This document shows, piece by piece, positions 1-52,513 of a stretch of DNA of 52,513 bases (its first letter is position 1; the number at the start of each line of letters is the position of its first letter). Origin of the DNA: Candidatus Saccharimonadota bacterium (GTDB lineage: Bacteria > Patescibacteriota > Saccharimonadia > Saccharimonadales > Saccharimonadaceae); the NCBI GenBank assembly GCA_030530605.1, contig JAUMUO010000001.1, positions 6,916 to 59,428 on the forward strand, in the 5' to 3' direction. The notes beneath the pieces were generated by a model. That model had not been told where the DNA came from. It saw only the letters and a list, made by a program, of their open reading frames with translations, and did not search any database. Made by a program: the position numbers and the translations under genes.

Positions 1-848
1 TGTCTCAGTGCCTTAGTTTGCTCTTTATACCTAAATATCATTTTAGCATATACATCTCCATTTGTCGAGAATTCAACACTACCTCCATCAGCATGATAAA
101 CTTTCAAATTAGGTTCATATAGAATAGCATATTTTTTATTTTTTATATACCTACCTAGGTAATCCTCCTCCATGTACATAAATGTGTCACTCGGAAATGC
201 TAAGGATTCTTTTTTAACCCAACTCTGTAAATAAATCAGAAAAGCTCCAAATGGAACAAAGAATTCTCCAGCTTCCCTTTCAGTCTCATAGTATTTGTCC
301 AACCATTTCTTTTCCCTAGTATTTTCATAATTAAAAATTATCCTACGAAGTATAGGAATATGCAGCATCAGCAAAACTATTTTTTTATAGATTACGTTCT
401 TTTTAGCCTTCAGTAATTCCATTGGCTCGTCTCTTAGAGGGTTTTGATGGTTATTATCTAAATTTATTATATCTGGGGCTAAAATTGCATATTTTCCACC
501 ACTCAGGGCTACAAACTTCTTGAGCTTTTTCACAAATGCTCTATCTCTAATTTCTATATCGTTATTTGAAAAAATTATTATGTCAGCACCTCCTGCTTTA
601 GCAATTTTGAAACCTATGTTGTTCGCTTTAGAGAATCCCAAATTATGAACAAGTTGTTTTATCGTCACCAAACTACTACCTCTATATTTTTCCGCTAATA
701 TTTTACCACTACCATTTGGAGAACCATTATCTACAATAATAATGTCCTTTTCCACGCCATCTACTCGGTCCTGAGACAATACGCTACCTACACATCTCTC
801 AGTGTCTTCAATATTCTGATAATGCAAAACCACAAATGTTATCTTCAT
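1..848 (-). CDS. Family 2 glycosyltransferase, C-terminus beyond window edge
   Basis: This transfers a sugar from an activated donor to a surface-glycan acceptor; donor and acceptor are unknown. The 282 visible residues begin MKITFVVLHYQ and show the GT-A features: IVDNGS near residues 38-43, a SNNDIE segment at 94-99 in place of the DXD metal site, and MEEDYLGRY near 226-234 as the likely catalytic-base region. The frame is open to base 1, so the 3' end lies outside the window. The ATG shares four bases (ATGA) with the stop of the upstream glycosyltransferase, so the two are translationally coupled members of one operon. The gene is AT-rich with many ATA and TTA codons, unlike the groEL or valS end of the window. 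Rhamnosyltransferase-like activity is possible but not shown. Confidence 0.85.
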   Translation of the reverse strand, partial: MKITFVVLHYQNIEDTERCVGSVLSQDRVDGVEKDIIIVDNGSPNGSGKILAEKYRGSSLVTIKQLVHNLGFSKANNIGFKIAKAGGADIIIFSNNDIEIRDRAFVKKLKKFVALSGGKYAILAPDIINLDNNHQNPLRDEPMELLKAKKNVIYKKIVLLMLHIPILRRIIFNYENTREKKWLDKYYETEREAGEFFVPFGAFLIYLQSWVKKESLAFPSDTFMYMEEDYLGRYIKNKKYAILYEPNLKVYHADGGSVEFSTNGDVYAKMIFRYKEQTKALR

Positions 849-2074
849 CTAATTTCTCTGATTATTTTTTTATATAGTCTCTCTATCTTCTTTCTATAAC
901 CCCTCTTGTCATACTTATTCCGATAAGCTAAAAAAGCCTCTGTACTCATTCTTTCTACATTCTCATCGCTACACATCTTCATTTTCATAATCAAATCCTC
1001 ACGATTAGCTCTTTTGAAAATATAGCCATTTTTATTATTTGCCACTAAGCCAGCTGCAGCTGTACCCTCACTAGCAATCACTGGAACTCCGGCTTTCAAA
1101 GCTTCTACGGCAGTTAAACCCATTGTCTCATGCCATAAAGATGGGAAAATCAAACATCTAGCCTTTTCCATATTTTTATATATATCGTCCTTCTCTTTCC
1201 AACCCAAAAAATCTATGTCCTTATATTTTTCTTTCAGATCTTTTGCAAGACTTCCATCTCCAATCACCACGCCAGGCAATCCTGCAGAAGAAACTGCATC
1301 GCAAAACAATTCTATTCCCTTGCCTACTTCCAAACGACCTACAAACAGGAACGGTTTATTTCTCTCAGCGGTCACTCGTTCATTCCTACTAGGCATATCG
1401 ACATAGTTCTCTATTCTTTCAACGTAAACATCCTTTCTGAAATATTCCTTTAATATTTCCTCACTATACGCTGACACTGTTATTACGTATTTTATTTTTT
1501 GAGGCAATTTCACTATCTTATTCTGGACATCCTGTCTCAATAGTCGATATAATTTCATTGCATAGCACCTAGAATCACAATTTTTTACTCTGCACTTCAT
1601 ACCCATAGCTCTCAAGCAACATGGTTTATTATCTGGATAAATATAAAAACCTCCGTTTGGGCAAGCAAAGAAATAGTCATGCAATGTCAAAACTACTGAA
1701 AAATTCAACTCAAAAGCAGCATCGAAAATACTACTTGAAAGAATTTTTGTCCACCCATGTACATGTACAACCGTCTCTGATGGCGATAATGTGCTGAGCA
1801 ATTGTTTCAATCTTTTTTTTGCCAAATTATTATAAATTCCATTCTTGGCTCCAACAAATTTATTTTTGTTCTTCAAATTCTCATTTTGCCCAGTAGATAC
1901 AATTGTGACATCTTTATTTCTCAATTCTGAATTATTAGCGCTGTCACCACAAAAGAAGAAAACCTTCAACCCAGCTTCAGCCAACATTTCTGCTGTATCT
2001 ATCGCTATTCTACTCGCTCCACCCTGTGTGTACGCAAAATCGTTCACTATAACCACGCTCTTTATTTCTTTCAT
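845..2074 (-). CDS. Family 4 glycosyltransferase (GT-B fold)
   Basis: A 409-residue retaining glycosyltransferase, presumably building a cell-surface polysaccharide at the inner membrane face. The N-terminal acceptor domain has the Gly-rich GGASR loop (18-22) and histidines H106 and H132. A cysteine-rich insert (C138, C152, C153, C161, C166, C170) follows; similar CPNGG...C...C inserts occur in other GT4 enzymes and may bind metal. The C-terminal donor domain shows GRLEVGKG (246-253) and the EX7E motif E316/E324 in HETMGLTAVEA. It overlaps both neighbours by ATGA (its start with the upstream GT2 stop, its stop with the downstream GT2 start). Family is clear from motifs; substrate cannot be read. 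Confidence 0.9.
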   Translation of the reverse strand: MKEIKSVVIVNDFAYTQGGASRIAIDTAEMLAEAGLKVFFFCGDSANNSELRNKDVTIVSTGQNENLKNKNKFVGAKNGIYNNLAKKRLKQLLSTLSPSETVVHVHGWTKILSSSIFDAAFELNFSVVLTLHDYFFACPNGGFYIYPDNKPCCLRAMGMKCRVKNCDSRCYAMKLYRLLRQDVQNKIVKLPQKIKYVITVSAYSEEILKEYFRKDVYVERIENYVDMPSRNERVTAERNKPFLFVGRLEVGKGIELFCDAVSSAGLPGVVIGDGSLAKDLKEKYKDIDFLGWKEKDDIYKNMEKARCLIFPSLWHETMGLTAVEALKAGVPVIASEGTAAAGLVANNKNGYIFKRANREDLIMKMKMCSDENVERMSTEAFLAYRNKYDKRGYRKKIERLYKKIIREIR

Positions 2075-2940
2075 CTTCTCCCCCTCCTCATCCCCAAATA
2101 CCTTGCCCCCATATTCGGCAAGAACTTTGCTAGAACTTTAAAGTTCCTCTCCTGCCAGGCTCGCTTAAAAATGTATTTCGCCATCCCTCCCCCAGCCGCA
2201 TTCACACCAGATTTAGCAATCTCTGGGTTCATCTTCATAAACTCCCCTGTCAGCTTATACCTATCATAGAGTTCAGACAACTTAAAATCGTGCGAATGAT
2301 AGCATACCACCTCCGCTACATACCTAATCTTCCCTCCCGCCATAATCAATTTGTGCGCAAAATACATATCTTCCGATATCGGCAAATCTTTACTATCATA
2401 TCCCCCAAGTTCCACAAACTTTTCTCTAAAAACCGCTCCCGCCGCATCCGAAAAGAAAAAGGTCTTTAGCCCCAACTTCGGAATATCAACCTCAGAAACC
2501 GTAAACGACTTCGCTGGGTAATTTGATTCCCTAGTGTATTTCTCTATGTTGTTATACTTTGTGACCTGTTTCGCATACGTCGCGTCAGCCTCACCCTTAG
2601 AAATCGGCTCAACTAACTTTTTCAGAAACTCTTTATCCTTTATTTCCACATCTTGAGTCAGGAACACAATGACGTCGCCTGTAGCCTCCATTGCCGCTTT
2701 CTCTCTCGTCAAAGAGTGCGAAAAATCTTCTTTCTTAATTTTAGAAAACTTCACTTCCGGACGATCCAAAACACCAGCATCTTTCATCGTTTTCTCAGTA
2801 TTATCCTTGCCTTCAGTCAAAATATAAAAAATTTCCGCAAATTCCACCTCCTCTTGTGCCCTCAAGCTCTCATCAAAATCTAGAATATACTTTTCCGCCT
2901 CACACAAAGGGCACACCACCGATATTCTACTCTTATTCAT
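2071..2940 (-). CDS. Family 2 glycosyltransferase, rhamnosyltransferase-like
   Basis: First gene of the glycosyltransferase operon, 289 residues. It has the GT-A fold signature with FSHSLTRE (73-80), seen in rhamnosyltransferase-type GT2 proteins, a TQDVE segment (95-99) at the metal-binding DXD position, and GGYDSKDLPISED (179-191) carrying the acceptor-side acidic pair. No membrane segments are evident, so it probably acts at the cytoplasmic side on a lipid-linked glycan. A -10-like TAAAAT lies at 2950-2955 (minus), nine bases before the ATG, with no Shine-Dalgarno sequence, so the leader is very short. The rhamnose assignment rests on resemblance only. Confidence 0.85.
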   Translation of the reverse strand: MNKSRISVVCPLCEAEKYILDFDESLRAQEEVEFAEIFYILTEGKDNTEKTMKDAGVLDRPEVKFSKIKKEDFSHSLTREKAAMEATGDVIVFLTQDVEIKDKEFLKKLVEPISKGEADATYAKQVTKYNNIEKYTRESNYPAKSFTVSEVDIPKLGLKTFFFSDAAGAVFREKFVELGGYDSKDLPISEDMYFAHKLIMAGGKIRYVAEVVCYHSHDFKLSELYDRYKLTGEFMKMNPEIAKSGVNAAGGGMAKYIFKRAWQERNFKVLAKFLPNMGARYLGMRRGRR

Positions 2941-2993
2941 CTATATATAATTTTACCACATCTACCCAATTTTGAATAGATTGCTCAACTGGA

Positions 2994-3737
2994 TTATTTA
3001 GACTCTATAATCCGCGAAAAAACGGGGACGAAATTCAGCATAAAGTTGAAGTGTTCTATCAAACTCGTGAAATATTCATCTTTCAGAAAAGGACCATCTG
3101 ACTTGAGAATCTTTTTGTATGCACGCCCGCCAAGATGAGCCTCAGGAGTTCGAAATTTATTATCAAATTCCTCTAATTTTTTAATATACGGGCCCACGCT
3201 TTCCCATACGTCAACTTCAACAAAGAGTTTCCTGAATTTAGTCTTTTTTCTTGCGGCCTTTACAAATTTCTCGTACTCTCCATCGCCTCTAATATCATAC
3301 ACTATATAACCCATAAATTTATCCCAAAGAGCTCTATACCTTAGAATAAAAGTGACCACCATATCATGAGCTTCTATCGCCATAATGAATCTATCACTTC
3401 TAGTATTTCTTGTAGCCTCATTGTTCACTAGGATGAAGTTATAGAAGCTGTTTACAGTCTCGATCAACGATAATTTCAAGTCTAAGAAAAGAATAAAAGC
3501 TTTCCTGTCCAAATCTCCTTTTTTATAACTAATATATAATGGCTTCATGGACAAATACCCAAAACTAAAATCTGTAGTACATAGAAACTTGTCTATTTCA
3601 TCCTCACTCCATAGGTCATCCAAATGGGGATTCTTTAGCCTAAAAATCGTTCTCCCTATGTATTTGTCTAACGCTACATCTACCGATGAGAAGTCCGCCT
3701 CTGCTATCGATTTAACAAGATTATCATTTTTAGCCAT
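2994..3737 (-). CDS. Uncharacterised, probably all-helical protein paired with the OLD nuclease
   Basis: A 247-residue soluble protein that I do not recognise. It looks almost entirely alpha-helical and charged, with no signal peptide or membrane segment. The region NSFYNFILVNNEATRNTRSD followed by an EAHDMV...LRYRALWDK helix is reminiscent of HEPN-like four-helix bundles, but no canonical R-X4-6-H motif stands out, so that is only an idea. It starts 27 bases downstream of the OLD-family gene on the same strand, with its own Shine-Dalgarno (GAAAGGG, about six bases before ATG). The arrangement suggests co-transcription and a shared job, plausibly as effector or regulator of the OLD ATPase. 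Confidence 0.75.
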   Translation of the reverse strand: MAKNDNLVKSIAEADFSSVDVALDKYIGRTIFRLKNPHLDDLWSEDEIDKFLCTTDFSFGYLSMKPLYISYKKGDLDRKAFILFLDLKLSLIETVNSFYNFILVNNEATRNTRSDRFIMAIEAHDMVVTFILRYRALWDKFMGYIVYDIRGDGEYEKFVKAARKKTKFRKLFVEVDVWESVGPYIKKLEEFDNKFRTPEAHLGGRAYKKILKSDGPFLKDEYFTSLIEHFNFMLNFVPVFSRIIESK

Positions 3738-3764
3738 GCTTAACCCTTTCTATTATCAACCAAT

Positions 3765-5582
3765 CTATCGACCTAACCCAAGCTTTCTAAATAAAGCCTT
3801 AATCCTATTCATCGTATCTTTTGACAGCTTAATATTACTAGGATCTTGTTTTACCGTCTGATAAAACAAGCTTGCTTTTAAAACTTTATCCTCGTTTTTT
3901 ATATACTGAGAGTTAGGTATACTATATTTGAGCCTCTCATTTTTCAAAACATATTTCTTAAAATCATCCCTAGAAAATATATCTGTAATCGCTCCATCTG
4001 CGACCTCGACTACGTGAATTATATTATCATTCGCGACTCCCCACGATCTAGGATCGACCAATTTCTTCTTACCATCACTGCCACCTTTATCATTATCTAG
4101 TAGATACTTAACATCACACCCCCAACCTTCTAAGATAGCCCCAACATGCCCCATGTTGCCAGCGCCACCACCATTAATAAAATTCACATCGTCCAAACCA
4201 ACCAATAGTCGGAAAGCATTTAGGTAAAAGTTATCCTCTGGCCCCTCTACTACTATATTGTTCTTTCTAAAATCAACTATCGAGTCGTTCATCCCCAGTC
4301 CAATCGCCGTTAAAATCGGCGTCAAAGTTTCCTTGTCGGCACTTTTGCAAGCATGTACTTTACCTATAATTTCTGTCTTCTTATCATATTTTTCTACCAA
4401 TCGTACGCTCTCAATATCAGAAGCTTCTATGAGATATGGCGAGTGTGTTGAAAAAATAACTGGGTAGCTCGATGTATTCTCTCTCAAAACCTTTAAAAGA
4501 TCCTTCTGAGCTTTAGGATGCAAGTATAAGCCAGGCTCATCAATTAAAATCACATTGGGACGATCTTCGCTAACACGCGCGCAAAATCTAACAAAGAAAT
4601 TCAAGTACCATTGTTGCCCCTTGCTTCTTTGGGATGGTTTAAAGTTAGAGCCCCCCTCCGCTATCCAAAAATTCAATCTGTCACCATCTTTATCTACCTC
4701 TAGACTAATTTTATCCTGGCTCCAATATCTTTCAAATTTCTCTCCAAATTCTTGATTTACACGCTTCTGCCTATTCGAGCATCTTTGACTATTCTCCCCA
4801 AGAAAATCTTCTCTTTTGAAAGAGCTAATTTCTTCTATATCTGCAACATACTCATTATTATCCAAATCACTCAATAAGACGCTATCAGGGAACTGCTTAT
4901 CAGCTGAATACATTATAAAATATGGCATTAGTGTCTCAATAAATTCGGCTACGAAATTCTCTTCCATACCACTAGGATTTACTTCATACTCAACTAACTC
5001 TAGCAGTGCTGATATTTCCTCTCTTTGCTCGTCAGACAATATGTTCTCTTCTACAGACTTACCTGCCACAATTCTTGATATCTTTGCGTCTCTATACGAC
5101 TTGAGTTTATTAGCATACTGCTCAATGCCCTCTTCAGAATATTCCGGGAATTTCTGCATATTAGGATATTCATTAACTTTAGCTTTTATAGCCGCTAACT
5201 TTGCTTCCCAACTCATCCTAGGCAATAAGCCCCTAACAAATTCTGGCTCGAGAGAATAAACCGCATCACCATCGACCATTCTTTTATGTAAGGTGAATTC
5301 CTTTTGCAAAGATTTTTGCTTTAGTGATCTCTTGGATAATATTCTCTTCAACTCTATAGTATTAAGCACGAAGGTCACACCAATATCTGGAACGCTTTCA
5401 TCAATCGGAATGGCTTCATCGCGGATTTTTCTATCTTCATGAAAATCTTCCAAAGCTTCCAAAATTGAAGTTTTCCCACTCTCATTTTTTCCAGCCAAGA
5501 TAGTAAATTTTTCACTTAAATAGCAATCTCCAGAATCAGTAATAGATCTATAATTTTTAACTCTAAATTTTAAAATTTTCAT
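3765..5582 (-). CDS. OLD-family ATPase/TOPRIM nuclease
   Basis: A 605-residue protein combining an ABC/SMC-type ATPase head with a C-terminal TOPRIM domain, as in the overcoming-lysogenization-defect family; relatives cleave DNA and serve in phage defence or repair. Visible motifs are Walker A GKNESGKT (31-38), a degenerate signature around SKGQQWYLN (320-328), Walker B VILIDEP (344-350), the H-loop FSTHSPYLI (377-385), and the TOPRIM glutamate in VVEGPED (E446) plus the acidic pair in LLDNDKGG (D496/D498). The Shine-Dalgarno AAGGAG lies seven bases upstream. No UvrD-type helicase lies beside it, unlike Gabija. Its partners are the unknown genes at 2994 and 5697. The block is AT-rich, consistent with transfer. 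Confidence 0.9.
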   Translation of the reverse strand: MKILKFRVKNYRSITDSGDCYLSEKFTILAGKNESGKTSILEALEDFHEDRKIRDEAIPIDESVPDIGVTFVLNTIELKRILSKRSLKQKSLQKEFTLHKRMVDGDAVYSLEPEFVRGLLPRMSWEAKLAAIKAKVNEYPNMQKFPEYSEEGIEQYANKLKSYRDAKISRIVAGKSVEENILSDEQREEISALLELVEYEVNPSGMEENFVAEFIETLMPYFIMYSADKQFPDSVLLSDLDNNEYVADIEEISSFKREDFLGENSQRCSNRQKRVNQEFGEKFERYWSQDKISLEVDKDGDRLNFWIAEGGSNFKPSQRSKGQQWYLNFFVRFCARVSEDRPNVILIDEPGLYLHPKAQKDLLKVLRENTSSYPVIFSTHSPYLIEASDIESVRLVEKYDKKTEIIGKVHACKSADKETLTPILTAIGLGMNDSIVDFRKNNIVVEGPEDNFYLNAFRLLVGLDDVNFINGGGAGNMGHVGAILEGWGCDVKYLLDNDKGGSDGKKKLVDPRSWGVANDNIIHVVEVADGAITDIFSRDDFKKYVLKNERLKYSIPNSQYIKNEDKVLKASLFYQTVKQDPSNIKLSKDTMNRIKALFRKLGLGR

Positions 5583-5644
5583 ATGAATACTCCTTCAGCT
5601 TAATTGTAAATTTGACATTTATTAGTAATTCCTGTATACTAAAG

Positions 5645-5672
5645 GATAGATATCGCCATTCAAAGTATATCT
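5645..5672. other. Imperfect palindrome upstream of the OLD gene
   Basis: Seven-base arms TAGATAT and ATATCTA are separated by about 13 bases, between the stop of the 194-aa gene and the OLD gene start. It could be an operator or an mRNA hairpin. Confidence 0.35.
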
Positions 5673-5679
5673 ACCCTTG

Positions 5680-5698
5680 TAGCCGGTGTTTACCGGCT
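5680..5698 (-). other. Hairpin straddling the stop codon of the 194-aa gene
   Basis: A stem of seven bases, AGCCGGT pairing with ACCGGCT around a four-base loop, overlaps the TAG stop. On the minus strand it is not followed by a U-run, so it is unlikely to be a full intrinsic terminator. It may partly uncouple the upstream gene from the OLD gene or protect the 3' end. Confidence 0.4.
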
Positions 5699-6281
5699 AT
5701 TTGGTTTTATCTCTTACCGCATCTTTCCTCCTCTCTTTTGCCTCCAATATTTCTAAATACGTCTCAAGAAATTTAATACCTGCTCGCAAATTCTCCTTCG
5801 TGATGTTACTTGGGACTACTATTGCGCCAACGCTATCATTTGAAACCGGGAATGGGAAAAACTCTACACCAGCATTCATCTTAGGGTCTATCAAGGAAGT
5901 CCTGAGTCTAGTCAACAGTACCCTTCTATAAGAATCCACCACGCTCTCGAACACGTCCTGCCTTCTGTTAAAAACTCTCTTCTTATGAACTTGCACATCT
6001 GAACAATCCTTATACATTTTCAGTGCTCTTCGCGCTCTGGCTTTATAAATCACGCCTGTCCTAGGATTACGGAACTCTTTTTTTGACTTTCTTTCAAATT
6101 CGCTAAGTCTTCTCTCAAAGTCCTTATCTTCTACGGGTAGGTTCATCCAATCGTCAGAATCTGAAGTATCTTTGTAAACCTTTTTAATCGCCACAATCAA
6201 AGGCCTTACCGTCTCAACCCGAAATTCCCCATTTTTAGTAGATGAATTCAAGGTTTCAATCATCCCTTTCACTGTTATCAT
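5697..6281 (-). CDS. Uncharacterised 194-aa protein upstream of the OLD nuclease
   Basis: Not recognised. I place the start at 6281 (MITVKGMIETL), because a perfect AAGGAGG lies nine bases upstream; a longer in-frame start 15 codons earlier has no such site. The N-terminal two thirds are basic and helical (ERRLSEFERKSKKEF, YKARARRALKMY, RRVLLTRLR), suggesting nucleic-acid binding. The C-terminus, VGAIVVPSNITKENL...LETYLEIL, resembles the short P-x-x-I/L-T-x-E-x-L tail seen at the ends of assorted bacterial regulators and toxin-antitoxin proteins. It is the first gene of the minus-strand group that includes the OLD nuclease, so it could be a regulator or third component. No function can be assigned. 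Confidence 0.75.
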   Translation of the reverse strand: MITVKGMIETLNSSTKNGEFRVETVRPLIVAIKKVYKDTSDSDDWMNLPVEDKDFERRLSEFERKSKKEFRNPRTGVIYKARARRALKMYKDCSDVQVHKKRVFNRRQDVFESVVDSYRRVLLTRLRTSLIDPKMNAGVEFFPFPVSNDSVGAIVVPSNITKENLRAGIKFLETYLEILEAKERRKDAVRDKTK

Positions 6282-6542
6282 CTTTTTCGACCTCCTTGTT
6301 AACTTTATTAATTTCAATGTTATCATAAGTTACAAACAAATGCAATACCCAAATTACAAAATCGTCATTGCTCTTTTTTCATATACCAAAATCCTTTTAC
6401 CCAAAGCGCCAGAAGACCTTAACTTTAAACATAAAGCCTAGCGACAGCGCTACTTAACAACTCCAACAATTTGGCACTCTGATCATTATCATTTCCCCTG
6501 ATTAAAAATCATATCTTTGATTGCACAAAATAACAAAAGTGG

Positions 6543-6614
6543 CTACTTCGCCACTTTACTCGTCTCGAACAACATCGTCCCGATAAACACCCCGCAGAGC
6601 ACCAAACCAATCAT
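6543..6614 (-). CDS. Possible 23-aa membrane peptide or gene remnant
   Basis: A short frame encodes one transmembrane helix ending LFETSKVAK. Its stop lies in the loop of a GTGGC/GCCAC hairpin followed on this strand by TTTTGTTATTTTG, which fits a terminator. No Shine-Dalgarno sequence is visible, and the frame is open for eight codons (CTG start possible) before the ATG. It could be a genuine tiny gene or a leftover 3' end. Confidence 0.25.
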   Translation of the reverse strand: MIGLVLCGVFIGTMLFETSKVAK

Positions 6615-6651
6615 CAAAAGTACAATCTGTGACAGTCACCACCAAAAATGC

Positions 6652-6657
6652 TATAAT
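6652..6657 (+). promoter_or_regulatory. -10 box giving a leaderless pta-like mRNA
   Basis: TGCTATAAT (extended -10) ends six bases before the ATG at 6664. Initiation at the normal distance would start the transcript at the A of the start codon. Confidence 0.7.
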
Positions 6658-6663
6658 AATCTT

Positions 6664-7413
6664 ATGAAAATAGTTTTCCCAGAATATCACAATGAAATTA
6701 TCCAAGCAGCAATCAAAGAGGCCGAGGATATTGAAGCTATCGTAGCTGAAAATCTTGAAGAAGCCTGCGCTAAAATTAAAAACGGCGAAGCAGACGCCCT
6801 TATTGCTGGCATAGATTACACTACTAGAGACGTCGTTCTAGCCTGTAAAAACTATCTAGGTATGAAAGACCAGACTTTTTCTAGTTGCTTTTTGCTTAAA
6901 TCCCCAGAGAAAAGAACTTTCATCCTCGCCGACGCCGGCGTCACCAAAAATCCCACCAAAGACCAGCTAAAAGATATCGTTAGGCAAACCTACGAATCTG
7001 CCAAGAAACTTCTGGAAGAAGAGCCGAAAATCGCTATGCTTTCCTTCTCAACCTATGGCTCCGCGAAAGATGAGTCTATCGACAAAATCAACCAAGTTTT
7101 ATCAGAAATCAAAGCCGAAAACCCTGAAATTATCATCGACGGCGAGCTCCAATTAGACGCGGCCATCAATCCTAGAATTGCCGCTAAAAAATGCCCTGAT
7201 TCCCCATTAAAAGGCAAGGCCAACGTCCTTATCACCCCGGACTTAAACTCAGGTAACATCCTTTATAAAGCCTTTGAGCAACTCGGTGACTACACCGCCG
7301 CCGGCCCGCTCCTTCAAGGCTTCAACTTCCCCGCCTCAGATCTCTCCCGCGGTAGCACCAAAGAAGATGTCCTCCTCGTCATCAACTGTATTAAGAAACT
7401 GGTTTGTAGATAA
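6664..7413 (+). CDS. Phosphate acyltransferase, short Pta-type protein
   Basis: Probably interconverts acetyl-CoA (or another acyl-CoA) and acyl phosphate in cytosolic energy metabolism. Pta hallmarks are present in order: AMLSFSTYGSAKDE, IIDGELQLDAA, CPDSPLKGKANVLI-PDLNSGNI and SDLSRGSTKEDV. The protein has 249 residues against roughly 320-330 for the usual catalytic domain, so it is trimmed, mainly in the N-terminal half. I start it at 6664 rather than at an upstream in-frame ATG: the -10 box ends six bases before this ATG and the upstream extension is not Pta-like. No ackA lies beside it, so the pathway partner is elsewhere or missing. Butyryl- rather than acetyltransferase activity is possible. 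Confidence 0.85.
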   Translation: MKIVFPEYHNEIIQAAIKEAEDIEAIVAENLEEACAKIKNGEADALIAGIDYTTRDVVLACKNYLGMKDQTFSSCFLLKSPEKRTFILADAGVTKNPTKDQLKDIVRQTYESAKKLLEEEPKIAMLSFSTYGSAKDESIDKINQVLSEIKAENPEIIIDGELQLDAAINPRIAAKKCPDSPLKGKANVLITPDLNSGNILYKAFEQLGDYTAAGPLLQGFNFPASDLSRGSTKEDVLLVINCIKKLVCR

Positions 7414-7497
7414 AATCGCTTAGATTGGCATTTTCTCGGAGCGCAGCGCGATTATACATCGAGCAAGCTCCGAAAAATGCTAAGATAAGCGATTTTA
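7412..7497. terminator. Long imperfect inverted repeat between convergent genes
   Basis: The arms (AAAATCGCTTA, GCATTTT, CGGAGC and their complements GCTCCG, AAAATGC, TAAGCGATTTT) surround a 20-base centre. The outer arms supply A/T runs on both strands, so it probably acts as a bidirectional terminator for the pta-like and sugar-transferase genes. It is larger than the compact terminators elsewhere in the window. Confidence 0.6.
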
Positions 7498-7510
7498 GCA
7501 CGAACCAGAA

Positions 7511-8125
7511 TTACTTAGCGCCGTCTTTTTTAATTACAGCCTTAAACGTCCAAATGATAATCTTCAAATCCAAACTTAATTTACGGTTTTTTGCGTAGTA
7601 ATATTCCATCTTCAGCCGATCTTCATAGTCATTATTACTCCGCCCTCTCACTGCCCAATAACCTGTAATTCCCGGCTTTACAGACTCATAAATCTTCGCG
7701 TCGCCTTTGTGCTCCTCAAGCTCCCCAGGAACTAGCGGCCTCGGGCCTACTAGAGACATCTGCCCAATTAAAACATTTAAAAACTGCGGGAACTCATCAA
7801 TCGAACCCCGCCGAATAATCTTCCCCACTCTTGTGATACGCGGGTCGTGGTCAAGTTTCTGATACGCCTCCCATTGTTCACGATATTTTTTCTTCTTAAG
7901 CAATTCCTCAAGCTGTTCCTCCGCATCCCAGGCCATAGATCTAAACTTCAAAATCTTAAAATGCTTCCCCTTATATCCTACTCGTTCTTGCGTATAGAAA
8001 ATCCTATGAAAATCCCCTGTACACATATAAGCAATCTTCACAATCAGAGTCACCGGAATCAAAACCACAAGCCCAATCAGTCCACAAATAACATCAAACA
8101 ACCTCTTTATAAAGCGATACAGCAT
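7511..8125 (-). CDS. Undecaprenyl-phosphate sugar phosphotransferase (bacterial sugar transferase family)
   Basis: A monotopic membrane enzyme that starts glycan assembly by moving a sugar-1-phosphate from a nucleotide sugar to undecaprenyl phosphate. In its 204 residues are an N-terminal hydrophobic re-entrant helix (about 5-35), KFRSM, the catalytic-core IDEFPQFLNVLIGQMSLVGP-RP run, and PGITGYWAV. It lacks the four-helix N-terminal domain of the large WbaP type and is the minimal form. It probably primes the glycans finished by glycosyltransferases such as those at 1-2940. The promoter TGGTATAAT (TATAAT at 8137-8142, minus) overlaps the tlyA-like stop codon, leaving about four bases of leader and no Shine-Dalgarno site. 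Confidence 0.92.
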   Translation of the reverse strand: MLYRFIKRLFDVICGLIGLVVLIPVTLIVKIAYMCTGDFHRIFYTQERVGYKGKHFKILKFRSMAWDAEEQLEELLKKKKYREQWEAYQKLDHDPRITRVGKIIRRGSIDEFPQFLNVLIGQMSLVGPRPLVPGELEEHKGDAKIYESVKPGITGYWAVRGRSNNDYEDRLKMEYYYAKNRKLSLDLKIIIWTFKAVIKKDGAK

Positions 8126-8137
8126 ACTATTCTTCTA

Positions 8138-8737
8138 TTATACCATAGAAAGCCAGTAAAATCTTTCTAAATTGCCTTTTTTACCAGCCAAATTATTATC
8201 TTTCTTCCCCTTAATCACAAAACCATTACTCTTTAACCAACCTTCAAAATCCCGAATAATTTCCCGCCGCACACGTTCATTTTTCACCACCCCTCGATTA
8301 AGCTGAGAATCTAAAGCCTCAAATTGCGGTTTTAGCATTACTAGAAACTCTGTTTTAGCACTAGCGATATACTTTTTAGCATAAGCAAGTACCGGTTTTA
8401 GGCTAATAAACGATACGTCCGCCAAAATCACATCCGGATTCGGAATAATCACCTTCTTGGCCATACCGTCCAATTCATCATTCTTGTGTCCTTCCGCCAC
8501 CACGTCAAAAATATCCGTCTTCTCGTGAAGCTCCACTTTTGAATCAAACCGAAGCGGCGCTTTCATCTGTCTTGCCCCCTTCTCCACCGCCACCACCATC
8601 AAAGCCCCAGCAGCCAAAGCAAACTCCGTAAATCCTCCCGTAGAGGAACCAATATCAAGCACTGTCTTCCCCCGAAAATCAAAATTGAAGGCCAAACTCG
8701 CGCCTTCAATCTTGAATTCTGCTCTAGAGACCGCCAT
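8138..8737 (-). CDS. tlyA: TlyA-like FtsJ-fold RNA methyltransferase without S4 domain
   Basis: TlyA methylates 16S/23S rRNA 2'-O positions using SAM. This 199-residue form starts VSRAEFKIEGA, aligning with the VSRGG.KL segment of TlyA that follows the S4 RNA-binding domain; the S4 domain of about 60 residues is absent. The SAM-binding loop VLDIGSSTGGFTE (30-42), VILADVSFISL and MLKPQFE are conserved. The start overlaps the efp stop (TAATG), so translation is probably coupled. It is last in the rpsF-ssb-rpsR-efp-tlyA operon. Loss of S4 may change the target; I infer an rRNA methyltransferase but cannot name the site. Confidence 0.85.
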   Translation of the reverse strand: MAVSRAEFKIEGASLAFNFDFRGKTVLDIGSSTGGFTEFALAAGALMVVAVEKGARQMKAPLRFDSKVELHEKTDIFDVVAEGHKNDELDGMAKKVIIPNPDVILADVSFISLKPVLAYAKKYIASAKTEFLVMLKPQFEALDSQLNRGVVKNERVRREIIRDFEGWLKSNGFVIKGKKDNNLAGKKGNLERFYWLSMV

Positions 8738-9297
8738 TATTTTTTACGCTCTCTATAAGCTCCTGTTTCAGTATCTACCGAAACCACATCACCAGTCTTA
8801 ATAAATGCTGGTACACGAATCACCACGCCGGTTTCCAAAGTTGCATCCTTTGTCACCGAAGTAGATGTATCGCCCTTTACAGCGGTCTCTGTATAAGTCA
8901 CCTCAAGCCAAAGATTCTTCGGAAGCACCAAGTTAATCGGAGTTCCGTTATAGAACTGGATTTCCATCTCGTCGCCATCCTTCATATAGGAGGCAGAATC
9001 CCCTACCATGTCGGCAGCTAACTCATATTGTTCAAAAGTTGATGGGTCCATAAAATAGAACTTCTCATCATCCTTATACAAATACTGGACTTTCTTAGTT
9101 GTTACCTCGGCCGGCTCAATCTTCTCCTGACCCTTAAAAGTCTTTGGAAGTAGCGCCCCAGTAATCAAGTTCTTAACTTTTACATTCACAATGGAACCAC
9201 CCCGTCCCATCACTTTTTGAGCATATTCAACCACCTTGTATGGCTGCCCATCCAAGGTAATCAAAACGTTTTTCTTCAAATCCGTTGGACCATACAT
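8737..9297 (-). CDS. efp: Elongation factor P
   Basis: Binds ribosomes stalled on consecutive prolines and stimulates peptide-bond formation. It has 186 residues with the expected three beta-barrel domains; the C-terminal signature VIRVPAFIKTGDVVSVDTET is intact. The tip of the domain I loop reads VMGRGGSI, putting arginine (R32) where many EF-Ps carry a modified lysine. In Pseudomonas and Neisseria R32 is rhamnosylated by EarP, but no EarP gene is visible here. The gene sits between rpsR and tlyA in an operon of translation genes. Confidence 0.95.
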   Translation of the reverse strand: MYGPTDLKKNVLITLDGQPYKVVEYAQKVMGRGGSIVNVKVKNLITGALLPKTFKGQEKIEPAEVTTKKVQYLYKDDEKFYFMDPSTFEQYELAADMVGDSASYMKDGDEMEIQFYNGTPINLVLPKNLWLEVTYTETAVKGDTSTSVTKDATLETGVVIRVPAFIKTGDVVSVDTETGAYRERKK

Positions 9298-9317
9298 AAC
9301 AAATTTCCTTCCTTAAA

Positions 9318-9512
9318 TTATTCGGATACAAAAGGTAGCAACGCAATGTGGCGAGCTCTCTTCACAGCCACAGCCAACTGTCTCTGTTGCTTTGCTGAAA
9401 GACCAGTCTTTGCGATTGGCTCAATCCGGCCATAAGCATCAATGTATCTCTGTAATGTCTTCACATCTCTGTAATCGAAGTACAGATTTGGATCATTCTT
9501 AATCTTACGCAT
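9318..9512 (-). CDS. rpsR: 30S ribosomal protein S18
   Basis: A small-subunit protein that binds 16S rRNA as a heterodimer with S6. In 64 residues it shows [33 protein letters not shown] and [13 protein letters not shown], the S18 core, with a trimmed N-terminus compared with the usual 70-80 residues. It lies downstream of ssb in the classic rpsF-ssb-rpsR order. Confidence 0.96.
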
Positions 9513-9552
9513 TTTAATTCCTTATTTAGTTTACCTTATAACCTCTCTTAAA

Positions 9553-9999
9553 CTAGAATGGGATTTCGGAAAGATCTACCTCATCTGGGATATCTTCCGG
9601 TACCACTTCTGGCGCACCTGTACTAGCAGGAGCACTGGCAGAGCCAGCATCACCACCCTGAGTGCCTCTCGGCAAGAAATTGAAATCTTCTACTACAATT
9701 TCTACACGAGAACGCTTCTGTCCGCTAGTTTTATCTTCCCAGCTTCTCTGTTCAAGACGCCCGGAAATCAGCACTCCAGAGCCCTTCTTAGCATATTGGC
9801 TGATAGTCTCGCTGAGCTTGCCCCAAGCTGAACAATCTAAAAACGAAACCTGATCAACATTATTACCCGACCCATCACGATAAGTCCGGTTCACTGCCAC
9901 TGAGAACGAGCAAACGCTCGCACCGTTTGGAGTGGTTCTAAGTTCCGGGTCACGTGTTAAATTCCCCATTATAATTGCTTTAGAAAAGCCTCTGGCCAT
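9553..9999 (-). CDS. ssb: Single-stranded DNA-binding protein
   Basis: Coats single-stranded DNA in replication and repair and recruits partners through its acidic tail. It has 148 residues: an OB fold (about 1-110, with IMGNLTRDPELRTTPNG, WGKLSETISQYAKKG and LISGRLEQRSWED), a Gly/Ala/Pro linker, and a C-terminal tip DLSEIPF, a conservative variant of the DDDIPF docking peptide. It starts three bases after the rpsF stop, so it is probably coupled to S6 translation. Confidence 0.96.
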   Translation of the reverse strand: MARGFSKAIIMGNLTRDPELRTTPNGASVCSFSVAVNRTYRDGSGNNVDQVSFLDCSAWGKLSETISQYAKKGSGVLISGRLEQRSWEDKTSGQKRSRVEIVVEDFNFLPRGTQGGDAGSASAPASTGAPEVVPEDIPDEVDLSEIPF

Positions 10000-10002
10000 A
10001 GT

Positions 10003-10392
10003 TTATTCCTCCTTATTATCTTTATCGTCCACACCTTCTTCGGCTTCAGCCTCTTCGGCCTCGCCATTTTTCTCCGCTTCAGCGCGGCGCTCTTCGTATT
10101 TCTTTTTCTTCTCGTCTTTCACGACCAAAAGATATCGAATTACTTCGTCAGTGATGTTTAGAGCGTCAGAAATCTTCTTCGGCGCATCAGCTGGAAGTTC
10201 TACGTCATAGAAGTAGTAAATTGCATATTCAACACCTTTGATGCTGTATGCAAGTCTCTTCTTGCCGTCTTCTGTCGTTTTGACAATTTTACCGCCGTTA
10301 TCAGAAACTAGTTTCTCTACTTTCTTTAGGGCCGGTTCTAGATTCATCTCTAAATCGGGATGAATCAAAACAGTGAGTTCGTAAACTTTCAT
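10003..10392 (-). CDS. rpsF: 30S ribosomal protein S6
   Basis: Partner of S18 on the 30S platform. In 129 residues the ferredoxin-like core (MKVYELTVLIHPDLE, GKKRLAYSIKGVEYAIYYFY, DEVIRYLLVVKDE) is followed by an acidic Glu/Ala-rich tail of about 30 residues that is longer than in many bacteria. It leads the operon. The promoter is GTGTATAAT (TATAAT at 10457-10462, minus), giving a leader of about 55 bases that folds into a hairpin exposing CCG. Confidence 0.96.
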   Translation of the reverse strand: MKVYELTVLIHPDLEMNLEPALKKVEKLVSDNGGKIVKTTEDGKKRLAYSIKGVEYAIYYFYDVELPADAPKKISDALNITDEVIRYLLVVKDEKKKKYEERRAEAEKNGEAEEAEAEEGVDDKDNKEE

Positions 10393-10411
10393 TTATACTC
10401 CCTTGGTTAAA

Positions 10412-10437
10412 GCAGATACGGCAAATCCTATCTGCTG
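10412..10437 (-). promoter_or_regulatory. Candidate S6:S18 autoregulatory leader hairpin
   Basis: In the rpsF leader RNA an eight-base stem (AGCAGATA/TATCTGCT) closes a ten-base loop GGATTTGCCG. Known rpsF leaders are bound by the S6:S18 complex through a CCG in an unpaired segment next to a stem, mimicking the 16S site. The CCG lies in the 3' side of this loop. The family match is inferred from position and the CCG, not from a covariance search. Confidence 0.5.
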
Positions 10438-10514
10438 AGCTAATATTACAGAAACAATTATACACCTTTTCTCTATTTTAAGCAAGCAGGCGACGACCAG
10501 CGTCCAGAAACCCC

Positions 10515-12743
10515 TTAGCTCCCATTTGCCAATTCGTCAAACTCTTCCATTGAGTGAATCAAAACTTCTCTCGGTTTATTTCCATTTGCTTCCCCAATCA
10601 CCCCAATTTGCTCAAACCAAATCGCAAGTCCAGACACAAACCCGTGCCCCTTACCAAGATAAGTCTGAAGCATCGCCGTTGCGAATTTACCCTTAGAAAG
10701 CGTAATCTCCACTGCTTTTCTCACCACTGGGTCATTCGGGTCAAATCTTCGTCCCATATCACCAATCGAACCACCCATTGCCGGACCAACCCCAACCGAC
10801 ACCGCCTGTGAAATCACCTCTTTGTTATATTCTGGTGGTCTCTGCTCCTTCAAGAAATTCGCCACCTTGATTTCTTCCTCATCCTCCAGCATCGCCCCCT
10901 GAATACGACGTGGCACGCCCTGCATATCCGTAGTCAGCATCAACATATCACCCTTACCAAGCAATTTCTCCGCCCCACCTTTATCAAGCATCACCATAGA
11001 GTCTGTGGTAGAAGACACCGCAAACGCAATTCTTGCCGGCACATTACCTTTAATAAGACCTGTCACCACTTTCACAATCGGCTTCTGAGTCGCCAAAACT
11101 AGATGGATACCTGCCGCACGCCCCATCTGTGCAATTCGCACAATCGGCGGCTCCATTTCCTTCCCTGCTTGCATCATAATATCAGACATCTCATCAATCA
11201 CAATCACAATATATGGCATCTTACCGCCGTCGTGCTTCTGCTCGTTGCCATCTGCATCCTCTTTTACTACTTTACCCCCATCTTGCGCCTTCTTCTTGTT
11301 ATAAGAAACAATGTTTTTCACCCCTTCTTCAGCAAACAACGTATACCGTCTAGTCATCTCATTTACGGCCCACTTCAACGAGGATACCGCCTCGGCCGTC
11401 TCTGAAATAATCGGTGTGAGAAGATGCGGAATATCGGCATATTGCACCATCTCCACTCTCTTCGGATCAATAATAATAAACTTAAGATCAGACGGCGAAT
11501 TACGATAAAGAAGCGACACAATCATCGCGTTCGTCATCACCGACTTACCAGAACCAGTAGTACCCGCAATCAGAAGGTGCGGCATCTTAGCCAAATTCGC
11601 CACCACCGACTTACCAGAAATATCTTTCCCTACTGCGAAAGTCAAAGGATCGTCCGCATTTTTCCATTCTGGACTCTCGAGCAAAACTCTGAGCCCCACC
11701 GCTGCCGGCTTAGCATTTGGAATCTCAACACCCACTAGCGAAGTCCCTGGAATTGGAGCTTCAATACGCACCTTCGCCACCGAAAGATTTAGTGCCAACT
11801 CCTTATCACGCGCCAAAATCTTGGAAAGATTTACCCCAGCTGGTGGTTTCAAAGTATACTGTGTCACGCGCGGGCCAATGTTTGCCCCGTCCATCTCTAC
11901 ATCAATACCAAAATCTGCTAAAGTAGATTTAATAATAAACGCATTTTGCTGAACATTGCCCGGGTCTGCCGGCGACGACACCTTCTCCAATAAATCAAGC
12001 GGTGGCATCTTCCAATTCGGATCACCCACCTCCACTAGCGCCTTCTCCACCGGCTTCTCTGTCTTCACTGTCTCTTTCTTTTCGGCCGGCTTCTTAATCG
12101 CACTCTTCTTTAGGAGCGAAAACTTCTTTTTCGGTTTCTTTTCAACCGGCTTTGTCTCGCCCGAAATCTTTAGCTCGGTCTTCTTCGCCGGCGCATCAAT
12201 TGTAATATCATCCTCATTTTCTTCTCTCTTCTTACCTCTAACCTTTGCAAACACTGCCATCGGTGAAACCTGCAGCACAAAGATACTCGTTACGAAAATC
12301 AAGAACGCATAAATTAGCACCGCGGCAACCGACCCAAGATTCCCAGAAACCATCTTGTCCATCTCCGCTCCGGTCGTGCCACCGTTTTTGAACACACCAA
12401 ACAGGCCTGTGAACCAAACTAGCATCAGAAGTGTAGAAATCAAAATTCGCATCGGCAACCTGTTCCCCTCTGCTCTGAAAATACTTATCGCAAGATATAC
12501 CAACGCCGCCGGAACAAGATAAACGGAAAAACCAATCGTCTTGTAAACTTCTTTATGGATTGAGTTTAAGAGCGCCCCACTACTCCCAAACCACATAAAG
12601 ACAATCACAATGGCGAGCAAAATCATAAACACCCCGAAAACCTGCCAACCAAAGCCACTCGGCATCTCGGCCTGTTTTCGCACCGGCGCTGTCTTTTTCG
12701 CTGCCGGCTTTCTGCCACGTTTTGCTGTTTTCCTCCTTGCCAT
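10515..12743 (-). CDS. ftsK: DNA translocase FtsK/SpoIIIE
   Basis: A membrane-anchored hexameric ATPase that pumps chromosomal DNA through the division septum. Of 742 residues, a basic N-terminus leads into four predicted membrane helices (about 32-52, 71-89, 98-117, 136-158). A Lys/Glu-rich linker (170-240), the alpha-beta motor with Walker A AGTTGSGKS (393-401) and a Walker B ending VIVIDEMSD, and a C-terminal winged-helix gamma domain (about 665-735) follow. The linker is far shorter than in E. coli FtsK and closer to SpoIIIE. TATAAT at 12750-12755 (minus) ends six bases before the ATG, with no Shine-Dalgarno site, so the mRNA is predicted leaderless. Confidence 0.96.
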   Translation of the reverse strand: MARRKTAKRGRKPAAKKTAPVRKQAEMPSGFGWQVFGVFMILLAIVIVFMWFGSSGALLNSIHKEVYKTIGFSVYLVPAALVYLAISIFRAEGNRLPMRILISTLLMLVWFTGLFGVFKNGGTTGAEMDKMVSGNLGSVAAVLIYAFLIFVTSIFVLQVSPMAVFAKVRGKKREENEDDITIDAPAKKTELKISGETKPVEKKPKKKFSLLKKSAIKKPAEKKETVKTEKPVEKALVEVGDPNWKMPPLDLLEKVSSPADPGNVQQNAFIIKSTLADFGIDVEMDGANIGPRVTQYTLKPPAGVNLSKILARDKELALNLSVAKVRIEAPIPGTSLVGVEIPNAKPAAVGLRVLLESPEWKNADDPLTFAVGKDISGKSVVANLAKMPHLLIAGTTGSGKSVMTNAMIVSLLYRNSPSDLKFIIIDPKRVEMVQYADIPHLLTPIISETAEAVSSLKWAVNEMTRRYTLFAEEGVKNIVSYNKKKAQDGGKVVKEDADGNEQKHDGGKMPYIVIVIDEMSDIMMQAGKEMEPPIVRIAQMGRAAGIHLVLATQKPIVKVVTGLIKGNVPARIAFAVSSTTDSMVMLDKGGAEKLLGKGDMLMLTTDMQGVPRRIQGAMLEDEEEIKVANFLKEQRPPEYNKEVISQAVSVGVGPAMGGSIGDMGRRFDPNDPVVRKAVEITLSKGKFATAMLQTYLGKGHGFVSGLAIWFEQIGVIGEANGNKPREVLIHSMEEFDELANGS

Positions 12744-12763
12744 AAATCTATTATATCATAGAT

Positions 12764-14953
12764 TTATACTTGTGGTACCTTCTTCATAGAAAGTGATAAT
12801 TTCCCTCTATCATCAATCGCCGTAAGTTTAACATTAACCTCTTGCCCGACTTTGAGCACATCCGAAACATTTTCAACCCGATCATCTTTAATCTGCGAAA
12901 TATGTAGCATCCCATCAATGCCAGGAAGAATATTCACAAACGCGCCAAAATCTTTAATTGAAACAACTTTACCCTTATAAATCTTGCCAACTTCTGGCTC
13001 CTCAACCAGGCCCTTCACCCAATCTACAGCCTTAGCAATTGAATCTGGGTTGTTACCAGAAATTGTCACCAGACCACTGTCATCAATATCAACTTGCGCA
13101 CCAGTTTCCTCAACAATCTTGTTGATGGTCTCGCCACCTTTACCAATCACAGTCCCGATCTTTGAAGGATTAATCTGGACCTTCTCAATCTGTGGTGCAA
13201 ACTGAGAAATCTTCTCGCGTGGACCAGGCAACACCGAAAGCATATGATTTAGAATAAACATTCTACCATCGTGAGACTGCTTAATTGCCTTTTCCAAAAC
13301 CTCAACCGGCAAACCATGAACTTTCATATCCATCTGAAGCGCGGTGATACCCTCGGTCGTACCAGTCACCTTGAAGTCCATATCACCAGCAAAGTCCTCT
13401 GCATCCATCAAATCCGTTAGAACATAGGCCTTATCAACATCAGCCGGTGTAATCTCTGTACCCTTTGGTACATCCACCATCAAGCCCATCGCCACGCCGG
13501 AAACTGGGCGAACTAGTGGCACACCAGCATCCATCAAAGCAAGGCAGGAAGAACAGGTAGCTGCCATAGAAGTAGAGCCGTTTTGAGACATAATCTCAGT
13601 CACACTCCGAATAGCATATGGGAAATCCTCTTTAGAAGGAAGTACTGGAATCAAAGCCCGCTCTGCCAAATAGCCATGACCAACCTCGCGGCGACCTGGA
13701 GAACCTAATCTACCAGTCTCACCAACCGTATAGCAAGGTGCATTATAATGATGCATATAGCGTCTCTCGCCATCGGTCACTTCCATTGTATCTACAATCT
13801 GGGAGAATGAAAGTGGTGCCAGTGTTACCACGTTCAAAGCCTGTGTCAGACCACGTGTGAACAGAGACGAACCGTGAGTTCTCGGCAAAATCCCCACTTG
13901 TGAAGAAAGCGGGCGCACCTCTGTGAGTTTACGGCCATCTGGACGTACACCATCCTCAATAATCGCCCGACGGACCTCATGATGAACTGCAAGCTCAAAT
14001 GCATCGTGATAATCTTTAGCAAATTTCTCGTTATAATCTGCAATCTTTTCCTCTAAAGTATCGCCTTCCCCAAGTTCATCGGCAAACTCCGTATCCATAT
14101 CAGTGCGGAGTTTATCACAAATCTCGGCACGCTCTAGAACGTTCCCTCGAATCACCGAACCCTTCTCACCAAAGTGCTTTTCAGCCCATTTATCGACTTT
14201 AGCCTGAATTTCTTCATCTGGTAGCACTAATTCATATTCCTTTTCGGCCACCGCTACTAATTTGCGAAGTTCTTCCTGAAGTTTAAGTGCTGGCTGAGCC
14301 TCTTTTACAGCCCACTTCATCGCATCAATAATCACTTCTTCTGGCACCTCATTCGCACCAGCTTCCACCATCATCACCTTGTCACCTCTAACAGCTACCA
14401 CGAGGTCAAGGTCAGAAGCCTCTCTCTCCTCTGGAGATAAGAAGGCCTTAAACTTACCATCAACCCGGCCAATTCTAAGCCCTGCTACTGGCCCATCAAA
14501 TGGCACGCCAGCATTAAGAAGGGCCGAAGAAGCCGCAATCATACCAACTACATCTGGTCTAAAAGATGGGTCCATCGAAAGCACCGTCGCCACCACCTGC
14601 ACCTCTTGGCGATAACCCTTTGGAAACAGCGGACGAATCGGGCGGTCAATCAAGCGCCCCACCAAAATCGCCTCATCTGCCGGCTTTCCTTCCCTTTTTA
14701 GGAACTTCGAACCAGAGATTTTACCAGCCGCATAAAACTTTTCCTCATAATCAATTGAGAGCGGGAAGAAATCTTGCATTACTGGGTCTTTTGAAACCAC
14801 TACACTCCCCAAAATTACTGTGTCGCCATAGCGCACCACCACAGAGGAAGTAGTCCTAAAACCTACTCTGTTCACCTCTAGGGAGAGCTTGCGCCCCTGC
14901 CACTCGGTCTCTACTGATGTTGTTTTTAACCCCTTAGGATTAATAATATCCAT
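12764..14953 (-). CDS. pnp: Polyribonucleotide nucleotidyltransferase (PNPase)
   Basis: A phosphorolytic 3'-5' exoribonuclease. I choose the start at 14953 (MDIINPKG), giving 729 residues, because GAGGAAAGG lies six to seven bases upstream and the protein aligns from here; a 25-codon in-frame extension upstream is not PNPase-like. The domains are RNase PH-like 1 (about 15-145), a helical linker, RNase PH-like 2 with catalytic-site GSTSMAATCSS, a KH domain (IGTVIGKGGETINKI) and an S1 domain (GKVVSIKDFGAFVNILPGID). The leader of about 90 bases follows a TGGTAGACT -10 (15047-15052, minus). E. coli pnp is autoregulated through its leader; whether that holds here is not visible. Confidence 0.96.
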   Translation of the reverse strand: MDIINPKGLKTTSVETEWQGRKLSLEVNRVGFRTTSSVVVRYGDTVILGSVVVSKDPVMQDFFPLSIDYEEKFYAAGKISGSKFLKREGKPADEAILVGRLIDRPIRPLFPKGYRQEVQVVATVLSMDPSFRPDVVGMIAASSALLNAGVPFDGPVAGLRIGRVDGKFKAFLSPEEREASDLDLVVAVRGDKVMMVEAGANEVPEEVIIDAMKWAVKEAQPALKLQEELRKLVAVAEKEYELVLPDEEIQAKVDKWAEKHFGEKGSVIRGNVLERAEICDKLRTDMDTEFADELGEGDTLEEKIADYNEKFAKDYHDAFELAVHHEVRRAIIEDGVRPDGRKLTEVRPLSSQVGILPRTHGSSLFTRGLTQALNVVTLAPLSFSQIVDTMEVTDGERRYMHHYNAPCYTVGETGRLGSPGRREVGHGYLAERALIPVLPSKEDFPYAIRSVTEIMSQNGSTSMAATCSSCLALMDAGVPLVRPVSGVAMGLMVDVPKGTEITPADVDKAYVLTDLMDAEDFAGDMDFKVTGTTEGITALQMDMKVHGLPVEVLEKAIKQSHDGRMFILNHMLSVLPGPREKISQFAPQIEKVQINPSKIGTVIGKGGETINKIVEETGAQVDIDDSGLVTISGNNPDSIAKAVDWVKGLVEEPEVGKIYKGKVVSIKDFGAFVNILPGIDGMLHISQIKDDRVENVSDVLKVGQEVNVKLTAIDDRGKLSLSMKKVPQV

Positions 14954-15082
14954 AAAATACCTTTCCTCGGGAAAATACCAGATAAACATCCTCGAAATTT
15001 CCAAGAGATTTATCCGCCATTTTCCCAATTATTAACTTACATATCTAGTCTACCATCTCTTGTTTTTTTCGTCAATCTGTGC

Positions 15083-15088
15083 TATAAT
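15083..15088 (+). promoter_or_regulatory. Promoter of the orphan 220-aa gene
   Basis: TGCTATAAT at the -10, with TTGTTT (15060-15065) 17 bases upstream as -35. The leader is about 40 bases and contains a GGGGG-type Shine-Dalgarno site. Confidence 0.65.
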
Positions 15089-15132
15089 AGATAGGTTGTT
15101 TAGAAACTGTTTATAGTTAAGGGGGTTAAAAC

Positions 15133-15795
15133 ATGAACCTTATCAAAAGTAACGGCACTGGGAAACCAACTTTGAGGGAGGCTTCCTTCAATCGCTCAGC
15201 TGGCTTCGGCAAGATTGTTATCAAGGGAACTTTATCGGTCTGTCAGGGTATCGATGATCCCGTCATCGAGATCTTCAACGCAGTTCAACTTTTCAAGCAA
15301 GCTGTCGTGCTGAACAGGTATGGTAAAGAACTTGTGAATTTCACACCTCTTTTCCCTGAAAAGAGCAAGGGCACAATTTCCTATAAGTTGATGCCTTCCA
15401 AGCCTGCTGGTATCTCTGTTGAAAAGTTTCTTAGTGACGCTGAAGAGACTTTCGACATATTCTACAAAGACCTCTTCGTGGCGTCGTTCAATCAATTCTT
15501 GAACGACGATAATGAGATGTGTAACTACAATGGTTATAATCTCTACGAGGCTTGTATGAAACGTATTGAAGAAGAACCCGACCCGAAGAAGCGCAGTTAC
15601 GACATCAGAACGATCAGGATGCTTCTGGGAGACTTCATTAACTTTATTGGTCTTCCCTTACCCAAGAGCAAATCGGCGTATTCGCGTCAAGCTGCACTCT
15701 TATCGGAAGAGCTCCTGGCTTCCACAAAGTATGGAAGTAGCGTCATCAGCTTCTTCCACGACCCTAATAAGGTCAAGGAGCTCATAGAAGCCTAG
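15133..15795 (+). CDS. Orphan 220-aa protein of unknown function
   Basis: Not recognised. A soluble protein with a beta-rich first third (SAGFGKIVIKGTLSVCQG...) and a helical remainder (EETFDIFYKDLFVASFNQFL, DIRTIRMLLGDFINFIGLPL, AALLSEELLAS). There is no signal peptide or membrane helix. It is a single-gene unit with a strong promoter, the site AAGGGGG about seven bases before ATG and a clean terminator. It uses AAG, TTC and CTT codons more freely than its AAA/ATT-preferring neighbours, a style shared with the ANL ligase and the small genes near 42 and 45.5 kb. That may mean high expression or foreign origin. Confidence 0.8.
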   Translation: MNLIKSNGTGKPTLREASFNRSAGFGKIVIKGTLSVCQGIDDPVIEIFNAVQLFKQAVVLNRYGKELVNFTPLFPEKSKGTISYKLMPSKPAGISVEKFLSDAEETFDIFYKDLFVASFNQFLNDDNEMCNYNGYNLYEACMKRIEEEPDPKKRSYDIRTIRMLLGDFINFIGLPLPKSKSAYSRQAALLSEELLASTKYGSSVISFFHDPNKVKELIEA

Positions 15796-15801
15796 CACCT
15801 T

Positions 15802-15835
15802 ATAACCCTTGTCTTTTAGACAGGGGTTATTTTTT
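15802..15835 (+). terminator. Terminator of the orphan 220-aa gene
   Basis: ATAACCC/GGGTTAT outer and TTGTC/GACAG inner stems around TTTTA, followed by TTTTT. The truB promoter begins immediately downstream. Confidence 0.8.
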
Positions 15836-15851
15836 GTGTTACACTATACCT

Positions 15852-16517
15852 ATGTTCGACCAGATGATTTTAATTGATAAGCCCGAGAATATAACCTCTT
15901 TTGGGGTAGTTGCCCGTGTCCGCCGAGTTCTCTCTGAAAAAGCCGGAAAAAAGGTTAAAGTCGGCCACACCGGCACTCTAGACCCCTTTGCTACCGGCCT
16001 TCTAATCTTGATGTCTGGCAAAAACACTAAGAAATGCCAGGAGTTTTTAAAGCTCGACAAGCGCTACGAAGCTACTATTAAGCTTGGTTTCACTTCCACT
16101 ACCGGCGACCCCGAAGGAGAGCTTATTGAACACAAAAATTACTCAGCTCCTACCCCTGATGAGGTTAAAAAAGTTGTTCAAAGTTTTGTGGGCGAAATTG
16201 AGCAGACCGTCCCTCGCTTCTCTGCTGTTAAAATCGATGGCCGCCGGGCTTACGACCTTGCCAGAAAAGGCCAGGAAGTAGAGATGCCAAAAAGAACCGT
16301 CAAAATCTACGAAATCAATATCTTATCTTATGATTTTCCCTATCTTAAAATAGACTGTAAAGTTTCTTCTGGCACCTACATCCGCACTCTCGGCGAAGAT
16401 ATCGGAAAGGCTTTGAAAACCGGTGCCTACCTCACCACCCTCCGCCGCACCGAAATCGGCCCTTACAATGTTTCCGATTCCCTTCCCCTAAACACCTGGA
16501 TGAGTCAAAACTCATAA
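15852..16517 (+). CDS. truB: tRNA pseudouridine(55) synthase
   Basis: Isomerises U55 in the T-loop of tRNAs. It has 221 residues from the ATG at 15852; an earlier in-frame ATG would precede the promoter. The catalytic aspartate is in [14 protein letters not shown] (about 45-58), with [20 protein letters not shown] and [14 protein letters not shown] conserved. The C-terminal PUA domain found in many TruB proteins is absent, so this is a minimal enzyme. TACACT (15840-15845) preceded by GTGT ends six bases before the ATG, predicting a leaderless mRNA. It lies directly upstream of rpsO, a common neighbour. Confidence 0.95.
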
Positions 16518-16523
16518 AAAGCC

Positions 16524-16552
16524 TTGTAAAGTGTTACAAAGTGTGGTATAAT
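16524..16552 (+). promoter_or_regulatory. rpsO promoter
   Basis: TTGTAA, 17 bases, TGGTATAAT (TATAAT at 16547-16552). The -10 ends nine bases before the rpsO ATG, so the leader is at most a few bases. Confidence 0.8.
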
Positions 16553-16561
16553 CCTAACCAT

Positions 16562-16828
16562 ATGATTACTAAAGAGAAAAAAGGCGAGGCTATTGCTAAG
16601 CTTGCTCGCAACAAGAAGGATGTTGGTTCCCCTGAGGTTCAGGTTTCTATTTTAACCGAGCGCATCCTTGAGGTCACCGAGCACGTCAAGGCAAACAAGC
16701 ACGATTTTATGGCTCGCCGTGGTCTTATGCAAATGGTTGGTCAGCGCAAGAAACTTCTCAAATATCTTGAGAAAAACGATTTCGAGACTTACAAAGCCAC
16801 CGTTGCTAAACTCGGCCTCCGCAAATAG
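16562..16828 (+). CDS. rpsO: 30S ribosomal protein S15
   Basis: A primary 16S rRNA-binding protein of the 30S platform. It has 88 residues from 16562, the expected length. [39 protein letters not shown] and [20 protein letters not shown] are typical. The leader is too short for the pseudoknot regulation of E. coli rpsO. Confidence 0.97.
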
Positions 16829-16830
16829 CA

Positions 16831-16856
16831 AAAACCACCTTAACAGGTGGCTTTTT
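16831..16856 (+). terminator. rpsO terminator
   Basis: CCACCT/AGGTGG stem around TAAC, flanked by an A-run and followed by CTTTTT. It separates rpsO from the convergent DHH-like gene. Confidence 0.85.
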
Positions 16857-16875
16857 GTCGGCATGTAATTTACAG

Positions 16876-18873
16876 TTACATCCCAGGAATTCTAAAAGCA
16901 GACGGATCATCCGTGGTTGGCGTCGGCCCAACCTGTGTTGGCGCCTCATGAGCAGCTGGCACTTCAGGTGTTGCTGGCGTTTCAGGAGCAGCCGCTGGAG
17001 CCGCCGGAATAACCGGAGTTACAGGAGCAGCCGCCGGAGCAGCTGGCTCTGGATTAGCTGGGGCCACCGGAGTTTCGGGAATAACCGGTGTCGACTCAAC
17101 CGAAGCTGGTGTCTCAGGCATCGCTGGAACTACTGGTTCCGCTGAAGCCGGAGCAGCTTCTGGCGTTGCCATTGGCGGCATCATCGCACCGTTAACCGGT
17201 GGGGCTGGTGGCGGTGGCAAAATATCCCCGTTCATTCCTTCAGAAGCCTGAACCATCCCTGACTCACTATTAGCTGTTACCTCCGTCGCAGCCATCATCC
17301 CCTCATGCGCAGCACCGGCCGGCTCAGTCGCTGGAGCAACTGATTCAAGCATACCATTTTGCATTACTGGTGGCTGTTCTGCTGGCTCTGTGGAAGGCTG
17401 TGAATAATCCATCTCTGGAATATGATTTGCTTCTGGCCCACTTGCTACCGCTGGTGCCGCCTGAACTGCCGGATTTGGCATCCCGTCATCACCACTTAAA
17501 GCCGCGGCCATCATCTCGCCATAGTCCTTCACTTCTGACTTGCCAATATTATCTGTGTCTATACTAGAAAGCCCAACATCTGGCTTTAAGCCCCCTTCCG
17601 CCAAACGCGCACTTTCCTTATTCATCTCCTCTAGGAGCTCATTTTTCTTTGGTTCTTCCTTCATCATCTGCTCAAGCTCAGCCTGTGCCTCAGCACTCGG
17701 TTGTAGCTTCACAGTTTTATGCGTCGTGTCTTCAGGCGCTGGTCCAGTCGATTTCGGAAGTTCTGGCGTTTCCACTTTTACTTCAGGAGTAGCCTCCGGT
17801 TCGGCTGGTTTCTCTTCCTCAACCGGTTTCTCTTCCTCAGCTGGCTTATCTACCGTCGGCATATCACCAAGTAACTCACTTGGGGTTTCAAGCACTGGCT
17901 TCTGCGGTTCTGGCTCTTCAGTCTCCGTTGGTTCCTCAACTTCCGCCGACTCCTCAGCTTCCACAGGTTTCTCTTCAGAAGTCTCTTCTTGTTCCTTCAC
18001 TTCCTCCGCCGGCTTTTCAATCTCCGGCTCCTTCACTTCCTCTACCGGTTCCTCTGCTGGCTTGACCTCTGGCTCAGCCATCGGTTCACTTACATTTAAT
18101 TGCTCTCCTATCATAATTTGTTCCTTTCCTTCTTCTGCTCTTTCAATATTTTCTGCAATCAAACTTTGATCCGCCCCCGCCGCCATTAACTTCGATGCTA
18201 CACCCATCGTCTCTGGCGTGGTTTTCTCATTAGCGAATCTCTCTGTGGAAGCCACAATACCCGTTAAAAGCGCCGTGGCACTATTTTTCTCAAACGTATC
18301 TTCTCCCAAATCCGCTCCAAGCTCCGCCACCATTTCACACACCGACGAAGCCCCTGGGTTACTCCATTGTACATCACTAAAGTTCCCACCCTCGTTCGTT
18401 GTGATATTTACAGCACCAGCATCGTGCATAATCCGACCATATTCAGACAAGGCCCCATCCAAATCCCCGTCGTTCGCCACATCCAAAGCAATAATCAAAT
18501 CAACATTAAAATCACCATAAGAATACTCTAGGTCATCCTCCGAAATCGCTTCGTGATAAGGAGTTATAAAAACTTTTACATAATCACCATCCACTTTGTA
18601 GCGTAAATGATCCGCCTTATCTTTATCAAGCGCAATAATAAAGTCCTGAAGAGCATTCGTGTCCGTTGAAAAAGTCTTCTCCGGATTTAGAAATTTCAGA
18701 ACATCTGGAGTAACACCAGAATAAATCGCCGTTGCTTTCTTCCCTATCTTATCTAACATCAAAGTTAGCCCCAGCGCCGCCGAAACTTCATCCACGCTCG
18801 GATCTTTTGATAGAGCCACTAATATATTCTGCGCACCCTTAATTTTTTCTGCAATTTCTTTTCTATCTGCCAT
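16876..18873 (-). CDS. DHH-phosphoesterase-like protein with degenerate site and long acidic/proline-rich tail
   Basis: 665 residues in two parts. Residues 1 to about 250 resemble the NrnA/RecJ DHH fold (GAQNILVALSKDPSVDEVSAAL, DLIIALDVANDGDLDGAL, ASSVCEMVAELGADL, ALLTGIVASTERF). The metal ligands look lost: the usual H-x-x-P-D-x-D start reads SKDPSVDE, and the DHH triad is not recognisable. From about 255 to the end there are over 400 residues of Pro, Glu, Ala, Val and Thr-rich low complexity, acidic first and then Pro/Ala/Met-rich, ending AFRIPGM. There is no signal peptide, so it is cytoplasmic. SD-like TAAGG lies six bases before ATG, and the -10 TATGAT is at 18913-18918 (minus). It is probably a binding or scaffold protein rather than an active nuclease. 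Confidence 0.75.
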   Translation of the reverse strand: MADRKEIAEKIKGAQNILVALSKDPSVDEVSAALGLTLMLDKIGKKATAIYSGVTPDVLKFLNPEKTFSTDTNALQDFIIALDKDKADHLRYKVDGDYVKVFITPYHEAISEDDLEYSYGDFNVDLIIALDVANDGDLDGALSEYGRIMHDAGAVNITTNEGGNFSDVQWSNPGASSVCEMVAELGADLGEDTFEKNSATALLTGIVASTERFANEKTTPETMGVASKLMAAGADQSLIAENIERAEEGKEQIMIGEQLNVSEPMAEPEVKPAEEPVEEVKEPEIEKPAEEVKEQEETSEEKPVEAEESAEVEEPTETEEPEPQKPVLETPSELLGDMPTVDKPAEEEKPVEEEKPAEPEATPEVKVETPELPKSTGPAPEDTTHKTVKLQPSAEAQAELEQMMKEEPKKNELLEEMNKESARLAEGGLKPDVGLSSIDTDNIGKSEVKDYGEMMAAALSGDDGMPNPAVQAAPAVASGPEANHIPEMDYSQPSTEPAEQPPVMQNGMLESVAPATEPAGAAHEGMMAATEVTANSESGMVQASEGMNGDILPPPPAPPVNGAMMPPMATPEAAPASAEPVVPAMPETPASVESTPVIPETPVAPANPEPAAPAAAPVTPVIPAAPAAAPETPATPEVPAAHEAPTQVGPTPTTDDPSAFRIPGM

Positions 18874-18955
18874 GTAGAACCTTACTTTTAATATGACCTA
18901 ATATATAAAACTATCATATCACATACCGCTTCTGCTTTCAACCCTGAAATAACCC

Positions 18956-18984
18956 TTTACAATATCAAGAAAGTGGTGTATAAT
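18956..18984 (+). promoter_or_regulatory. rpsT promoter
   Basis: TTTACA, 17 bases, TATAAT (18979-18984), followed by an AT-rich leader of about 30 bases with a weak AGGAAA site. Confidence 0.8.
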
Positions 18985-19020
18985 TGTCCAAAGTAATAAT
19001 TAAGTTAATTAGGAAATAAA

Positions 19021-19434
19021 ATGCCGATTATTAAATCCGCTAAAAAAGCCGCGCGCCAAAGCGTCAAACGCACCGCGCACAACCAGCAAATCAAGAAAGA
19101 TATCAAAGCCGCTCTTAAGGCTTTCAAGAAAAATCCTTCTGCTGAAAATATGAAGAAAATCCAGTCTGAATATGATAAGGCTGCCAAAAAAGGCTTAATG
19201 AAGAAGAACACCGTTTCTCGTCGCAAGGCTGCTATTGCAAAATTTGCTAAAGCTGCTGGCGTCAAGCCTGCTGCTTCTACCAAGAAAGCTGCCCCAGCTA
19301 AGAAACCTGCTGCCAAGGCCCCGGCTAAGAAAACTACCGCTAAGGCTCCAGCCAAAAAAGCTGCTGCTAAAGCTCCGGCCAAAAAGCCAGCCACTAAAAA
19401 GGCCCCAGCTAAAAAGCCTGCCACTCAGAAATAA
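19021..19434 (+). CDS. rpsT: 30S ribosomal protein S20 with lysine/alanine repeat tail
   Basis: S20 binds 16S rRNA at the base of the 30S body. Residues 1 to about 85 are a standard S20 (MPIIKSAKKAARQSVKRTAHNQ, KAFKKNPSAENM, GLMKKNTVSRRKAAIAKF). They are followed by about 50 residues built from repeated APAKKxxAK units, like the C-terminal tail of histone H1 or bacterial HU-tail proteins. The total is 137 residues against about 87 normally. The tail would be disordered and strongly basic. The reading frame runs straight through to a perfect terminator. The gene is convergent with the holA-like gene, a frequent rpsT neighbour. Confidence 0.95.
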   Translation: MPIIKSAKKAARQSVKRTAHNQQIKKDIKAALKAFKKNPSAENMKKIQSEYDKAAKKGLMKKNTVSRRKAAIAKFAKAAGVKPAASTKKAAPAKKPAAKAPAKKTTAKAPAKKAAAKAPAKKPATKKAPAKKPATQK

Positions 19435-19436
19435 TC

Positions 19437-19464
19437 AAAAAACCGGCCAAAGCGCCGGTTTTTT
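19437..19464. terminator. Bidirectional terminator between rpsT and the holA-like gene
   Basis: Perfect 11-base arms AAAAAACCGGC/GCCGGTTTTTT around CAAAGC; both strands get a T-run. It overlaps the final codon of the minus-strand gene. Confidence 0.9.
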
Positions 19465-20104
19465 AGATGCTCGAAAGTCTTATTAAAAACCCTCCAATCA
19501 ATCGCCAAGGATCTATTGTGCTTTTTTTAGTCAACATATCCAGCTGCGCAAGTTCTAAAATCGCTTGTTTATCTTTTTCTTTCCTACTATATTTATATCT
19601 TTCACATAGTTTTGATGTGAGAAGCCCTATAAACATATATGGGTCATTTTCGTCCTCAATCTCAGAAAGCATTTTAACTGCTTTTTCTCCATCCAAAAAC
19701 GCCGTATCTACCACCGCGAAAATTTTATTTGCGTCAAACGGTCTTTTCTCTTCAAACTTCTCTGCCCTCACCCCCTTCGTTTTACAAAAATCCTTAAAAC
19801 TCTTTTTCCGCGACACATTAGTTTCCCAAATCACAATTGTGTGCGGAGTGTCTACATATTTTAATAATTCCGCATAATAATCCACTCCTGGCGCATCATT
19901 GGAACCTTCATCTTTCCGCGCCGGCGTCAAATCTTTAATCAAAATCTTTCGGCTAGTCGCAAATAAACTCACCCCCTGACAAATATTCATAATGTCTTGT
20001 ACGGCTAGCTTTTCACCCTCAAAAATCTCATAATCCTCCCCAAGCAACTTCTTTATTTCAGAAGAGATTCTAACTCTGTCACTACCATAGAAAACTCGTA
20101 TCAT
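19463..20104 (-). CDS. Short DNA polymerase III delta-subunit-like protein
   Basis: Probably the clamp-loader delta subunit, which opens the sliding clamp. Supporting features are the N-terminal IRVFYGSDRVRISSEI (typical LYG-D-x-x-x-I opening), QGVSLFATSRKILIKDL (the SLF....+.+++ element), IVIWETNVSRKKSFKDF and the C-terminal helical domain FIGLLTSKLCERYKY...QLDMLTKKS. It has 213 residues against about 330, so the middle domain is reduced. Location supports it, since holA is commonly adjacent to rpsT. Its ATG overlaps the mutM stop (TAATG). The start shows no separate ribosome-binding site, implying coupling. Sequence divergence keeps this at probable. Confidence 0.65.
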   Translation of the reverse strand: MIRVFYGSDRVRISSEIKKLLGEDYEIFEGEKLAVQDIMNICQGVSLFATSRKILIKDLTPARKDEGSNDAPGVDYYAELLKYVDTPHTIVIWETNVSRKKSFKDFCKTKGVRAEKFEEKRPFDANKIFAVVDTAFLDGEKAVKMLSEIEDENDPYMFIGLLTSKLCERYKYSRKEKDKQAILELAQLDMLTKKSTIDPWRLIGGFLIRLSSI

Positions 20105-21045
20105 TATATATTCTCCGTTTCAAAGTCGCGACATGTGCGTGACTTTGAAACCTTACTAGGTTTCTTTCGTTGGGACTTTCTTTCCGAAAGAAAGTCCCAA
20201 GATTGGCAACCCGGGCAAATATGCGTCCCCCGCCCCGCCACGCGAATTTTAACAATTTCCGCCCCGCATCTTTCGCACTCTTTCCCTTCTCTCCTAAACA
20301 CTTTTGCAAACAGTTCCAAATAATCCCCTCTCGTTCCATCCGCTTTTACATAAGTCGCCATTGTTGAACCCCCCGATTCAATCGACCGTTCCATCACTTC
20401 CCGAGCTCCCTCAAGCAAAAGCTCTGCCTCTTTTTTAGAAATCGTCCCCGCCTTTCTCTCTGGGTGAATTTTCGCAAAGAAGAGCGCCTCATCCGCATAA
20501 ATGTTCCCAAGCCCACATATTACTTTTTGGTCCAAAATCACCGCCTTAATTGGCGCCCCTTTATGTCTTTGTAACCGCTCATAAAATTCTTGCCCCGTCA
20601 TCTGCCACGGCTCTGGCGCCAAGCTCGCAATAAATTTGTCTTTAGAAACCTCCTCCGTTGGCACCGGTTTCATAAACCCAAACTTCCTCTGGTCATTAAA
20701 GAATAGCTTGCTACCATCCTCAAATTCAATCTCCACCCGCGTTTGTTTATTCGGCAACTTCTCTACAAAACTCTCGCTCGGATGACCTCCAGCAAAATCC
20801 TTCATTCCCCGATATATCATCTGGCCGGTCATCCTAAGATGACAAATCAGCGAAACTTCATTATTAAGATCAATAACGAGCGCTTTTCCGAACCTTCTCA
20901 AATCTTTCACCGTCGCCCCCAAAATCGTTTCTACCGGCCCAGGGAAACTCTTCCCGCAAAAAACTTTCACCTCCGAAATTTTCAAACCCCGGATACATTT
21001 TAGAAGCCCCCGTCTAATTGTCTCCACTTCTGGCAACTCTGGCAT
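20104..21045 (-). CDS. mutM: Formamidopyrimidine-DNA glycosylase with palindrome-encoded C-terminal extension
   Basis: Excises 8-oxoguanine and FaPy lesions and nicks the abasic site. The N-terminal PELPEVE carries the catalytic proline and glutamate, CHLRMTGQM and NDQRKFGFM follow, and the zinc finger is C-x2-C...C-x2-C ending CPGCQ. The protein should end about there, but continues for about 31 residues (SWDFLSERKSQ...RDFETENI). That tail is encoded by two DNA palindromes (20117-20151 and 20170-20200). The promoter TGGTATAAT is at 21055-21060 (minus), nine bases before the ATG. It forms an operon with the holA-like gene. Confidence 0.93.
   Translation of the reverse strand: MPELPEVETIRRGLLKCIRGLKISEVKVFCGKSFPGPVETILGATVKDLRRFGKALVIDLNNEVSLICHLRMTGQMIYRGMKDFAGGHPSESFVEKLPNKQTRVEIEFEDGSKLFFNDQRKFGFMKPVPTEEVSKDKFIASLAPEPWQMTGQEFYERLQRHKGAPIKAVILDQKVICGLGNIYADEALFFAKIHPERKAGTISKKEAELLLEGAREVMERSIESGGSTMATYVKADGTRGDYLELFAKVFRREGKECERCGAEIVKIRVAGRGTHICPGCQSWDFLSERKSQRKKPSKVSKSRTCRDFETENI
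20117..20151. repeat. Inverted repeat at the 3' end of mutM
   Basis: Arms GTTTCAAAGTC/GACTTTGAAAC, extending inward by two further pairs after one mismatch, around a seven-base centre. It lies wholly within the coding tail. Confidence 0.85.
20170..20200. repeat. Perfect 31-bp palindrome inside mutM
   Basis: Fifteen-base arms TTGGGACTTTCTTTC/GAAAGAAAGTCCCAA with a single central base. It starts just after the zinc-finger codons and contributes the beginning of the extra C-terminal tail. Confidence 0.9.
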
Positions 21046-21106
21046 TACCCATTAATTATACCACACCCCAGCATACGCAAAAAAATGCACACGCTTGTTC
21101 GGTTTT

Positions 21107-21131
21107 CATATGTGCAGATTTTACACATATG
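21107..21131. repeat. CATATGTG/CACATATG inverted repeat upstream of rhuM-fic
   Basis: Eight-base arms, nine bases apart, about 70 bases upstream of the -10 box. It may be a regulator-binding site. Confidence 0.5.
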
Positions 21132-21149
21132 TTCCAAAACTAAACTTAC

Positions 21150-21207
21150 AAGTTGAACTATTAAGAAAACCTTAATAGTTCAACTTTTCCACAGGCTATG
21201 GTATAAT
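21150..21207 (+). promoter_or_regulatory. Promoter of rhuM-fic with overlapping hairpin operator
   Basis: TATAAT at 21202-21207. The expected -35 position (21179-21184, TTCAAC) falls inside the right arm of a perfect 16-base inverted repeat (21150-21186; arms AAGTTGAACTATTAAG and its complement around AAAAC). An inverted repeat over the -35 suggests a repressor operator; alternatively it is a terminator against upstream transcription. Confidence 0.6.
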
Positions 21208-21227
21208 TAACCTACCTAGGAGGAAAA

Positions 21228-22217
21228 ATGGCAGAAAAACAAATTGAAATCTACAAAGGCATCAAAGGCGATATTATTCTCAATATTGATACAGGCCAAG
21301 AAACCATTTGGGCTTCCATTGACCAAATCGCTGAGCTTTTTGACACCACTAGACGTAACATCGAACTTCACTTAACGAACATTTTCTCAGATAATGAGCT
21401 AGACAAAAGTCGAACCGCGAAGGAATCCTTCGTAGTTCGAACCGAAGGAAGCCGCCAGGTAAAACGCCAAATTCGGCTCTATAATCTCGACGCCATTATC
21501 TCCGTCGGCTACCGTGTCAATTCCAAAAAAGCCACTGATTTCCGCATCTGGGCAACCAGAACTCTTAAATCTTATCTCGTAAACGGTGTTGCCATCAACG
21601 AGCGTCGCCTAAAAGAGCTCGACAGCAAAAAGCTCAAAAATGTTGAAGATATGATGGGTGTAGTCCGCCGTCTCATCGCTCGCCAAGAATTAAACGCCGG
21701 CGAAGCCAGTGGCATCCTTGAAGTCATTACGAGCTACACCAGTAGCTTCAAAGCTCTTGAAGAATTTGACGACGGCCACATCAGTCTTAAAAATCTCAAT
21801 AAAAAGACCAAAAAGATCCTCACCCCCGAGATTTGCGATGCCGCCATCACAGACCTCCGAAAAACCTTAAGAGCCGGCGACCTCTTTGGTAAAATGCGAA
21901 ACGACAGTTTTTATGGCAGCTTAAATAACATCTACCAGAGTTTCGACGGCGCCGACCTCTACAAAACCACCCCCGAAAAAGCCGCCCACCTGCTTTACTT
22001 TGTCATCAAAGACCATCCTTTTTACGACGGCAACAAACGCATCGGTTCCCTGCTCTTTATCATCTTCCTCACCATGAACGATTGTCATCTCACCAAAAAC
22101 GGTGAAACTAAAATCTCGGACCGCGCCTTAACTGCCATCGCTCTCCTCATCGCCGAATCCAACCCTTCAGAGAAAAATCTTATTGTATCACTAGTACAAA
22201 AGCTATTAGAAGATTAA
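21228..22217 (+). CDS. RhuM-Fic fusion protein (probable AMP/NMP-transferring toxin or regulator)
   Basis: 329 residues. The N-terminal half (about 1-140; IWASIDQIAELFDTTRRNIE, QIRLYNLDAIISVGYRVNSK, FRIWATRTLKSYL) is the RhuM/virulence-protein domain, a likely DNA- or partner-binding module. The C-terminal half is a Fic fold with motif HPFYDGNKRIG (about 263-273), close to the HPFx(D/E)GNxR consensus; the GNKR form is between Fic and Doc. Fic enzymes transfer AMP or phosphate to target proteins. An AGGAGG site lies five bases before ATG. It stands alone with an operator-like palindrome, without an obvious antitoxin; the inhibitory helix motif (S/T)xxxE(G/N) is not obvious. It shares four bases with the convergent polA stop. 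Confidence 0.88.
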   Translation: MAEKQIEIYKGIKGDIILNIDTGQETIWASIDQIAELFDTTRRNIELHLTNIFSDNELDKSRTAKESFVVRTEGSRQVKRQIRLYNLDAIISVGYRVNSKKATDFRIWATRTLKSYLVNGVAINERRLKELDSKKLKNVEDMMGVVRRLIARQELNAGEASGILEVITSYTSSFKALEEFDDGHISLKNLNKKTKKILTPEICDAAITDLRKTLRAGDLFGKMRNDSFYGSLNNIYQSFDGADLYKTTPEKAAHLLYFVIKDHPFYDGNKRIGSLLFIIFLTMNDCHLTKNGETKISDRALTAIALLIAESNPSEKNLIVSLVQKLLED

Positions 22218-24619
22218 ACTTCGCCCAGGTTATCACCAACCTTTACTTCAACCTCAAGCCGCACTTTAAGCTCCGGCGCAATCCCTTCCATCTCGCGCTT
22301 CAAAACCTCCGAAATCTCAGAAACTTTCTCCTCTGGACATTCCACCACCAAAGAATCGTGAATCTGAAGCACTAGAAAAACATCATCAGGCAAAATCTTA
22401 TTAAGCTTTATCATCGCCCGTTTCATCAAATCCGCTTCCGTTCCTTGAATCGGCATATTACAAGCCGCCCTCTCCGCCGCTTGTCTCACCAAGAAATTCG
22501 GAGATTTTACATCCGGTGTCGGACGCCGCCGCCCATAATAAGTTTCAACATAGCCCTCGTTTCGCGCCTGCGCAAGTACCTTATCAAGGTACATCCTAAC
22601 CGGCTTTCTCACCTCGAAATAATCCGCAATAAATTTCTGCGCTTCATAAATCGGCATCTCTGTCTGCTGCGCCAAACTCTTTGCGCTCATCCCATAAAGC
22701 ACCCCAAAATTAATCGTCTTGGCTGCCCGGCGTTGCGCCTTAGAAACTTTATCCATCGGTACGCCAAACACATCCGAAGCCGTCTTAGTATGAATATCCA
22801 CTCCCGAGTCAAAGTCGGAAATCAGCGCCGTGTCCCCAGACAACACCGCCGCAAGTCTAAGTTCAAACTGCGAATAATCCGCCTGTATAAACTTTTTACC
22901 CGGCTCCGCTACAAAGCCCTCCCGAATTCTCCGACCCTCCTCCGTCCTCACTGGAATATTCTGAAGATTCGGATTAAGCGAAGAAAGCCGCCCCGTCGCC
23001 GTCACGTTCTGTGTAAACGTCGTATGAATTCGCCCTTCCGCGTCCGCCAAATCCGGCAACGGTATAATATATGTATTTAAAAGTTTTGAAGCCTCCCGAT
23101 ATTCTATAATCAGTGGCACTATCGGGTGTAAATCATAAAGTTTCAAAAGCTCACTCGCCCCAGTTGAAAGCCCCCTTTGTGACTTCCTAATCCCCTTCGT
23201 TGGCAGCATCAACTTTTCAAACAATACGCTAGAAAGTTGCACCGGCGAATTAATATTAAATTCTATCCTATGTAATCTTCTCTCTCCATCCGGTGTAATT
23301 TCTGTCGCATCATAGATTTTTTGCTCAATACTAGCCACCCGCTGCTCATATTCCGCCTTTAACTCTCTAAAATATTCTCGCGAAATTTTAATTCCCTGCT
23401 TCTCCATCTCATAAAGCACCGGGATAAGCGGCAAATCGTAATCCTTCAAAATAGTGTAAAGTTTTGGCAATTTTTCAAATTCACTCACTTGCCGAACATA
23501 TTCTTCGGCCTTCTCTTGCCTTTCCTCTGGCGTCTCCGAGAAAGCCAGCATCACCTGACCCTGCTCTTTATTAGGCACTCTAGCAAGCGGGTTTAGCAAG
23601 AACTTCCCCTGGTCAAGATCCCAAAAATCTCCATCCTGAAGCACCTTCTCCGCCACAACCTTATCTTCGTGCATCTTTTTCTTCACATCCCACTCTAAAA
23701 TCAGATTCTCCGGAGCTTCAAAATTATTTTTTATTTCAACTTCATTTTCAACTTTTAATACATCACTAAATTTCCTAACCAAGGAGCGGAATTCTAATTT
23801 GTTCAGCGCCTCCACCACTTTTGGCCCATCCACCACTAAATCTGGCAACTTATCAAGCGACACTGGCGCATCAAACATAATTTTTCCAAGTTCATAAGAC
23901 ATCTCGGCGCTGTTCTTCCCCGCCACCAACCTATCGTGTACCGAGCCTTTTATCTCATCAATATGCTCGTATATCCCTTTCAAGCTCCCATATTCGTTCA
24001 GAAGTTTCACCGCCCCCTTCTCACCAATCCCCGGCACCCCCGGAATATTATCCGACGCATCCCCCTTAAGCGCCTTCAAATCCAAGAACTGGTCTTTTGA
24101 AATTCCATATTTTTTCTCCAGCGCCGGTACATCGATTTCTTCTAGCTTTGAAAAACCTTTAAGGAGCCGATACATCTTGATATTTTTATCTACAATCTGC
24201 AGCATATCAAGGTCAGAAGAAACGATAATTGTCTCATAATCACTTGCCGAAGCTTGTTTGGCTAATGTTCCTATAATGTCATCCGCTTCATAATCGTCGA
24301 CCTCTAAAAAGCTCCATCCAAGAGCAGCCACCAACTCTTGTAGAAGTGGTATCTGTACATAAAAATCCTCATCCGGCTTCTTCCGTCCAGCCTTATAATC
24401 CGCATAAATCGCCTTGCGCTTGGAGATACTTGTCCCCGCCTTGTCCCAAGCCACCACCACTTTTTCCGGCCGAATGTTCTTCACAATTTCCATCGCAATT
24501 ACCGCAAAGCCATAGACGCCACCCGTCGGGATACCGTCCGAAGTCGAAAGCGCGCCCATCGCATAATACCCCCGATAAAACACGCTTTTCCCGTCGATAA
24601 TTACTAGTTTTTTCACCAC
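22214..24619 (-). CDS. polA: DNA polymerase I without proofreading site
   Basis: 801 residues. The 5'-3' flap nuclease (about 1-290; VVAWDKAGTS, DYEADDIIGTLA, GDASDNIPGVPGIGEKGA) is followed by a shrunken region (about 290-380) where the 3'-5' exonuclease would be, without recognisable DEDD residues. The polymerase domain has FIQADYSQFELRLAAVLSGD, RRAAKTINFGVLYGMSAKSL and LQIHDSLVVE. It fills gaps after repair and removes RNA primers. Its start overlaps the upstream kinase-like gene by seven bases, indicating an operon with coupled translation. Confidence 0.96.
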   Translation of the reverse strand: MVKKLVIIDGKSVFYRGYYAMGALSTSDGIPTGGVYGFAVIAMEIVKNIRPEKVVVAWDKAGTSISKRKAIYADYKAGRKKPDEDFYVQIPLLQELVAALGWSFLEVDDYEADDIIGTLAKQASASDYETIIVSSDLDMLQIVDKNIKMYRLLKGFSKLEEIDVPALEKKYGISKDQFLDLKALKGDASDNIPGVPGIGEKGAVKLLNEYGSLKGIYEHIDEIKGSVHDRLVAGKNSAEMSYELGKIMFDAPVSLDKLPDLVVDGPKVVEALNKLEFRSLVRKFSDVLKVENEVEIKNNFEAPENLILEWDVKKKMHEDKVVAEKVLQDGDFWDLDQGKFLLNPLARVPNKEQGQVMLAFSETPEERQEKAEEYVRQVSEFEKLPKLYTILKDYDLPLIPVLYEMEKQGIKISREYFRELKAEYEQRVASIEQKIYDATEITPDGERRLHRIEFNINSPVQLSSVLFEKLMLPTKGIRKSQRGLSTGASELLKLYDLHPIVPLIIEYREASKLLNTYIIPLPDLADAEGRIHTTFTQNVTATGRLSSLNPNLQNIPVRTEEGRRIREGFVAEPGKKFIQADYSQFELRLAAVLSGDTALISDFDSGVDIHTKTASDVFGVPMDKVSKAQRRAAKTINFGVLYGMSAKSLAQQTEMPIYEAQKFIADYFEVRKPVRMYLDKVLAQARNEGYVETYYGRRRPTPDVKSPNFLVRQAAERAACNMPIQGTEADLMKRAMIKLNKILPDDVFLVLQIHDSLVVECPEEKVSEISEVLKREMEGIAPELKVRLEVEVKVGDNLGEV

Positions 24620-25203
24620 TCAATTCCCTTCAAAATTTCCGCCAATCTTTCTTCCATATCAGGAACCGTCCCATTATTCAAAATATAATAATCCGCTCCC
24701 GCAATTGGTCCACCCTTTTCAAGATTTTCAATCTCGCTCCTATCGCGCTCTTTAATTTCATCCAAATTAAACGGTCTCTCCGGCCGCACCGCTACTCGCT
24801 TATAACGCAAGTTCTTGTCAACTACTACCGCCACAAAAGTCAAAATACCCGGAAATTCGTGTTTCAAAATTTTGTACTCAGTCCAAGAATAAACCCCATC
24901 AAGCACAATTCTTCTCTGTCCAGCCTCGGCAAGGTCATAAACCTCATCAATCACCTGGCGTACCACCCAATCTTTGCCTTCAGTTTCACGAATTTCTTCC
25001 CGAAACTTCTTTTCACTTTCACCATCCGGCGTACGTTCAATCCCCCGCCGTTCCATTTCTTTATAAATCATCCCCCCAAAATAAACCTTCGGCGCACCAT
25101 TTTCAGTCATATAATCTACTGCCACGCTCTTACCGCTCCCGGCCATCCCCACAAACGCTACTAATTTCACCCCCTTATCTTTCAAACTTTTCTTTTCTTC
25201 CAT
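24613..25203 (-). CDS. P-loop nucleotide-kinase-like protein (UPF0200/dephospho-CoA-kinase-like)
   Basis: 196 residues with Walker A VGMAGSGKSVA (about 18-28), a lid/base-binding region around RYKRVAVRPERP, and an acidic DEIKERDRSEIENLEKGG segment like that of archaeal UPF0200 and some dephospho-CoA kinases. The substrate is unknown. GADYYILNNGT is a typical ending of this group. It heads a two-gene operon with polA, overlapping it by seven bases. The -10 is TATACT at 25213-25218 (minus), nine bases before the ATG, with no Shine-Dalgarno site. Confidence 0.75.
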   Translation of the reverse strand: MEEKKSLKDKGVKLVAFVGMAGSGKSVAVDYMTENGAPKVYFGGMIYKEMERRGIERTPDGESEKKFREEIRETEGKDWVVRQVIDEVYDLAEAGQRRIVLDGVYSWTEYKILKHEFPGILTFVAVVVDKNLRYKRVAVRPERPFNLDEIKERDRSEIENLEKGGPIAGADYYILNNGTVPDMEERLAEILKGIEW

Positions 25204-25273
25204 ATTATATATAGTATATCACACTCCCCTCTGTATTATTTACAATCTCGCCCAAATTCCATCGCGCCTATGC

Positions 25274-25279
25274 TATAAT
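25274..25279 (+). promoter_or_regulatory. pyrG promoter
   Basis: TATGCTATAAT with a leader of about 45 bases carrying AAGGAGGA before the GTG start. Confidence 0.7.
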
Positions 25280-25333
25280 AATTATAAGTAACATAGCAAC
25301 ATTATTGGTGGGTTATTAAAAAGGAGGAACCCA

Positions 25334-26998
25334 GTGAAAAACAAGTGTAAATATATTTTTGTGACCGGAGGTGTGCTGTCCGGTGTCGGCAAAGGCATCA
25401 CCGCTGCCTCAATGGGCGCTATCTTAAAAGCCAAAGGCTTCAAAGTCACTATGCAAAAGTGCGATCCATATTTGAACGTAGATGCCGGCCTCTTAAATCC
25501 GGTTGAACACGGTGAGTGTTTCGTGACGAGAGATGGCGTCGAGACCGACCTAGACCTCGGCCACTACGAGCGCTTCCTTGATTTTGAAACCAACAAATAT
25601 AGCATCACTCTCTCTGGTGGTATCTACAAAGAATTAATTGAAAAAGAGCGTTCCGGCGGTTTCCACGGAAAAACCGTTCAATTAGTTCCCCATTTCACCG
25701 ACCTCGTCCAAGAAAAAATTGCTATGGCCTCCAAAGATTCAGATATTCATATCGTTGAAATCGGCGGTACCGTCGGAGACTACGAGGGCCTCGCTTTCCT
25801 CGAAGCCATCCGTCTCTTCGCCAATAAAGTCGGCAGAAGAAACTGCCTTTACATCTCTGTTGTCTATGTTCCCTGGCTAAACACTTCCAAAGAATTAAAA
25901 ACCAAACCTGCCCAAAATGCCCTTAAAGATTTACGCGGCTTTGGCATCATCCCGGATATCGTCTGCGTCCGCTCCGAAAAGCCTTGCTCTAGAAAAATTT
26001 GCGAGAAAATCGCCGCCTTCTCCGGCATCCCTGGAGAAGCCGTCTTAAATCTCCCTGATATCGATTCAGTCTATGACGTTCCCCTAAACGTTCTCAAATC
26101 TGGTGTTCTTGAAATCCTAAATGATTTTGTTGGTAACGACAAAAAACCTGACATGCGAAAATGGGAAAAGTTCTCCGAGTGGTGCCACGAGCAGCACGAC
26201 AAAACCGTCAAAGTCGGTCTCGTCGCTAAATATGTTGGTAACGAAGATACCTACATCTGTGTCACCGAGGCTCTCAAGGCTGCCGCCGCCCACCACAAAG
26301 TTAACCTCGACATCGTTTGGATTAATGCCGAAGAAGCCACCGAGGAAGATTTCAAAAATGTCGATGGCCTAGTTGTTCCTGGCGGGTTCGGTCTTCGTGG
26401 TGTTGAAGGCAAAATTAAAGCCGCAACCTTTGCCCTGGAAAACGACAAGCCTTATCTCGGTCTTTGTCTCGGCCTCCAAGCTGCCTGTATCGCCGCCGCT
26501 AGACGTGCTGGCCTAAAGGGCGCTGGCTCCGAGGAATTCCTAAACGACGAAGATTTCAAAAAGCCGAAAGATTTCCAAAATGTTATATATATTATGGAAG
26601 GCCAAAAAGGTAAAGAATCTACCGGCGGCACTATGCGCCTCGGCGATTATCCTGCCGTCCTCAAAAAAGGCACCAAGACTGCCGAAATTTATCGTGAAGA
26701 AGCTGAAGATTGTGGTGCTTATACCTCTGGCATTGAAGTTCAAAAAACCGGCAACGTCAAAGTTATCGAGCGTCACCGTCACCGCTATGAAGTCAATCAG
26801 AAATACCTCAAAGATATCGAAAAAGGTGGGCTCATTGTTGCTGGTACTTCCCCCGACAAATCTTTGGTTGAGTTCGTTGAAGCCCCTGATAAAACTTTCT
26901 TCATTGCCACCCAGGCTCACCCCGAGTTCAAGTCTCGTCCCCTCTCCGTCCACCCACTCTTCTACCACTTCATCAAAATCTTAAAAGACCAAAAATAA
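25334..26998 (+). CDS. pyrG: CTP synthase
   Basis: Makes CTP from UTP, ATP and glutamine. 554 residues from a GTG start placed by AAGGAGG nine bases upstream. The N-terminal synthase domain has FVTGGVLSGVGKGITAAS and the glutaminase domain has GLCLGLQAACIAAAR with the nucleophilic cysteine (near residue 380), ending with the catalytic HPEFKSRP. A de novo CTP step without other pyrimidine genes nearby fits a host-dependent organism that salvages uridine nucleotides. Confidence 0.97.
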   Translation: MKNKCKYIFVTGGVLSGVGKGITAASMGAILKAKGFKVTMQKCDPYLNVDAGLLNPVEHGECFVTRDGVETDLDLGHYERFLDFETNKYSITLSGGIYKELIEKERSGGFHGKTVQLVPHFTDLVQEKIAMASKDSDIHIVEIGGTVGDYEGLAFLEAIRLFANKVGRRNCLYISVVYVPWLNTSKELKTKPAQNALKDLRGFGIIPDIVCVRSEKPCSRKICEKIAAFSGIPGEAVLNLPDIDSVYDVPLNVLKSGVLEILNDFVGNDKKPDMRKWEKFSEWCHEQHDKTVKVGLVAKYVGNEDTYICVTEALKAAAAHHKVNLDIVWINAEEATEEDFKNVDGLVVPGGFGLRGVEGKIKAATFALENDKPYLGLCLGLQAACIAAARRAGLKGAGSEEFLNDEDFKKPKDFQNVIYIMEGQKGKESTGGTMRLGDYPAVLKKGTKTAEIYREEAEDCGAYTSGIEVQKTGNVKVIERHRHRYEVNQKYLKDIEKGGLIVAGTSPDKSLVEFVEAPDKTFFIATQAHPEFKSRPLSVHPLFYHFIKILKDQK

Positions 26999-27029
26999 AA
27001 AAGAGCCGCAATTTAGCGGCTCCTTTTTT
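26998..27029. terminator. Terminator shared by pyrG and the HIT gene
   Basis: GAGCCGC/GCGGCTC stem around AATTTA, with an A-run before and CTTTTTT after; it overlaps the minus-strand stop codon at 27028. Confidence 0.85.
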
Positions 27030-27408
27030 AATCAAGCGCCAGTCGCGCGCGTAGTTCTTCCATTTCCTCTGGTAAAAGCTCTACTTCCCTACCATATGTC
27101 CAAGTCTCATCAAACGGCATCAAATGAATATGCGCGTGTGGCACATCCGTGCCAATCACTTTCCAAAGTGTCCTCACCCCAAGCACCTTTTCCATATTCG
27201 CCGACAATTTACGGGCCGTATCCAGAAGCGCCACATAATCCTCCTCTGGAAGTTCGTAAATCTTATCTACCTGCACTTTTGGGATTACCAATGTGTGCCC
27301 CGGCGTCTCCGGATGAATATCTAGAAATGCCAAAGTCTTGTCATCTTCATAAATTTTATAGCAAGGGATTTCCCCCTTCACGATTTTTGTAAAAACACTT
27401 TCTTCCAT
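27028..27408 (-). CDS. HIT-family nucleotide hydrolase
   Basis: 126 residues with the histidine triad PHAHIHLMP (about 110-118) and the N-terminal FTKIVKGEIPCYKIYEDDKTLAF typical of Hint/protein-kinase-C-inhibitor-like members. These hydrolyse AMP-lysine or AMP-N adducts and dinucleotides. TAAAAT (27415-27420, minus) ends six bases before ATG with no Shine-Dalgarno site, so the transcript is predicted leaderless. It is convergent with pyrG. The neighbouring ANL ligase makes acyl-adenylates, so a detoxifying role for released acyl-AMP is conceivable but unproven. Confidence 0.93.
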   Translation of the reverse strand: MEESVFTKIVKGEIPCYKIYEDDKTLAFLDIHPETPGHTLVIPKVQVDKIYELPEEDYVALLDTARKLSANMEKVLGVRTLWKVIGTDVPHAHIHLMPFDETWTYGREVELLPEEMEELRARLALD

Positions 27409-27487
27409 ACCCCCATTTTACCACAAAATCCAAATTGATTTTATTGTAAAAAATACTATCTACATTGAAAAATTATTCAATTTATGC

Positions 27488-27493
27488 TATAAT
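27488..27493 (+). promoter_or_regulatory. Promoter of the ANL ligase
   Basis: TATGCTATAAT followed by a leader of about 70 bases that contains GATC-rich self-complementary segments, the 3'-end-complementary AGCTGG element (27533-27547) and a GAAAGGGGG site. Confidence 0.7.
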
Positions 27494-27568
27494 TGACGCA
27501 AGATCAAAGTTAGAGAGATCGATCTTTAAAAAAGCTGGTTTTTTCTGATGATGGAAAGGGGGATTTTT

Positions 27569-29212
27569 ATGAAAACAGGATATCCATCAATCGACAAGAC
27601 ACACCTTCAGGGCATTCCTGAAGAAAAGTTACACCCGGAAATAATACCTGCAAGTATGTTAGCCGCTTTTATGAAAATCAATGGCGAGCATCTTGATGAG
27701 ATAGCAGTTGAAGCAGATGGCAAAACCTATACCAAAAATGACTTAAAAGACGACGCCATTAAATTTGCTGGCTTACTCTTAAAGGAAGGTATCAAGGCTG
27801 GCGACAAAATCGCCGTTGTCACTCCCAACAGCTACGAAGGTATCGTGGCCATATTTGGTGCCAATGCTATTGGCGTTGCAGTAGTTATCATGAAACCTAT
27901 CGATGAATCGGATGTCAAGTACTTTTATGAAGAACTGGACATTCATAAGCCGAAGATGGTTTTGTTCTATGATAACTCCGCGGCCTGGATGAGCGCTGTC
28001 CGTTCTTATGCTCAGTATATCCAGGTCCATCTTGCAACCAAGCCCATTGACGGTTATACTCGTCAGTACTTCGGGTTCAAGAACGCAATTGATAAAGTTG
28101 AGTTCTCACTTGAAGAAGTCATGAAAGAGATCGAAAAGCATAGCATCTCCAAAGATGACAAGCCGATGCTCTATTTAAAGACTTCTGGCTCTGCTTCCAA
28201 GCCGAAAACGCTTCCCTTTAGCAATCGTGCCATCTTTGCGTCGTTAATTTACGCCGCAAATTCTACTGGGACGGACACTAGAGATGAAACCGTTAAGAAA
28301 GTGCTTTGCCAAGCCTCTTATTACCACGGCTATGGTTTTATGCCACTGTTTGTGAACATTATGGGCGGTAACCCGGTCATTCTGGCAGGTGCTACTCCTA
28401 AAGATGTCGCGAACTACTATAAGTTAAAGCCGAGTTATATTTATGGCTCACCTTTGACTTTGAGGCAGTTTATGGAATCAACGCCAAAAGATGCCGACAT
28501 ATCTTCGCTGACCGCATTTTTCTGTGCGGGAGCGGCCCTTCACGAAAAAGATTACGAAGAAGGCATCAAATATTTCAGGGACCACGGCTGCGAAGCGGAA
28601 ATTCGCAACAATTATGGCATCTCCGAGGGTATGTGTATTGGCACCGTTAACGACCATGTCGCCCATATTCCCGGCACCGCCGGAAAGTTTTACATTGGGC
28701 CGGAATGGTTAATCGTTGACGAGAACGGCGATGAAGTCAAGTATGGCGAAGTTGGCGAGGCTATTGTTTCTGCCGCTTCACTCTGCCAGGGTTACTTTGG
28801 CGATGAAGAATTGACCAAAAAGTGCTTCATAAAGCGCGACGGCAAGACTTTCTTCAAGACCGGAGATTTCTTGAGTTTAAGTGAAGACGGTTATGTCAGG
28901 TTTATTGGTCGTGAACGTCGTTTCTTCATTGCAGTCGGCATCTTTGAGAAGGTCAACTGCGAGACCGTTGAGGAAGCTATTTCTAGCTTGAATGGTGTTT
29001 ACCAGAACGCCGTTGTCGTCACGCCGGACGAAACTAGTTGTAAAGCCTTTATTGTCTTGAAACCCAATACTACCGCCACTGAACAGAGTATCCAGTCTGA
29101 GCTGAAAAAGCTTTTACAGGCCTACGAAATGCCTAGGGAAATTGTCTTCCTTGATAAAATCCCGATGATGGACAGTGGCAAAGTAAACTATAAGTTGCTA
29201 AAAACAATGTAA
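27569..29212 (+). CDS. ANL-superfamily acyl/aryl adenylating enzyme
   Basis: Activates a carboxylic acid as acyl-AMP and probably passes it to CoA or a carrier. I start at 27569 because GAAAGGGGG ends six to seven bases upstream; two in-frame ATGs at 27548 and 27551 precede that site. In the 547 residues are P-loop LKTSGSASKPK (about 205-215), NNYGISEG (A5), FKTGDF (A7), RERRFFIAVGIFEKV (A8 hinge) and the catalytic-lysine end MMDSGKVNYKLL. No acyl carrier, thioesterase or fatty-acid gene is nearby. Codon use differs from neighbours (more AAG, TTC). The substrate cannot be read. Non-ribosomal adenylation, acyl-CoA synthetase or D-alanine/lipid ligase roles are all open. Confidence 0.88.
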   Translation: MKTGYPSIDKTHLQGIPEEKLHPEIIPASMLAAFMKINGEHLDEIAVEADGKTYTKNDLKDDAIKFAGLLLKEGIKAGDKIAVVTPNSYEGIVAIFGANAIGVAVVIMKPIDESDVKYFYEELDIHKPKMVLFYDNSAAWMSAVRSYAQYIQVHLATKPIDGYTRQYFGFKNAIDKVEFSLEEVMKEIEKHSISKDDKPMLYLKTSGSASKPKTLPFSNRAIFASLIYAANSTGTDTRDETVKKVLCQASYYHGYGFMPLFVNIMGGNPVILAGATPKDVANYYKLKPSYIYGSPLTLRQFMESTPKDADISSLTAFFCAGAALHEKDYEEGIKYFRDHGCEAEIRNNYGISEGMCIGTVNDHVAHIPGTAGKFYIGPEWLIVDENGDEVKYGEVGEAIVSAASLCQGYFGDEELTKKCFIKRDGKTFFKTGDFLSLSEDGYVRFIGRERRFFIAVGIFEKVNCETVEEAISSLNGVYQNAVVVTPDETSCKAFIVLKPNTTATEQSIQSELKKLLQAYEMPREIVFLDKIPMMDSGKVNYKLLKTM

Positions 29213-29231
29213 CAGAAAAACCAGCTAAAAA

Positions 29232-29267
29232 TTACCGCCCAGAGAAATCTGGGTGGTATTTTTTTAT
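29232..29267 (+). terminator. Terminator of the ANL ligase
   Basis: ACCGCCCAGA/TCTGGGTGGT stem with GAAA loop followed by a run of T; one G-T wobble. Confidence 0.9.
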
Positions 29268-29306
29268 TGATTGTGTTACAATAACCATAAGTAATAAAGG
29301 AAAACT

Positions 29307-30092
29307 ATGGAACTTATCCGTGCACTACTTATCGCAGCAATCATTATAGTTATATTGTCAGGTATTTCTGTTTTTCTTGGAAGCCGCGGACAAGAAAAAA
29401 AGCCTGCTAGGTACTTCCTAATTGCTACTCTCGGTGCTGCTCTCTGGACTTTAGCTATATATTTTGCCCTCAACGTAACTGAAGCTTCTTCTAATCTCGT
29501 CCATTTTATAATCACTTGTATCATCAGCGGGGTTATTCTCATGGATGTTGGACTGTTAGCTTTTCTTGGCTATGGATACAAAGGTGGCAGACTTCTCACC
29601 CTTCTCTTCACTGTTGGTGGTACTGTTCTCATCGCCCTTCTAGCTTATGATTCTTCCCTTTTCTATAGTTCCTATGATTTAAGTCAAGGCTACATTCGTG
29701 TTATTGTTGACCATAACTGGCATTTCTTTGCCCTTATTTCTTACTTTATTCTTATCTCCATAACCCATTCCAGTTATCTATTAAGACGTATCGAAGAAAC
29801 TAAAAACCCTGGCTTCAAAACCGGTCTCAAAATCTTTTCAATAGGTCTTTCCATTGGTGGTATACTAGCTCTACTATTTGACCTTATTCTTCTCACTTCT
29901 CTACCAAGCCTCATCTGGATTGGTCCGTTAGCTACTATTATTTCTATAATGGCCTTCTACTATTCTGTTGTTAAATATCGTGTCCTAGACGTTTCCTCCA
30001 AATGGGTAAAAGTCATGTCTTCCGTCATTCTCGTTGGCGTTGCTGTTATTATTTATCTTCTCGCCTTTTATGTCATCTCCAAAGTCGCTTAA
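29307..30092 (+). CDS. Seven-helix membrane protein, short paralog
   Basis: 261 residues forming about seven to eight transmembrane helices, like the N-terminal 7TM sensor region of some histidine kinases (HisKA_7TM type), with no output domain. It is a close paralog of the next gene: both begin M-L-I-R-A-L-L-I-A-A and share IALLAYDSSLFYSSYDLSQG and LIWIGP-AT-IS-M-FYYSVVK. It stops where the paralog continues with further helices and a cytosolic domain. The -10 is TACAAT at 29277-29282; an AAAGGA site precedes ATG. It could be a decoy or partner of the longer copy. The ligand is unknown. Confidence 0.75.
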   Translation: MELIRALLIAAIIIVILSGISVFLGSRGQEKKPARYFLIATLGAALWTLAIYFALNVTEASSNLVHFIITCIISGVILMDVGLLAFLGYGYKGGRLLTLLFTVGGTVLIALLAYDSSLFYSSYDLSQGYIRVIVDHNWHFFALISYFILISITHSSYLLRRIEETKNPGFKTGLKIFSIGLSIGGILALLFDLILLTSLPSLIWIGPLATIISIMAFYYSVVKYRVLDVSSKWVKVMSSVILVGVAVIIYLLAFYVISKVA

Positions 30093-30139
30093 AATAATTT
30101 CACTTGTGGTATAATAGACGTATATAATTAAGGAGGCCT

Positions 30140-31453
30140 ATGCAACTTATTCGTGCGCTACTTATCGCAGCAACCGTTGTAGTCATATTATCTGGTATTT
30201 CCATTTTCTTCGGAAGCCATAAACAAGAGAAAAAAAGTTCCATTTATTTCTTAATCTCTACCATTGGTGCCGCGCTCTGGACCATTGCTATTTTTATTGC
30301 TCTCAATATGCCCAATGCTTCCTCTAGCTTCGTTCATATTACCGTTACTTGCATCATAGGCGGCGTTACACTCTGTGATATTGGGCTACTTGCTTTCCTT
30401 AGCTGGAAATATAAAGGCGGTAAGGTTCTTACTTTTCTTTTCACTGTATTTGGCGCCTTGCTGATTGCCCTTTTAGCTTATGATTCTTCCCTTTTCTATA
30501 GTTCCTATGATTTGAGTCAAGGCTATGTCCGTATTTTTATTGAACATAGTTGGTATTATTTTGCCATCATTGCCTACTTCTTCCTTATTTCTATTACCTT
30601 TTCTAGTTATCTGTTAAAACGTATCAAGGGTACCGCTAATCAGAGCCTTAAAACTGGTCTTAAAATTTTCTATGTTGGTCTCTCTATTGGCGGTATACTT
30701 GCTCTCGTCTTCGATCTAATCTTAATAACCTCTTTGCCAAACCTCATCTGGATTGGGCCAATGGCTACCATTATTTCTATGATGTCCTTCTACTACTCCG
30801 TCGTTAAATTCCGCACTTTGAACATTTCTTCTCGCTGGATGGAGATTATGTCTTATGCCATCCTTATCGCCACCGCCGCCATTATTTATCTTCTCGCCTT
30901 CTACATTGTCTTCACTGCTATGTTTAGCGTTCCTAATCCTTCTCCGGAAATCCTCATTCTAAACGGTATTATGGCCGCCTTCCTGCTTCTTCTAATGCCT
31001 GCTCTTTATGAATTTACCTATTTTATGAAAGCCAGTTTCTTCTCCGACGAAATTGAACTAGGCTATATTATGAAAAAACTAGACGCTATTGATCCCAAGC
31101 ATTTTGATCCACGCGACACCGCTCGCTTCCTTGCTGACACTCTCCACTATGAAAATTGTGCTTTGATTCTCTCCAAGCACGCCTACACCACCGACAATAC
31201 CCGCTTTACTACCGACGAAATCACCGACATTCTAAATCTCAAGCCCGCCGAAAATCGCATTTGGGTCGCGGAATCTCATCTTCCAAAGAAAGACGGTTTC
31301 CATATTTCCGAAATTGCCACTATCAAAAATAGCAAAGGCCAAGAAGTTGGCAGACTTATCCTCGGCAAACGTATCTCAGACAAAGCTCTCTCCAAAAAAG
31401 ATTTTGCCAAAATTGAGGCAGTCACCGACGTGATATCTGCTCTCGTTGAATAG
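30140..31453 (+). CDS. Seven-helix membrane sensor-like protein with cytosolic GAF-like domain
   Basis: 437 residues. Residues 1 to about 245 are the same 7TM module as the upstream paralog, followed by one or two extra helices. A cytosolic C-terminal part (about 290-437; FFSDEIELGYIMKKLDAIDPK, ARFLADTLHYENCALILSKHA, GQEVGRLILGKRISDKALSK, IEAVTDVISALVE) has the pattern of a GAF domain. No histidine-kinase, GGDEF or phosphatase domain follows, so it would be a sensor without an enzymatic output. It has its own promoter TGTGGTATAAT (30110-30115) and a good AAGGAGG site. Tandem duplication is clear from sequence; function is inferred. Confidence 0.75.
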   Translation: MQLIRALLIAATVVVILSGISIFFGSHKQEKKSSIYFLISTIGAALWTIAIFIALNMPNASSSFVHITVTCIIGGVTLCDIGLLAFLSWKYKGGKVLTFLFTVFGALLIALLAYDSSLFYSSYDLSQGYVRIFIEHSWYYFAIIAYFFLISITFSSYLLKRIKGTANQSLKTGLKIFYVGLSIGGILALVFDLILITSLPNLIWIGPMATIISMMSFYYSVVKFRTLNISSRWMEIMSYAILIATAAIIYLLAFYIVFTAMFSVPNPSPEILILNGIMAAFLLLLMPALYEFTYFMKASFFSDEIELGYIMKKLDAIDPKHFDPRDTARFLADTLHYENCALILSKHAYTTDNTRFTTDEITDILNLKPAENRIWVAESHLPKKDGFHISEIATIKNSKGQEVGRLILGKRISDKALSKKDFAKIEAVTDVISALVE

Positions 31454-31493
31454 CTTTATGCTATAATAAAGATAATTAATTTAAGGAGTCTTA

Positions 31494-32459
31494 ATGAATA
31501 ATAAAGAGATTTATAAAAAGACGCTCGGATTCTCTATCCGTCGGTTGCTTTGGGATGTACTTGCATTTATCGTCTTTGTAGCCGCAATTTTCATTGGTTT
31601 TCTCATTTCTGATAAAGCCACTGGCAACGGCCTAATTGGCGCCGGCATCGGCATCGTTATCGGCCTCGTCGTTGTCGTCATTATGCTTCGCTTTGTTTCT
31701 TACAGCTACAAAGCCGGCCAAATCGCTATGATGACCAAAGGCGTCGTCGAAGGAAAACTCCCTGAAGACGTCATTGGCGCCGGTAAAAAAGTCGTGAAAG
31801 AGCGCTTCACCACCGTTGCCGCTTACTTCGCCATCACCGGTGTCATTAAAGGCATCTTCCGCCAAATCGGCCGTGGCATCACCGCCATCGGTCAGTCCAT
31901 CGGCGGCGACACTGGCGGCACCGTCGGCAGCACTATCTCCGCTGTTATTGATACTGTTATCGCCTACCTTTGCGACTGTTGTCTTGGTTGGGTCTTTTAT
32001 CGCAAAGACAAAAAAGCCGGCAAAGCCACCTTGGAAGGCGCTGCCATCTTCTTCAAGCACGGCAAAACTTTACTAAAGAACCTCGGCCGTATTTTTGGAA
32101 TGAGCCTCGTCTCCTTCCTCATCATCGGCGGCATCTACTTCGGCATCTTCTTTGGTATCTTCCACTGCTTCCCTGATGCCTTCGCCACTCTCGGCAAAGA
32201 AATCGTCGAAACCGGAGGCAGCGATGTTCCGGCGTGGATTTCCGATGTTAATACTTTAATCATCTTCTGTTCTGCCATCTCCGGCATCATCTTCTGGAGC
32301 ATCCTCCACTCCGCCTTCGTCCGCCCATTCATCTTGGTCGGTGTCCTCAGAAACTTCATCAACTCCGGTAAAGATGACATTCCATCCGAAAAAGCCTTGA
32401 GCGAGCTCGACGGCAAGTCCAAGAAATTCGCCAAACTACACTCCGAAGTCGACGCTTAA
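31494..32459 (+). CDS. Multi-pass membrane protein of unknown function
   Basis: 321 residues with about five predicted helices (near 18-40, 48-68, 150-170, 195-222 and 255-280) and a glycine-rich GRGITAIGQSIGGDTGGTVG stretch. I do not recognise the family. Its own promoter TATGCTATAAT (31462-31467) and AAGGAG site precede it, and a strong terminator follows, so it is a single-gene unit despite lying next to the 7TM pair. Confidence 0.75.
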   Translation: MNNKEIYKKTLGFSIRRLLWDVLAFIVFVAAIFIGFLISDKATGNGLIGAGIGIVIGLVVVVIMLRFVSYSYKAGQIAMMTKGVVEGKLPEDVIGAGKKVVKERFTTVAAYFAITGVIKGIFRQIGRGITAIGQSIGGDTGGTVGSTISAVIDTVIAYLCDCCLGWVFYRKDKKAGKATLEGAAIFFKHGKTLLKNLGRIFGMSLVSFLIIGGIYFGIFFGIFHCFPDAFATLGKEIVETGGSDVPAWISDVNTLIIFCSAISGIIFWSILHSAFVRPFILVGVLRNFINSGKDDIPSEKALSELDGKSKKFAKLHSEVDA

Positions 32460-32461
32460 AC

Positions 32462-32492
32462 AAAAAAGCCAGCTTCAAACGCTGGCTTTTTT
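32462..32492. terminator. Bidirectional terminator after the 321-aa membrane gene
   Basis: AAAAAAGCCAGC/GCTGGCTTTTTT perfect 12-base arms around TTCAAAC, between convergent genes. Confidence 0.92.
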
Positions 32493-32504
32493 GTTGCTAA
32501 AATC

Positions 32505-33212
32505 TTAGTTCTTTTTATGTAGTATCTGAATCGTACAGCTGAGTTCCCCCACTGCCACATAAAGCAAAAACCCTGCTACTACCGCAAGCACCACCGGAAG
32601 ACCACCTAAAAGTTGCTCCCCAACTAGGTACGCCACCACCCCCGCCGGCACAATAATCAGCGCCGAAAGTGTCTGCAAAATTAAAATCTTTTTCGTTTCA
32701 AATTTAGCCTTCTGCATAATCGCAAAATCACCCACTTCCTGAGGAATTTCGTGCGCAATCGTCGCGAGACAAGTTGGAACGCCAGTCGCTATCCCAGCCA
32801 AGAAACTCGTTCCAAGCACTATCCCATCTGCCACCGCGTGTACCGAATCTACTGCTAACATCGTATAGGCCTGAGTTTTATTCTTAATCTCATCACCGTG
32901 CGTTTCTGCGTGCTTGCCGTGAAGATGTAAATCGCTATGGTGATGATATTTCCCCATCAAAAGGCCAATCAAAGCACAAGCAAAAAACCCAGCAATCGCC
33001 AGCACCGCCACTTCCCACATTGGCAGCTCCTCTAAAACTTCTGGGACAATATCGCCAAACACTGCATAGCACAAAACTAAAAACGCAATCGCCGGCCCCC
33101 ACTTCTGAACCTTCCGCGCTACGCGCCCTTTCCCAATCACCAAAAGCACCCCGCCAGATAAGCTAAAAAGCGCCGTCAAAGTCAAAGCTATAATTAACAC
33201 TATAATATTCAT
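32505..33212 (-). CDS. ZIP-family metal transporter
   Basis: An inner-membrane importer or exporter of Zn or related divalent metals, 235 residues with about eight helices. The histidine-rich loop (KYHHHSDLHLHGKHAETHGDE, cytosolic between helices 3 and 4) and the metal-site helices HAVADGIVLGTSFLAG and IAHEIPQEVGDFA are diagnostic. TGTGGTATAAT (TATAAT at 33219-33224, minus) ends six bases before ATG, predicting a leaderless mRNA. That promoter abuts the truncated end of the transposase fragment next door. Confidence 0.93.
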   Translation of the reverse strand: MNIIVLIIALTLTALFSLSGGVLLVIGKGRVARKVQKWGPAIAFLVLCYAVFGDIVPEVLEELPMWEVAVLAIAGFFACALIGLLMGKYHHHSDLHLHGKHAETHGDEIKNKTQAYTMLAVDSVHAVADGIVLGTSFLAGIATGVPTCLATIAHEIPQEVGDFAIMQKAKFETKKILILQTLSALIIVPAGVVAYLVGEQLLGGLPVVLAVVAGFLLYVAVGELSCTIQILHKKN

Positions 33213-33229
33213 CTCTTAATTATACCACA

Positions 33230-33650
33230 TCAAGAAAATAACATCTTAGCTTCTACATATGAGAGTACTTTGTCATCCATCTCCTTTAGTGACCCACTCT
33301 CTAAATAATAGTTTCCAGTGCATTCTTCTTGGATAGTGCGATTAAATCTCTCTATATGAGCATTATCGTTAGGGCGTCCCAACCTTGTATGACGAATCTT
33401 AATTCCTTTGCTTTCTAGTCTTGTTTCAAAATATCCAGCAAATTCTAATCCATTATCACTCTGTACCGTTTTAAACTTAAAACCGAAGTATTCTTCTACT
33501 TCTAGAATGGTATTTAGTGAGTTACTTGACTTTAACTCCTTATATACTCTGGCATAAGCCATTCTAGTGTATAAATCTATTACAGTATAGATATAACGTT
33601 TCTGTTTGTCATAGACAGAATTTCTAACGCCAATTTCTTTGACTATTCCA
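33230..33650 (-). pseudogene. Truncated IS3/IS481-type transposase integrase core
   Basis: An open frame (110 codons from the ATG at 33562) plus sequence upstream in the same frame to about 33650 gives VKEIGVRNSVYDKQKRYIYT-VIDLYTRMAYARVY...TVQSDNGLEF...HIERFNRTIQEE. All three catalytic acids of the DDE core are present (ID, SDNG, ERF). The N-terminal helix-turn-helix and the C-terminal RPH-type end are missing: the frame stops at YVEAKMLFS against the ZIP promoter, and upstream it changes abruptly into MFS-gene sequence on the other strand. No terminal inverted repeats were found. It is a dead fragment. Confidence 0.8.
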
Positions 33651-33868
33651 CTAAAGGTGAATATGGAACAAAATACAACACCGAATATTTTACCTACCGG
33701 GAGCTATTCCTAAACGCCGGCCGAATCATCGGTTATCTTACCCTCATGATTTTGGCACTTTCTGGTATAGTTTCTAGGTCACTAAATATTATGTTTGTTA
33801 TAATTATCATATCAATAGTAATTATGTCTGGCCTAATTCTCGCCACTAAAATCTCGGAGAAAAATTAG
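33651..33868 (+). pseudogene. 3' end of a broken MFS transporter gene
   Basis: In-frame sequence GEYGTKYNTEYFTYRELFLN-AGRIIGYLTLMI and two further hydrophobic stretches run to a TAG at 33866-33868, with no start. The pattern (YTRE....F.....L-G, then two helices and a short basic tail) parallels the last quarter of the intact MFS protein that starts at the next base. It appears that a paralogous upstream gene was cut by the event that left the transposase fragment. The remainder of the gene is gone. Confidence 0.7.
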
Positions 33869-35047
33869 ATGCAAAATAAAAAATCTTTAGCCGGCTTACT
33901 TCTACTTAGAAAAATCGTAGCAATCTTTTTTGATTTTTTCTTGAACATTTATTTATTTAGGCTAACCAACGGTAATTTTAATTTTATTCTACTTTATGCA
34001 GCTGTTAATGCAATTTTAGGATGTGTGTACGGTTTCTTCTTAATGAAAGGCATTAATTCTAAAAATGCTAATTTTATATTTAAACTTAGCTATGTTTGTG
34101 AAATTGTTGGGATTCTTATGCTTCTTCTTCTAAAAGAAAACTTATTGAGCGCTGTTTGGATTTTTGCTGCAATTAGTCGTTTTGCCAAAAGCTCCTTCTA
34201 CGCAGTTTATGAGACCACCCTCATTAGCTCTACTAAAAAAGATAGTCTGAGCAGCTATGTTGCCGGTGCCGCAATTTTGGAAAACATTATCGCTCTCCCA
34301 GCTCCAGCCATTATGGGATTTTTGATTGATGATGTATCTTACAGTATTGTATTCGTTATAATTTTAATTGACGCGTTAATCTCTATCTTCATTGTCTCAA
34401 GAATGAATTTTAAAGTGATCAATGATAATTTTAGTATTTTGGGTTATTGGAAAAAAGCTTCCAGAAAAAAGCGTATAAGGCAAGCCTATCTAGTAATGTT
34501 TTTGAAAAGGTTATCTGGCGATGATGGTGTACTCAGCCAGCTCTTACCGATTTTGCTATTTTTAACCCTAGGTACAGAATTTAGTGCTGGTAGTTACGAC
34601 AGCCTTTTCTCTGTAATTTATATTATTATGCTAGAGATCGTCCGTATCTTTAACAAAAAAGGAGCCAAAAAACGTTTCTATGTACCTTTAGCTTTATTCT
34701 GTCTGATTAGCGCAATTACTATGGTTTCAAGCCCAAGCGTTGCTACAGTTTTACTTTTCTACTTTGCCATGAAAACCGGCGGCCACTTAAATGGAGCGGA
34801 AACCGCAAGTATGATTTATGCTATCGGCAAAAAAGAAAAACTATCATCCTATACTAGAGAGCACCAATTCACTTGGAATATTTTTCTAACTCTCGGGCAC
34901 CTCGCAGGGATAGGCATTGCTTTTGTTGTCTATAATAATTTCTATAATAAGGATATCTTTGCTGCTATTATTGTTGTGCTAATGATCTTCTTTGTTTTGC
35001 ACTCTGCTTTATTACAAAAAATTGAAGTTACCCTAAAAAATAAATAG
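33869..35047 (+). CDS. Major facilitator superfamily transporter-like protein
   Basis: 392 residues with about eleven to twelve hydrophobic helices and no signal peptide. It resembles a subfamily of MFS exporters found near surface or peptide genes, but no substrate motif is clear. ATG follows the stop of the broken upstream paralog directly (TAGATG), so it was once the second gene of a tandem pair and may now lack its own promoter. The gene is AT-rich, like the accessory block at the left of the window. Confidence 0.75.
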
Positions 35048-35071
35048 CCTTGTCCCAGCTATTCGTTATTG

Positions 35072-35161
35072 TGGCGGAAGCGAGAGGATTCGAACCTCCG
35101 GTACGGTTGCCCGCACACACGCTTTCCAAGCGTGCTCCTTAAACCACTCGGACACACTTCC
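35072..35161 (-). tRNA. tRNA-Ser(GGA)
   Basis: The complement folds into a class II tRNA: acceptor GGAAGTG/CGCTTCC, anticodon loop TTGGAAA in a CACGC/GCGTG stem (anticodon at 35125-35127), a long variable arm (TGCGGGCAACCGTA), T-loop GGTTCGAATCC and an encoded CCA. The -10 is TAGAAT at 35171-35176 (minus), nine bases upstream. Reads UCC and UCU. Confidence 0.97.
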
Positions 35162-35249
35162 GTCTTTACTATTCTATCATAAATTAAAGATTATTAAAAC
35201 CCTGAAATCTATTTATACCACTTATGCTTAAAAATGTCAAATTTTCCTC

Positions 35250-35278
35250 TTGAAAAACCACCAACCGTAACATATAAT
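35250..35278 (+). promoter_or_regulatory. Promoter of the ABC transporter operon
   Basis: TTGAAA, 17 bases, TATAAT (35273-35278), then a leader of about 30 bases with GAGG before the ATG. Confidence 0.75.
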
Positions 35279-35313
35279 TGATTAAAATAACCTAATCATT
35301 AACTGCGAGGAAT

Positions 35314-36216
35314 ATGGGCAATACTGTTATTGAGCTAAAATCTTTGAGCCGCTCCTACGGCTACGGCGAAGGCACAACCTACGCTCTCAAAAATTTTGAC
35401 TTAACAGTGAAACGCGGTGAATTCATTATGATTATGGGGCCATCCGGCTGTGGCAAAACCACCCTCCTAAATATCATCGGCCTACTTGACCGCCCCAACT
35501 TTGGCTCTTATATCTTAGATGGCGAGTCCGTCGCTCGTCTCTCCGGCCGCAAAAAAGCAGGCCTCAGAAGCAAAAAAATCGGCCTCATCTTCCAAGATTT
35601 TAATCTCATCCCTACTCTAAATGTTCTTGATAATGTTGCTCTCCCCCTCACCTATGCCGGCATCAAATCTCGCTCCAAGCGCTACATCGCCGCCGATAAA
35701 ATCTTAAAGCGTTTCCACCTCGAAAAGCGTGAATATTTCCTTCCCTTCCAGCTTTCCGGTGGCCAAAAGCAACGCGTCGCTATCGCTCGCTCGCTAGTCG
35801 GCAACCCCGAAATCATCCTAGCCGACGAGCCGACTGGCAATCTTGATTCCCGTTCCGCCCACATCGTTATGGAAGAATTAAAATCTCTCCACGAAGATGG
35901 CAACACTATTATCATGGTCACCCACAACCCTAGCCTCACCACTTATGCCACCCGTGTTATTCATATGCTAGACGGCCACATTGACACCGACGTCAAAACC
36001 GTCGCCGACCAGGATCTCCCTCAGCCGGTTTCTGTTCACTTCGGCCGCGCCAATTTAGACCGCAAAAATCAAGCCACAGAAGAAGCCGAAACCCCTGACA
36101 TTTCCATTGACATCAAAGAAGAAGTTAAATCTACCAACAAGTCCAAAAGAAAATCCAACAAAGTTAAAAAACTTCAGAAAAAATCTGCCCGTAAAAAGAA
36201 AAAGGAGACCTTGTAA
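35314..36216 (+). CDS. MacB/LolD-type ABC transporter ATPase
   Basis: 300 residues. Walker A MGPSGCGKTT (about 42-51), Q-loop FQDFNLIPTLNVLDNV, signature LSGGQKQRVAIARSL, Walker B IILADEPTGNLDS and H-loop MVTHNP are intact. The core ends near 225 and is followed by an unusual tail of about 75 residues that is first acidic and then very lysine-rich (KSKRKSNKVKKLQKKSARKK). Its stop overlaps the permease start (TAATG), so the two form one transporter. It probably powers mechanotransmission-type export or lipoprotein/peptide release rather than import. Confidence 0.93.
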   Translation: MGNTVIELKSLSRSYGYGEGTTYALKNFDLTVKRGEFIMIMGPSGCGKTTLLNIIGLLDRPNFGSYILDGESVARLSGRKKAGLRSKKIGLIFQDFNLIPTLNVLDNVALPLTYAGIKSRSKRYIAADKILKRFHLEKREYFLPFQLSGGQKQRVAIARSLVGNPEIILADEPTGNLDSRSAHIVMEELKSLHEDGNTIIMVTHNPSLTTYATRVIHMLDGHIDTDVKTVADQDLPQPVSVHFGRANLDRKNQATEEAETPDISIDIKEEVKSTNKSKRKSNKVKKLQKKSARKKKKETL

Positions 36217-37472
36217 TGACTTTGCTTCTTGGTACCCACTACCACCTAGCCTACGACCAAGTCACCAGAAACCGTGGCCGTTCTTTCCTCACCGGTCTTG
36301 GTATCGCCATTGGTGTCGCCAGCATCATCCTTATTCTCTCCCTTATGGGTTCCATCCGAAATCTCGTTGAAACCCAGGTCAAAACCGCCGGCGAAAGCCT
36401 CATCGTCGTTCGCCCATCCACCAACCAGTCCAACGTTGATTCTATCGTTGCCGATCTCACCGCCCAAAATCAATATCTCACCAGTAATCTAAATCTAAAT
36501 GATGTCAAAACTATCAAGGGCATCAAAGGTGTTGCTTCCGTTGCTCCTCTCGCCGCCACCATCACCACTCTCACCACCGACCGCCTTGACGACAATAATA
36601 AATCTTACACCCATACAATCGATTCTGCTTCTCTCGTTGGCACCACCAAAGATTTTGAAACCGTTGAGAATCTCAGTCTTAAAGCCGGCACTTTTGTCTC
36701 CGATAATGGAAAATCCAACACTGCCGCCATTGGCCGCGATCTTTCCCTCAAGCTCTTTGGCACCCAAGAATCCATCGGCCGCACCTTCACCGCCTTCGGC
36801 GTGAAGTTCTTCATTACCGGCCTTCTCCACCACGAAGAGGACCCTATCAATTACAACAACATTGATTTTGATAATACTGTTTTTGTCAACGCCGATTTCC
36901 TCAGCTCCCAGGGCACTTCCCTTCAAGTCCAACAAATCAACATCCGCGCCAAAAACACTAACAATCTCGCCTCTCTTTCCGAAGAAATCAAAACCAAACT
37001 CACCGAGTCCAAAAAAGGCGACAAAAACTTCTCTGTCATGTACGGCGACAACATCTCCCACCCTGCCTCTAATTTCTTCAGCCTAATTTCTGGTATGCTC
37101 ACCGTCGTTGCCGGAATTTCTCTCATCGTTGGTGGTATCGGTATTATGAACATTATGCTCGTCTCCGTCGCTGAACGCACCCGCGAAATTGGTATCCGAA
37201 AATCCGTTGGTGCCACCTCCGGCAACATCCTCCAAGAATTCATTTTTGAAAGTCTCATCCTCTCCACCCTTGGCGGCGTCGGCGGTCTCGCCCTCGGTTA
37301 CATCCTCGCCTTCCTACTTTCTATTATCACTCCGTTCAACCCCTATATTGATATCAACATCCTTATGGTCACGCTCACCACTTCCGTTGTCATCGGCCTC
37401 ATCTTTGGCATCTACCCCGCCATCAAAGCCGCCCGCAAAAACCCTATCGACTCCCTCCGCTACTTCCGCTAA
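36216..37472 (+). CDS. MacB/FtsX-type ABC transporter permease
   Basis: 418 residues with the MacB topology: one N-terminal helix (about 20-45, SFLTGLGIAIGVASIILILS), a large extracytoplasmic periplasmic-core-like domain (about 46-280), then three helices in the FtsX domain, with GGIGIMNIMLVSVAERTREI-GIRKSVGAT as the coupling-helix signature. The ends IYPAIKAARKNPIDSLRY are typical. Without an outer membrane or MacA partner nearby it may work as a stand-alone exporter or signal transducer. Confidence 0.93.
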   Translation: MTLLLGTHYHLAYDQVTRNRGRSFLTGLGIAIGVASIILILSLMGSIRNLVETQVKTAGESLIVVRPSTNQSNVDSIVADLTAQNQYLTSNLNLNDVKTIKGIKGVASVAPLAATITTLTTDRLDDNNKSYTHTIDSASLVGTTKDFETVENLSLKAGTFVSDNGKSNTAAIGRDLSLKLFGTQESIGRTFTAFGVKFFITGLLHHEEDPINYNNIDFDNTVFVNADFLSSQGTSLQVQQINIRAKNTNNLASLSEEIKTKLTESKKGDKNFSVMYGDNISHPASNFFSLISGMLTVVAGISLIVGGIGIMNIMLVSVAERTREIGIRKSVGATSGNILQEFIFESLILSTLGGVGGLALGYILAFLLSIITPFNPYIDINILMVTLTTSVVIGLIFGIYPAIKAARKNPIDSLRYFR

Positions 37473-37479
37473 AATGTGG

Positions 37480-37485
37480 TATAAT
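37480..37485 (+). promoter_or_regulatory. tsaD promoter, leaderless
   Basis: TGTGGTATAAT (TATAAT 37480-37485) ends seven bases before the ATG at 37493. Confidence 0.75.
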
Positions 37486-37492
37486 ATACATT

Positions 37493-38596
37493 ATGTATAT
37501 CTTGGGAATTGAAACTTCATGCGATGAAACTGCCGCTGCCGTCGTCAAAGATGGCCGCGAAATTTTGAGCAATGTCGTCGTTTCCCAAATCGATATTTTC
37601 AAAGAATACGGCGGCGTCATCCCCGAAATTGCCGCTCGCTCTCATCTTGAAGCTATGCTCCCAGTGGTAAATAAAGCCCTTCTTGACGCCTTCCCAAATG
37701 AAGATCTCTCAGACGACCGTGCTCGTCTCACCGCCGCTTGGGACAAAATTGACAGCATCGCCGTCACTCACACTCCTGGCCTACTTGGTTCCCTTCTTAT
37801 TGGTACCCTCACCGCCCGCACCCTCGCAATTCTTCACAAAAAACCTCTCTATGCCGTCCATCACTTAAAGTCCCACATCTATGCCAACTGGCTAAAAAGT
37901 GAAAACTTACCAGAATTTCCTCTGCTGGCATTGGTAGTCTCCGGCGGTCACACCCAAATCATCCGTATGGAAAAACATAATCAGTTTGAAATCATCGGCA
38001 CCACTAGGGACGACGCCGTTGGTGAGTGCTTTGACAAAGTTGCCAAAATCCTCGGTCTTCCCTACCCCGGTGGTCCTTCTATTTCCAAGGCCGCCAAAAA
38101 TGGCGACCCCAATAAATATAAGTTTCCCCATCCTCGGCTCACCTCCCCTAACCGCACCGACCACCGTTATAGCGACCTTGATTTTAGTTTTTCCGGTCTC
38201 AAAACCGCCGTGCTAAGAGAAGTCCAACAGGCCGTCGGAAAACCTATCTCCTTCCCTTCCCACGAACTTAAAAACCTCCTCACCGAGCAACAAATAAACG
38301 ACTTCGCCGCCTCTTTCGAAAACATCGCCACTGACATCCTCATCGAAAATCTCAAAAAAGCCCTGGAAAAATACCCCGACACCAAGTCCATCTGCCTCGC
38401 CGGCGGCGTCTCCGCCAACGAGCTACTAAAAGAAAAAACCAAAAACCATTTCCAAAATGTCTTCATCCCAGAACTAAACCTCTCTGGCGACAACGCCGCC
38501 ATGGTTGCAGCCGCCGCCTACTACGAAATCGAATCCGGCGTAGTCCCCACCGACCCTTACACCCTTAACATCTACCCCCGAAAAACCATTTCATGA
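37493..38596 (+). CDS. tsaD: tRNA N6-threonylcarbamoyladenosine transferase
   Basis: Transfers the threonylcarbamoyl group to A37 of ANN-decoding tRNAs with TsaB and TsaE. 367 residues: ILGIETSCDETAAAVV (2-17), metal-site AVHHLKSHIYA (about 121-131), LVVSGGHTQI, DAVGECFDKVAKILGLPYPG-GP and the C-terminal LAGGVSANELL and SGDNAAM. It is slightly longer than the usual 340 through an insert near DLSDDRARLTAAWDK. It ends with TGA, showing that UGA is a stop here. No Shine-Dalgarno site: predicted leaderless. Confidence 0.97.
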   Translation: MYILGIETSCDETAAAVVKDGREILSNVVVSQIDIFKEYGGVIPEIAARSHLEAMLPVVNKALLDAFPNEDLSDDRARLTAAWDKIDSIAVTHTPGLLGSLLIGTLTARTLAILHKKPLYAVHHLKSHIYANWLKSENLPEFPLLALVVSGGHTQIIRMEKHNQFEIIGTTRDDAVGECFDKVAKILGLPYPGGPSISKAAKNGDPNKYKFPHPRLTSPNRTDHRYSDLDFSFSGLKTAVLREVQQAVGKPISFPSHELKNLLTEQQINDFAASFENIATDILIENLKKALEKYPDTKSICLAGGVSANELLKEKTKNHFQNVFIPELNLSGDNAAMVAAAAYYEIESGVVPTDPYTLNIYPRKTIS

Positions 38597-38608
38597 TATA
38601 ATTAGCCT

Positions 38609-39286
38609 ATGGAACGTCTGAAAAAAATCTTAAAATCCCCTGCCCTCGCCCTCGGCCTCACCCCTCTGATTTTTGCGCTCTCTCAAATCATCATCCTTGG
38701 CTATAACTGGATTTCCAGAGGTCACGCCGGCGACCTCACCCTCACCGTCTCCCGCTATGTCGGACTTGAGCTCTGGACTTCTATCCTCTTTGCCGCCTTC
38801 AACATCGCCATTATTGTCATTATGTTCCGCTATTACCTCTATCTCAAAAAATCTCGAAGCACCCTCTGGTTCATTTTTGGTTGTCTCCAGGTTCTTGGCT
38901 TTCTCTTTCTCTCTATCTTCCCCCACAACGTCTTCACCGAAGGCCAAACTAAAGAAATCTTTGTTAACATCCACGAATACAGCGCCCGCTTAATGTTCGC
39001 TTCAATGTTTGGTATGGCTCTTGAGACTCTCCGTCTCTCCCATCCTAACCACCTTAAATTTCTTCAAAATCTCCCCCTATTAAAATCCCCCAAAAAACTT
39101 CTCTTCCCTAAAGTCACCACCCCTGTCTGCGTCTTCTTTGTTATCTACGGTCTCTTTTATGTTACCATCTATCTCACTCGCTGGGACGTCATCTGGTCCC
39201 GCGTCCTTATTCTTGAAACCGGATACATCTATACCTTCATGGCTTTCCTAATCTTAACTCGCACCGTCAAGCCATCCGACGCTTAA
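38609..39286 (+). CDS. Six-helix membrane protein, DUF998-like
   Basis: 225 residues with about six hydrophobic helices, a LFLSIFPHNVF-turn and a conserved-looking NIHEYSARLMFASM helix, which together resemble the DUF998 family of unknown function. TATAAT (38597-38602) ends six bases before ATG, so a leaderless message is predicted. It is separated from tsaD by only 12 bases but has its own promoter overlapping the tsaD stop. Confidence 0.65.
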   Translation: MERLKKILKSPALALGLTPLIFALSQIIILGYNWISRGHAGDLTLTVSRYVGLELWTSILFAAFNIAIIVIMFRYYLYLKKSRSTLWFIFGCLQVLGFLFLSIFPHNVFTEGQTKEIFVNIHEYSARLMFASMFGMALETLRLSHPNHLKFLQNLPLLKSPKKLLFPKVTTPVCVFFVIYGLFYVTIYLTRWDVIWSRVLILETGYIYTFMAFLILTRTVKPSDA

Positions 39287-39291
39287 AACTC

Positions 39292-40014
39292 TTAACACTT
39301 AAAACCCCGAAGCAAATCTTTTTGTTCCGGCGTAATCCGGCGACTCTCGCACGCTTTCTGAATTGCCTTATTATGTGTCCACGCCGGCAATTTTTCCTCC
39401 GTTAAAATCACAAGCGCCGCCTCCCATTGTTTAGCAAGCGCCGTCGCAAAATACCAAGCCACCATCATCCGCACATAATATCGCTCTTCCTCCGTCCAGC
39501 CTTTTTCGTTCTCCGCTCTCCATCCCACCTTAACTATATGGTTTAGAAAATCTGCCGAAAACTGCTCGTCCAAAAAATACCGCATCATCGTAAGCATCCC
39601 AAACCGCACCGTAAATGCCTGCTCACTCTCCATCCACTCAAACGCCAAAGGCAGCACTTTGTCCAAATTCTTCCGAAAAATCTTCGGATTCATCGTGTCA
39701 CAGACCGCCCAGTTATTCACATACGGCAAAAATTTATTCAACTCTGAAACACATTCCTCAAAATTATTCATCTGCGAGATAATCTCAGCATGAGCATAAT
39801 CATACTCCAAGAAGTAATGCGGCAAATCCTGAAGAAATTCCGTCGGAAATATCTCACCCAACGCATAAGCAGCAGCACCCCTAATTTCCGGCACCCGCAC
39901 CCCCAAAATTTTTTCCCGCGGTACTCCTGGTATCCCTTTAGCCACAAAATCACCATAAGCCTCATCCCGCAAATCTTCCAGTCTTTCCCGCAAAATCAAC
40001 TCAAATTTATTCAT
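39292..40014 (-). CDS. AlkD-like DNA glycosylase
   Basis: A HEAT-repeat DNA glycosylase that removes bulky or cationic alkylated bases. In 240 residues the residues known for activity in Bacillus AlkD are all recognisable in context: W102 and D106 (NNWAVCDTM), R137 (TVRFGMLTMM) and W187 (MMVAWYFA). TATAAT (40025-40030, minus) lies ten bases before the ATG. It is convergent with the DUF998-like gene, with six bases between stops and no obvious terminator. Confidence 0.92.
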   Translation of the reverse strand: MNKFELILRERLEDLRDEAYGDFVAKGIPGVPREKILGVRVPEIRGAAAYALGEIFPTEFLQDLPHYFLEYDYAHAEIISQMNNFEECVSELNKFLPYVNNWAVCDTMNPKIFRKNLDKVLPLAFEWMESEQAFTVRFGMLTMMRYFLDEQFSADFLNHIVKVGWRAENEKGWTEEERYYVRMMVAWYFATALAKQWEAALVILTEEKLPAWTHNKAIQKACESRRITPEQKDLLRGFKC

Positions 40015-40190
40015 CCTATGATATATTATAACACAAGTAGAACCCTAGCACAACTCCACCAAAAATCTCGCATCACTGTTTTTAGTCTCCGCCAAAATCC
40101 CCACTTTTCCACCACCAAATTTACCCCTGTGGAAAACCACTGCCACCTCTGTGGAAAACTCCAAGTCAAAACTATGCTATAATAGTTTCA

Positions 40191-41246
40191 ATGGAAAAAA
40201 TCCCCCTCCAACAAACCGAAGCGTGGCAAAAGTTACAACAAGATTTAGGTGTCACCACCTTTTCCCTTTCTGACAAGGAGAAAGCCACATCTTCCGCCCC
40301 TGTCAACTACCAGATGCTAATTTTGAAAAAAGATACACCACTCGGTCCCTATTTTTATCTCCCCTACGGCCCATATCTCCGCCAAAAAACCTATGCTAAA
40401 ACCGCATATGATGCCCTAGAAACGCTAGCAGAGCAAGAAAACGTAATTTTCACCAGAATTGAGCCAGAAAGCGCTGAAAATGCCGCCTACTGGCTAAAAA
40501 GGGCTCAAAAATCCAAAGATTTAAGCCCGAAAGAAACCTGGCTTCTTGATCTCACGCCCGAAATGGACGAACTTTACCGAAACATGAAACAAAACACCCG
40601 AAATCTCGCCAAAAATTACCCCAAAAAAGGCATCACCGTCAAAAAATTTGTTGCGAAAACCGAATTTCTCTCTGAAAACACCGAGTTAGACAAAAATGGC
40701 CAAAATCTTAAAATTTTAGAAACTTTTCTAGAAAACGTCGCTAAAAACCGCCATTTCAGCCCTATTGAAAGGAAAACCTTAAAAGCCGAATTTAACCAGC
40801 CGTTTGCTTCCCTGTTTATCGCCTATTATGACCCCTCCAAAAACCCCGCCGAAACCCCCGCCACTTCCTCTGAAACGCCCAAAGCTCCTCAAAAATCTCA
40901 AAAAATCCCCATCGCCGCTTCCCTTTTCTTTGACGGCGTGGAAACTCGCTACTACATGCAATCCGGCACCGATGCGAATTACAAAAAACTCCCCGGCACT
41001 TACGCTATTCTTGCCGAGGCTATCAAAGACGCCAAAAAGAAAGGCTTAAAAAATTTTGATTTTTGGGGTGTTGCCCCTGAAAACGCCGGAAAAGACCATC
41101 CTTGGGCCGGTTTCACTAAATTCAAAAAATCCTTCGGCGGCACTGAAGTTACTTATGCTGGCACTCACGATATTATCCAAAAGCCCCTACAGTACAATCT
41201 TTACAAACTCTTGCGAAAAATCAACCGTTTACTCCGAAAAATCTGA
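40191..41246 (+). CDS. FemAB/FemX-family peptidyltransferase
   Basis: Probably adds an amino acid from aminoacyl-tRNA to the stem-peptide lysine or DAP of a peptidoglycan precursor (interpeptide bridge). 351 residues with twin GNAT-like folds: FYLPYGPYLR (about 55-64), the tRNA/lipid II-binding motif KQNTRNLAKNYPKKGITVKK (about 134-153), and C-terminal YYMQSGTDANYKKLPGTYAI and FDFWGVAPEN. A Pro/Ser/Thr/Lys insert (about 217-238) is low complexity. TATAAT (40178-40183) ends seven bases before ATG: predicted leaderless. It complements the MurE-like gene at 46.6 kb. Confidence 0.88.
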   Translation: MEKIPLQQTEAWQKLQQDLGVTTFSLSDKEKATSSAPVNYQMLILKKDTPLGPYFYLPYGPYLRQKTYAKTAYDALETLAEQENVIFTRIEPESAENAAYWLKRAQKSKDLSPKETWLLDLTPEMDELYRNMKQNTRNLAKNYPKKGITVKKFVAKTEFLSENTELDKNGQNLKILETFLENVAKNRHFSPIERKTLKAEFNQPFASLFIAYYDPSKNPAETPATSSETPKAPQKSQKIPIAASLFFDGVETRYYMQSGTDANYKKLPGTYAILAEAIKDAKKKGLKNFDFWGVAPENAGKDHPWAGFTKFKKSFGGTEVTYAGTHDIIQKPLQYNLYKLLRKINRLLRKI

Positions 41247-41432
41247 CAAATCAAATAAAGTTCTCTTGTCGCCATCAATAATTCCCTGCGCTTTTTTGAG
41301 CAGTTTTTTCATTCCCTCCTCCGACGAAGCCGACCCCACATGCACAATCTTCACCACTTTCCTTCCCTCTTTATAGCACACCTGTACCGCCGTCGCCCCG
41401 CTTAAAGTTTTGTATTTCCGAATGTATGGCAT
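41229..41432 (-). CDS. Solo N-terminal domain of an IS1634-type transposase
   Basis: 67 residues, PYIRKYKTLSGATAVQVCYKE...KIVHVGSASSEEGMKKLLKKA, matching the opening segment of IS1634/IS4-superfamily transposases, but with no DDE domain downstream: the frame stops within the convergent femX-like 3' end (18-base overlap). It has its own extended -10, TGGTAGAAT (TAGAAT at 41439-41444, minus), exactly six bases before ATG. A remnant would not be expected to keep a placed promoter and clean ends, so a domesticated small DNA-binding protein is possible. Confidence 0.7.
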   Translation of the reverse strand: MPYIRKYKTLSGATAVQVCYKEGRKVVKIVHVGSASSEEGMKKLLKKAQGIIDGDKRTLFDLSDFSE

Positions 41433-41514
41433 ACTTTAATTCTACCACAATTCCCCATTTATCCACATTGTTTACAAAATTCTTATGCTTTTATCTCTAT
41501 TTATTAGGAACCAC

Positions 41515-41543
41515 TTGACTTGAGAACCACGCCGCGCTATAAT
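41515..41543 (+). promoter_or_regulatory. Strong promoter upstream of the structured RNA
   Basis: TTGACT, 17 bases, TATAAT (41538-41543). The predicted start near 41550 is at the first base of the structured element. Confidence 0.85.
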
Positions 41544-41551
41544 AAACATAA

Positions 41552-41598
41552 CAATTATCGCTCTTTCGGGTGGGCCGAACATTACAGAGAGATAATTG
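41552..41598 (+). ncRNA. Compact structured RNA element of unknown class
   Basis: Three stacked helices can be read directly: P1 CAATTATC (41552-41559) with GATAATTG (41591-41598); P2 CTCT (41561-41564) with AGAG (41586-41589), separated from P1 by a G/A mismatch; P3 TTCGG (41565-41569) with CCGAA (41575-41579) around GTGGG. An unpaired CATTAC (41580-41585) sits between P3 and P2. It begins about where transcription should start, and a purine-rich GGGAG follows within three bases of P1. It could be a cis-regulatory leader for the 49-aa ORF or the 5' domain of a small RNA. It does not match any class I can recall. Confidence 0.6.
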
Positions 41599-41613
41599 GG
41601 AGCAAAACATCAA

Positions 41614-41763
41614 ATGAAACTTTTGTCTATAGCGACAAGAGATTTTGTGGATTTTGTAAACCGCAAAACCGTTTATGCCAATCAAAGCGCAAGAAGTTTC
41701 ATAAAAAATAGAACAGGGAACAGCACTAAGTGTTGTGGTTTTGTCATAACACTCCCCCTTTAA
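41614..41763 (+). CDS. Possible 49-aa basic protein downstream of the structured RNA
   Basis: The frame starts MKLLSIATRDFVDF and ends KCCGFVITLPL. It begins 16 bases after the RNA fold, with GGGAG about ten bases before the ATG. It is basic and has no membrane helix. No family is recognised. A CAGCACT/AGTGTTG hairpin lies near its 3' end. The transcript may equally be non-coding; a dedicated strong promoter and codon-length spacing are the only support for translation. Confidence 0.4.
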   Translation: MKLLSIATRDFVDFVNRKTVYANQSARSFIKNRTGNSTKCCGFVITLPL

Positions 41764-41781
41764 AACCAGGCCAAAAATGGC

Positions 41782-41810
41782 TTGACTTTTTTATACGCTT
41801 GTGGTAAAAT
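41782..41810 (+). promoter_or_regulatory. Promoter of the two small genes at 41854 and 42005
   Basis: TTGACT, 17 bases, TGTGGTAAAAT (TAAAAT at 41805-41810), then a leader of about 37 bases with GGAAGGGGG. Confidence 0.8.
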
Positions 41811-41853
41811 ATACACAGTTGTTGTTTCTTTACAATGGGAAGGGGGCATCCAC

Positions 41854-41991
41854 ATGGTAGCAGTGATAATAATGACAATAGTTGTACTGCTGTTAATTAA
41901 TTCTGATGGCAAAAAAGATAGAAGCCAGTTAATCGCCAACCTTATCGCTCTTGCAGATATGGGAACATTGGCCTGGCTCATTGCTCACTAA
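41854..41991 (+). CDS. 45-aa small membrane protein
   Basis: The start at 41854 is set by GGAAGGGGG about eight bases upstream; a longer in-frame start at 41782 would sit on the -35 box. The protein has two hydrophobic segments (MVAVIIMTIVVLLLIN and LIANLIALADMGTLAWLIA) joined by a charged turn SDGKKDRSQ, so it is a helical hairpin or holin-like in shape. No family is recognised. It is the first gene of a two-gene unit; the next start follows 13 bases later. Confidence 0.65.
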   Translation: MVAVIIMTIVVLLLINSDGKKDRSQLIANLIALADMGTLAWLIAH

Positions 41992-42004
41992 GGAGGTGAT
42001 ATCT

Positions 42005-42460
42005 ATGCGAGAAACTTATATCCGACGATTCCGGATATTCTATGCCGCTCGCCTCATTATTACTAGCGAAGCTGTAGAATACCCTGTAAGGAGATATGAA
42101 GACAAGAAGTTAATAATTTCTCTTAAGCGCACCATCTTCCCGGATGATACTATAGTCATTAACCTTAAGGGGTTAGACGACATGCGCGTCTTTGAAGTCT
42201 GCCTCTGCCCGTTGCCTTTCAAACAACGGGATATGGACCAAATCTATTTGAGAGGCCATTGGGAAGATTACTTGACTGATTACCTTCTCAAAAAAGCGAC
42301 TAAAAAGATCCAGAATCATCACAAGGGCACTGCTATCGAGGATTTTTCCAAATTTCTCTATAAGTATGGGCCCGTCGACGATACTGATCTTCCGACCATT
42401 CGTACAGGAGAGGTCGACGACGCCAGATTATTCGATGACAACAACTTGCCCAGGGCTTAA
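42005..42460 (+). CDS. Unknown 151-aa protein following the small membrane protein
   Basis: The start is set by AAGGAGGTGAT, the full complement of the 16S rRNA 3' end, six to seven bases before ATG. The protein is soluble with a basic beta-rich half (RRFRIFYAARLIITSE, DKKLIISLKRTIFPDDTIVI) and an acidic C-terminus (GPVDDTDLP...DDARLFDDN). It is not recognised. Being co-transcribed with the two-helix peptide suggests a shared function, but none can be named. Codon use is the AAG-rich style of the orphan group. Confidence 0.75.
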   Translation: MRETYIRRFRIFYAARLIITSEAVEYPVRRYEDKKLIISLKRTIFPDDTIVINLKGLDDMRVFEVCLCPLPFKQRDMDQIYLRGHWEDYLTDYLLKKATKKIQNHHKGTAIEDFSKFLYKYGPVDDTDLPTIRTGEVDDARLFDDNNLPRA

Positions 42461-42475
42461 AACCCTGGGCTTTTT
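42448..42475 (+). terminator. Terminator of the small two-gene unit
   Basis: GCCCAGGG/CCCTGGGC stem around CTTAAAA, then TTTTT; it overlaps the last codons of the 151-aa gene. Confidence 0.92.
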
Positions 42476-42543
42476 CATACCAAAACACCCCTAACTTATG
42501 CTATAATAGAGCTAATAGATTTTTTGACGGAGAAAAGAGAAAT

Positions 42544-45216
42544 ATGAAATTTTCATCAGCGTATGAACCAAGTGAATTTGAAAGCGACATTTACGCCGCC
42601 TGGGAGGCTTCCAAAGCGTTCAATCCTAAAAACCCTAACCATAACCAGAATAACGCAGAAAACGCCTCAAAAGGCCCTGAAAACGCCTCAGAAGAGCATA
42701 TAAATCCCGTCGATCACACTTACCGCCCCTTGGGACGCGGAAAGCCGAAGGCTTACTCCATCGTTATGCCGCCGCCCAACGCCAACGGTAACCTTCACAT
42801 TGGCCACGGCCTCACCGTCGCTCTGGAAGATTCTCTTATCCGTTACCACCGCCTTCTTCAAGATAGCACCTGGTACATCCCTGGTGCCGACCACGCTGGC
42901 TTTGAAACTTGGGTCGTTTATGAACGCAACCTCGAGGCCCAGGGCCACACCCGCTTTGAATATTCCCGTGACGAGCTTTATGCCAATGTTTGGAATTTCG
43001 TCGCCGAGCAGCGGGGAAATATGGAGCTCCAGCTCCGCGCTCTTGGTGCTTCTTGCGCTTGGGATGATCTCACCTTCACCCTTGATGAAAAAGTCATCAG
43101 TCGCGTCTATCAAACCTTTGAAAAAATGTGGCAAGATGGCCTCATTTACAGAGGTGAAAAACTCGTTAATTACTGCCCAAAGCATCAAACTGCCTTCGCC
43201 GACATTGAGGTAGAACACAAAGACGAAAAGGGCTATCTCTGGGATATTGCCTATCCACTCACCGTCGGTGACGACGAAATCATCGTCAGTACCACCCGCC
43301 CAGAAACTCTTTTCGGCGACGCCGCCGTTGCGGTCAACCCTAAAGACGAGCGTTATACCGACCTCATCGGCCAAACTGTTAAACTCCCATTAACCAATCG
43401 TGAAATCCCTATCATTGCTGACGACCACGCCGATCCAGCCTATGGCACCGGTGCTGTAAAAATTACACCGGCCCACGATTACGACGACTTTGAAGTCGGC
43501 AATCGCCACGACCTCGAGCGCATCCGTGTCATCGACGACGAAGGCAAAATGATTAATGTCCCTGAAGAATACCTCGGTCTCACCACTGAAGAATGCCGTA
43601 AAAAAGTCCTGAAAGACTTAAAAGACCAAAATCTTCTCCGCGGCGAAAAGAAAATCGTCCACTCTGTTGCCCATTGTTACAAATGCGGCACCGTTATTGA
43701 GCCTACCCTAAAAGAACAGTGGTTCATTGATGTTGAAACTCTCGCCGCTATGGCCATCCGCCACCTCAAGAAAGGCGAAATCAAGTTTTACCCCGAAAAC
43801 AAGGGCAAAGTCCTCATTAATTACCTTGAAGGCCTCAAAGATTGGAACATTTCCCGCCAAATCCCCTGGGGCATCCCTATCCCAATGTTCAAGAAAAACC
43901 CTGAAAACACCGACGATACTCTCCCGGAGTGGATTTTCGACACCCGCGTCAGCGAACAAACTATTGAAAGAGACGGTGTCACCTATTTCCGCGACGAAGA
44001 TACCTTCGACACCTGGTTCTCCAGCTCTCACTGGCCAATTGTTTGTACCAACTGGCAGGAAGGGGAAGAAAACCCATTTTACCCACTAAATGTTATGGAA
44101 ACTGGCGCTGACATCCTCTTTGCCTGGGTCGCCAGAATGATTATGATGGGAATCTACGTCACCGGCTCCGTCCCGTTCAAGGAAGTCTATCTCCACGGTC
44201 TCGTCTTGGATGCCAAAGGCCAAAAGATGAGCAAGTCTAAAGGCAACGTCTTAAACCCACTAGAATTAGTCGAAAAATACGGTTCCGACGCTTTCCGTCT
44301 CGGAATTCTCCGCGGTCGCTCTGCCGGCCTCAACCAAGCTTTCTCCGAAGACTCCGTCAAAACCGGCCGCAACCTCTGTAACAAGCTCTGGAACATCTCT
44401 CGCTTCATCCAAGAGATGGTCGATAACAACCCTTCCAATTCTGAATACACAACCGAAAATATGGGCGAAGATTGGATTTGTCGTGAAATTAACAACGCCA
44501 GAACCGATCTAATGTCCGAATTCCAGGGCTACCGCTTCTCCGAAGCCGTCGAGACTCTCCACTCCCTCGTTTGGGATAAATATGCCGACTGGTTCATCGA
44601 GAGCCAAAAGATGTATCAGAATACCGCTCTTCTCAAAAAGACCCTTGAAAATGTCCTCATCCTACTCCATCCTTTCGCCCCCTTCGTCACCGAAACCATT
44701 TGGCAAAATCTCTCTTGGACGACCGGTATGATTATCAATCAGCCTTGGCCAAAAGAACTGGCATACGACCCAATTTCCGCCGAGAATTTTGACCGCTTAA
44801 GAGAAGCCGTCTCCGAGGTCCGCCGCACTTACCAAGCCATCCCTGGCAACAAAAAATATCCTGTCATCTTTGGCGACGACAGTCTTATCAATGATAATCA
44901 ACTACTCTTCGAAAAGCTCACCGGCGCCCCCAGCGTCACTCCAAGCGAAGGCACGCCAAAGGGAATTAGAATTGCCCTTGCAAATCGCGAGATTTACCTT
45001 GATGTTGATGAAAAAACCGTCAAAGCCTACTCTGACGCTCTAGACGAGCGCATCCTTGCCGTAGGCAGGGAATTGGATGCCTTAAATGCTCGCATGATGA
45101 ATCCGAGCTACGTCGACAAGGCTCCGAAAGAGCTCGTCAAAGAAACTCGCGACGCCATCAATGAGAAGGAAAACCTCATCGCCCGCCTCAAAAAAGAGCG
45201 CGACCTCATCTCCTAA
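42544..45216 (+). CDS. valS: Valyl-tRNA synthetase
   Basis: Charges tRNA-Val. 890 residues: class I HIGH motif in PPPNANGNLHIGHGL (about 76-90), editing-domain GTGAVKITPAHDYDDFEVG, KMSKSKGN (about 561-568), an anticodon-binding domain and a C-terminal coiled coil (about 820-890). GTGAVKITPAHD and the overall layout separate it from IleRS. An N-terminal Asn/Glu-rich insert (about 28-70) between the first helix and the catalytic domain is unusual. The leader is about 30 bases (TATAAT at 42502-42507) with GGAG ten bases before ATG. Confidence 0.96.
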   Translation: MKFSSAYEPSEFESDIYAAWEASKAFNPKNPNHNQNNAENASKGPENASEEHINPVDHTYRPLGRGKPKAYSIVMPPPNANGNLHIGHGLTVALEDSLIRYHRLLQDSTWYIPGADHAGFETWVVYERNLEAQGHTRFEYSRDELYANVWNFVAEQRGNMELQLRALGASCAWDDLTFTLDEKVISRVYQTFEKMWQDGLIYRGEKLVNYCPKHQTAFADIEVEHKDEKGYLWDIAYPLTVGDDEIIVSTTRPETLFGDAAVAVNPKDERYTDLIGQTVKLPLTNREIPIIADDHADPAYGTGAVKITPAHDYDDFEVGNRHDLERIRVIDDEGKMINVPEEYLGLTTEECRKKVLKDLKDQNLLRGEKKIVHSVAHCYKCGTVIEPTLKEQWFIDVETLAAMAIRHLKKGEIKFYPENKGKVLINYLEGLKDWNISRQIPWGIPIPMFKKNPENTDDTLPEWIFDTRVSEQTIERDGVTYFRDEDTFDTWFSSSHWPIVCTNWQEGEENPFYPLNVMETGADILFAWVARMIMMGIYVTGSVPFKEVYLHGLVLDAKGQKMSKSKGNVLNPLELVEKYGSDAFRLGILRGRSAGLNQAFSEDSVKTGRNLCNKLWNISRFIQEMVDNNPSNSEYTTENMGEDWICREINNARTDLMSEFQGYRFSEAVETLHSLVWDKYADWFIESQKMYQNTALLKKTLENVLILLHPFAPFVTETIWQNLSWTTGMIINQPWPKELAYDPISAENFDRLREAVSEVRRTYQAIPGNKKYPVIFGDDSLINDNQLLFEKLTGAPSVTPSEGTPKGIRIALANREIYLDVDEKTVKAYSDALDERILAVGRELDALNARMMNPSYVDKAPKELVKETRDAINEKENLIARLKKERDLIS

Positions 45217-45226
45217 AACAAGACAT

Positions 45227-45250
45227 GAAAAAGGGGCGCCTTAGCGCCCC
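45227..45250 (-). terminator. Terminator of the minus-strand small-protein operon
   Basis: GGGGCGC/GCGCCCC stem with a four-base loop; on the minus strand it is followed by TTTTTCAT. On the plus strand it lacks a T-run, so valS probably terminates poorly or elsewhere. Confidence 0.8.
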
Positions 45251-45295
45251 AACCGAATGGTTTTCCGGGGTCCATTCAAAACCCGCCTGATCTTC

Positions 45296-45331
45296 TTAGT
45301 TATTTGTTGAGTTCATCATTATTACACCCAT
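45296..45331 (-). CDS. Possible 11-aa peptide with perfect ribosome-binding site
   Basis: ATG GGT GTA ATA ATG ATG and so on encode MGVIMMNSTNN before TAA. AAGGAGGTGA lies six bases upstream of the ATG, 15 bases after the stop of the 78-aa gene in the same operon. So strong a site before so short a frame suggests either a real micropeptide or a ribosome-stalling or decoy element. Downstream sequence can form GGTTTT/AAAACC or GAATGG/CCATTC alternatives before the terminator. Confidence 0.4.
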   Translation of the reverse strand: MGVIMMNSTNN

Positions 45332-45346
45332 AGACTTCACCTCCTT

Positions 45347-45583
45347 TTAGGCTCTCAACCCAAGCAAGAATTCCGCCAAAGCATCAGCAAAATCCGTACC
45401 GAGCTTTACGGTGTTCTGGTCAAGATATTTCCCGACCTCCCGCAAGGTTATGTTCCTTCTATTTCTCCGATCAAGCTCTCTTATCGCCGCCTTTAAATCC
45501 TCAGCGTTGCGATTCTCGAGACTGTCCCGAAGCAGACTCTTGAGCATTTCAATCCCCCAAGAGCTAAAATCAATGTTCGCCAT
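45347..45583 (-). CDS. Small 78-aa helical protein
   Basis: MANIDFSSWGIEMLKSLLRD...RNITLREVGKYLDQNT...FADALAEFLLGLRA: soluble, helical and mixed-charge, with no family that I recognise. AAAGGGGGAAT lies about nine bases before ATG. It follows the 84-aa gene by 17 bases and shares its promoter. Confidence 0.65.
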   Translation of the reverse strand: MANIDFSSWGIEMLKSLLRDSLENRNAEDLKAAIRELDRRNRRNITLREVGKYLDQNTVKLGTDFADALAEFLLGLRA

Positions 45584-45600
45584 AACTACATTCCCCCTTT

Positions 45601-45855
45601 CTAGCGAACTACCTTTGGTGTTCCAACCGTTGTGTCAAAATCCGACCCAAAGGCCGATTTTAACATCTTGTCGGAAAGATCCTCCGAAGATTTCTCCTCT
45701 CGACTAATGTCGATTAAATCAATCTCCTTTTTGATCTTAGAACCTTTTCTCCCCAGAGTTACCTTTGCCGAGAAGGTTCCATCTTTCTCAACTTTGCCCT
45801 CAACGTTGATATCAACGTCCCCGAGTGCACTTAAAACTTCATAAAAATTCGTCAT
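45601..45855 (-). CDS. Small 84-aa protein, first gene of the operon
   Basis: I start at 45855 (MTNFYEVLSALG), where GGGGGTG lies about seven bases upstream; the longer in-frame extension is antisense to tRNA-Ser and cannot be coding. Sequence VDINVEGKVEKDGTFSAKVTLGR suggests a beta hairpin followed by a charged helical tail. It is not recognised. The promoter TGTGGTATAAT (45904-45909, minus) diverges from the tRNA promoter. Confidence 0.65.
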   Translation of the reverse strand: MTNFYEVLSALGDVDINVEGKVEKDGTFSAKVTLGRKGSKIKKEIDLIDISREEKSSEDLSDKMLKSAFGSDFDTTVGTPKVVR

Positions 45856-45903
45856 ATATTCACCCCCATTCTTAATTTTTAACTCCGAATTTTTACTCCC
45901 TAC

Positions 45904-45909
45904 ATTATA
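45904..45909 (-). promoter_or_regulatory. Promoter of the 84-aa/78-aa operon
   Basis: TGTGGTATAAT on the minus strand with a leader of about 40 bases. Confidence 0.75.
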
Positions 45910-45951
45910 CCACACCTTGCCCGAAATGTCAATATATGTTAAGATTATAGA

Positions 45952-46039
45952 GGAGATGTGGCCGAGTGGTTGAAGGCGCACGACTCGAAATCGTGTGGGC
46001 CGAAAGGTCTCGGGGGTTCGAATCCCTTCATCTCCGCCA
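45952..46039 (+). tRNA. tRNA-Ser(CGA)
   Basis: Class II tRNA: acceptor GGAGATG/CATCTCC, anticodon loop CTCGAAA in CACGA/TCGTG (anticodon 45986-45988), variable arm TGGGCCGAAAGGTCTC, T-arm GGGGGTTCGAATCCC (one G-T pair region) and encoded CCA. Reads UCG. Confidence 0.97.
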
Positions 46040-46041
46040 AG

Positions 46042-46068
46042 AAAAAAGACCCGAAAACGGGCCTTTTC
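46042..46068. terminator. Terminator after tRNA-Ser(CGA)
   Basis: GACCCG/CGGGCC stem with an AAAA loop, flanked by AAAAAA and CTTTTCT; usable on both strands between convergent genes. Confidence 0.75.
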
Positions 46069-46089
46069 TGTTACATACTTTTTCAAAAC

Positions 46090-46533
46090 TTACTTCTTAG
46101 TAGCTTTGCCGGCCACAACTTTATCAAGTTGCTTAGCCTTGATGACGGTAATCACAATTACGCCAACAGCGGCAATCATAGTAATAAACCAACCGATGCC
46201 CATTTGACCCATACCATAGCTCTCGCTGAGGTAAAGAATCATCCCGAGCAAACCGAAAGCTGCAGTAACCCCGCCAAGAGCAATCTTGATTATCTTAGCC
46301 TTCTCAACTAAAACTTTGTTGATGCTCTTTACGGTCTTCTCTGGAAGAAGTTCCATCAAGATGAACAAAACAAGGGCAACAATTTCAATAATCGCAATCC
46401 AAGCTTTGTTGCCAAAAGCGTTCGTAGAAACCGAAGTTCCCCAGAAAGTAACCTTGTACCACGGCAGGAACAAAGCGACAACGCCGAGCGCAGCGGCAAT
46501 TACGTTAATAAGTTTTCTTAATGTAAAAGTCAT
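46090..46533 (-). CDS. Four-helix membrane protein of unknown function
   Basis: 147 residues, four predicted transmembrane helices (about 8-25, 43-61, 82-103 and 110-132), lysine-rich ends (KVVAGKATKK), and FLPWYKVTFWGTSVSTNAFG as an extracytoplasmic loop typical of small uncharacterised membrane proteins that begin with an LPW motif. AAGGAG lies six bases before ATG. No function can be assigned. Confidence 0.75.
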   Translation of the reverse strand: MTFTLRKLINVIAAALGVVALFLPWYKVTFWGTSVSTNAFGNKAWIAIIEIVALVLFILMELLPEKTVKSINKVLVEKAKIIKIALGGVTAAFGLLGMILYLSESYGMGQMGIGWFITMIAAVGVIVITVIKAKQLDKVVAGKATKK

Positions 46534-46625
46534 AACAACTCCTTAGTATTATTTAAGTTAATTTTAACCTAAACCAGTCAAAAATTCAAGAGTTTTTTAC
46601 AACATCCCTAAAACATTTGCTATGA

Positions 46626-46631
46626 TATAAT
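46626..46631 (+). promoter_or_regulatory. Leaderless promoter of the MurE-like ligase
   Basis: TGATATAAT ends six bases before the ATG at 46638. Confidence 0.75.
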
Positions 46632-46637
46632 ATACCT

Positions 46638-47921
46638 ATGAGTGTTAAAGATGTTATCCCTGGCTACAATGCTGTTGTTTTACCATACCATTTAGTTCAA
46701 ACCGAGCTTTCTGGCCTCAAAAACCGCTGGCCCGCCAAAAAGTTAAGAGTCATCGGTGTTACCGGCACCAACGGCAAGACCACTACCTGCTTTATGATTT
46801 GGAAAATGTTAAACGAAGCTGGTCTAAAAACCGGTCTCGTCACTACCGTTGCTTGGGGAGTGGACGAAATCCATAAACAAATAGAGCATATGACTACTCC
46901 AAAAGTCTCTACCTTGAACAAACGCATCAGAGAAATCCAGAAATCTGGCGCCGAGTTCCTCGTCCTCGAGGTTACTTCTCACGCCCTTGCTCAATACCGC
47001 ACCCTCGGCATCCCGATTGAAATCGCCGTTATGACCAATGTCACCCACGAGCATCTTGATTATCACAAAACTTTTGAACGCTATGTTAAGGCCAAAACCA
47101 AACTCTTCAAGCACGCAAAGTTTGGTGTCATTAACCTCGACGACCCTTCCTGGAAAGAATTCAAAAATGCCATCTCCCCCGATGGAGATAGTAGAAAATA
47201 CAACACCTACAGTATTGAAAGCCATGCCGACCTTGAAGCCGTCAAAATCAGCCTCAGCCCAGAGGGTGTCCGCTACAAAGCCCGTTCCGAAGGGAACTCT
47301 ACTCTTGAAATCCGCACTAGAATCCCTGGTAAATTTAATGTTTACAACTCTCTCGCCGCCGTTGCGGTCGGCAGAAAACTTGGTCTTTCAAGTGAGCAAA
47401 TCGAAAAGGGAATTTACGCCCTAGAAGAAGTCGAGGGCCGGATGAATCGCATCGACGAAGGCCAAGATTTTGACGTTATTGTTGATTTTGCCCATACTCC
47501 CGACGCTTTCCAAAAAGTTTACGACAGTGTCTATCCGCACAAAGGCCGCATCATCTCCCTCTTTGGTGGCGCCGGTCGTAGAGACGAATCCACCCGCGCC
47601 GAACGCGGCGAAATCGCCGGCAAATACAGCGACCTCTGTATCATCACCGAAGACGACTCCCGCGACGAAGACCCCGCAAAAATCGCCAAGATGTTTGAAG
47701 ATGGCTGTAAAAAAGCCGGCCTTAAAGACGACCAAATTATCATTGAACTAGATCGCGAAACTGCCATCAAAAGGGCATTGGAAGAAGCGAGAAAGGGCGA
47801 CCTCGTCCTCATCCTCGGCAAAGGTCACGAAAAAACCATCCTAAGGGCCGACGGCCCCCACGCCTTCGAAGACCTCGAAGTCACCAAAAGAATCCTACAA
47901 AACCTCATAAAGCCTCAATAG
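46638..47921 (+). CDS. MurE-like Mur ligase
   Basis: Adds an amino acid (or amide) to a UDP-MurNAc peptide or lipid-linked precursor. 427 residues. P-loop VTGTNGKTTT (41-50), EVTSHALAQ (MurE has EVSSHAL), HEHLDYH (about 138-144), the lysine-bearing YVKAKTKLF, RIPGKFNVYNSLAA and the C-terminal FGGAGRRDESTRAERGEIAG with ITEDDSRDEDP where MurE has DNPR. The first MurE domain, which holds the UDP sugar, is almost absent (about 30 residues before the ATP domain), so it is not a complete classical MurE. Predicted leaderless. Convergent with the degenerate paralog. Confidence 0.88.
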   Translation: MSVKDVIPGYNAVVLPYHLVQTELSGLKNRWPAKKLRVIGVTGTNGKTTTCFMIWKMLNEAGLKTGLVTTVAWGVDEIHKQIEHMTTPKVSTLNKRIREIQKSGAEFLVLEVTSHALAQYRTLGIPIEIAVMTNVTHEHLDYHKTFERYVKAKTKLFKHAKFGVINLDDPSWKEFKNAISPDGDSRKYNTYSIESHADLEAVKISLSPEGVRYKARSEGNSTLEIRTRIPGKFNVYNSLAAVAVGRKLGLSSEQIEKGIYALEEVEGRMNRIDEGQDFDVIVDFAHTPDAFQKVYDSVYPHKGRIISLFGGAGRRDESTRAERGEIAGKYSDLCIITEDDSRDEDPAKIAKMFEDGCKKAGLKDDQIIIELDRETAIKRALEEARKGDLVLILGKGHEKTILRADGPHAFEDLEVTKRILQNLIKPQ

Positions 47922-47928
47922 AGATACT

Positions 47929-48720
47929 TTATTTTGTATAGTTGGCAATGCCTTCAGAAATCTTCTCAGGCGTTACATGTAAAGCATCGGCAATCGCCGT
48001 CGCTGCTGCCATATAAGATACAATCGGCTCACCCGTGAGGAACGAAGCCACTGTAAAATGTGTGGTCCCAATCGCAAGCCGCGCCTCTACCCCCTTCTTA
48101 TAAAGCTGTGCTTCTTCGATCTGAATGTTTGAGAATTTATCACAACCATAAGTCAGCGTGCCCTTTTGCCCAGCAAAAGTCGAAAGCTCCGGGTAATTTT
48201 TATCGTCACGGTTCAAAACCACATAATCCGGTTCCATATCAAACAAGGTTTTGGAAGCCTCTACATATTCCTCTACCGGCTTCTCCGCGATTGAAGCGTC
48301 CATATAATTCGTAATTGCCGCCACGTGGACTGGCAAACCATAGAAAACATCCGAAGATAACGCCTCGGCCGGCGCCGTCACCACCACATAGTTCGCACCC
48401 GCCTTCCAGGCTTTAGACAAGAATTTATGAAGAGCAGAGACTTTGATGTTAGATTCCGAGGCCATAATCGCCACCGGCTGGCCAGCCGCCCGTAGAATCT
48501 CATGGACAAAATGCGCCACCTCAACTTTACCAGCCGTACCAGTAATCGCAATCAACTTCATATCCTTCAAAGGATGACCATACAAAGTATCCAAAAACTT
48601 TGCGCGCATCCTAGTCGCACGGTTCTTCTTCGCACCTTTTTTAGTATTGTCTTCTGGAGTTTCAACAGGGGTATCGTCCCTTTCCTCCGCCTCGTTTAAT
48701 GTAGTCTCACTCGTTGTCAT
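47929..48720 (-). CDS. Degenerate Mur-ligase paralog, probable pseudoenzyme
   Basis: 263 residues. After an acidic then basic N-terminus (1-48) comes a Mur-ligase middle domain co-linear with the neighbouring MurE-like protein: ITGTAGKVEVAHF in place of VTGTNGKTTT, VVVTAPAEALSSDVFYGLPV-HVAAIT in place of the EVTSHAL segment, NYMDASIA in place of HEHLDYH, YVEASKTLF in place of YVKAKTKLF. The P-loop lysine is kept, but the following threonines, the metal histidine and the carbamylated-lysine motif are lost. The ligase domain is missing. It is intact, has its own leaderless promoter (TATAGT 48727-48732, minus, six bases from ATG) and is therefore probably functional as a partner or regulator. 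Confidence 0.8.
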   Translation of the reverse strand: MTTSETTLNEAEERDDTPVETPEDNTKKGAKKNRATRMRAKFLDTLYGHPLKDMKLIAITGTAGKVEVAHFVHEILRAAGQPVAIMASESNIKVSALHKFLSKAWKAGANYVVVTAPAEALSSDVFYGLPVHVAAITNYMDASIAEKPVEEYVEASKTLFDMEPDYVVLNRDDKNYPELSTFAGQKGTLTYGCDKFSNIQIEEAQLYKKGVEARLAIGTTHFTVASFLTGEPIVSYMAAATAIADALHVTPEKISEGIANYTK

Positions 48721-48763
48721 AATTTTACTATACCATATTTTTGAAAAATATGATAGAATATAT

Positions 48764-48859
48764 TTGTCGCCACAAGCGATGAACGTTTAATTTCTAGGTG
48801 GATCGTCGTTAATTTCACATTTGAACTCATTGTTCAAGGATTACGACGATATCCACACC
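48764..48859 (+). ncRNA. Long structured leader upstream of tRNA-Arg
   Basis: A small hairpin TCGC/GCGA is followed by a long one (48797-48859): GTGGAT/ATCCAC, a two-base bulge, CGTCGT/ACGACG, an AAT/ATT pair block, and an apical TTGAAC/GTTCAA stem around TCATT. TAGAAT lies near 48755-48760 as a possible -10. It could be a processed small RNA or a tRNA leader. It resembles no class that I recognise. Confidence 0.4.
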
Positions 48860-48879
48860 AAGAGGTTAAATGAGCACGT

Positions 48880-48956
48880 GCACCCGTAGCTCAGCTGGAT
48901 AGAGCGTTGGCTTGCGGAGCCAAAGGTCGTAGGTTCGAATCCTGTCGGGTGTACCA
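48880..48956 (+). tRNA. tRNA-Arg(GCG)
   Basis: GCACCCG acceptor, D-arm GCTCAGCTGGATAGAGC with A20, anticodon stem TTGGC/GCCAA around TTGCGGA (anticodon GCG at 48914-48916), T-arm GTAGGTTCGAATCCTGT, discriminator A and encoded CCA. Most bacteria read CGY with an ACG anticodon edited to ICG; the genomic G34 here reads CGC and CGU without editing. Confidence 0.95.
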
Positions 48957-48958
48957 CA

Positions 48959-49000
48959 AAAAATCAAAAAACGTCCTTTAGGACTTTTTTTGATTTTTTG
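48959..49000. terminator. Terminator after tRNA-Arg
   Basis: AAAAAATCAAAAAA-GTCCT / AGGAC-TTTTTTTGATTTTTT, a near-perfect long stem with T-runs on both strands. Confidence 0.9.
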
Positions 49001-49290
49001 CTAGTATGCTTGACAGGATGAGAACCGTAGGTTCGACCGGACGACGAAGCGAGTAAAAATCTAAAGCTTTGCTTTAGATTTTTTTGAGCAAGGAGGAACG
49101 GAAGGAATTTGCGAAGCAAATTCCTAATCCTGTCAATATAGAGCAACGCCGGAAGGTGAGCTTTTGCGAAGCAAAAGCAATATCCTGTCGTTAACAAATC
49201 CAGAATCCTATTGATCATCAAAAAAGAGGCCTCGGTTCCGCTATCCAGCAGTGCTGTACCTCTAATACCTATATTATAACAAACTTACTG
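49001..49290. repeat. Palindrome-rich region with tRNA-derived fragments
   Basis: No gene is visible. It contains: CGTAGGTTCGA (49029-49039), identical to the tRNA-Arg T-arm; GACAGGAT (49013-49020), the complement of the tRNA's ATCCTGTC, which itself recurs at about 49123-49130 and 49182-49189; a perfect 13-base stem AAAAATCTAAAGC/GCTTTAGATTTTT (49056-49084); and GGAATTTGC/GCAAATTCC and GCTTTTGC/GCAAAAGC stems, both with a GCGAAGC core. The last two sit in two similar units of about 55 bases, each beginning GAGCAA and ending ATCCTGTC. It may be a decayed integration site or a small palindromic repeat family. Confidence 0.65.
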
Positions 49291-49692
49291 CTAAAAATCA
49301 ACCTCAAAAAGCTTTATAATCTCATGCTTTTTAGTAATAATCATAATTCTATGTTTCCCACTAATAAAACCATCCTGACGCTTTATTTCACGTATGCATT
49401 TGTCTTCTGGCAAACTCATACGACTTAAATCTATAATCATATTCCTCGACTGCCGAAGTGCTAGACGCATGTTGTTTTCAATCGTACGACTACTTTTGCC
49501 ATGTGGAGACTTAATTTCCCACTCTAACCCTTCATATCTAATATCTGGCGTAGCGCGGTTATTGGCAGTAGGTATAAACTCTACATCACCACCAGTCCAA
49601 GACAAAATTGTAGCTACATTGAATTCATGTGGCTGTACTAACGCACTTTTTGGCACTGTTATGCGCCCAATTTTATCTTTTTTCTGTTTCAT
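49291..49692 (-). CDS. Stand-alone CdiA-CT-like nuclease
   Basis: 133 residues matching the C-terminal tRNase domain of contact-dependent inhibition toxins: NVATILSWTGGDVEFIPTAN, ATPDIRYEGLEWEIKSPHGK and IENNMRLALRQSRNMIIDLS. D50, E59 and K61 form a D-x8-E-x-K arrangement like PD-(D/E)xK nucleases. Here it is a whole gene with no secretion or delivery region and no recognisable immunity gene. TGATAAAAT (TAAAAT at 49699-49704, minus) ends six bases before ATG, predicting a leaderless message. It lies 3' of the palindromic tRNA-Arg region. It could be a cellular tRNase, a solitary toxin or an exported effector. Confidence 0.8.
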   Translation of the reverse strand: MKQKKDKIGRITVPKSALVQPHEFNVATILSWTGGDVEFIPTANNRATPDIRYEGLEWEIKSPHGKSSRTIENNMRLALRQSRNMIIDLSRMSLPEDKCIREIKRQDGFISGKHRIMIITKKHEIIKLFEVDF

Positions 49693-49733
49693 CAGGTTAT
49701 TTTATCATGTTATCTCTAAAAATTCTAGAGTAA

Positions 49734-49776
49734 CTAGCACTCTACGCTTGACTTTGCCAACTAATGGGTATATTAT
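49734..49776 (+). promoter_or_regulatory. groESL promoter with a half-degenerate CIRCE-like operator
   Basis: TTGACT (49748-49753), 17 bases, TATTAT (49771-49776). CTAGCACTC (49734-49742) matches eight of nine bases of the CIRCE left arm; nine bases on, CTTTGCCAA matches only five of nine of the right arm. The site overlaps the -35, as HrcA operators do. Real control by HrcA is uncertain. Confidence 0.5.
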
Positions 49777-49800
49777 AGAGGCATAAAAGGAGTTAAAATT

Positions 49801-50055
49801 ATGGCTATCAAACCGTTATCAAACCGCGTCGTTGCCAAAATCGAGCAACCTCAGGAAAAAACCGCTTCCGGACTTCTCCTCGGAACCGCTAAAGAAGCCC
49901 CCGCTTATGCCGTGGTCGAATCTGTCGGCCCAGATGTTAAATCCATCAAGAAAGGCGACAAAATTCTTTACAAAGAATTTGCTACTAACAAGGTCAAAGT
50001 CGACGACACCGATTATGTCATCGTTGAAGAAAAAGATATTCTAGCCACAATCTAA
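49801..50055 (+). CDS. groES: Co-chaperonin GroES
   Basis: Caps the GroEL chamber. It has 84 residues, ten or so fewer than usual; PLSNRVVAKIEQPQEKTASG-LLL contains the mobile loop, and GDKILYKEFATNKVKVDDTDYVIVEEKDILA completes the barrel. AAGGAG lies seven to nine bases before ATG. Only eight bases separate it from groEL. Confidence 0.96.
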   Translation: MAIKPLSNRVVAKIEQPQEKTASGLLLGTAKEAPAYAVVESVGPDVKSIKKGDKILYKEFATNKVKVDDTDYVIVEEKDILATI

Positions 50056-50063
50056 GGAGTGAT

Positions 50064-51677
50064 ATGAAAAAGATTTTTTACGCAGATGAAGCAAGAGATA
50101 AAATTTTAAGCGGCGCCAAGCAGCTTTACGACGCCGTCAAAGTTACTTATGGTCCAAAGGGCCAAAACGTCGTCATTGAAAAAACCTATGGCGCACCCAC
50201 CATTACCCACGACGGCGTCACCGTTGCCGAGGCCGTTGATCTCGGCGCCACCGATGATAATCTCGGCGAGCAAATCGGCGCCAAGCTCATCAAGTCCGCC
50301 GCCCAAAAGCTCAATAAAGTCGCCGGCGATGGCACCACTACCGTCACAGTTTTAACTTACAATATCTTAAACGAAGCCAACAAGCTCATCGCCGCTGGCA
50401 TCAATCCAATGGAACTTAGAGCTGGCATTGAAAAAGCCGGCGCCGACATTGTAAAAGCCATCGATAAAAAAGCCGAGAAAATTGAAGGCGACAGTGGAAA
50501 GGTCGCTGAAGTTGCCACCATCTCCGCTGGCTCTGAAGAAATCGGCAAACTCATCGCCGAGGTCATCAGCAAAATCGGCAAAGACGGTGTCGTCACCGTT
50601 GAAGCCGGCCAAGGTCTTGATGTCGAGCAGGAAATCGTTGAAGGCTTTAGCTACGACAAGGGTTATTCTTCTCCGTTCTTTGTCACCGACGTCAATCGCC
50701 AAGAGGCTGTCTTTGAAAAACCTCTCATCCTTGTCACCGACAAGAAAATCTCTGCCGTAAATGACTTACTCCCGCTTCTTGAAAAGTGCGCACAGGCCGG
50801 CAAGAAAGACCTCGTCATCATCGCTGAAGAAGTTGAAGGCGAAGCCCTTTCCGTGCTCGTCTTGAATAAACTTAAAGGCGTCTTTAACACACTCGTTCTC
50901 AAGGCTCCGGCCTTTGGCGACCGCCGCAAAGAAATTATGCAAGACATCGCCATTTTAACTGATGCCACCTTCGTTTCCGAAGACCAGGGCATCAAACTTG
51001 AGGAAGCCGGCCTTGAAGTCTTGGGTTCTGCCGGTAAAGTTATTGCCACCAAAGATGAAACTACAATCATCAAAGGCTCCGGCAACAAAAACAATGTCGC
51101 CGCTCGCATCAAACTCATCCGTTCCCAGGCTGAAAACTCCACTTCCGACTACGAAAAAGGCGAGCTCGAAAAGCGTGCTGCCGCTCTTGAAGGCAAAGTT
51201 GCCGTCATCAAAGTCGGCGGTGCCACCGAAACCGAAATTGATGAAAAGAAATTCCGCGTGGACGACGCCGTTGCCGCCACCAAAGCCGCTCTTTCTGAAG
51301 GTATCGTCGCCGGCGGTGGTATTACTCTCCTAAACTTGAGCAAGACCATCAAGGAAGATAACCCTGGTGCTACTATCGTGAAAAACGCTCTGAAGGCCCC
51401 GTTCCTCACCATCACCGAAAACGCTGGCCTAAACTCCCAGGCCCTTCTCGCCGAAGTTGAAAAGGCCAAAGACGGTGAAGGTATCAATGTTATGGCCCCA
51501 GAAAAAGGCCTCATCGACCTCAAGAAGGCCGGCGTCATTGATCCGGCCCGCGTCACTCGCGAAGCCGTCCAAAATGCCATTTCTATCGCTGCCACTGCTA
51601 TCACTATGGGCGCCCTCATCGTCGATGTCCCTGAAAAAGAGGCTCCGGCTTCCCCTGATATGGGCGGAATGTACTAG
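50064..51677 (+). CDS. groEL: Chaperonin GroEL
   Basis: Folds client proteins in an ATP-driven double ring. 537 residues: VKVTYGPKGQNVVIEK, nucleotide loop GDGTTTVTVL, apical-domain hydrophobic patch region, AGGGITLL and the C-terminal end PDMGGMY (a short variant of the GGM tail). AAGGAG lies five to six bases upstream. Co-transcribed with groES. Confidence 0.98.
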   Translation: MKKIFYADEARDKILSGAKQLYDAVKVTYGPKGQNVVIEKTYGAPTITHDGVTVAEAVDLGATDDNLGEQIGAKLIKSAAQKLNKVAGDGTTTVTVLTYNILNEANKLIAAGINPMELRAGIEKAGADIVKAIDKKAEKIEGDSGKVAEVATISAGSEEIGKLIAEVISKIGKDGVVTVEAGQGLDVEQEIVEGFSYDKGYSSPFFVTDVNRQEAVFEKPLILVTDKKISAVNDLLPLLEKCAQAGKKDLVIIAEEVEGEALSVLVLNKLKGVFNTLVLKAPAFGDRRKEIMQDIAILTDATFVSEDQGIKLEEAGLEVLGSAGKVIATKDETTIIKGSGNKNNVAARIKLIRSQAENSTSDYEKGELEKRAAALEGKVAVIKVGGATETEIDEKKFRVDDAVAATKAALSEGIVAGGGITLLNLSKTIKEDNPGATIVKNALKAPFLTITENAGLNSQALLAEVEKAKDGEGINVMAPEKGLIDLKKAGVIDPARVTREAVQNAISIAATAITMGALIVDVPEKEAPASPDMGGMY

Positions 51678-51684
51678 AGTGTGT

Positions 51685-51690
51685 TATAAT
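51685..51690 (+). promoter_or_regulatory. argS promoter, leaderless
   Basis: TGTGTTATAAT ends seven bases before the ATG at 51698. Confidence 0.7.
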
Positions 51691-51697
51691 TGTTCTA

Positions 51698-52513
51698 ATG
51701 GAACAGATTAAAACTGCATTAGAAGATTACTTAAAGGCTCAGGGTGTCGAAGATGTCACCCCTGAGCTTTCTTCTGCCCCGGAAAACACCGGTGCTGATT
51801 TTTCAACCAATCTTGCGATGAAGCTGGCAAAACATCTTCACAAATCGCCGATGGAAATCGCCGAGGACATCAAAGCGACCCTCAAAGATTTCAAAGTAGA
51901 AGTCGCCGCTCCCGGCTTTCTTAACTTTACTTTGGACGAAGACTATTGGCAAAACACTTTAGAAACTCTTTCTAAAAAGTCCTTCGAAAAAGACGAGCTA
52001 AAAAACCAGACCATCCTTGCTGAATTCTCCGACCCCAACCCCTTCAAAGTCCTTCACGTCGGGCATCTTTACACCAGCATCGTCGGTGATGCCATTTCAA
52101 GGCTGCTTGAAAATGCCGGGGGCAGCGTCAAGCGTCTTAATTTTGGCGGCGATGTCGGTCTTCACGTTGCCAAAAACCTTTACATCTTAAAAGACCAAGA
52201 CATTACCAAATATGAAAATGCCACCCCGGCCAAGAAAACCGAATTACTTGGCAAATGCTACATTGAAGGCACTCGTGCCTATGAAGACAGCGAAGAAGCT
52301 CACCAGGAAATCACCGATTTGAACAAATTGATTTATGAAATCAATGCCTCTGGCCCCGAAGCGTCATACGACGACCCCTATGTTTCTAAAGTCGCCAGCC
52401 TCTACTGGTGGGGAAGACAGGCCAGCTACGATTACTTCGCTGATTTTTACAAGAACATCAGTCTAAAATTTGATAAATTCTACCCTGAATCTTCCGTCGC
52501 CAGCCTCGGCAAA
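51698..52513 (+). CDS. argS: Arginyl-tRNA synthetase, N-terminal part
   Basis: The first 272 residues of ArgRS, cut by the window edge. Present are the N-terminal Add1 domain (about 1-90; GADFSTNLAMKLAKHL, APGFLNFTL) and the class I active-site start EFSDPNPFKVLHVGHLYTSI, aligning with EFSSPN-KPFHVGHLRST, then NFGGDVGLHVAKNL. In most ArgRS the position after PNP is A-K; here F-K. It charges, among others, the tRNA-Arg(GCG) encoded 3 kb upstream. Confidence 0.94.
   Translation, partial: MEQIKTALEDYLKAQGVEDVTPELSSAPENTGADFSTNLAMKLAKHLHKSPMEIAEDIKATLKDFKVEVAAPGFLNFTLDEDYWQNTLETLSKKSFEKDELKNQTILAEFSDPNPFKVLHVGHLYTSIVGDAISRLLENAGGSVKRLNFGGDVGLHVAKNLYILKDQDITKYENATPAKKTELLGKCYIEGTRAYEDSEEAHQEITDLNKLIYEINASGPEASYDDPYVSKVASLYWWGRQASYDYFADFYKNISLKFDKFYPESSVASLGK

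Follow-up and report, generated by a model that had tools for sequence, protein, structure and literature searches.

A predicted pseudoenzyme of MurE descent beside the MurE ligase of some Saccharibacteria, possibly retained as a subunit after its displacement

The window, i.e. the whole stretch of 52,513 nt analysed here, carries two convergent genes for relatives of the Mur ligases, one encoding a MurE-type ligase (MurE-A) and the other a shorter protein (P) with an altered active site. This raises the question of where P comes from, why it is kept and whether it works together with its neighbor. The sequence-only reading of the locus had regarded P as a degenerate paralog of MurE-A and proposed that the two might form one heteromeric enzyme. 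The co-linearity of the two proteins underlying that proposal is real, with 24% identity over 229 aligned residues (E 1e-14). The suggestion that P has its own promoter is weakly supported: a TATAGT hexamer mirrors the TATAAT in front of MurE-A, but a consensus scan of the region gave no more promoter-like sites than chance would (4 vs 3.3 expected) and picked up neither hexamer, leaving the promoter tentative. Both mRNAs look leaderless, as the hexamers end 6 nt before the start codons and no obvious ribosome-binding site is seen.

Table 1. Features of the MurE-A/P locus, in window coordinates
Feature	Coordinates	Strand	Description
MurE-A	46638..47921	+	427 aa, M and C domains, without domain 1; predicted live UDP-MurNAc-tripeptide-synthetase-like ligase
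P-loop GTNGKTTT, intact	46764..46787	+	MurE-A residues 43-50
P	47929..48720	-	263 aa, apparently dead Mur-ligase middle domain of probable B-type MurE descent, without C domain; Lys-rich disordered N-terminus
P-loop GTAGKVEV, altered	48517..48540	-	P residues 61-68
Intergenic gap	47922..47928	none	7 bp between the convergent stop codons of MurE-A and P
TATAAT, possible leaderless promoter	46626..46631	+	6 nt 5' of the MurE-A ATG; direct reading
TATAGT, possible leaderless promoter	48727..48732	-	6 nt 5' of the P ATG; direct reading

MurE-A has the hallmarks of a live ligase. It matches Mur_ligase_M with 167 bits and Mur_ligase_C with 94 bits, clears the MurE model TIGR01085 with 396.7 bits (cut-off 257.3) and keeps the P-loop, the HLDYH, carbamyl-lysine and C-domain motifs. 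The Pfam search found no UDP-binding domain 1 (PF01225) in it, and the TIGR01085 match begins only at profile position 81, implying that domain 1 is missing, as the sequence-only reading had noticed for most of it. The genome of the window encodes six Mur_ligase_M proteins; because the other five are P, MurD (L002), a MurC-like protein (L005), FolC (L004) and a MurF-like protein (L006), MurE-A is the only MurE found there and, judged by its motifs, the sole catalytically complete one.

The lack of domain 1 had been taken to mean a truncated ligase in need of a partner. Across the phylum, 77 of 96 genomes contain a relative of MurE (E < 1e-30), mostly in open frames of 400-490 aa, similar in length to MurE-A, and PF01225 mostly gives one match per Patescibacteria genome, as expected for MurC alone; a few genomes (e.g. 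G288, G328, G293, G355) have PF01225 directly before MurE. MurE enzymes of this phylum thus normally lack domain 1, so its loss is not tied to P, and we file MurE-A as a domain-1-less kind of MurE-type ligase. The notion of a ligase that needs a partner fails on this ground and on the 52 genomes described below that have an A-type MurE and no detectable companion. P as a substitute for domain 1 was likewise rejected, domain 1 being missing with or without P. In the window genome, the MurF-like protein also lacks domain 1, and the MurC-like protein and MurD keep their N-terminal domain, a pattern that raises the question of whether the last two additions occur on a UDP-linked or a lipid-linked precursor.

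The only Pfam match of P is Mur_ligase_M (PF08245, 60.5 bits, cut-off 24, residues 59-244), and the protein ends where the C domain would be expected to start, in agreement with the earlier statement that P has lost the ligase domain. The motif changes described in that reading are equally real: GTNGKTTT has become GTAGKVEV, TNVTHEHLDYH has become TNYMDASIAEK, and the carbamyl-lysine position is lost. Counting conservation over 49 P sequences from two genera, we found that residues conserved in both live MurE types mostly fall into two sets (MurE-A numbering). The structural residues N166, D168, D169, G43, G46 and P32 are kept in >90% of the sequences, whereas the catalytic residues T86, E111, S114, H115, H139, D141, Y142, K153, N234 and N237 are each kept in ≤18%. 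P also has near-invariant residues of its own (D53, H70, W105, F126, Y236 and Y261, at 88-100%). By this sequence comparison, none of the catalytic residue classes examined survives in P, which also lacks the whole C domain, and P can be classed as a putative pseudoenzyme, that is, a homologue of a live enzyme with its catalytic residues lost. Relative to the MurE family defined by TIGR01085, MurE-A passes the cut-off of 257.3 bits with its catalytic motifs and differs in lacking domain 1, whereas P shares the middle-domain fold and the descent but reaches only 57.7 bits and is without C domain or catalytic residues.

P is maintained across its lineage. It is present in 27 of 27 sampled genomes of the window genus (g1), with an intact frame in each, and in 16 of 17 genomes of genus g11; stand-alone, more diverged relatives occur in g2, g12, g9 and g59. 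The named neighbors, Candidatus Saccharibacteria MAGs, come in many cases from ruminant guts, and the relatives sampled are for the most part draft genomes, including many MAGs. In 19 of the 27 g1 genomes, MurE-A and P are convergent at a distance of up to about 500 bp, and in three they are convergent within 2 kb; in the remaining five they lie on separate contigs or ~100 kb apart. They are convergent in g11 too. Co-occurrence of the two genes as neighbors, which had been suggested as a check across Saccharibacteria, therefore holds in certain genera but not in all Saccharibacteria. The convergent orientation in both genera and the five unlinked g1 genomes indicate that co-expression is not built in.

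Rates of change point to constraint. Using NG86, with many pairs saturated and dS high, dN/dS between the window and L058 was 0.062 for P and 0.076 for MurE-A (dS near saturation), and between L061 and L062 it was 0.074 (dS 0.88) and 0.121, respectively. Values of 0.06-0.07, no higher than those of the live MurE-A in the same pairs, indicate purifying selection on P. Within g1, the ratio of P to MurE-A patristic distances is 0.4-1.3, meaning that the two proteins evolve at similar rates; between g1 and g11 the ratio rises to about 1.5-2.5, with P the faster. The description of P as a conserved pseudoenzyme is borne out by its presence in all sampled genomes of the genus, its intact frame, these dN/dS values and the operon-like dead companions of other genera described below. 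The refuting outcome named in that reading, P missing or frameshifted in close relatives, did not come about. In one g11 genome (G120, 98% complete), MraY is present and neither MurE-A nor P was found, which may be co-loss or an assembly gap; because a single missing stretch of assembly would explain both absences, we set this case aside as evidence. The same genome encodes a 316-aa Mur-ligase-like protein (L186:10905-11855, + strand), possibly related to MurF, whose P-loop is altered to GAFGRKS; it may be a further degenerate Mur ligase.

The origin of P is not in its neighbor. The Saccharibacteria family of the window has two MurE types, A (window-like) and B, and type B is the only MurE in 67 sampled relatives. 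A middle-domain tree (98 rows, LG+C20) recovered type A as a clade (100/99), P as a single clade (95/90) and the dead companions encoded in operons of other genera as a separate clade (96/92 without the long branch L147). P, the operonic companions and the B-type MurE of the family group together at 75/98, the bootstrap being weak. A profile of the dead companions scores intact B proteins at 176-272 bits vs 70-126 bits for A. Because both the tree and the profile scores side with B, P appears to be a remnant of the MurE still used by related genera and not a copy of MurE-A, a descent whose deep branch is weak and which is partly profile-based. This largely overturns the earlier view of P as a degenerate paralog of its neighbor, and a duplication of MurE-A was rejected on the same data. 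An AU test of one shared origin for P and the operonic companions gave p 0.50, which speaks neither for nor against it. In the lineage of the window, a second MurE thus seems to have taken the place of the original one. The two types differ at the motif with which known MurE enzymes read the third amino acid (EDDxRDxD in A, EENYxED in B, DDPRGED in Thermotoga maritima), so the swap may have changed the substrate, which we note as a lead only.

Dead relatives of MurE also occur directly next to live ones elsewhere. Dead companions of 352-408 aa are encoded directly upstream of a live MurE, on its strand, in genera g8, g13, g15, g17, g57 and g46 as well as in G270, a single genome from another family; they overlap the live gene by 4-38 bp or are separated from it by 0-2 bp in 13 loci and by about 16 bp in L182. 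The partner is of A type in the family of the window and an ordinary MurE in G270. Between L148 and L150, dN/dS was 0.04 for the operonic companion and 0.033 for MurE-A. The operonic companions mostly keep GKTTT and have lost NxDD, whereas P has mostly lost the P-loop Thr and the entire C domain; having lost different residues, the two may not share one role. Structure prediction gave P a mean pLDDT of 87 and a pTM of 0.81, with the Lys-rich N-terminus disordered, and confirmed the Mur_ligase_M fold (Z 26-27 to MurE structures); an operonic companion was predicted as a two-domain MurE-like fold (pLDDT 86, Z 33.8 to T. maritima MurE). Judged by these models, both proteins seem to fold but to have no functional active site.

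G081 shows the reverse order, with a full-length dead B-type protein (L072_2419, 424 aa) 29 bp downstream of MurE-A. The tree pairs this protein with the intact B from its own genus as sisters (100/99), which marks it as a separate event. Its C domain is 87% identical to that of the intact B (dN 0.09, dS 0.97), and the segment from HLDYH to the lysine is only 37% identical (dN 0.57, dS 0.92), a pattern that indicates selective loss of catalysis with the remainder kept. On these comparisons, companions accordingly lost catalysis in at least two independent events. Another genome, G095, has both A- and B-type MurE (L073, L074) at different loci with intact P-loops; both are apparently intact, possibly an intermediate stage.

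The distribution of companions follows that of the second MurE. A second, dead copy was found in none of the 67 B-only genomes, and in each case where a dead companion was read together with its neighbors, a second, live MurE was there as well. No companion was detectable in 52 of 58 further A-type genomes, e.g. in genera g7 and g36, where MurE-A evidently does without one. A companion thus occurs together with a second live MurE but is not needed by MurE-A.

To account for these observations, we propose that a type A MurE took over the ligation step from the original B-type MurE of the lineage and that the displaced enzyme persisted as a non-catalytic subunit. This subunit would bind MurE-A, or a complex of the MurE/MurF stage, through a presumed contact to which the overlapping frames of other genera lend indirect support, and would stabilize, position or allosterically tune its target; P would be the most reduced form of such a companion, consisting of the middle domain only. 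Taken as a whole, this proposal is in our judgement evenly balanced between right and wrong, and for P itself the most likely role is that of a subunit or scaffold without catalytic activity in the MurE step, with contact presumed. We hold more tentatively, at somewhat less than even confidence, the general form in which the arrival of a new MurE repeatedly displaced the resident enzyme and, in several lineages, the latter turned into a dead subunit of the newcomer, giving a heteromeric MurE. A precedent for the mechanism is the trypanosome AdoMetDC prozyme, which, like the dead paralog of deoxyhypusine synthase, is an experimentally established activating subunit of a live enzyme according to the two reports (PMC5201418, PMC3663545). 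P resembles these proteins in being a dead homologue kept by selection beside a live enzyme. It differs in that it did not arise as a copy of the live enzyme but is a displaced MurE of the other type, in that a bacterial cell-wall ligase is concerned and in that its subunit role is proposed from sequence.

A different fate of the displaced ligase, in which P does not bind MurE-A and has a job of its own, e.g. with MurF, with MurG/MraY or in an unrelated complex, is unlikely but deserves serious attention. The best matches of P among solved structures are effectively tied between MurE (Z 26.6) and PAP11, the MurE-like subunit of the plastid RNA polymerase (9epc_Q, Z 27.3, rmsd 1.9, 224 aligned residues), a Mur-ligase fold reused as a subunit. 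The P-specific invariant residues fit such a job, as do the lack of linkage between P and murE in several g1 genomes and the fact that the two are not co-oriented. PAP11 differs from P in aligning with MurE-A over both the M and C domains and in belonging to a transcription complex. Independence from MurE sits poorly with companions that occur only with a live second MurE, are absent from B-only genomes and are operon-like in several genera.

That P has kept the ability to bind ATP/ADP or a precursor, and serves as a sensor or buffer without being a subunit, is improbable. P retains G61, G64 and the K/R of the P-loop, a few orthologs read GTTGKTTV, and most operonic companions keep GKTTT, all of which would suit ligand binding. 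Against this, the P-loop Thr is retained in only 24% of P sequences, and the Mg/ATP Glu is replaced by Thr or Ser in 46 of 49. The position of N237, which we take to correspond to the MurD Asn that contacts adenine, is Tyr in 47 of 49, suggesting a filled nucleotide site, and P has no C domain to close the site.

The heteromer of two paralogs advanced by the sequence-only reading, in which P arose from MurE-A and both make up one enzyme since MurE lacks domain 1, is now very improbable, its account of the origin being largely refuted. It drew on the adjacency, conservation and truncation of the two proteins; P descends, by the evidence above, from B, itself lacks domain 1, and lives in a phylum where MurE commonly lacks that domain and A-type enzymes commonly lack companions. 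The analogy with MurT-GatD fares no better, GatD being a glutaminase and not a Mur-fold protein. MurT is similar in being a Mur-ligase-fold protein that works with a partner, but P scores 12.5 bits against the MurT family (cut-off 800), on which its identification as MurT was rejected, has no C domain and neighbors a Mur ligase instead of a glutaminase. Finally, a functionless, decaying relic is barely credible and was rejected: the many lost catalytic residues and the longer g1-g11 branches would fit decay, but not the low dN/dS, the intact state of every frame read, the MurE-A-like rate within the genus and the confidently predicted fold.

Mur ligases are an essential, much-studied family of drug targets, and pseudoenzyme partners are well documented in eukaryotes. 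In the open literature, which excludes most subscription journals, we found neither a pseudoenzyme partner of a Mur ligase nor papers on Mur ligases of Patescibacteria; if true, a heteromeric MurE would be the first Mur ligase with such a partner. The genomes offer natural replicates at several stages (B alone, A with intact B, A with full-length dead B, A with a shortened companion, A with the middle domain only, and A alone), so that the route from displaced enzyme to dead companion and the dispensability of the companion are directly testable. The outcome would bear on how peptidoglycan is built in Saccharibacteria, which are tiny, genome-reduced, host-dependent bacteria. Elsewhere in the window, just before groES/groEL-like genes, a stand-alone 133-aa protein (49291-49692, - strand) carries a CdiA_C domain (PF18451, 49 bits), resembling the C-terminal domain of contact-dependent inhibition proteins.
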